21,609 nt of DNA from a virus. Below the pieces are notes generated by a model. That model was not told where the DNA came from, made no database searches, and worked only from the letters and a program-made list of their open reading frames with translations. The DNA is taken from IMG/VR virus record IMGVR_UViG_3300047551_002819, positions 1 to 21,609 of that record; one strand, given 5' to 3'. Below, piece by piece: positions 1 through 21,609 of the stretch. The position numbers and the translations under genes were made by a program. The stretch's first letter is position 1, and every line of letters starts with the position of its first letter.

Positions 1-489
1 CGCGATCACGCGGTGCTCGCTGCGAAATACTTCCTCGCGATCCGACGGCACATCACCCACACGATCACCTTCAAGACCACGCCCTATGGGTTGGATCTGG
101 CTCCTGGTGACTACATCAAGGTCGCAACCGAGGCGAGCCCCTACCAGGCCGCAAACAACGGTGTCATCAGCTCAACTGGGGTCATCACATCGGCCACGAC
201 GCTGTCTGATGGCACCTACGACATCCTGCTCTACCGCAATGGCGACGACGATGTCACGACTTCGACGATGACGGTTGCGGGAGGCAAGGCGATCGAGACG
301 GCGTTGTGGAACAGCCTCTTCACGATCAACGACACGACCGTGTCCACCAACGTCTACATGATCGAGCAGCTCACGCTCGATGGGGATGGCCTCGTCGAAA
401 TCGTCGGTATGCACGCCCCTACAGTTGGACTGAGCAGTCAGGTCGCCGTGGATCTGGCTGCCCAAGGCCTCTTTGAGACGGAGGGCTGA
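1..489 (+). CDS. Probable tail tip/central tail protein, C-terminal part (5' partial)
   Basis: The frame is open from the first base, so this is the end of a larger gene that begins before the window; the GTG at 13 is only the first possible internal start. The visible ~160 residues are Thr/Ser-rich and beta-type, with a segment 'TPYGLDLAPGDYIKV' that I associate with the C-terminal part of large tail-tip (gpJ-like) proteins of cyanophages. That would place it at the distal end of the tail, where it contacts the host. No membrane segment or catalytic motif is visible. It ends 2 bp before the next tail gene, so they are probably cotranscribed. The tail-protein role is supported mostly by context; the exact family is uncertain. 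Confidence 0.6.
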   Translation, partial: RDHAVLAAKYFLAIRRHITHTITFKTTPYGLDLAPGDYIKVATEASPYQAANNGVISSTGVITSATTLSDGTYDILLYRNGDDDVTTSTMTVAGGKAIETALWNSLFTINDTTVSTNVYMIEQLTLDGDGLVEIVGMHAPTVGLSSQVAVDLAAQGLFETEG

Positions 490-491
490 TC

Positions 492-866
492 ATGCCGTTC
501 CCAACCCACAAACCAGCCTCTCGCTCCTACTCCAGCGGCGACTACCCAGTGAAGGCATTCAGGTCTCAGTCGGGCGTTGAGACGAGGATCCTCTACGGCG
601 ACACCAGAACAGGCATGTCGCTCGATCTCTCATTTGAGAACATCACTGACACTCAGGCTTCGGAGTTTCTGACCCATTTTGCAGAGACGAAGGGCACCTA
701 TTTGACGTTCACCATTCCGAGTCAGACCCTTGCCGGCTGGAGTGGATCCACGACGGCTTTGGATGCTGCCTCGGCAAACCGGTGGCGTTACAAAGACGAA
801 CCCCAGATTTCCAGCGTGCGACCCGGCATCAGCTCAGTCCAGGTCAGCCTGGTTGGCGTTCTATAG
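492..866 (+). CDS. Minor tail protein
   Basis: This 124-residue protein starts at ATG 492, preceded by a good Shine-Dalgarno sequence (GGAGG near 480-484) that lies inside the end of the upstream gene. The sequence is beta-rich, with the segments 'YPVKAFRSQSGVETRILYGD' and 'LSFENITDTQASEFLTHF', a pattern I associate with small minor tail proteins of siphoviruses that sit at the tail tip and help attach the central fibre. There are no signal or membrane segments. It lies between the tip-like gene and a tail-tube-like gene, which supports a virion role. The precise position in the tail cannot be told from sequence alone. Confidence 0.6.
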   Translation: MPFPTHKPASRSYSSGDYPVKAFRSQSGVETRILYGDTRTGMSLDLSFENITDTQASEFLTHFAETKGTYLTFTIPSQTLAGWSGSTTALDAASANRWRYKDEPQISSVRPGISSVQVSLVGVL

Positions 867-889
867 ACTGAACAGAGGAGGCAGAGCTC

Positions 890-1324
890 ATGGCCAAGGT
901 CTACAGCGGGCGAGATGGGTCTCTCCTTCTCGGCTCGACCACTCTGGTGAAGGTGTCGAGCTGGACGCTGCAGGCGGATCTCGAGTTGCTTGAGACCACC
1001 AGCCTTGGCGATGCTCGCAGGTCCTTCACGCCGGGCGTGCTTGGCTATTCCGGCAGCGCATCGCTGCTGTACTACAAGGCGGACGACAGCACGATCGATG
1101 CCGGCACGTTGCTGCGGAAGCTGATCAATACGAACACGAGCGGTGCAACGACTTCTGACGCCGTGACGCTGACTCTGCGCCTGGCGGATGGCACCGACAA
1201 CAACGATGTGACGCTGACTGCCTACATCAACTCGGCCAGCTTCGGCGCCGCGGTGGGCGAGGTTGTCAGCGCCCAGATCAGCTTCCAGGCTACGGGCGAC
1301 CTCGGGGCAGCGAGCATCGCATGA
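890..1324 (+). CDS. Tail tube-like (major tail) protein
   Basis: A 144-residue protein with a strong ribosome site (AGAGGAGG about 10 bp before ATG 890). It is predicted to be mostly beta strand and small-residue-rich, as in long non-contractile tail tube subunits, which stack as hexamers around the tape measure. Residues ~23-45 contain 'SSWTLQADLELLETTSLGD', which matches a segment in the next protein and looks like the tube-domain core. It overlaps the next gene by the four bases ATGA (1321-1324), so the two are translationally coupled. Tube identity comes from size, composition and context; another structural role, such as a tail decoration protein, remains possible. Confidence 0.55.
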   Translation: MAKVYSGRDGSLLLGSTTLVKVSSWTLQADLELLETTSLGDARRSFTPGVLGYSGSASLLYYKADDSTIDAGTLLRKLINTNTSGATTSDAVTLTLRLADGTDNNDVTLTAYINSASFGAAVGEVVSAQISFQATGDLGAASIA

Positions 1325-2220
1325 GCATCTATCTCGGCACCTTTGGTCTCTTGACGCTGCGCCGCAAGTCGACGGCCAGCGGGCTTGAGTCGGTTGTGAA
1401 TCCCTCCGATGTCAGCGTCAGCCGGAAGCGGTTCAGCTTCGACTTTGAAGTCGGTCAGCTGATCACAGGCGATCAGGTGGAGATTGCCACGACCGATGGA
1501 AGTGCGCTTGAGTTCGTCGATGAGAGCGGATGGAGTAGCGGTACAAAATTTCCATCAGGCAAATGGTTCATTAACGTCGATGAAATTGGAGGAATCAGGC
1601 TGTACTCTTCCTTCTCCAATGCGTTGAACGGCGGACAGCTAAACGCTATTGCTTTGGATGCCATCGCCACGAACGTGCCGATTAGGGTCACCGTTGAGAA
1701 CGCAATCGACAGGGTCCTCGGACAAGTGAGCAGCTACGAGCTGAACACAACCCGCGAAACCGTCGATGTGACAGCACTTTCAGACGAGTTCAGGTCGCAA
1801 TACAGTAGCCTGATGAGTGGCAGCGGTCGCGTTAGTTGCGTCTGGGACTATCGGGATACCTGCGGAAACGGCAACTACGAGACTGCGCATTACCTCTTGC
1901 AGCTTGCCCTGCGGACACAGATTGGGAGCGAGTTCAATGCCAAGTTCTTCCTCAAGACCGACGGCTACTCCCCGAGTGGTGATGTCGGCACCAGTGACGA
2001 TCAAATCTGGTACGACGTGAACGGCGTTCTCACTGCCGCAGCGATTCAGTTTGTGCCGGGAACGATCGTCGAGATGACTGCGGAGTTCATCACAACGGGT
2101 CCGGTGCAGCTGCGTGCCAAGACCATTCCAGAGTACCGAGTCCTTCAGGAGGATGATTTTGCGGTGCTTCTGGATCAGGATCAGGCTGCTAGCCTGCTCC
2201 TAGACACCGACCAGACGTAA
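1321..2220 (+). CDS. Virion structural protein with a second tail-tube-like domain
   Basis: A 299-residue protein whose ATG overlaps the stop of the upstream tube-like gene (ATGA). The N-terminal ~130 residues are unlike anything I can name. The second half contains 'SSYELNTTRETVDVTALSDE', which aligns with the shared motif of the upstream protein (SS-aromatic-x-L-x4-E...T-[SA]-L-x-D), followed by a long beta-rich stretch. It therefore appears to be a larger paralogue of the tube protein with an added N-terminal domain. Plausible roles are a tail terminator, a minor tube or a distal tail protein. Part of the gene (about 1500-1700) is less GC-rich than its surroundings. Confidence 0.5.
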   Translation: MSIYLGTFGLLTLRRKSTASGLESVVNPSDVSVSRKRFSFDFEVGQLITGDQVEIATTDGSALEFVDESGWSSGTKFPSGKWFINVDEIGGIRLYSSFSNALNGGQLNAIALDAIATNVPIRVTVENAIDRVLGQVSSYELNTTRETVDVTALSDEFRSQYSSLMSGSGRVSCVWDYRDTCGNGNYETAHYLLQLALRTQIGSEFNAKFFLKTDGYSPSGDVGTSDDQIWYDVNGVLTAAAIQFVPGTIVEMTAEFITTGPVQLRAKTIPEYRVLQEDDFAVLLDQDQAASLLLDTDQT

Positions 2221-2236
2221 AGGGGGCCCTGGCTCG

Positions 2237-5005
2237 ATGGCCGATCTGAGAATATCGGAACTTGCCGCGCTGGCCGGTGCCAATCTTGCCTCGGTAGACG
2301 TCCTGCCGGTCGTCGACACTTCGGCGAGCGAGACCAAGAAGATCACGGTCACCGATCTGGTTGGCAATGCGACCACCCTGATCGCCGACGCCACTATCCC
2401 TGGCGCCAAGATCCTCTTCAGCGCCAACACGATCGCCGGCTCTGCTCTTCAGAACAGCAGCGTCACTTCTACCCAGCTCGCCAGCGGCTCGATCACAGCC
2501 GCCAAGCTGGCGAACGAAAGCACCGTCGACCTTGTCACCACCCTGCCCGCGACTGGTGCATTCACCGGGCAACTCGCCCTTGATACTGACGACCTCAAGG
2601 TCTACTGCTGGAATGGTTCGGCGTGGCAGTCGATCAAGGCCGCCGGCTCGATCAACACCGTCATCGGTGACACGTCGGGAATCGTCAACATCAACATCGC
2701 CACCAGCGGCGATCAGGTCACGATCACGACCACGCTCGACAACACGAGCGCTGCCGGTCAGTTCCTAGGCGGTCCTGCCGGCGCAGCCGGCGCCGTGAGC
2801 TATCGCGGCATTGTCGGCACCGACCTGCCCACACCCACCACCACCACCAAGGGCGCTGTCATCGTCAACGGCGAGGGTCTTCGCGTCGATGGCAGCACCC
2901 TCGAGGTCGACAACGACGTTGTTGCCAGCGGCGCCACCTACGGCGTCGTGCAGTACAACGCCAAGGGTCTGATCACGGCTGGTCGCGCCATTGCGGCGGC
3001 CGATCTCCCCAACGCCACCAACTCGACGAAGGGCGCCGTCATCGTCGGCACCGGCTTGGCGGCGACCAGCGGCACGTTGAACCACTCCAACGCCGTGACA
3101 CCGGCGACGGCCACGAAGGTCACGTTCGACGCGCAGGGGCACATCACCGCGACATCGACGCTGGCTGATACAGACATCCCCAACATCCCGGCCACCAAGC
3201 TGACAACGGGAACGCTGGATCCGGCGCGGCTTGGCACGAACGCCATCACTGGCACGAAGCTCGCCAACGAGGCGACCGTGCGGTTTGGTGGTGCAAGCCA
3301 GACGACCGGTATCGTCACGTTCCCCACAGCTGAGTACAAGGGCCAATACTTCTGGGACGCCAGCAACGGCGACCTCTACCTGTACGACGGCTCTGCCTGG
3401 CAGCCGGTCACGATCACCAGCGGTGAGCTTGTCTACGCAGGTGCCTACAACGCGACGAACAACCAGGTCGCTTCGGTGACGGCGGCAGGTTCTGCGGCTG
3501 GCCTGACGGTCGGTGCCGCTCTTCCTGCAGCCGCCACCGGCAACAACCGGTACTACGTGGTCGTCGCCACCAGCGGCACCGGCACAGCTCCAGCGCCAAC
3601 GGTCGCCCTAGCGCCGCCGGACATGATCCTGTCCAACGGCGCCACCTGGGACCTGATCGACGTCTCCAACGCCATCGCCGGCCAGACGGCTTCAAACATC
3701 AGCTTCACGCCTGGTGGCGGCATCGCCGCAACCAACGTGCAGACGGCGCTGCAGGAGCTCGACACCGAGAAGCTCGACAAGGCGGGCGGCACCGTCACCG
3801 GCATCCTTGAGATCGGTTCTGCGGGCTCGCTCGTTTTTGAGGGCAGCACTGCCGACGCCAACGAGACCACCCTTGCTGTGGTGAACCCCACGGCGGACCG
3901 GACGATCACGCTGCCTGACATCACCGGCACCGTTGTCACAACCGGTGACACAGGAACCGTCAGCAACACAATGCTGGCCGGCTCGATCGCCGACAGCAAG
4001 CTGAGCACGATCAGCACCGCAGACAAGATCAGCCTGAGTGCAATCAACATCGATGGCGGCACTGACATTGGTGCCGCTCTGGCGGATGCCGACCTGATCA
4101 TCGTTGACGATGGTGGCGCTGGCACCAACCGCAAGGCGGCCGTCACACGCATCACCGACTACACGTTCGGCAAGGTCTCTGGTGATATCACGATCACCAG
4201 CGGTGGCGTAGCTGCGATCAGCAGTGGCGTGATCGTCAACGCCGACGTCAACGCCTCTGCCGGCATCAATCACAACAAGCTCGCCACGATGACGGCGGGC
4301 ACTGTGCTGATCGGCAACGCCACCGGTGTACCGACTGCAACGGCCCTCTCTGGCGATGTCACGGTCACCAGTGACGGCGTGACAGCCATCGGTGCAGGCG
4401 TGATCGTCGACGCCGATGTCAATGCCAGCGCCGCAATCGCCGGCACGAAGATCACCGCCGCTACCACCAGCGTCGTCGGCACGGTGCAGCTGACCGACTC
4501 GATCGCCAGCACCAGCACCACCACGGCCGCTACGCCGAACTCGGTGAAGACCGCCTACGACCTGGCAAACGCGGCGCTCCCGAAGTCAGGCGGCACAATG
4601 ACCGGCACGATCACCTTCGCCGGCGGCCAGACCCTCTCGGGCTATGCCGCGCTGGCGACTGCGCAGACGTTCACCGCTGCTCAGCGCGGCACGGTGTCGG
4701 CACAGGGCGCGGTGACCGGTACGGTGACGCTTGATTTCGCCGTCGCCAACAACTTCAGCATGACCCTGCCGGCTGGTGGCAGTGTGACGCTCGCCAACCC
4801 GACTAACCTGACCGCAGGCCAGTCGGGGGCAATCGTGATCACCCAGAATGCCACCACGGCTGCCACGGTGGCCTATGGCACGAACTGGAAGTTCAGCGGT
4901 GGCACCCCGACGATGAGCACCGGCCTGAGCAGTGTCTCGACGCTGGTTTACTTCGTGGAATCGGCCACGCGCATCACCGCCCAACTCCTCACGAACGTCG
5001 CATGA
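2237..5005 (+). CDS. Large repetitive tail fibre protein
   Basis: A 922-residue protein starting at ATG 2237 behind an AAAGGGGG ribosome site. It is rich in Gly, Ala, Thr, Ser, Val and Asn, with many imperfect short repeats ('TTKGAVIV', 'VIVNADVNASAGI', 'TKLTTG'), the usual look of trimeric fibre shafts. Residues 649-682 and 706-739 are related 34-residue units. 'LPKSGGTMTGTITFAGG' near residue 780 is typical of phage fibres. The last ~110 residues ('FTAAQRGTV...VYFVESATRI') resemble a fibre C-terminal domain found in many phages. It probably binds the host surface. Its stop overlaps the next fibre gene (ATGA). No chaperone or peptidase motif is visible. Confidence 0.8.
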   Translation: MADLRISELAALAGANLASVDVLPVVDTSASETKKITVTDLVGNATTLIADATIPGAKILFSANTIAGSALQNSSVTSTQLASGSITAAKLANESTVDLVTTLPATGAFTGQLALDTDDLKVYCWNGSAWQSIKAAGSINTVIGDTSGIVNINIATSGDQVTITTTLDNTSAAGQFLGGPAGAAGAVSYRGIVGTDLPTPTTTTKGAVIVNGEGLRVDGSTLEVDNDVVASGATYGVVQYNAKGLITAGRAIAAADLPNATNSTKGAVIVGTGLAATSGTLNHSNAVTPATATKVTFDAQGHITATSTLADTDIPNIPATKLTTGTLDPARLGTNAITGTKLANEATVRFGGASQTTGIVTFPTAEYKGQYFWDASNGDLYLYDGSAWQPVTITSGELVYAGAYNATNNQVASVTAAGSAAGLTVGAALPAAATGNNRYYVVVATSGTGTAPAPTVALAPPDMILSNGATWDLIDVSNAIAGQTASNISFTPGGGIAATNVQTALQELDTEKLDKAGGTVTGILEIGSAGSLVFEGSTADANETTLAVVNPTADRTITLPDITGTVVTTGDTGTVSNTMLAGSIADSKLSTISTADKISLSAINIDGGTDIGAALADADLIIVDDGGAGTNRKAAVTRITDYTFGKVSGDITITSGGVAAISSGVIVNADVNASAGINHNKLATMTAGTVLIGNATGVPTATALSGDVTVTSDGVTAIGAGVIVDADVNASAAIAGTKITAATTSVVGTVQLTDSIASTSTTTAATPNSVKTAYDLANAALPKSGGTMTGTITFAGGQTLSGYAALATAQTFTAAQRGTVSAQGAVTGTVTLDFAVANNFSMTLPAGGSVTLANPTNLTAGQSGAIVITQNATTAATVAYGTNWKFSGGTPTMSTGLSSVSTLVYFVESATRITAQLLTNVA
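4181..4453 (+). repeat. Pair of 102-bp coding repeats in the tail fibre gene
   Basis: The segments 4181-4282 and 4352-4453 start 171 bp (57 codons) apart and encode related 34-residue units: 'GD[IV]T[IV]TS' then 'GV[IV][ND]ADVNAS' then a 'K[LI]' end. The DNA is similar but not identical. They are probably structural repeats of the fibre shaft, and could also be recombination points for swapping receptor-binding segments. Confidence 0.6.
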
Positions 5006-7287
5006 TTCCTGGAAGCGCTAATCCGCTGCTGGCCTATCAGGTCGCCGCTCAAACCGCCTACCAAATCAGTCGCTCGCTGAGGTTCGACTCAGCCAGTACG
5101 AGCCACCTGAGTAGAACGATCGCGTCTGCCGGAAACCGCAGGACGTTTACATGGTCGGCATGGATCAAGAGATGCGGCATTTCTGCGCTGAACATTCCCT
5201 TTTCATCTGGAGCGGATCAAAACAATAACTTTCGCCTGTCATTTAGCGCAGCTGATCAGTTACAGATATCCAATGAGGTTGCTACCAACACAATATCTTA
5301 TCGCATCACGACAGCAGTTTACCGCGATACGTCTGCATGGATGCACGTCGTGGTGGCAGTGGACACAACGCAGGCGACTGCCGCCAACAGGGTCAAATTG
5401 TATGTAAATGGAGACGAAGTTACTCAATTTTCGACTAACACAAATCCCGGCCTGAACTTTGACACAAACTGCAACGTCGTAGGCACGTTCTACTACGGTC
5501 GAAACTTTCAGAGCACGTATTTTGACGGCTATCTCGCAGACGCTCATTTCATTAGCGGCTCTGCCCTGACGCCATCATCTTTCGGGCAAGTCGACGCCAC
5601 GACCGGTCAGTGGATTCCGATTGCCTACACCGGCAGCTACGGCACGAATGGGCACAAGCTGACTTTTGCCAACAACTCGGCTGCGACCGCTGCCGCGCTT
5701 GGCGCTGACAGTTCTGGTGCTGGCAATAACTTTACGCCAGTCAACATGTCCGTTACAGCAGGAGTCGATAACGATAGCCTGGTCGATTCTCCGACAGGCT
5801 ACGGTACTGACTCAGGAGCCGGTGGAGAGGTGCGCGGAAATTACTGCACTTTTTGGCCTGCTGTGTCAAGTATTATACCGTCTGACGGCAACTTAAGTGC
5901 AACGCTAGGCAACAATGATAATGCTTATGGGGACTTTGCGATGGCCAGCGGGAAGTGGTACTGGGAAGTCGTCAGTAGCTCTCTTGGAGCATCCGTTTCG
6001 TTGTCTGGCGGCGGTAACCTGTCAAGTGATCAGAACGTCGGCAGTGGGACTCCCAGAGGCTTTCGTCTTGACGTCGATGCAAACCTGTTTGAATACACTA
6101 GCAATGGAACGAGTTGGTCTTCAATAAATATGGGCTCAGCAGTTGCGCCGTTTTTTATTCGCGTGGCTGGAACCTCGATTAACCAAAGAACAGTTACTGC
6201 CAACTTTGGTCAGCGTCCTTTTAATTTTACTGCTCCCACTGGCTACAAAGCTCTCTGTTCTGAAAACCTGCCTACGCCGGCAGTCGCCAAGTCGAGCACG
6301 GCGATGAATGTCGTGACGTACACCGGTACAGGTGCCACTTTGTCTCCCACTAGCTCGCTTGCGTTTTCGCCGGATTTAGTGTGGATAAAGTCGCGCAGTA
6401 GCTCAACCTCAAACCACGCAATTTACGATTCTGTTCGTGGCGCGACGCTTGAGATCGCAAGCAATCTTTCTGATGCTCAAACAACTCAAGCTTCTGGGCT
6501 TACGTCGTTTGACAGCAACGGTTTCACCGTGGGCTCTGCTGGCACTGTAAACACCAGCTCGCAAACCTACGTCGCATGGTGCTGGGACGCTGGAACCTCG
6601 ACCACCACGAACACAACCGGCTCGATCAGCTCGCAAGTCAGAGCGAACACTTCGGCGGGTTTCTCCATCGTCACCTACACCGGCACGGGCTCCGCGGGCA
6701 ATGTGGGACATGGCTTAGGCGTGACGCCGGCGATGATTGCTATCAAATGTCGAAGCTCCGTGGGAGACTGGAGGGTATGGCATAAAGACCTTACTGGCGG
6801 CACTTACTACGTTCAATTCAATTCGGGAGTAGCCCAGGCGCTCGATTCAAATGGAATGACGGCCTTGCCCACAAGTTCAGTATTTACGCTCGGAACAAGT
6901 ACGCAAGTTAACTTTAATTCTGCCACTAACGTCGCTTATTGCTTTGCCGCGGTCTCGGGTTTCAGCCGCTTTGGCTCATACACCGGAAATGGCAGCGCAG
7001 CCGGCCCAACACTGCATCTAGGTTTCAGGCCGCGCTTTGTGATGACCAAAAACATTAGCGCGACAGGAAATTGGCTTATGTTTGACACAAGCCGCCTAGG
7101 TTACAACCCTGATAATGATTCACTGGTTGCCAACTCCACCGCTGCTGACTCGACTACCGATTTTATTGAACTGTATAGTAATGGTCTTGGAATTCGTAGT
7201 GCAAACGCCGCCGTCAACACTAGCAACTCAACCTACATCTACGCTGCCTTTGCCGAGTATCCATTCAAATACGCTCGCGCCCGCTAA
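5002..7287 (+). CDS. LamG-domain fibre/adhesin protein with three C-terminal repeats
   Basis: A 761-residue protein beginning at an ATG that overlaps the previous stop. Residues ~25-185 ('SLRFDSASTSHLSRTI', 'TFTWSAWIKR', 'WMHVVVAVDTTQ', 'VKLYVNGDEV') form a concanavalin/LamG-like jelly roll, a fold that often binds sugars. Around residues 310-400, 'GKWYWEVVSSS' looks like a SPRY-type sandwich. Three related repeats follow (about 435-530, 550-650, 655-755), each starting at a 'YTGxG' motif and passing through a 'P.[LMF][VI].[IT]K' strand. The C-terminus is 'FAEYPFKYARAR', an ending I recall from many cyanophage fibre proteins. The DNA is clearly more AT-rich than the fibre gene before it, suggesting a separate origin. 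It is probably a receptor-binding or polysaccharide-binding virion protein. Confidence 0.75.
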   Translation: MIPGSANPLLAYQVAAQTAYQISRSLRFDSASTSHLSRTIASAGNRRTFTWSAWIKRCGISALNIPFSSGADQNNNFRLSFSAADQLQISNEVATNTISYRITTAVYRDTSAWMHVVVAVDTTQATAANRVKLYVNGDEVTQFSTNTNPGLNFDTNCNVVGTFYYGRNFQSTYFDGYLADAHFISGSALTPSSFGQVDATTGQWIPIAYTGSYGTNGHKLTFANNSAATAAALGADSSGAGNNFTPVNMSVTAGVDNDSLVDSPTGYGTDSGAGGEVRGNYCTFWPAVSSIIPSDGNLSATLGNNDNAYGDFAMASGKWYWEVVSSSLGASVSLSGGGNLSSDQNVGSGTPRGFRLDVDANLFEYTSNGTSWSSINMGSAVAPFFIRVAGTSINQRTVTANFGQRPFNFTAPTGYKALCSENLPTPAVAKSSTAMNVVTYTGTGATLSPTSSLAFSPDLVWIKSRSSSTSNHAIYDSVRGATLEIASNLSDAQTTQASGLTSFDSNGFTVGSAGTVNTSSQTYVAWCWDAGTSTTTNTTGSISSQVRANTSAGFSIVTYTGTGSAGNVGHGLGVTPAMIAIKCRSSVGDWRVWHKDLTGGTYYVQFNSGVAQALDSNGMTALPTSSVFTLGTSTQVNFNSATNVAYCFAAVSGFSRFGSYTGNGSAAGPTLHLGFRPRFVMTKNISATGNWLMFDTSRLGYNPDNDSLVANSTAADSTTDFIELYSNGLGIRSANAAVNTSNSTYIYAAFAEYPFKYARAR

Positions 7288-7311
7288 CCTCAATTCAGAG
7301 AGCCTCGCATC

Positions 7312-7749
7312 ATGTTCGTCCTCGACGGCCAGCCCCTGCCCCTCGACGTCCCTTTCACGCACGACGGCGTCCAGTATCCGGCCAACTGGCTGCGCCTTGC
7401 CTCCGCCGACGAACGTGCCGCGATTGGCATCACCGAAGCACGCGATCCTGAGCCCTACGACCAGCGCTTCTACTGGGGCCCCAAGCTGCCCAAGGATCAC
7501 GAGCAGCTCATCGCCAAATGGGTTGCTGGTACGCGAACCACCGCTGGCACACTGCTGGCGCCGACCGATTGGATGGTGATCCGCGAAGCTGACAATGGCA
7601 CCGATGTGCCGGCGGCGACGAAGACTTGGCGGCAGGCCATCCGAGCCGCCTGTGAGGAGAAGGTCACTGCAATCAAGGCCACCATCGACACCGATGAGCT
7701 GGCTGAGTACATTGCAGGAATTGACTACGGCACCTGGCCGGAAGCCTGA
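7312..7749 (+). CDS. Possible tail fibre assembly/accessory protein
   Basis: A 145-residue protein starting at ATG 7312 after an AGAGAG purine patch. The N-terminal half has 'VPFTHDGVQYPANWLRLAS' and 'EPYDQRFYWGP', a pattern seen in small proteins encoded just after fibre genes. The C-terminal half is helical and charged ('TWRQAIRAACEEKVTAIKAT'), similar in style to DUF4376/fibre-assembly proteins. Its place directly after two fibre genes supports a role in fibre folding or attachment. Its stop overlaps the start of the next small gene (TGATG, one shared base). The family assignment is tentative. Confidence 0.5.
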   Translation: MFVLDGQPLPLDVPFTHDGVQYPANWLRLASADERAAIGITEARDPEPYDQRFYWGPKLPKDHEQLIAKWVAGTRTTAGTLLAPTDWMVIREADNGTDVPAATKTWRQAIRAACEEKVTAIKATIDTDELAEYIAGIDYGTWPEA

Positions 7750-7889
7750 TGGCGGTTAAGTCCAAGGTCGGCACTGCTCGCGTCGAGCACAAGCCCGGTC
7801 CGCCGAAAACTACTCGGACTGGACATGGCCAGCACTCTCGCCCGAGGCGGCGGGGGAAAAAGCCTCGCGTGGGGCAGGGGCGCGGCTAG
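7749..7889 (+). CDS. Small, very basic conserved protein (46 aa)
   Basis: This 46-codon gene begins 'MAVKSKVGTARVEHKPGPPK' and ends with an Arg/Gly/Lys-rich tail ('RRRGKKPRVGQGRG'). It is strongly basic, has no hydrophobic segment and shares one base with the upstream stop. I recall near-identical N-termini in short proteins of marine cyanophages, so it looks like a conserved phage gene and not a chance frame. A nucleic-acid- or virion-associated role would suit the charge, but the function is unknown. Its TAG and the TAG of the - strand endonuclease gene overlap on a CTAG palindrome (7886-7889). Confidence 0.7.
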   Translation: MAVKSKVGTARVEHKPGPPKTTRTGHGQHSRPRRRGKKPRVGQGRG

Positions 7890-8386
7890 CAGTTCTCCCC
7901 GAAGTACTGAAGCTCGGCAGCCTTTCTTGCTTTTGCCGCCTCTTCGACAGTCGCAAAGCTGCCTAGGTGTCTAACCTTTTGATTGAGCTTAATTTGAGCG
8001 TAGTACACCCTGTCGCGCTTGTTGTAGCTCACGCCCCTGACTCCAGTCGTATTGTGCGCGTAGACACCGCAGTTTACTGCATTTAAAGCGTGGTCAACTA
8101 GGCGAAGGTTGCTTGCGCGATTATCAAACCTGTCTCTATTGATGTGATCCACGAGACTATCGCCCGGATCGGTGCCATAGTGAATTGCGTAAACGATGCG
8201 CTGGACATTGAAGTAATCGCCGTCAATTCCAACGACCCAGTAAAACGTACTCTTGTTGCCAGCTGGCAGTCCTGCCCTTAATCGCCCACGGGTCTTGAGA
8301 TTCCGCAGGCCGCTTGGGCAGCTCGCATCGATTTGAAAAATTTCGCGCAGCCGACAGATCGGCGGCAGCGGCCTAAAATTTGGCAT
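7886..8386 (-). CDS. HNH homing endonuclease with C-terminal AP2 DNA-binding domain
   Basis: A 166-residue protein on the strand opposite to its late-gene neighbours. Residues ~50-115 carry an HNH core ('DSLVDHINRDRFDNRASNLR'), with the DH pair and the downstream Asn expected for metal-dependent DNA cleavage. Residues ~117-165 ('TTGVRGVSYNKRDRVYYAQI', 'HLGSFATVEEAAKARKAAEL') are a clear AP2/integrase-type DNA-binding domain. HNH-AP2 proteins are commonly free-standing homing endonucleases in phages. The gene is more AT-rich than its surroundings and its stop overlaps that of the basic-protein gene, which suggests a mobile insertion between late genes. All key residues appear present, so it may be active. 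Confidence 0.88.
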   Translation of the reverse strand: MPNFRPLPPICRLREIFQIDASCPSGLRNLKTRGRLRAGLPAGNKSTFYWVVGIDGDYFNVQRIVYAIHYGTDPGDSLVDHINRDRFDNRASNLRLVDHALNAVNCGVYAHNTTGVRGVSYNKRDRVYYAQIKLNQKVRHLGSFATVEEAAKARKAAELQYFGENC

Positions 8387-8462
8387 CGCCTGGGACTTAC
8401 AGGTGGTCGCGCTCCAGGGGCGGCAACCCGCTGGGGCACCCCTACCTTAGTCGCGGCAGACC

Positions 8463-8612
8463 ATGACCCAGCATGAGCGGGAAAACTGGCGCAAAGTCAG
8501 GGACGCTCTCGAAGCAGCGGGTAAAACCGACAACTGGTACTACAAGCGTGCTCTTGCCATCCTTGCCGGTAGGCCAGATCCTCTTGGAGACCCACCAAGG
8601 GTCGATCACTAG
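8463..8612 (+). CDS. Small conserved hypothetical protein (49 aa)
   Basis: An ATG at 8463 opens a 49-codon frame: 'MTQHERENWRKVRDALEAAG', then a helix 'NWYYKRALAILAGRPDPLG'. It is hydrophilic, helical and Trp/Tyr-containing, with no membrane segment. I recall similar short proteins ('..DALEAAGKTDNWYYKRA..') in cyanophages, which supports it over the competing frame starting at 8473. It sits between the inserted endonuclease gene and the lysis cassette. Function unknown. Confidence 0.6.
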   Translation: MTQHERENWRKVRDALEAAGKTDNWYYKRALAILAGRPDPLGDPPRVDH

Positions 8613-8638
8613 GATGATGAGATTGGCCAGGAGCCCCG

Positions 8639-8902
8639 ATGGAGCGCGAGGTTTCACACGCTGAGATCTATCGGGAACTCGGCATCCTCCAAGGCAAAAT
8701 GGATGCCATCATCCTCAGTCGAACGGCAGACGACGAGGAGAAGAAGGACATCTTCACCCGCTTGAACCGGCTTGAGATACGCATGGCGCAGGTGGTGCTG
8801 GTGGCAGTGATCGCCAGTCTCGTGTTGCCACCGCTTGCGTCATTCCTCGGCCAGCACTTCCAGCTCGACATCAAGCCGACCGCTGCTGTCATTTCAAAGT
8901 AG
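8639..8902 (+). CDS. XhlA-like coiled-coil plus transmembrane protein (possible holin accessory)
   Basis: An 87-residue protein with a ribosome site (CCAGGAG) before ATG 8639. Residues 1-50 form a charged helix with heptad-like spacing ('EIYRELGILQGKMDAI', 'DIFTRLNRLEIRM'). Residues ~51-72 ('VVLVAVIASLVLPPLASFLG') are one hydrophobic membrane segment. This helix-then-TM design is that of XhlA-type haemolysin/holin-associated proteins. Neighbouring genes encode a cysteine peptidase, a second membrane protein and a lysozyme, so a role in host lysis is likely. A virion or regulatory membrane role cannot be excluded. Confidence 0.55.
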   Translation: MEREVSHAEIYRELGILQGKMDAIILSRTADDEEKKDIFTRLNRLEIRMAQVVLVAVIASLVLPPLASFLGQHFQLDIKPTAAVISK

Positions 8903-8923
8903 GGCTAGCCTTAGGAGCGCCAC

Positions 8924-9079
8924 ATGACCCCAGAGATGGACCCGACTACCGTTGCGATCATCGCGATCATCGTCGCTGCAGGCTCCGAGATCATCGCGAT
9001 CAGTCCCCTGAAGTCCAACAGCTGGCTGCAGCTCGTCATGCAGATGCTGCGCCTCGCCTTCCCGAAGCGTCGCCCCTGA
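8924..9079 (+). CDS. Small hydrophobic protein of the lysis region (51 aa)
   Basis: A 51-codon gene preceded by TTAGGAG and starting at ATG 8924. Residues ~8-27 ('TVAIIAIIVAAGSEIIAIS') are hydrophobic and could span or lie along the membrane. The rest ('LKSNSWLQLVMQMLRLAFPK') is an amphipathic helix with a basic end. I recall short proteins with the 'SEI.A.SPLKSNS.' pattern in cyanophage genomes near the lysis genes. It may be a holin-like or accessory lysis peptide, but this is inferred from position and hydrophobicity. The next gene starts 5 bp after its stop. Confidence 0.6.
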   Translation: MTPEMDPTTVAIIAIIVAAGSEIIAISPLKSNSWLQLVMQMLRLAFPKRRP

Positions 9080-9083
9080 AAGG

Positions 9084-9785
9084 ATGGCCAAACTCCTCGA
9101 CCACGTAAAGCACAGCGATCTGTCGCTCTCGCACCACATCGCGTTCTGGAACGCGGTCGAAGAAAAGTTGCCGCCTGGTTCGCTCGAGCCCACCGGTGAA
9201 CTCGGCAGTATCTGGAAGGCGGCGGTGGACCCCAAACCATCGCCGCCGACCAACCCGCTCCGGGTGCCCTACTACAGCCAGCGCGACTCCGGCACGGCGC
9301 ACGCCCACCGGATGTGCTTCTCGAGCAGCTGTGCAATGCTCCTCGAGGCGCTGAAGCCCGGCACGCTGGCCGGCCCGAACGGTGATGACACCTACCTCGG
9401 CCGCGTCTTCCGCTACGGCGACACCACCGACAGTCAGGCACAGATCAAGGCGCTGGCCAGCTTCGGCATCACGGCTCGCTTCGTCACGAACGGCAACTTT
9501 GGACTGATCGAGAAACAGATCAAGGCCGGCATTCCGGTGCCATGCGGCATCCTTCACAAAGGGCCGGTCGGCCATCCCGTAGGTGGGGGGCACTGGATCA
9601 CCGTGATCGGCTTCAACCGCGATGCGGTCTTGGTGAACGATCCCTACGGAGATCTTGACCTAGTCAGCGGCACCTACCTGAGCAGCAAGGGTGCCGGCCT
9701 GAGCTACAGCCGGAAGAATTTCGGCCCGCGCTGGATGCCCGATGGCGCCAACACCGGGTGGTGCATCATTGCGGAGCGGCCATGA
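9084..9785 (+). CDS. C39-like cysteine peptidase (possible endolysin)
   Basis: A 233-residue protein with an AAAGG ribosome site just before ATG 9084. Residues ~60-215 read as a papain-like C39 peptidase: 'VPYYSQRDSG' starts the domain, Cys78 in 'HRMCFSSSCAMLLE' fits the nucleophile, His170 in 'GGGHWITVIGF' and Asp186 in 'VNDPYGD' complete a plausible triad. Such enzymes cut peptides; in phages they may cleave peptidoglycan cross-bridges. The N-terminal 55 residues are a separate, unrecognised segment. It lies directly before a holin-like gene and overlaps it by ATGA, and a lysozyme follows, so it probably belongs to the lysis cassette. A role in processing virion proteins is a possible alternative. 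Confidence 0.75.
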   Translation: MAKLLDHVKHSDLSLSHHIAFWNAVEEKLPPGSLEPTGELGSIWKAAVDPKPSPPTNPLRVPYYSQRDSGTAHAHRMCFSSSCAMLLEALKPGTLAGPNGDDTYLGRVFRYGDTTDSQAQIKALASFGITARFVTNGNFGLIEKQIKAGIPVPCGILHKGPVGHPVGGGHWITVIGFNRDAVLVNDPYGDLDLVSGTYLSSKGAGLSYSRKNFGPRWMPDGANTGWCIIAERP

Positions 9786-10054
9786 ACCGGGCAGTGCAGC
9801 AGGCGATCGTCACCGGCATCGGTGTCGGCTTTGCCTACCAGTTGGGCCTCGCCGGCGCCCAGATCGCCGTCTGCGAGCGCATGCGCTCCGGTCAGTGCTC
9901 AGCCGAATGGGACAAGGGCTTCACCGTCAGCAGCGGCCTGCTGTCCACCCTGCTCGCCTACTTCATCGATTCGCCCAGCGCACCAGCCATCCCGCCGCGG
10001 AGATCACGCCATGTTCGATCGTCAGAAGCTGATCCAGCAGCTCCGCCGTCATGA
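9782..10054 (+). CDS. Holin-like small membrane protein
   Basis: The start at ATG 9782 overlaps the peptidase stop (ATGA) and is preceded by GCGGAG; the longer frame from 9758 is not needed. The 90-residue product has two hydrophobic segments: about 6-28 ('AIVTGIGVGFAYQLGLAGAQ') and about 50-66 ('TVSSGLLSTLLAYFI'). They are joined by a charged loop with two Cys ('CERMRSGQC'), and the tail is basic and Pro/Arg-rich. This is the layout of a class II holin, and the lysozyme gene begins inside its 3' end (44-bp overlap). Holin function is inferred from topology and context. Confidence 0.55.
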   Translation: MNRAVQQAIVTGIGVGFAYQLGLAGAQIAVCERMRSGQCSAEWDKGFTVSSGLLSTLLAYFIDSPSAPAIPPRRSRHVRSSEADPAAPPS

Positions 10055-10433
10055 AGGCGAGCGGCTGAAGCCCTACCGCTGCACCGCCGGCAAGCTGACC
10101 ATCGGTGTCGGGCGCAATCTGGATGATCGCGGGATCACGGCCCAGGAGTCGGCCTATCTGCTGAGCAACGACATCGACAGGGTATGGACAGAGCTGAACG
10201 CGAGACTTCCGTGGGTGACTGGGCTGAGCGATGTGCGGCAGCGTGTGTTGCTCGACATGGCCTTCAATCTCGGAATCGATGGCCTGCTGAAGTTCCGCAA
10301 CACCCTGGCGACGATCGAGGCTGGCAACTACCAGAAAGCCGGCGAGATGATGCTGGACAGCCTCTGGGCCAAGCAGGTGGGGATGAGGGCGCAGCGGCTC
10401 TCGAGGATGATGCAGACGGGCACCGATGGATAG
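10011..10433 (+). CDS. Phage lysozyme (GH24 muramidase), endolysin
   Basis: A 140-residue enzyme starting at ATG 10011 with CGGAG upstream, inside the end of the holin-like gene. The N-terminus shows the GH24 catalytic region: Glu15 in 'RRHEGERLKPYRC', Cys24, and Thr30 in 'TAGKLTIGVGRNL'. The spacing is E-8-C-5-T, a known variant of the T4 lysozyme E-8-D-5-T triad. 'RVLLDMAFNLGIDGLLKF' and the helical C-terminal half also fit T4/P22-type lysozymes. It hydrolyses the MurNAc-GlcNAc bond of peptidoglycan at lysis. There is no signal sequence, so release would depend on a holin. Length is slightly short for the family but complete. Confidence 0.92.
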   Translation: MFDRQKLIQQLRRHEGERLKPYRCTAGKLTIGVGRNLDDRGITAQESAYLLSNDIDRVWTELNARLPWVTGLSDVRQRVLLDMAFNLGIDGLLKFRNTLATIEAGNYQKAGEMMLDSLWAKQVGMRAQRLSRMMQTGTDG

Positions 10434-10450
10434 ACCCCATCAACCGCAAG

Positions 10451-10645
10451 GTGGCACCAGGCCTGTGGAAGCTGTTCGTGCCCGGCCGCGGCACTGTCTG
10501 GATGGCGGCCTGGGCAGGCGAGACCCGGCGGACGTTTCACGAGGGGTTTGCACGGCTGTGGCTGGAGCAGCGGCAGTCGCAAAACGTAATCTCCACCGTC
10601 GCGGCCGAAGAGTACCCTGAGGCCGAAATCACAGAAGTGCCGTGA
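10451..10645 (+). CDS. Small hypothetical protein, start uncertain
   Basis: The frame reading 'GLWKLFVPGRGTVWMAAWAG', then 'TFHEGFARLWLEQRQSQN', fills the gap between lysozyme and the dCTP-deaminase gene and looks like a real, Trp-rich short protein. The best start I can offer is GTG 10451 (about 64 residues). The only upstream ATG in frame (10184) would force a long overlap with lysozyme, and the extra residues read as a shadow of it. The stop overlaps the next gene's GTG (GTGA), which supports translation. No domain recognised; function unknown. Confidence 0.5.
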   Translation: MAPGLWKLFVPGRGTVWMAAWAGETRRTFHEGFARLWLEQRQSQNVISTVAAEEYPEAEITEVP

Positions 10646-11160
10646 TCCTTCACGACCGCGAGATTCGCCGCTTTTGCGAAGAAGAACGGATGATCGTTCC
10701 CTTCGACCTTGATCAGCTCAACCCAGCGAGTTACGACCTGCTTCTCGGCAACGAGATCATGATCGAAAGCGCTGTTGGCGACGACCTAGTGCGCGTCGAT
10801 ATCAGCGACTGCACCAAGGACGACCCCTACTGGTTGCGGCCGGGTCAGTGGGTGCTGGGCGAGACATGGGAGACCTTCAACATGCCCGACGACGTGGCGG
10901 GGCTGTTCTTCCTGAAGTCCAGCCGGGCACGCGAGGGCCTTGAGCACAGCCACGCCGGCTTTGCTGATCCGCAGTGGAACGGCTCAAAGCTGACCCTTGA
11001 GCTCACCAACGCTCGCCAGCTCCGCTCACGGCCGCTCTACCCAGGGCTCAAGATTGGGCAGATGGTGTTCTTCCTGATGGCTGGCATCCCGGACATCTCC
11101 TACGCCCAGGTCGGTCATTACAACAAGCACACCCACGTCATGCCGTCATGGGAAGCCTGA
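10642..11160 (+). CDS. dcd: dCTP deaminase/dUTPase-fold protein
   Basis: A 172-residue protein beginning at GTG 10642, which overlaps the previous stop. The GTG start is supported because 'MILHDREI' and 'FDLDQLNPASYDLLLG' match the usual N-terminus of the family. Ser93 and Arg97 in 'KSSRAREGLEHSHAGFADP' and Glu120 in 'GSKLTLELTN' have the same spacing as E. coli Ser111, Arg115 and Glu138, so the deaminase site appears intact. The enzyme converts dCTP to dUTP (some members go on to dUMP), feeding dTMP synthesis. It overlaps thyX by 13 bp, an apt pairing. Deaminase versus bifunctional activity cannot be told here. Confidence 0.82.
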   Translation: MILHDREIRRFCEEERMIVPFDLDQLNPASYDLLLGNEIMIESAVGDDLVRVDISDCTKDDPYWLRPGQWVLGETWETFNMPDDVAGLFFLKSSRAREGLEHSHAGFADPQWNGSKLTLELTNARQLRSRPLYPGLKIGQMVFFLMAGIPDISYAQVGHYNKHTHVMPSWEA

Positions 11161-11879
11161 TCGATCCTCGCTTCCGCGTCGGTGCCCTCACCTGGACGCC
11201 TGAAGCGCAGACCACCATCTGGCGGGCCATGCACACCGACTACTTCGAGGGATCGGTGCTCGACTGCGAGGCACCCGAGGAGCGCAAAGCCGGCGAGCTG
11301 GTGGTCAAGCACCTGCTGGCCGGTGAGCGCGGCCACTATGGCCCGCTCGAGCACCCGAGCATCACGCTGGCGACTGCCGGCTTCCCGCATTCGGTGATGC
11401 AGCAGGCACGCACGCATCGCGTGGGTATCAGCTTTGACGTCCAGTCGATGCGCTACACCGGCGAGCGGATTGTGCGGGCCGCCGCCGGCGAGCTGGACAT
11501 CGAGGACGTGTTCTACCTGCGCCCGGTTGGCGAATACCGCGACCGACAGGGCAAGCGGTACACCTACAGCGACTACCAGCGAGGGATTGACCTGGACTGG
11601 TGCAACGCTGCTGCCTGGAAGTACAGAGAGATGCTCAAGGCCGGCTACGCCGAAGAGCACGCTCGCGGCATCCTGCCGTTCGACTTCCGCCAGAATTTCG
11701 TGGTGTCGTTCAGCATGCGGGCGCTGATGCACTTCCTCGATCTGCGGGCCAAGGCCGACGCTCAGCCTGAGATTCAGGCGTTGTGCGATCTGATGATGAA
11801 GCCGTTCGCGATCTGGGCGCCGGACATTGCCGCCTGGTACGAGAAAACCCGCCTGCACAAGGCACGGCTGGCGCCATGA
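11148..11879 (+). CDS. thyX: Flavin-dependent thymidylate synthase
   Basis: A 243-residue protein, a normal length for ThyX. It uses FAD, NADPH and methylene-tetrahydrofolate to methylate dUMP to dTMP. The ThyX signature is at residues 88-103 as 'RTHRVGISFDVQSMRY'. Compared with the classical RHR-x7-S form, the first Arg is Thr and one residue is inserted; I associate this form with picocyanobacteria and their phages. 'PHSVMQQARTHR' before it and 'GILPFDFRQNFVVSFSMRAL' near residue 185 are the flanking helices that bind flavin and nucleotide. It overlaps the dcd-like gene by 13 bp and the next gene by ATGA, forming a nucleotide-synthesis block. Confidence 0.92.
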   Translation: MGSLIDPRFRVGALTWTPEAQTTIWRAMHTDYFEGSVLDCEAPEERKAGELVVKHLLAGERGHYGPLEHPSITLATAGFPHSVMQQARTHRVGISFDVQSMRYTGERIVRAAAGELDIEDVFYLRPVGEYRDRQGKRYTYSDYQRGIDLDWCNAAAWKYREMLKAGYAEEHARGILPFDFRQNFVVSFSMRALMHFLDLRAKADAQPEIQALCDLMMKPFAIWAPDIAAWYEKTRLHKARLAP

Positions 11880-12187
11880 GGTTCGCTTCCCGCTCTGGCG
11901 AGGTCAGCCCTCGGGAGGGCCTCGAGATGGCCTACAAGCTGTTCGAGGACGGCCGCCCGCGGGAGGCGGCCATGATGTTTCTCGCCTACGCCGACCAGGA
12001 GAACGAAGTTGGCGTGGTCGGCGAGAGCGAGTACAACGCCCTGGCGACCCACCTGAAGGAGATGATGGCCTACGTGACGCTGCACCAGATGATCATCGAT
12101 CGGCAGGTGCAGCCGCTGCTCACCGATGAGCTCGAGCCGGCCTACAAGCCCTCGCCCTGGTATGACGAGGACTACAACCCGAGCTGA
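11876..12187 (+). CDS. Hypothetical helical protein (103 aa)
   Basis: The start at ATG 11876 overlaps the thyX stop (ATGA); the frame is open further upstream but those codons are a shadow of thyX. The 103 residues form a TPR-like helical pair ('EGLEMAYKLFEDGRPREAAM', 'EYNALATHLKEMMAYVTLHQ') followed by an acidic, Pro/Tyr-rich tail ('KPSPWYDEDYNP'). No catalytic or metal motif is visible. Coupling to thyX suggests co-expression only; the function is unknown. It is the last rightward gene before a 558-bp gap. Confidence 0.65.
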   Translation: MRFASRSGEVSPREGLEMAYKLFEDGRPREAAMMFLAYADQENEVGVVGESEYNALATHLKEMMAYVTLHQMIIDRQVQPLLTDELEPAYKPSPWYDEDYNPS

Positions 12188-12228
12188 TCGGCGCTGATCA
12201 AGCGCTCATCTGCCCGACCTGCGATAAT

Positions 12229-12534
12229 TCATTCTGAGTTCGTTTTGAGTCTCAACTCTCTCAGGATGCAAATCGCTGCAGGAGGAAGATGCACGACCCG
12301 ATCCTTGCCGGTCTTCTTGCCGGTCTTGTGACACTCTCTCGGAATCACCAGAACAACTGCCTTCTCGTTGAGCCATTCCCATCTGCCAGAGCAGATCTCA
12401 TTCAGGCGGCACCCAGCCAACGGCAACAGCTTCACCAGCTGAGCGAAGCGCCACTGCAGTGGCGTGGTGGGGAACGTGTCCAGTGCGGCTATGAGCCGCT
12501 TCAACTCTTCGTCTGAAGCAAGAATGGAGAAGTC
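12229..12534 (-). pseudogene. Truncated tyrosine recombinase (integrase) core fragment
   Basis: Read on the - strand, this stretch encodes 'LASDEELKRLIAAL', then 'KLLPLAGCRLNEICSGRWEW', then 'HKTGKKTGKDRVVHLPP'. This is the start of a tyrosine recombinase catalytic domain: the linker, the first catalytic Arg (in GCRLNEI) and the Lys hairpin. It lacks the DNA-binding N-terminus; an in-frame TAA lies just before it at 12535-12537. It also lacks the HxxR box and the Tyr nucleophile, since the frame stops at 12229. It cannot be an active integrase alone. It may be a relic of a temperate ancestor or a fragment captured from a host. There is no convincing start codon; TTG at 12504 is the only candidate. 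Confidence 0.7.
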
Positions 12535-12745
12535 TTAACCAAAAATTTGGAGCTTAATTCCAGACAAGTTTATCAATTCTTCCAGCAAGCTCAGCAACAT
12601 AAAAAATATTATGTTAAGCCGCCAGTGCTGTGCCAGCGGCCGTTCGCGCACTATTCGCGCACCCCAATCCCGCAGTGATCCCAAAGAAAACCTTGGGCAG
12701 CGGTACTGCTGGCTACCGTTTCCAAGGACCTTGTCCGGGGCGCCC
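12535..12745. other. Gene-free, AT-rich stretch with two short inverted repeats
   Basis: Together with the integrase relic this makes up the largest gap in the window. The first ~85 bp are markedly AT-rich. They contain CCAAA-AA-TTTGG at 12539-12550 and AACATAA-aaaata-TTATGTT at 12596-12615, either of which could be an operator or small hairpin. The rest (about 12620-12745) returns to the usual GC content. No tRNA-like fold or long repeat was seen. A promoter for the rightward gene at 12746 is possible, but I cannot pick convincing -35/-10 boxes. A weak 70-codon frame on the - strand is not considered a gene. Confidence 0.4.
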
Positions 12746-12979
12746 ATGGCGACCTACCTCCTCGAAGTGATGGCCAAGGTGGTGGTGCACGCCGACGAGG
12801 AGGACATCGAAACCTTCCTCGCCAACACCTACTCGCGCATCGCTGAGTTCGTCCCCGACGACGAGCACATCATCGACATCGAGCTGGATGCCTTTCCCCT
12901 ACCCCAGGAGCCAGGTGGATCACCAGATTTCGGAGACGGAGTTGATCCCGAGGAAGGAGGCGAAGCTCCGGTTCCGTGA
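12746..12979 (+). CDS. Small acidic hypothetical protein
   Basis: ATG 12746 opens a 77-residue frame: 'MATYLLEVMAKVVVHADEED', a helix, then a very acidic, Pro/Gly-rich tail ('PQEPGGSPDFGDGVDPEEGG'). The alternation of hydrophobic and acidic residues in the first half suggests a small beta-alpha fold. The longer frame from 12611 crosses the AT-rich gap and is unlikely. Its end overlaps the HNH nuclease gene in another frame by 65 bp or more. No domain recognised. The charge could point to a DNA-mimic or an inhibitor, but nothing in the sequence proves that. Confidence 0.6.
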   Translation: MATYLLEVMAKVVVHADEEDIETFLANTYSRIAEFVPDDEHIIDIELDAFPLPQEPGGSPDFGDGVDPEEGGEAPVP

Positions 12980-13232
12980 CCAGATCCTGCTCAGGTGGGA
13001 CTACAAGTGCGCGTACTGCAATGAGTACCTAGGCCGTTCGGCGACCCTTGATCACGTCGTACCCAAGGCGAAGGGCGGCACCACCGACCGACGCAATCTG
13101 GTGCCGGCATGCCTGGCGTGCAATGCCCACAAGCAGCACCACGACTGGCTGCCGTGGTTTGAGTCTCAACCGTTCTATTCCGAGATCAGGGCCCAGGTCA
13201 TCCACGAATGGATCAACCAGTCCATAGAGTGA
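12915..13232 (+). CDS. HNH endonuclease
   Basis: A 105-residue protein if it begins at GTG 12915, which has AGGAG four bases upstream; an ATG at 12888 gives nine more residues. The domain is a classical zinc-stabilised HNH: Cys32 and Cys35 in 'WDYKCAYCNEYLG', Asp46-His47 in 'ATLDHVVPKAKGG', and Cys66, Cys69 and Asn70 in 'NLVPACLACN'. All metal and catalytic positions are present. Such proteins nick or cut DNA, either as homing enzymes or in phage DNA packaging and recombination. It is the last rightward gene; no terminase is seen beside it here. Confidence 0.88.
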   Translation: MDHQISETELIPRKEAKLRFRDQILLRWDYKCAYCNEYLGRSATLDHVVPKAKGGTTDRRNLVPACLACNAHKQHHDWLPWFESQPFYSEIRAQVIHEWINQSIE

Positions 13233-13322
13233 TGACTCCTTTGCTTCATGCGGAGGGATGTCCGTTGCGGCCGGCAGCGGTGAGGCGTGCGGATGCGTGA
13301 GTCGGCGCCACCGGCCAACCCT

Positions 13323-13403
13323 TTACAGCGTCAGACAGATCGTCACCACGAGCATTCCCAGCAGCCAGGTCAGGCCGAAGACAACGACCGGAGGAATGCT
13401 CAT
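13323..13403 (-). CDS. Micro-membrane protein (26 aa)
   Basis: A 26-codon frame encodes essentially one membrane helix: 'MSIPPVVVFGLTWLLGMLVV' and a short polar-free end. Its ATG overlaps the stop of the gene before it (ATGA at 13400-13403), as for most genes in this arm. That coupling, and the continuous hydrophobic content, are the main support. It would be the last gene of the leftward operon. Function unknown; a phage-encoded membrane micropeptide is plausible. Confidence 0.5.
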   Translation of the reverse strand: MSIPPVVVFGLTWLLGMLVVTICLTL

Positions 13404-13573
13404 CGCGCCAGCAGATGATCAAGATACAGCTCCGCCTGCCACAGATCGCTTGAGTAGCGGCAGTAGCCGTTAGCGCATGACATGTAATAGAGCTCGCCGC
13501 CGCCTTCCGGCTCCAGCGTCTCGATGTAGCCGCCGTCCCGCTCGAGGCGGCCGATCACTGTCGGGTTGGGCAT
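13400..13573 (-). CDS. Small hypothetical protein (57 aa)
   Basis: I place the start at ATG 13573, giving 57 residues beginning 'MPNPTVIGRLERDGGYIETL'. The frame extends upstream, but those codons lie inside the preceding gene and look like its shadow. The protein is acidic and Tyr-rich, with 'YYMSCANGYCRYSS' (two Cys four residues apart) and a helical end 'LWQAELYLDHLLAR'. It overlaps the upstream gene by 19 bp and the micro-membrane protein by ATGA. No family recognised. Confidence 0.6.
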   Translation of the reverse strand: MPNPTVIGRLERDGGYIETLEPEGGGELYYMSCANGYCRYSSDLWQAELYLDHLLAR

Positions 13574-13893
13574 GCTTTGAAGACCGAGCACTGGGCGGCG
13601 AACCTTCCACCAGTCTGGCTCGCCTCTGGCCAGCCGAAACCACACTGTGCGCGAACCGCCTCCCAGTGAATGCACTGCCAGCACAGCGGCTTCTGATCGG
13701 CCTTGTTGCAGAGCTGCCGTTTCATGTCGGCATAGACCCGCTCCGCCTTGAAGATCGCTTCCTCTACATCGGCGGTCTCAAGGCTGGTTCGGAGCTGCTT
13801 GTCTGGTGTTGACCCAAGCCTGATGCGGAGATGCCAGATGCTGTCCTGTTGGTTCAGGATCATGCGCCCGGCATGAAACCGCATCATCCCCAT
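13555..13893 (-). CDS. Integrase-arm-like domain joined to a Cys4 zinc module
   Basis: A 112-residue protein; ATG 13893 and ATG 13887 (the latter giving an exact ATGA overlap with the kinase gene) are both possible starts. Residues ~10-60 ('SIWHLRIRLGSTPDKQLRTS', 'TADVEEAIFKAERVYADM') resemble the three-stranded N-terminal arm-binding domain of tyrosine integrases. Residues 71-102 hold four Cys in the pattern C-x2-C-x9-C-x17-C with 'GGRFAAQC' at the end, a likely zinc site. It has no recombinase catalytic core. The same Cys module recurs in the HTH protein at 18669-19166. A DNA-binding regulator is a reasonable guess; it is not a nuclease by any visible motif. Confidence 0.6.
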   Translation of the reverse strand: MGMMRFHAGRMILNQQDSIWHLRIRLGSTPDKQLRTSLETADVEEAIFKAERVYADMKRQLCNKADQKPLCWQCIHWEAVRAQCGFGWPEASQTGGRFAAQCSVFKACPTRQ

Positions 13894-14450
13894 AGCGCTA
13901 CGTCGATCTTGCGACGGAATTCTTCAAGGCTGCCGTCATTATCGAGGACAACGTCAAATCCGTCCCAATTATCCAGAGCACCTTCAGAAACGTGCTCACC
14001 GTTGTGCGCAGCACTTGGCCGGCGGATCATCCACACCTGACCGCCGGCAGCCTTGACCGCTTCGGCCTCGTTCAGGAAGCGCACGTCGTCGGTGACCACC
14101 TGATCGTGCCCCTTGACCCGCGCCTGCCAGCATCGGATCCAGACATCGTCGGCGATCTGCTGGCGCCCCCACTCGGTGCCAAGGCGCTGCAGGATCTCGC
14201 GGACCGTGACGCCAACCTCGGGCACCAGCTTGTGCTTGTCGACCCACACCAGCCGAGCGGCCTGGTCTTCGCGGTAACCAAAGTCCCGCAGGAATGCCAT
14301 CGCCATCCGCTTGAGCGGCTCGGCAAAGGACACCGGGTGATAGCCCTGATGAGCCAGCACCGTTGCCGCAAAGGTCTTGCCTGACTGCGGCGCTGGGCTG
14401 TAGAGCCCGATCAGCTGGATGTTGTCCTCACGGTCGTAGTCGTTGTTCAT
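13884..14450 (-). CDS. Deoxynucleoside monophosphate kinase
   Basis: A 188-residue P-loop protein starting at ATG 14450. The nucleotide-binding loop is 'SPAPQSGKT' (Lys25, Thr26), with the usual first Gly replaced by Ser. 'SFAEPLKRMAMAFLRDFGY', 'ILQRLGTEWGRQQIADDVWI' and 'VVTDDVRFLNEAEAVKAAGG' are the substrate-binding and Walker B-like segments of T4 gp1-type dNMP kinases, which phosphorylate dTMP, dGMP and modified dCMP. 'DVVLDNDGSLEEF' is the usual C-terminal element. It would act after ThyX on the way to dTTP. It overlaps its upstream neighbour by ATGA and its downstream neighbour by 10 bp at most. Confidence 0.82.
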   Translation of the reverse strand: MNNDYDREDNIQLIGLYSPAPQSGKTFAATVLAHQGYHPVSFAEPLKRMAMAFLRDFGYREDQAARLVWVDKHKLVPEVGVTVREILQRLGTEWGRQQIADDVWIRCWQARVKGHDQVVTDDVRFLNEAEAVKAAGGQVWMIRRPSAAHNGEHVSEGALDNWDGFDVVLDNDGSLEEFRRKIDVALWG

Positions 14451-14683
14451 CGGTCAAAGGCTTCAGGATCAATCTGTTGAGTGTCCCACCAGGCATCGCG
14501 GGCTTCTTCAGCGCTGCGACGCTCAAATTCCTGCCACAGGCCGGTGTAGGTCTTGCGGCGCGGATCGCCCACGGGCAGGTCATCACGGCAAGACTGCTCG
14601 TACAGATGGTCGAGGAAGTCAGCCTTCTTTTGCTCTTGGGCGGGGTGGCAGTCAAACATCGTGTCCAGCGAGAATGCGAGCAT
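14447..14683 (-). CDS. Small hypothetical protein (78 aa)
   Basis: ATG 14683 gives 78 residues starting 'MLAFSLDTMFDCHPAQEQKK'. The frame is open upstream, but that part lies in the preceding gene. The protein is helical and charged, with many Asp, Glu, Arg and Trp ('GLWQEFERRSAEEARDAWWD'), and has no membrane segment or metal site. It overlaps the upstream gene by 32 bp and the kinase gene by ATGA, so co-translation with the kinase is likely. No family recognised; function unknown. Confidence 0.6.
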   Translation of the reverse strand: MLAFSLDTMFDCHPAQEQKKADFLDHLYEQSCRDDLPVGDPRRKTYTGLWQEFERRSAEEARDAWWDTQQIDPEAFDR

Positions 14684-14849
14684 GAGCGAGCGCCTCCGAG
14701 TGTGTCTCAAAGGAGGGGCCCCAGGTGACGTAGGCGCCGTCAAAGCACCACGGTTGGAACGCTAGCCCCAGCCCGCGGTCGACGGGATGCACGCCGTAGC
14801 AGGGGTGGTTTTGACCCTTGTAGATCCCCTGCTCCGAGTGAATCACCAT
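14652..14849 (-). CDS. Small hypothetical protein (65 aa)
   Basis: The 65-residue protein starts at ATG 14849 ('MVIHSEQGIYKGQNHPCYGV'), within the final codons of the upstream gene (7-bp overlap). It is aromatic- and His-rich ('GLGLAFQPWCFDGAYVTWGP') and ends in a helix 'SEALAHARILAGHDV'. The mix of short strands and one helix suggests a compact fold, but no known domain is visible. It is one of the chained tiny genes of this arm. Confidence 0.55.
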   Translation of the reverse strand: MVIHSEQGIYKGQNHPCYGVHPVDRGLGLAFQPWCFDGAYVTWGPSFETHSEALAHARILAGHDV

Positions 14850-15001
14850 TCGCCCTCTAGGCCAAGCACTGCGATCTGGCAATCGGGATGCAGTTCGGTC
14901 GCCATCCAGTGGGCGTTGGTGGCCGTCACAGCCCAGGCCAGCCAGATCCAGCTGGTGCCGTCGGGACGGGTCAGGCGGATGCGGTAAAAGCCGGGGGTCA
15001 T
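14843..15001 (-). CDS. Small Trp-rich hypothetical protein (52 aa)
   Basis: ATG 15001 overlaps the stop of the 29-aa membrane gene before it (ATGA). The 52 residues begin 'MTPGFYRIRLTRPDGTSWIW' and read as a beta-hairpin followed by a helix 'TNAHWMATELHPDCQI' and a strand 'AVLGLEGEW'. Four Trp are present. No metal or catalytic motif is visible. The frame upstream of 15001 belongs to other genes. Function unknown. Confidence 0.58.
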   Translation of the reverse strand: MTPGFYRIRLTRPDGTSWIWLAWAVTATNAHWMATELHPDCQIAVLGLEGEW

Positions 15002-15087
15002 GGCAGGAGTTTCTTGCAGAGGCACAGGAAAAGGATGCAGACCAGCCAGTAGCCGGCTGCAAGCCAGAGGGCGGTGGTGAGGGTCAT
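14998..15087 (-). CDS. Micro-membrane protein (29 aa)
   Basis: A 29-codon gene with ATGA overlaps at both ends: its ATG (15087) with the upstream stop and its stop with the next ATG (15001). The product 'MTLTTALWLAAGYWLVCILF' plus 'LCLCKKLLP' is a single hydrophobic helix with three Cys and a basic end, so the N-terminus would probably lie outside and the Lys-Lys end in the cytoplasm. The double coupling is strong evidence that it is translated. Function unknown. Confidence 0.62.
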   Translation of the reverse strand: MTLTTALWLAAGYWLVCILFLCLCKKLLP

Positions 15088-15341
15088 TGGCTCCAGCGGG
15101 CGAGGACATTACGTGCAAACACAATCAGCGCCGCATTGGCAGGTGAGCACACCTCCTCGAGCTTGATCTTGTCCGGGTGGCAGGCGGCGGCCAGCCGGAT
15201 GTGGGTGACGAGGCCGCAGGCGATGGCTTCCTCGAAGAGCTGGGTGTCGGTTGGGAGCGTTGGCCGGTTGCGGCAGTCCTGAAGGTGCTGTTGGGCGGCG
15301 GCTTCGATGGCGGCGATTTGGTCCGAGGAGAGATCGTTCAC
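15084..15341 (-). CDS. Small hypothetical protein ending in an 'ARxVLARW' segment
   Basis: The start is a GTG at 15341 that overlaps the upstream stop (GTGA). The 85 residues are mostly helical ('LSSDQIAAIEAAAQQHLQDC', then 'TQLFEEAIACGLVTHIRLAA'). The C-terminus 'ANAALIVFARNVLARWSQ' resembles 'YARAVLARWGR' in the DUF551-like protein at 16308-16739, suggesting shared modules in this arm. No metal or catalytic motif is evident. It overlaps the 29-aa membrane gene by ATGA. Function unknown. Confidence 0.65.
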   Translation of the reverse strand: MNDLSSDQIAAIEAAAQQHLQDCRNRPTLPTDTQLFEEAIACGLVTHIRLAAACHPDKIKLEEVCSPANAALIVFARNVLARWSQ

Positions 15342-15490
15342 AACTGCACCTCTATGTCTACCCAGTAATGAGGAGGACTGAGCTCCAAGCGTTCCACCGT
15401 GAGGCCCGTGTCCCTGGTGAATTCGCGCAGCGCCAGACGAATCCGCTCGCGCAGTGCTGCCTTAGCGGCTTTGGCTTCTTCGATAGTCAT
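15338..15490 (-). CDS. Small hypothetical protein (50 aa)
   Basis: A 50-codon gene linked by ATGA to the gene before it (ATG 15490) and by GTGA to the gene after it. The product starts 'MTIEEAKAAKAALRERIRLA', a charged helix, then 'LTVERLELSPPHYWVDIEVQ', two strands. This helix-plus-hairpin layout looks folded but matches no family I can name. The double coupling supports that it is a real gene. Confidence 0.6.
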   Translation of the reverse strand: MTIEEAKAAKAALRERIRLALREFTRDTGLTVERLELSPPHYWVDIEVQL

Positions 15491-15849
15491 GCTTGTTGCT
15501 CGATTTTGCTTGCAGCCTGCTCAGCCCATCTCAGCAGATCGCCAACCCGAACGATCTGCTCGCCGGTGTCGGTCACACGCCAGTGGACTGAAGCGGTGTC
15601 TTTCAAGGCTTGGTTGATCACCTCGCGGATCAGATCAGCTTTCACTTTGAGGAAGAGCTGGTACTTAAGCTGATCCATGACAGAGGCCGGCTCCCTGTCA
15701 TCGGACACAGCCGGTCCATCTGATTCGGCAAGGGCGGCGCGAGCGATGTCCGTCCACTGCTGGAACACGACTTTGTAGCGGTGCGGCCAGTCGGCCTTCT
15801 CAAGGCAGTCGGTCAGCTCAACGCACAGTGCGCGAAAGTCGGTGGTCAC
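15487..15849 (-). CDS. Hypothetical protein with shared 'DFRxLCxEL' N-terminal module
   Basis: The GTG at 15849 overlaps the previous stop (GTGA) and gives 120 residues. Residues 1-42 ('TDFRALCVELTDCLEKADWP', then 'RYKVVF' and 'ARAALAES') closely match residues 1-40 of the protein at 16308-16739, at both protein and DNA level. The rest is different: a helical part 'QLKYQLFLKVKADLIREVIN' and an end 'VRVGDLLRWAEQAASKIEQQ'. The shared part is probably a helical interaction module duplicated in this phage and fused to different C-termini. No enzymatic motif. Function unknown. Confidence 0.68.
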   Translation of the reverse strand: MTTDFRALCVELTDCLEKADWPHRYKVVFQQWTDIARAALAESDGPAVSDDREPASVMDQLKYQLFLKVKADLIREVINQALKDTASVHWRVTDTGEQIVRVGDLLRWAEQAASKIEQQA

Positions 15850-16100
15850 TGCGCACCCTCCAGCTCGGCGGCAATGGCGAGGAGTTCGCGGCGGATGTCT
15901 TGCTGCTCGGCCTTGATGTTCCTTTCGCGGCAGTTACCAGGCCACCATTCTCGATCATCCACAGCTGGCACCACCTGATCCGCAGCAGCACGCAGGGCGG
16001 CGGCAGCGAGAGGGCGAGCACGGATTATTTCGCCTTGAAGCTGGATACAAGCAGCTAGGGCATCATCAACTGCGATTGCGGCAGGTGAGAGGTCAGTCAT
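15846..16100 (-). CDS. Small hypothetical helical protein (84 aa)
   Basis: Starts at ATG 16100, which overlaps the upstream stop (ATGA). The 84 residues are Ala-rich and helical ('AAIAVDDALAACIQLQGEII', 'PLAAAALRAAADQVVPAVDD') with a charged end 'EQQDIRRELLAIAAELEGAQ'. 'DREWWPGNCRERNIKA' in the middle holds one Cys and two Trp. A coiled-coil or helical bundle is likely. I do not recognise the family. Coupled to the next gene by GTGA. Confidence 0.62.
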   Translation of the reverse strand: MTDLSPAAIAVDDALAACIQLQGEIIRARPLAAAALRAAADQVVPAVDDREWWPGNCRERNIKAEQQDIRRELLAIAAELEGAQ

Positions 16101-16243
16101 TTGTGGGGTCCGAGGCAGATTACACGAGGTCCGATCACGACAATTACAGCGAGTTCAATCTTCAGAATGTCCCCGCCAAAGCCAATGCCAACAAAGAATG
16201 TTTTGTCAAACTCAGCTTTGCGGATAGAAAACCATCGCGTCAT
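16097..16243 (-). CDS. Small hypothetical protein (48 aa)
   Basis: A 48-codon gene with ATGA overlaps at both ends (ATG 16243 and stop at 16097-16099). The product begins 'MTRWFSIRKAEFDKTFFVGI' and continues 'GFGGDILKIELAVIVVIGPR'. It has a basic start and a moderately hydrophobic beta-rich second half, which may be a short membrane strand or a small barrel piece. The DNA is less GC-rich than neighbouring genes. Function unknown. Confidence 0.55.
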   Translation of the reverse strand: MTRWFSIRKAEFDKTFFVGIGFGGDILKIELAVIVVIGPRVICLGPHK

Positions 16244-16308
16244 CGCAGGCTACCTACGAATAAGCCGATGAGGAAGACAGCGATGAAAGCAATCACCATG
16301 GAAATCAT
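16240..16308 (-). CDS. Micro-membrane protein (22 aa)
   Basis: A 22-codon frame encoding one hydrophobic helix ('MISMVIAFIAVFLIGLFVGS' and LR). Its ATG shares one base with the upstream stop (TGATG) and its TGA overlaps the next ATG (ATGA). It is among the shortest genes proposed here; coupling at both ends and pure membrane character support it. Function unknown. Confidence 0.52.
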   Translation of the reverse strand: MISMVIAFIAVFLIGLFVGSLR

Positions 16309-16739
16309 CACGCAGCCTCCTGCTGCGGCACCGGCAACGCGTGGTGGGGGAGCCAGTAATGCCAGGCGTCATAGTGACGGCTGACACGGTGCCAGGCAGG
16401 ACAGTCCTCGCTGGCAACCCAGCAGCAGCCCTCCGCATCGCAGTCCTCCGGCCCTGGCAGGCGCTCAGCGACAGGCACCGGCTCGATGGCGGGGCGGCCC
16501 CAGCGGGCAAGGACGGCGCGGGCGTAGTTAAGGCACCACGCAGAGTCTTCTGGAACTCCGCCCATTTCGTCATACAGCTCCCATAGCTCCTCATCCGTCG
16601 GCCCCTGCGGCTCGGGCTGGGCCAAGGCGGCGCGGGCGTTGTCAAGGCAGATCCCAAAGACAGTCTTATACCGCAAGGGCCAGTTGGCTTTTTCCAAGCA
16701 GTCAACAAGCTCAGCGCAAAGTGTTCGGAAGTCAGCCAT
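16308..16739 (-). CDS. Hypothetical protein: 'DFRxLCxEL' module plus DUF551-like C-terminus
   Basis: I choose ATG 16739 (143 residues); the frame upstream lies in the preceding gene. Residues 1-40 ('MADFRTLCAELVDCLEKANW', 'RYKTVF') match the protein at 15487-15849. The C-terminal part has 'PVPVAERLPGPEDCDAEGCC' and 'WHYWLPHHALPVP', the two halves of a DUF551-like motif common in small phage proteins. I recall close relatives in picocyanobacterial phages. Between them lies 'NYARAVLARWGRPAIE', also echoed in another gene of this arm. No catalytic motif is known for DUF551. It overlaps its neighbours by 8 bp and 1 bp. Confidence 0.72.
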   Translation of the reverse strand: MADFRTLCAELVDCLEKANWPLRYKTVFGICLDNARAALAQPEPQGPTDEELWELYDEMGGVPEDSAWCLNYARAVLARWGRPAIEPVPVAERLPGPEDCDAEGCCWVASEDCPAWHRVSRHYDAWHYWLPHHALPVPQQEAA

Positions 16740-16944
16740 CGAGTTGCTCGGCTTCAATGTTTTGCTTCAAGATCCATGTCGTCAGCTCTGCTACTTCATC
16801 GTCAGTAACCAATCGCTCCAGTTCAAGCCGAACAATGCGATCGGGTTCAACAATTAAGCGAAGCCCAGTGACGCCCTTGCACTCAATGCCGAGAGCTACA
16901 AGTAGACCTCGGATTTCTTGACTGTGGCCTGTTAGATACTTCAT
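16732..16944 (-). CDS. Small hypothetical protein (70 aa)
   Basis: Starts at ATG 16944, overlapping the upstream stop (ATGA). The 70 residues contain 'GHSQEIRGLLVALGIECKGV' and 'GLRLIVEPDRIVRLELERLV', an alpha/beta arrangement, then an acidic helix 'DDEVAELTTWILKQNIEAEQ'. There are no Cys pairs or membrane segments. Codon use is less GC-rich than its neighbours. Function unknown. It overlaps the DUF551-like gene by 8 bp. Confidence 0.62.
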   Translation of the reverse strand: MKYLTGHSQEIRGLLVALGIECKGVTGLRLIVEPDRIVRLELERLVTDDEVAELTTWILKQNIEAEQLDG

Positions 16945-17285
16945 TCGGGCAGCGCCTCTAGGGCGCGGCGGATGGTGTCAAGGGAGTCCTTGGTGAGAAT
17001 TGTTTCCCCGGTCATGTACCGTCCCAGTGCAGCCAGCGCCTGCTCCTTCAAGCTCGGCGGCTTGGGGCGGCGGGCAGCGCGGAGGTATTCAATAGTCATG
17101 TGGTAATTAGTATTTTTCTTTAGCCACTCACAGCACGCCTCCAGCTCAGTGTCTGCGCCCCACTGGGCGGCACGGGTGGCAAAAGCCGCAGTCCACGAAG
17201 ACGCAGCTTCTCGGCTGATCGTGGCGTCTGCTTCCCACTGCTGCACCAGCTCCGGCGGTGGGGTGATCGGGTGTTGGTCAGTCAT
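16941..17285 (-). CDS. Conserved cyanophage-type hypothetical protein ('ITPPPELVQQW')
   Basis: Starts at ATG 17285 (114 residues), sharing one base with the upstream stop (TGATG). The N-terminus 'MTDQHPITPPPELVQQWEAD', the middle 'AAQWGADTELEACCEWLKK' and the segment 'LRAARRPKPPSLKEQALAAL' are ones I recall from many short proteins of Synechococcus/Cyanobium genomes and their phages. Function in that family is unknown to me. It is helical and soluble. It is the best single marker for a picocyanobacterial host in this arm. Coupled to the next gene by ATGA. Confidence 0.72.
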   Translation of the reverse strand: MTDQHPITPPPELVQQWEADATISREAASSWTAAFATRAAQWGADTELEACCEWLKKNTNYHMTIEYLRAARRPKPPSLKEQALAALGRYMTGETILTKDSLDTIRRALEALPE

Positions 17286-17509
17286 CACCACACCCCCTTC
17301 TGGCGCATCAGCCGCCGTGCCTGCTTGGCCAGCAGCTCCAGATCCTCGAGGTCAGCGCGGATCGGTCCGACATCCTCCTGTCGCAGCTCAAAGAACGCTC
17401 CGCCGGTTTCGTCGGCCATCCGGAGCTCGATCACACCCTCCGCATAGCAGGGGTTGTCGTTTTCGCGGTGAATAGCCACGGCCATGATCGTCGCAATCAC
17501 GTCACTCAT
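17285..17509 (-). CDS. Small hypothetical protein (74 aa)
   Basis: ATG 17509 gives 74 residues, with an 8-bp overlap into the AP2 gene upstream; the few codons before it belong to that gene. 'MSDVIATIMAVAIHRENDNP' is followed by 'GVIELRMADETGGAFFELRQ' (two strands) and a charged helix 'DLEDLELLAKQARRLMRQKG'. It looks like a compact alpha/beta protein without metal or catalytic residues that I can identify. Function unknown. Confidence 0.6.
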   Translation of the reverse strand: MSDVIATIMAVAIHRENDNPCYAEGVIELRMADETGGAFFELRQEDVGPIRADLEDLELLAKQARRLMRQKGVW

Positions 17510-17765
17510 CACTCGGCACCTCATTCAGCAGCGCGTACTCACCGATCACCGCCAGCGCTGCCTTGTTGTACGCAAGCGCAGCCTCGATCTCGGTTTCAAA
17601 CGCTCCGAGCATGTACTGCTTGCCCTTGTACCGGAATGCAGCGCGATACGGCTTCTTGGGATTTGTATTCTTCTGCACCCCGCGGTACTTGCTGAACTTC
17701 CCCTTCGGCAGCGGCCGGTTGGCCATCGACAGGTAGTAGTCCTTGTCGCTCATGAGGCGCTTCAC
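17502..17765 (-). CDS. AP2-domain protein without an HNH nuclease
   Basis: The GTG at 17765 overlaps the upstream stop (GTGA), giving 87 residues; ATG 17753 is an alternative four codons later. Residues ~28-80 are an AP2 DNA-binding domain: 'KFSKYRGVQKNTNPKKPYRA', then 'GKQYMLGAFETEIEAALAYN'. Unlike the protein at 7886-8386, there is no HNH part and no room for one. Stand-alone AP2 proteins may be site-specific DNA binders derived from homing endonucleases. Here it sits within an operon with two other putative regulators, so a transcription role is reasonable but unproved. Confidence 0.75.
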   Translation of the reverse strand: MKRLMSDKDYYLSMANRPLPKGKFSKYRGVQKNTNPKKPYRAAFRYKGKQYMLGAFETEIEAALAYNKAALAVIGEYALLNEVPSDE

Positions 17766-18151
17766 GACTGCACCTCCGGTGGCATCAGCATCTGACGGAT
17801 CCGGCTGGCGGTGAACGGCCCGCGGGCGATCAGCCCCCAGATCGTCTTCATCGCCACCACCGCCTCGTGGTCGGCCATGATCGAGCCGCATCCATCCAGC
17901 GCCTCGGCGACCACATCAAAAGTCTCCTTGTACAGCCGCGGATCAGGCTCCATCAGCGCATCGCGCCAGGCAGCCACCTCAGCCAGCGCCTGCAGACCGA
18001 AGTTCTTCAGCTTCATCAGGTCGTCGCTGCTGGCCAACATGATCTGCTCGGCCGTCAGATACCCACCGCGCAACAGTGAGTTAATGGTTCTGGTGCTCAT
18101 GTAGACCGTGGTCTCCGGTATCAGCCGGAAGTCGTCTTCAGTTGGGTGCAT
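17762..18151 (-). CDS. Protein with an RNA polymerase alpha-CTD-like domain
   Basis: A 129-residue protein starting at ATG 18151. Residues ~17-62 ('YMSTRTINSLLRGGYLTAEQ', then 'ASSDDLMKLKNFGLQALAEV') match the helix-hairpin-helix C-terminal domain of bacterial RNA polymerase alpha, where the bacterial pattern is 'LS.R..N.L...I.T...L....E.DL..I.NFG..SL.E'. That domain contacts UP-element DNA, activators and region 4 of sigma. The rest (63-129) is helical and not recognised. It could redirect host RNA polymerase or bind DNA on its own. The context (zinc/HTH and AP2 proteins nearby) fits an early regulatory role. It overlaps its neighbours by 14 bp and GTGA. Confidence 0.7.
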   Translation of the reverse strand: MHPTEDDFRLIPETTVYMSTRTINSLLRGGYLTAEQIMLASSDDLMKLKNFGLQALAEVAAWRDALMEPDPRLYKETFDVVAEALDGCGSIMADHEAVVAMKTIWGLIARGPFTASRIRQMLMPPEVQS

Positions 18152-18389
18152 TGATCGAGTTGAGGTGATCGATGAGTTCTTGACGGGTCGACCAGAGCGG
18201 CTTGCCGTCGATCTTGCGCTCCATCTCGGCGATGGCGCGGTGGATCCCTTTCAGGAACCAGAACCGGCTGATGGCTGCGACCTTTGGCGCCTGGCTCAGC
18301 AGCTGGTCCCAGATCTTGTCTGGGCAGCTGTCCCAGTCGACGTCATCGCGCACCACCATCCAGGGGGCCAGCGCGTCGTTCAACGTCAT
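18138..18389 (-). CDS. Small hypothetical protein (83 aa)
   Basis: I choose ATG 18389 (83 residues); the frame is open upstream but that region is coded by the preceding gene in another frame. The sequence 'MTLNDALAPWMVVRDDVDWD' leads into helical segments 'IWDQLLSQAPKVAAISRFWF' and 'AIAEMERKIDGKPLWSTRQE'. It overlaps the upstream gene by 47 bp and the alpha-CTD-like gene by 14 bp. No family recognised; function unknown. Confidence 0.62.
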   Translation of the reverse strand: MTLNDALAPWMVVRDDVDWDSCPDKIWDQLLSQAPKVAAISRFWFLKGIHRAIAEMERKIDGKPLWSTRQELIDHLNSINAPN

Positions 18390-18534
18390 CGCCCGGGTCG
18401 AGCCATTCGATGAGGCTCCACCAGGGGCCGTATTCGTCAAAAGCTTTTGCTTTGGCATCAGTAAAGCTCTCAGCGGTAACAAAGTCGAAGATGTTCGACT
18501 GTGGAATGGTGAAGTGGTAGTTGCGCAAGGTCAT
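18343..18534 (-). CDS. Small hypothetical protein (63 aa)
   Basis: Starts at ATG 18534, overlapping the upstream stop by ATGA. The 63 residues begin 'MTLRNYHFTIPQSNIFDFVT' with a helix 'TDAKAKAFDEYGPWWSLIEW' and an acidic, then basic tail. The first 40 residues look well folded (strand, helix, aromatic patch), while the last part lies in the 47-bp overlap with the next gene. No family recognised. Confidence 0.58.
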   Translation of the reverse strand: MTLRNYHFTIPQSNIFDFVTAESFTDAKAKAFDEYGPWWSLIEWLDPGDDVERRAGPLDGGAR

Positions 18535-18650
18535 TCGCAGATCGGCAGCTGACCTGCCGGAGTAGCAGCGGTCTGGCAGCGCACGGCGTGCTCATGCACG
18601 ATCGCGGCGATGGTCAGGACAGGGATGATGAAGATGAGAATGCGCTTCAT
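18531..18650 (-). CDS. Short protein with N-terminal membrane or signal segment (39 aa)
   Basis: A 39-codon gene from ATG 18650. 'MKRILIFIIPVLTIAAIVHE' is a basic start followed by a hydrophobic core, as in a signal anchor. The remaining 20 residues are polar with two Cys. Its stop overlaps the next ATG (ATGA). There is no strong ribosome site; an 18-bp gap separates it from the upstream regulator gene, one of the few gaps in this arm. It may be an inner-membrane or exported micropeptide. Confidence 0.5.
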   Translation of the reverse strand: MKRILIFIIPVLTIAAIVHEHAVRCQTAATPAGQLPICE

Positions 18651-18668
18651 GGGTGTCTGGGTGACGGG

Positions 18669-19166
18669 TCAATCTTGGCTGCCGGCGCTGGGTGACGCAG
18701 CCGGCTTGTCGCAACTCGTTACATAGGCGTTGCATTCCCTGGCGAACGCCGGCCCGAGCTCCTCAAAATCTGGAAACTGCATCAGGCAGCCATCCTCGAG
18801 GTCGAAAAACGAGCAGCTGCTGCACAGCCGCCCAGCCTGCGATCGATCGATTTCAGCGGCCACCGTCGCGTGGATCAACCCTGCCCGCACCTGGCGCACC
18901 GCCTCCCGGCTCACACCAAAGCGCTCGGCCATGATCCTGTCCGATACCGTGCGTGGCGTCGCGAGAATCTCCAGCACGTCCTCGTCCGACAGCTTGCGGC
19001 GCTGCGCATAGACGCGGCCCTCCATCCAGCGGTGGCCGCAGTCCTTGCACAAGCGAACCTTGTACCTGGTGCCGTCATAATTCAGACCAGTGGAAACAAT
19101 CCTGTTGTTTTGATGGCCACAGACACCGCTGCCTACGGTGGACAAGTCCTCTTCCCGTTGATCCAT
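18669..19166 (-). CDS. Putative regulator: zinc ribbon, helix-turn-helix and Cys4 module
   Basis: I place the start at ATG 19166 (165 residues); the codons further upstream run into the + strand gene. Three parts are seen. Residues ~14-50 have Cys16, His18, Cys40 and Cys43 ('CGHQ...RLCKDCGHRW'), like an NrdR-type zinc ribbon. Residues ~58-95 contain a helix-turn-helix ('SDRIMAERFGVSREAVRQVR') of the kind that binds DNA. Residues 115-145 carry C-x2-C-x8-C-x17-C with 'GPAFAREC', the same module as in the protein at 13555-13893. A phage transcription regulator is likely. It sits head-to-head with the + strand gene at 19195, 28 bp apart, so a shared control region is possible. Confidence 0.7.
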   Translation of the reverse strand: MDQREEDLSTVGSGVCGHQNNRIVSTGLNYDGTRYKVRLCKDCGHRWMEGRVYAQRRKLSDEDVLEILATPRTVSDRIMAERFGVSREAVRQVRAGLIHATVAAEIDRSQAGRLCSSCSFFDLEDGCLMQFPDFEELGPAFARECNAYVTSCDKPAASPSAGSQD

Positions 19167-19194
19167 GGAATTCGGTCGATGGTTGCAGGCTGAA

Positions 19195-19368
19195 ATGACG
19201 GCTGAAGACAAGTGGCAAGTGGAAATCACTGCCCGCAAAGAGGATCCACGCACAGCGATGCTCTACCGGCTGTGCTGCCAGCAGCAGTTTCAGCTCCAGC
19301 AGGCGGTCAACGAGATCGCCCGGCTAGAGCTCCTGCTGATGGACTACCCCCGTCGATCCCAGAGCTGA
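19195..19368 (+). CDS. Small coiled-coil protein, lone + strand gene in the - strand arm
   Basis: A 57-residue frame from ATG 19195 ('MTAEDKWQVEITARKEDPRT', then 'LYRLCCQQQFQLQQAVNEIA' and 'RLELLLMDYPRR'), a single amphipathic helix with a Gln-rich heptad pattern. The frame fills the only large gap on the - strand of this arm (19167-19343), which supports it over a shadow. It points away from the regulator gene at 18669-19166 and its last 25 bp overlap the convergent gene at 19344-19667. The ribosome site is weak. A small antirepressor-like role would suit this location, but there is no direct evidence. Confidence 0.55.
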   Translation: MTAEDKWQVEITARKEDPRTAMLYRLCCQQQFQLQQAVNEIARLELLLMDYPRRSQS

Positions 19369-19667
19369 ATCGCCTGCTCGTAGGTCGGCGCCTCGATGTG
19401 GCGGCTGTGGATCATGCCATCGTCGCAGGGCATCTCGACCACCCAGATGGGCAGCTCTGAGCGCCACAGCCGCATCAGCTCGTTCACTTCATCCACCAAC
19501 GTGCCGGCCCGCTCGTAGCTCCAGCCGCGCCGTGCCACGTTGAACTGCGCTGCGGTCTCGATCCGGTCAGCCCAGCGGATCAGTGTCACCACATCCGGTG
19601 GGTGAACTGGGCTCATCTGCTCGCGGTAGATCTCAAGCAGCCTGCTCTCGGGATAAGAAGGAGTCAT
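19344..19667 (-). CDS. Hypothetical protein (107 aa)
   Basis: Starts at ATG 19667 with AGAAGGAGT close upstream on the coding strand's complement region reading poorly as a ribosome site; coupling to the preceding gene (ATGA) is the better support. The 107 residues are helical at first ('SRLLEIYREQMSPVHPPDVV', 'FNVARRGWSYERAGTLVDEV') and end in an alpha/beta piece 'LPIWVVEMPCDDGMIHSRHI'. The last part may be a small beta domain. It converges on the + strand gene with a 25-bp overlap. No family recognised. Confidence 0.65.
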   Translation of the reverse strand: MTPSYPESRLLEIYREQMSPVHPPDVVTLIRWADRIETAAQFNVARRGWSYERAGTLVDEVNELMRLWRSELPIWVVEMPCDDGMIHSRHIEAPTYEQAIQLWDRRG

Positions 19668-19870
19668 CGCTTCCTCAGGTAGTACTGCCAGTCCTTCTTC
19701 AGCCCGCCGAAGTCGTTCAGATCAGCGACGGGACCCTTGGTGCCGCACACGTCACAGGTGCGCAGCTTGAAGGTGGCAATGTGGGTAACAGGACCGACGA
19801 AGCGGTCATCGATGTAAAAGCCGCCCAGCATGCGACCGCACTTGTGGCAGAGCTTCTTGGGTGAGTTCAT
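19664..19870 (-). CDS. Small zinc-ribbon protein (68 aa)
   Basis: ATG 19870 overlaps the upstream stop (ATGA) and is the most likely start (68 residues). Two CxxC pairs, Cys8/Cys11 ('KKLCHKCGRML') and Cys39/Cys42 ('LRTCDVCGTKG'), are 27 residues apart and form a standard four-Cys zinc ribbon. The end is basic and aromatic ('GLKKDWQYYLRKR'). Such small ribbons bind nucleic acid or proteins in phages. Coupled to the next gene by ATGA. Function unknown. Confidence 0.72.
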   Translation of the reverse strand: MNSPKKLCHKCGRMLGGFYIDDRFVGPVTHIATFKLRTCDVCGTKGPVADLNDFGGLKKDWQYYLRKR

Positions 19871-20013
19871 TGCTTGGCTTGGTTGTACCCCCACTCTGCA
19901 GCGGAGAACGCGATGTGGAACGGCATGGCCTCGGCGTCGATCACGCCCTCTTGGATCATGTCAAGCGCGTCTTCGATCCAATGCTCGATCAGTTCAATCG
20001 GTGGTTCGATCAT
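19867..20013 (-). CDS. Small acidic hypothetical protein (48 aa)
   Basis: A 48-codon gene with ATGA overlaps at both ends (ATG 20013, stop 19867-19869). The product is helical and acidic: 'MIEPPIELIEHWIEDALDMI', then 'GVIDAEAMPFHIAFSAAEWG'. No metal or membrane features. The double coupling and a regular helical pattern support the gene. Function unknown. Confidence 0.62.
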   Translation of the reverse strand: MIEPPIELIEHWIEDALDMIQEGVIDAEAMPFHIAFSAAEWGYNQAKQ

Positions 20014-20234
20014 GCCGCCTCCACCTCAGCACCAGGCCACCGATTTGCGGCATAGCGCTTCGCCAGCGTCTTGTTCTCGGCCATCAGCGTGACCTTGATC
20101 GGCCGCGCTGTCTGCTGCTTCACGATCAGCGTGAACGGCTTGGCTCGCTTCGGCTCAGCCGGCCTGCTGACACCCGGACCGAACAAGCCCTGAGGGTGCT
20201 CCTGCCATTGAAAACTAACGGGTCCGCCTTTCAT
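20010..20234 (-). CDS. Small basic hypothetical protein (74 aa)
   Basis: Starts at ATG 20234, overlapping the upstream stop (ATGA). The N-terminal 30 residues are Pro/Gly-rich ('QEHPQGLFGPGVSRPAEPKR') and flexible. The rest, 'AKPFTLIVKQQTARPIKVTL' and 'AENKTLAKRYAANRWPGAEV', reads as two strands and a helix, strongly basic overall. A nucleic-acid-binding role is possible. No family recognised. Confidence 0.62.
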   Translation of the reverse strand: MKGGPVSFQWQEHPQGLFGPGVSRPAEPKRAKPFTLIVKQQTARPIKVTLMAENKTLAKRYAANRWPGAEVEAA

Positions 20235-20506
20235 GAGTGTGTGAATCGGTTGTCGTTTGCACCGTTGAGTCGCACGTACTCAACGGTTTTGCGAATGTCG
20301 CCCGCAAGGGCTTCGTTGCCGCTATGGGTAACGATGTCCGCTGCGCACAGCATCCCAGCCTGGAAAGCGTCGCGAATTGCCACGCCCATGTGTATCTCGG
20401 CTGTCGACATCGAGATCAACGGTTCCGGCTTGTGAATCACCCTTCGGACAGCGCCGGCGGCAGCCATGACCAATGCCACGGCACCGACGACCTCAAGGAA
20501 TGTCAT
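20231..20506 (-). CDS. Membrane-anchored hypothetical protein (91 aa)
   Basis: Starts at ATG 20506 with a strong ribosome site (GGAGGGCGA just before it), one of the best in this arm. Residues 1-20 ('MTFLEVVGAVALVMAAAGAV') are a hydrophobic anchor followed by 'RRVIHK', so the N-terminus would be outside and the body in the cytoplasm. The cytoplasmic part is helical ('VAIRDAFQAGMLCAADIVTH', 'DIRKTVEYVRLNGANDN'). No known domain. Coupled to the next gene by ATGA. Confidence 0.65.
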   Translation of the reverse strand: MTFLEVVGAVALVMAAAGAVRRVIHKPEPLISMSTAEIHMGVAIRDAFQAGMLCAADIVTHSGNEALAGDIRKTVEYVRLNGANDNRFTHS

Positions 20507-20514
20507 TCGCCCTC

Positions 20515-20583
20515 CTAGGCAGAACCCCGCACATCAAAGCAAGGCACCGCGCCACCGGCAGTGACCCTGTCGCATTTCTTCAT
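20515..20583 (-). CDS. Possible micropeptide (22 aa)
   Basis: A 22-codon frame ('MKKCDRVTAGGAVPCFDVRG' then SA) whose ATG overlaps the stop of the gene before it (ATGA). Its stop is 8 bp before the next gene, and the strong ribosome site GGAGGG of that gene starts next to it. It is not hydrophobic and has two Cys. It may simply be a chance frame in a short gap; coupling is the only support. Confidence 0.3.
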   Translation of the reverse strand: MKKCDRVTAGGAVPCFDVRGSA

Positions 20584-21056
20584 GTCACGTACACCTGCTC
20601 GTACTTGTTCTCGGTCAGCCACGTCCTGAACAGCTCTTCAGCGGCCTCGTGCGCCTCGCTCTCGATCTCCTCGAGCACACCAGGGCCAAGCTCATCCTTC
20701 AGCAGCTCTCGCAGCTTGTCGTGCCGCATGATCTGGAACTTGGTGCGCTGAGCGTCGTAGATCGACTGCCGCTTGATCGGCTCAAACCCTTCCAGCTTCA
20801 TCAGCCGGCGCTTGGCTTCGCTGGCAAACGCAATCGTGATCCGACGCTTCTTCCGGGTCTTGTGCATCCAGTCCCGATCGAACGGCATGCCGGCGTCGTT
20901 CTCAAGCCTCAGCGCTTGCATGATCGCGTCGTCCATGCCCTGAACCGCAATCGTCAGTTCAACGTGAAACCGTCTGACGTTCTCGAGATCCATCTCGTAG
21001 ACCTCTTCCAAAGCGACATCGCGACCGAACTCGTGACTGCGAAAAGTGAGCTTCAT
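20580..21056 (-). CDS. Hypothetical helical protein (158 aa)
   Basis: I choose ATG 21056 (158 residues, 'MKLTFRSHEFGRDVALEEVY'); the only longer start is a TTG. The first third is beta-type and acidic. The middle is basic ('DWMHKTRKKRRITIAFASEA') and the end strongly helical and acidic ('ELGPGVLEEIESEAHEAAEE'). It is first after the SSB gene and its terminator, so it begins its own transcript or depends on read-through. No recognised family; a DNA-related role is suggested only by position. Confidence 0.65.
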   Translation of the reverse strand: MKLTFRSHEFGRDVALEEVYEMDLENVRRFHVELTIAVQGMDDAIMQALRLENDAGMPFDRDWMHKTRKKRRITIAFASEAKRRLMKLEGFEPIKRQSIYDAQRTKFQIMRHDKLRELLKDELGPGVLEEIESEAHEAAEELFRTWLTENKYEQVYVT

Positions 21057-21071
21057 TCGTTGCAACAGATC

Positions 21072-21101
21072 GAAATAAAAATGGCCCGAAAGACTCGGGC
21101 C
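21072..21101 (-). terminator. Rho-independent terminator after ssb
   Basis: On the - strand a perfect 7-bp stem (GGCCCGA at 21083-21089 pairs with TCGGGCC at 21095-21101), loop of five bases, is followed by an ATTTTTATTT run. It lies 15 bp after the ssb stop. It should end, or reduce, transcription leaving ssb before the following gene. Confidence 0.8.
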
Positions 21102-21115
21102 GATGTTGTCGTAGA

Positions 21116-21541
21116 TCAGAAGGGAATGTCGTCGTTGATGACGTCACCGGCGAAATTATCAGCGACGCTCTGAGCAGCGACCGTCACAACTGGTGCTGGA
21201 CGAGGAGCGGGCGTAGGAGCAGGTGCCTGCTCGGCTCGAGCCTGCCAGCTCTCCACGGAGGCGTTCTTGATCACGACGGCCTTTTTGAGCTCGCCGGTGT
21301 TCTTGTCGTTCCAGGTCTCCTCCGCCACCTGTCCGGTGACGCAAACGCTGGCGCCCTTCTTCAAGTAGTTGGCGACGTACTCGGCCTGTTTGCCCCAGAC
21401 CTCCACTTTGACCCAGAACGCAGGTGCGTCCTTCTTGGGCTGGCGAACGGCAAGCGAGAACTTCGCCACCATCTGGCCAGACTGCGTGGTCTGGAAGTCG
21501 GGATCTCGGCCCAGGTTGCCGGTAAGGGTTCCGTTGAACAT
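21116..21541 (-). CDS. ssb: Single-stranded DNA-binding protein
   Basis: A 141-residue protein from ATG 21541. Residues 1-100 are the OB fold: 'MFNGTLTGNLGRDPDFQTTQ', 'MVAKFSLAVRQPKKD', 'FWVKVEVWGKQAEYVANYLK' and 'GASVCVTGQVAEETWND'. A flexible Pro/Ala-rich linker (about 106-125) leads to the acidic tip 'DDIPF', the standard C-terminal tail that recruits replication and repair proteins. It protects single-stranded DNA during phage replication. A terminator follows it. The start overlaps or nearly touches the end of a further - strand gene. This is the most certain replication gene in the window. Confidence 0.95.
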   Translation of the reverse strand: MFNGTLTGNLGRDPDFQTTQSGQMVAKFSLAVRQPKKDAPAFWVKVEVWGKQAEYVANYLKKGASVCVTGQVAEETWNDKNTGELKKAVVIKNASVESWQARAEQAPAPTPAPRPAPVVTVAAQSVADNFAGDVINDDIPF

Positions 21542-21543
21542 GA

Positions 21544-21609
21544 TCAATCGTTACGGGGTTGGCAGATGACGAAGCAGCCGGCGCCATCGCGACGCTTCCG
21601 CACCGAGTA
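21544..21609 (-). CDS. C-terminal end of a gene running off the window (partial)
   Basis: A - strand frame is open from the window edge to a TGA at 21544-21546, 2 bp before the ssb ATG. The visible 21 residues include 'RKRRDGAGCFVICQPRND'. Too little is seen to name it. Its tight spacing to ssb fits the packed arrangement of this arm. Confidence 0.45.
   Translation of the reverse strand, partial: YSVRKRRDGAGCFVICQPRND

Follow-up and report, generated by a model that had tools for sequence, protein, structure and literature searches.

The locus considered here raises the question of whether a phage may carry the C-terminal domain of the RNA polymerase alpha subunit (alpha-CTD) as a free protein and, if so, what such a protein would do. 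The window, which is a record of 21.6 kb in a collection of viral sequences, contains a 129-aa ORF with an ATG start, the product of which is termed P0001. The ORF lies at 17762-18151 on the minus strand, exactly the coordinates originally predicted, and encodes an N-terminal alpha-CTD-like domain followed by a C-terminal helical region. Among the pairs computed, dN/dS is about 0.03-0.21 for the alpha-CTD-like domain and 0.08-0.40 for the C-terminal half of the protein. Both halves are thus under purifying selection, as expected of a real gene, and together with the synteny described below these values rule out a chance ORF.

The original prediction placed an alpha-CTD pattern at residues ~17-62, and this placement is borne out by both sequence and fold. 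Residues 18-60 (17972-18100, minus strand), which comprise two helix-hairpin-helix (HhH) elements, match the Pfam family RNA_pol_A_CTD (PF03118) with 31.2 bits (E = 1.9e-7), well above chance and above the gathering cut-off of 23.8 bits. The generic HhH family HHH_5, the kind of domain that had been named as the competitor for this assignment, reaches only 14.1 bits, below its own cut-off of 27. PF03118 is matched by all 12 homologues that were scanned together, seven of which also match HHH_5 weakly, and by three further members from a later scan. When the family profile was compared with the PDB, alpha-CTDs were the top matches (E = 2e-6), and the HhH domain of Hef appeared only at 0.75.

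An AlphaFold2 model built from 17 natural variants contains both HhH elements, with pLDDT values of about 88-96 over the domain, and its ten top fold matches in the PDB are all RNA polymerase alpha subunits or alpha-CTDs. The E-values of these matches are modest owing to the shortness of the domain (best 1.3e-2), with probabilities of 0.99-1.00, and superposition on the alpha-CTDs of the best-fitting PDB entries gives 0.8-1.5 Å over about 50 residues. HhH domains of RadA/RAD51 are present among the lower fold matches. As score and fold both favour the alpha-CTD, a generic HhH or repair domain is rejected.

The rest of the alpha subunit was predicted to be missing, and indeed a search of the window and of eight relatives, of which five are longer than 55 kb, found no N-terminal assembly domain, RNA_pol_L, at E <= 0.01. 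P0001 is therefore not an RNA polymerase alpha subunit (RpoA). It belongs to one sequence family with the bacterial alpha-CTDs of PF03118 (for example PDB 3gfk, 1z3e, 9dvt) and has their HhH fold; of the residues that contact DNA, it has R265, N268, G296 and, in most members, E302 in common with them. Unlike in these alpha-CTDs, the domain is free of the alpha N-terminal domain, lacks K298 and the acidic sigma-contact patch, and is extended by conserved C-terminal helices.

These residues were mapped on E. coli numbering across 17 aligned members. Alpha sequences of E. coli and B. subtilis served as references, the numbering of R265 being confirmed by counting back from the end of the protein, and those of cyanobacteria were taken from PDB alignments. 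The 265 determinant for DNA, which consists of R265, N268, C269, G296, K298, S299 and E302, is retained to differing degrees. The equivalents of N268 and G296 are invariant, that of R265 is Arg in 16 members and Lys in one, and that of E302 is Glu in 14 and Gln in three. R265 and N268 are the residues that make minor-groove and backbone contacts with DNA in the alpha-CTD (PMC11434276). The C269 position is variable, K298 is replaced by Gln in most members, and the S299 position holds Ser or Ala in most, with Ala in about half. Given the Gln at 298 and the frequent Ala at 299, the affinity for DNA may be reduced or re-targeted. Competition for UP elements, one of the roles originally proposed, is accordingly possible, with R265, N268, G296 and mostly E302 kept on the one hand and K298 lost on the other.

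The remaining surfaces have fared differently. In nearly all members T-T-x-Y stands in place of the acidic 261 determinant (D258, D259 and E261), the contact for sigma region 4, and the proposed competition for that region is thereby disfavoured. What is lost here is a functional surface, which has no bearing on membership in the alpha-CTD fold. The 287 determinant is the activator-contact patch of the alpha-CTD, and its conservation in the family is unlike that in E. coli. This bears on the further proposal of competition for host activators, although other surfaces may serve activators. Over the whole domain, only about a third of the residues, counted by eye, match those of the cyanobacterial alpha-CTD.

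The C-terminal half, which the original prediction could describe only as of unknown kind, proves to be conserved and helical and to have no detectable relatives. In the model, the region of residues about 71-129 (17765-17941, minus strand) forms three helices at 71-87, 93-110 and 115-122, the last of low confidence (pLDDT 48-53). Its conserved core ends in PFTAxRIRQML, of which FTAxRIRQML shows little or no variation within the first of two phage lineages and is largely kept in the second. Beyond the alpha-CTD, the family has no match in Pfam, NCBIfam or PHROGs, and none to an HTH family; PHROGs hold no family for P0001, the best match being at E = 0.07, and none of the listed PDB fold matches covers the C-terminal region. 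This region was found only in the present set of phages.

Free-standing alpha-CTD phage proteins are already known, and P0001 adds one to their number. Judged by its sequence, it belongs to this class, being a short phage product in which a single alpha-CTD is the only domain of alpha. Annotated examples of 111-149 aa come from uncultured Caudovirales and from Mycobacterium phage Mithril; BFVD holds entries of 131-135 aa for the former as well as the Mithril protein. ORF40 of Erythrobacter phage vB_EliS-L02 is likewise annotated as a free-standing alpha-CTD protein (PMC9127768). Others are identified by Pfam match, namely gp68 of Zenteno07 and gp51 of Marley1013 (Mycobacterium phages), gp24 of Microbacterium phage Morrill and a 210-aa protein of Bacillus phage Goe8. 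Like P0001, these proteins are small and carry one alpha-CTD without the rest of alpha. The domain is N-terminal in Marley1013 gp51, as it is in P0001, but gp51 lacks N268; in the Zenteno07 and Goe8 proteins the domain is instead C-terminal. Certain other alpha-CTD matches in phage records hardly differ from the RpoA of bacteria and appear to represent contamination from the host. No functional study of a free phage alpha-CTD protein was found in the literature searched, the coverage of which excludes most subscription journals.

Two further comparisons can be drawn. T4 Alt and ModA are also phage proteins tied to the DNA-binding surface of the alpha-CTD, but they act on that of the host, as ADP-ribosyltransferases that modify R265, and are not alpha-CTD copies. 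By this modification T4 neutralises the surface (PMC2988021). The Chryseobacterium plasmid protein WP_124785686.1 is, like P0001, a mobile-element protein with an alpha-CTD, C-terminal in that case, but it carries a sigma-70 region 4 domain too.

Two related phage lineages, represented by about 28 IMG/VR contigs, carry the P0001 gene at the same position. Twenty of these loci came from the first searches and eight more from a domain-only scan, seven of the latter belonging to the second lineage. A scan with a neighbouring gene, m17, gave 17 loci, and every one of their contigs had been found before through its alpha-CTD gene. Among named phages, no homologue spans the full length of P0001. Relatives of about 55 kb carry terminase, portal, tape measure, RecE-/RecT-like and integrase genes, and ThyX in most, where functions were read from sequence and some lack a Pfam test. 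A diverged alpha-CTD-like ORF of 166 aa in another uncultured phage (L071:32-529) scores 28 bits with the family profile and has no Pfam match.

Within this arrangement, the P0001 gene lies downstream of the SSB gene and shares its orientation. It stands between small ORFs and the gene for a deoxynucleotide monophosphate kinase (dNMP kinase), which follows downstream, oriented likewise. The SSB gene (21116-21547, minus strand; PF00436, 81.7 bits) belongs to the early/recombination region, and the kinase gene (13884-14450, minus strand) is assigned by PF21448 (52.1 bits) and by synteny in relatives. In one relative, G007, RecT- and RecE-like genes, as read from sequence, lie upstream of that early/recombination region. 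In relatives, the P0001 gene follows recE/recT/ssb and points the same way, which makes the early operon that was predicted for it plausible. Promoter-like sites were not above chance, and no set of phage promoters or UP elements emerged; terminator-like sites overall were likewise not above chance. One strong terminator-like hairpin with a T-rich tail (21083-21101, minus strand) directly follows the SSB gene, before the alpha-CTD side.

Immediately upstream of P0001 lies m15, an 83-aa ORF (18138-18389, minus strand) of which the stop codon overlaps the P0001 start by 14 nt. An overlap of 14-20 nt is present in nearly all first-lineage relatives, which suggests translational coupling. However, no m15 was detected among the second-lineage phages, and its helical model has no PDB match. 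A shared functional unit of the two is weakened on both counts, and m15 is not an obligate partner of P0001. The invariance of P0001 residues 1-5 is largely explained by the overlap with the m15 stop codon rather than by a functional motif; residues 8-14 (FRLIPET) are conserved beyond the overlap. Nearby, and outside the system assigned here, a 194-aa ORF (18669-19253, minus strand) shows weak, sub-threshold zinc-ribbon and HTH-like matches and a stretch that weakly resembles sigma-70 region 4, at 12.8 bits and likewise under the cut-off. On the other side, a small ORF at 17505-17747 (minus strand) matches the AP2 domain weakly, with 21.2 bits where the cut-off is 33.3, and adjoins the alpha-CTD gene in only some relatives.

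Elsewhere in the window, 12181-12516 (minus strand) holds a tyrosine integrase remnant with an in-frame stop, in which about residues 184-295 of a 379-aa relative enzyme align; the integrase is full-length or nearly so in 10 of 11 relatives checked. The remnant suggests that this variant has lost integration. The rate of change along the genome is uneven, in that TerL is 91-93% identical to that of G007 in G005-G010, G017, G018 and the window, whereas the alpha-CTD proteins of the same relatives are only 64-79% identical to that of the window. One in-frame TAG occurs within the TerL alignment of a relative (G008:C1:50079-51995, L129).

Matches to isolate phages point in mixed directions. ThyX is nearest to that of Synechococcus phages (60.6%), the top matches of the dCTP deaminase are again Synechococcus phages (about 40%), and the near-equal top matches of TerL (44-45%) include Synechococcus phage S-LBS1 as well as Roseobacter, Serratia and Citrobacter phages. 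These similarities hint, weakly, at a picocyanobacterial host. Profile scans of genome contigs with the alpha-CTD family and TerL gave no relative that would represent a prophage or host genome.

Taken together, P0001 is tentatively read as a small phage regulator that binds DNA and arose from a captured alpha-CTD of RNA polymerase, a reading that we prefer while rating it somewhat short of probable. Like the host alpha-CTD at UP elements, its domain would dock in the minor groove of A/T-rich DNA, the helical C-terminal region would multimerise the protein or recruit another, and transcription from host or phage promoters would be shifted early in infection. The retention of the DNA face together with the loss of the sigma face fits such a regulator better than a sigma decoy, and the gene is core to both lineages, within the recombination-side operon. 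A decoy or surrogate alpha-CTD as originally proposed, which would deprive host promoters of activation by occupying UP elements or host activators (e.g. OmpR-type regulators), is nonetheless an alternative, as sequence and fold both mark the domain as a true relative of the alpha-CTD. The alpha-CTD is a hub for activators (PMC11434276), and T4 neutralises the same surface through ADP-ribosylation of R265 (PMC2988021). The decoy is unlikely, however, with the 261 patch gone, the 287 patch not kept as in E. coli, only about a third of the residues matching the cyanobacterial domain, and a conserved C-terminal region that it leaves without explanation.

HhH domains serve in repair and recombination too, and the gene neighbours of P0001 are recombination genes, which counts against a regulator. 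An alpha-CTD-derived HhH accessory of phage recombination or replication, no longer acting in transcription, would suit its setting beside SSB, dNMP kinase and, in relatives, RecE/RecT-like genes, as well as the RadA/RAD51 domains seen among the lower fold matches. Yet the alpha-CTD outscores repair HhH domains in every comparison of sequence and fold, and the conserved residues include R265 and N268, markers of the alpha-CTD DNA surface, such that this accessory role also appears improbable. Still more doubtful is an adaptor for transcription activation, in which the alpha-CTD-like domain would serve as a platform for contacts, while a DNA-binding unit formed by the C-terminal helices would recognise phage promoters. 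The near-invariance of FTAxRIRQML in the first lineage, and its substantial retention in the second, is what a binding helix would show, but the region has neither an HTH family match nor a covering fold match and its last helix is of low confidence. The preferred regulator may be taken further, although with little confidence, to a lineage-wide transcription factor: a captured host alpha-CTD that has kept its DNA-reading face, shed its sigma contact and gained a new helical domain, and by which the phage would re-address A/T-rich elements of promoters independently of the alpha-CTD that belongs to the polymerase.

Phages whose hosts are unrelated carry free alpha-CTD proteins time and again, and no report of their function emerged from the literature searched. 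The present family offers about 28 natural copies in which the DNA face is kept and the sigma face is lost. With this pattern, what was a vague annotation becomes a claim that can be tested, about the way in which phages, possibly those of picocyanobacteria, redirect the promoters of their hosts.
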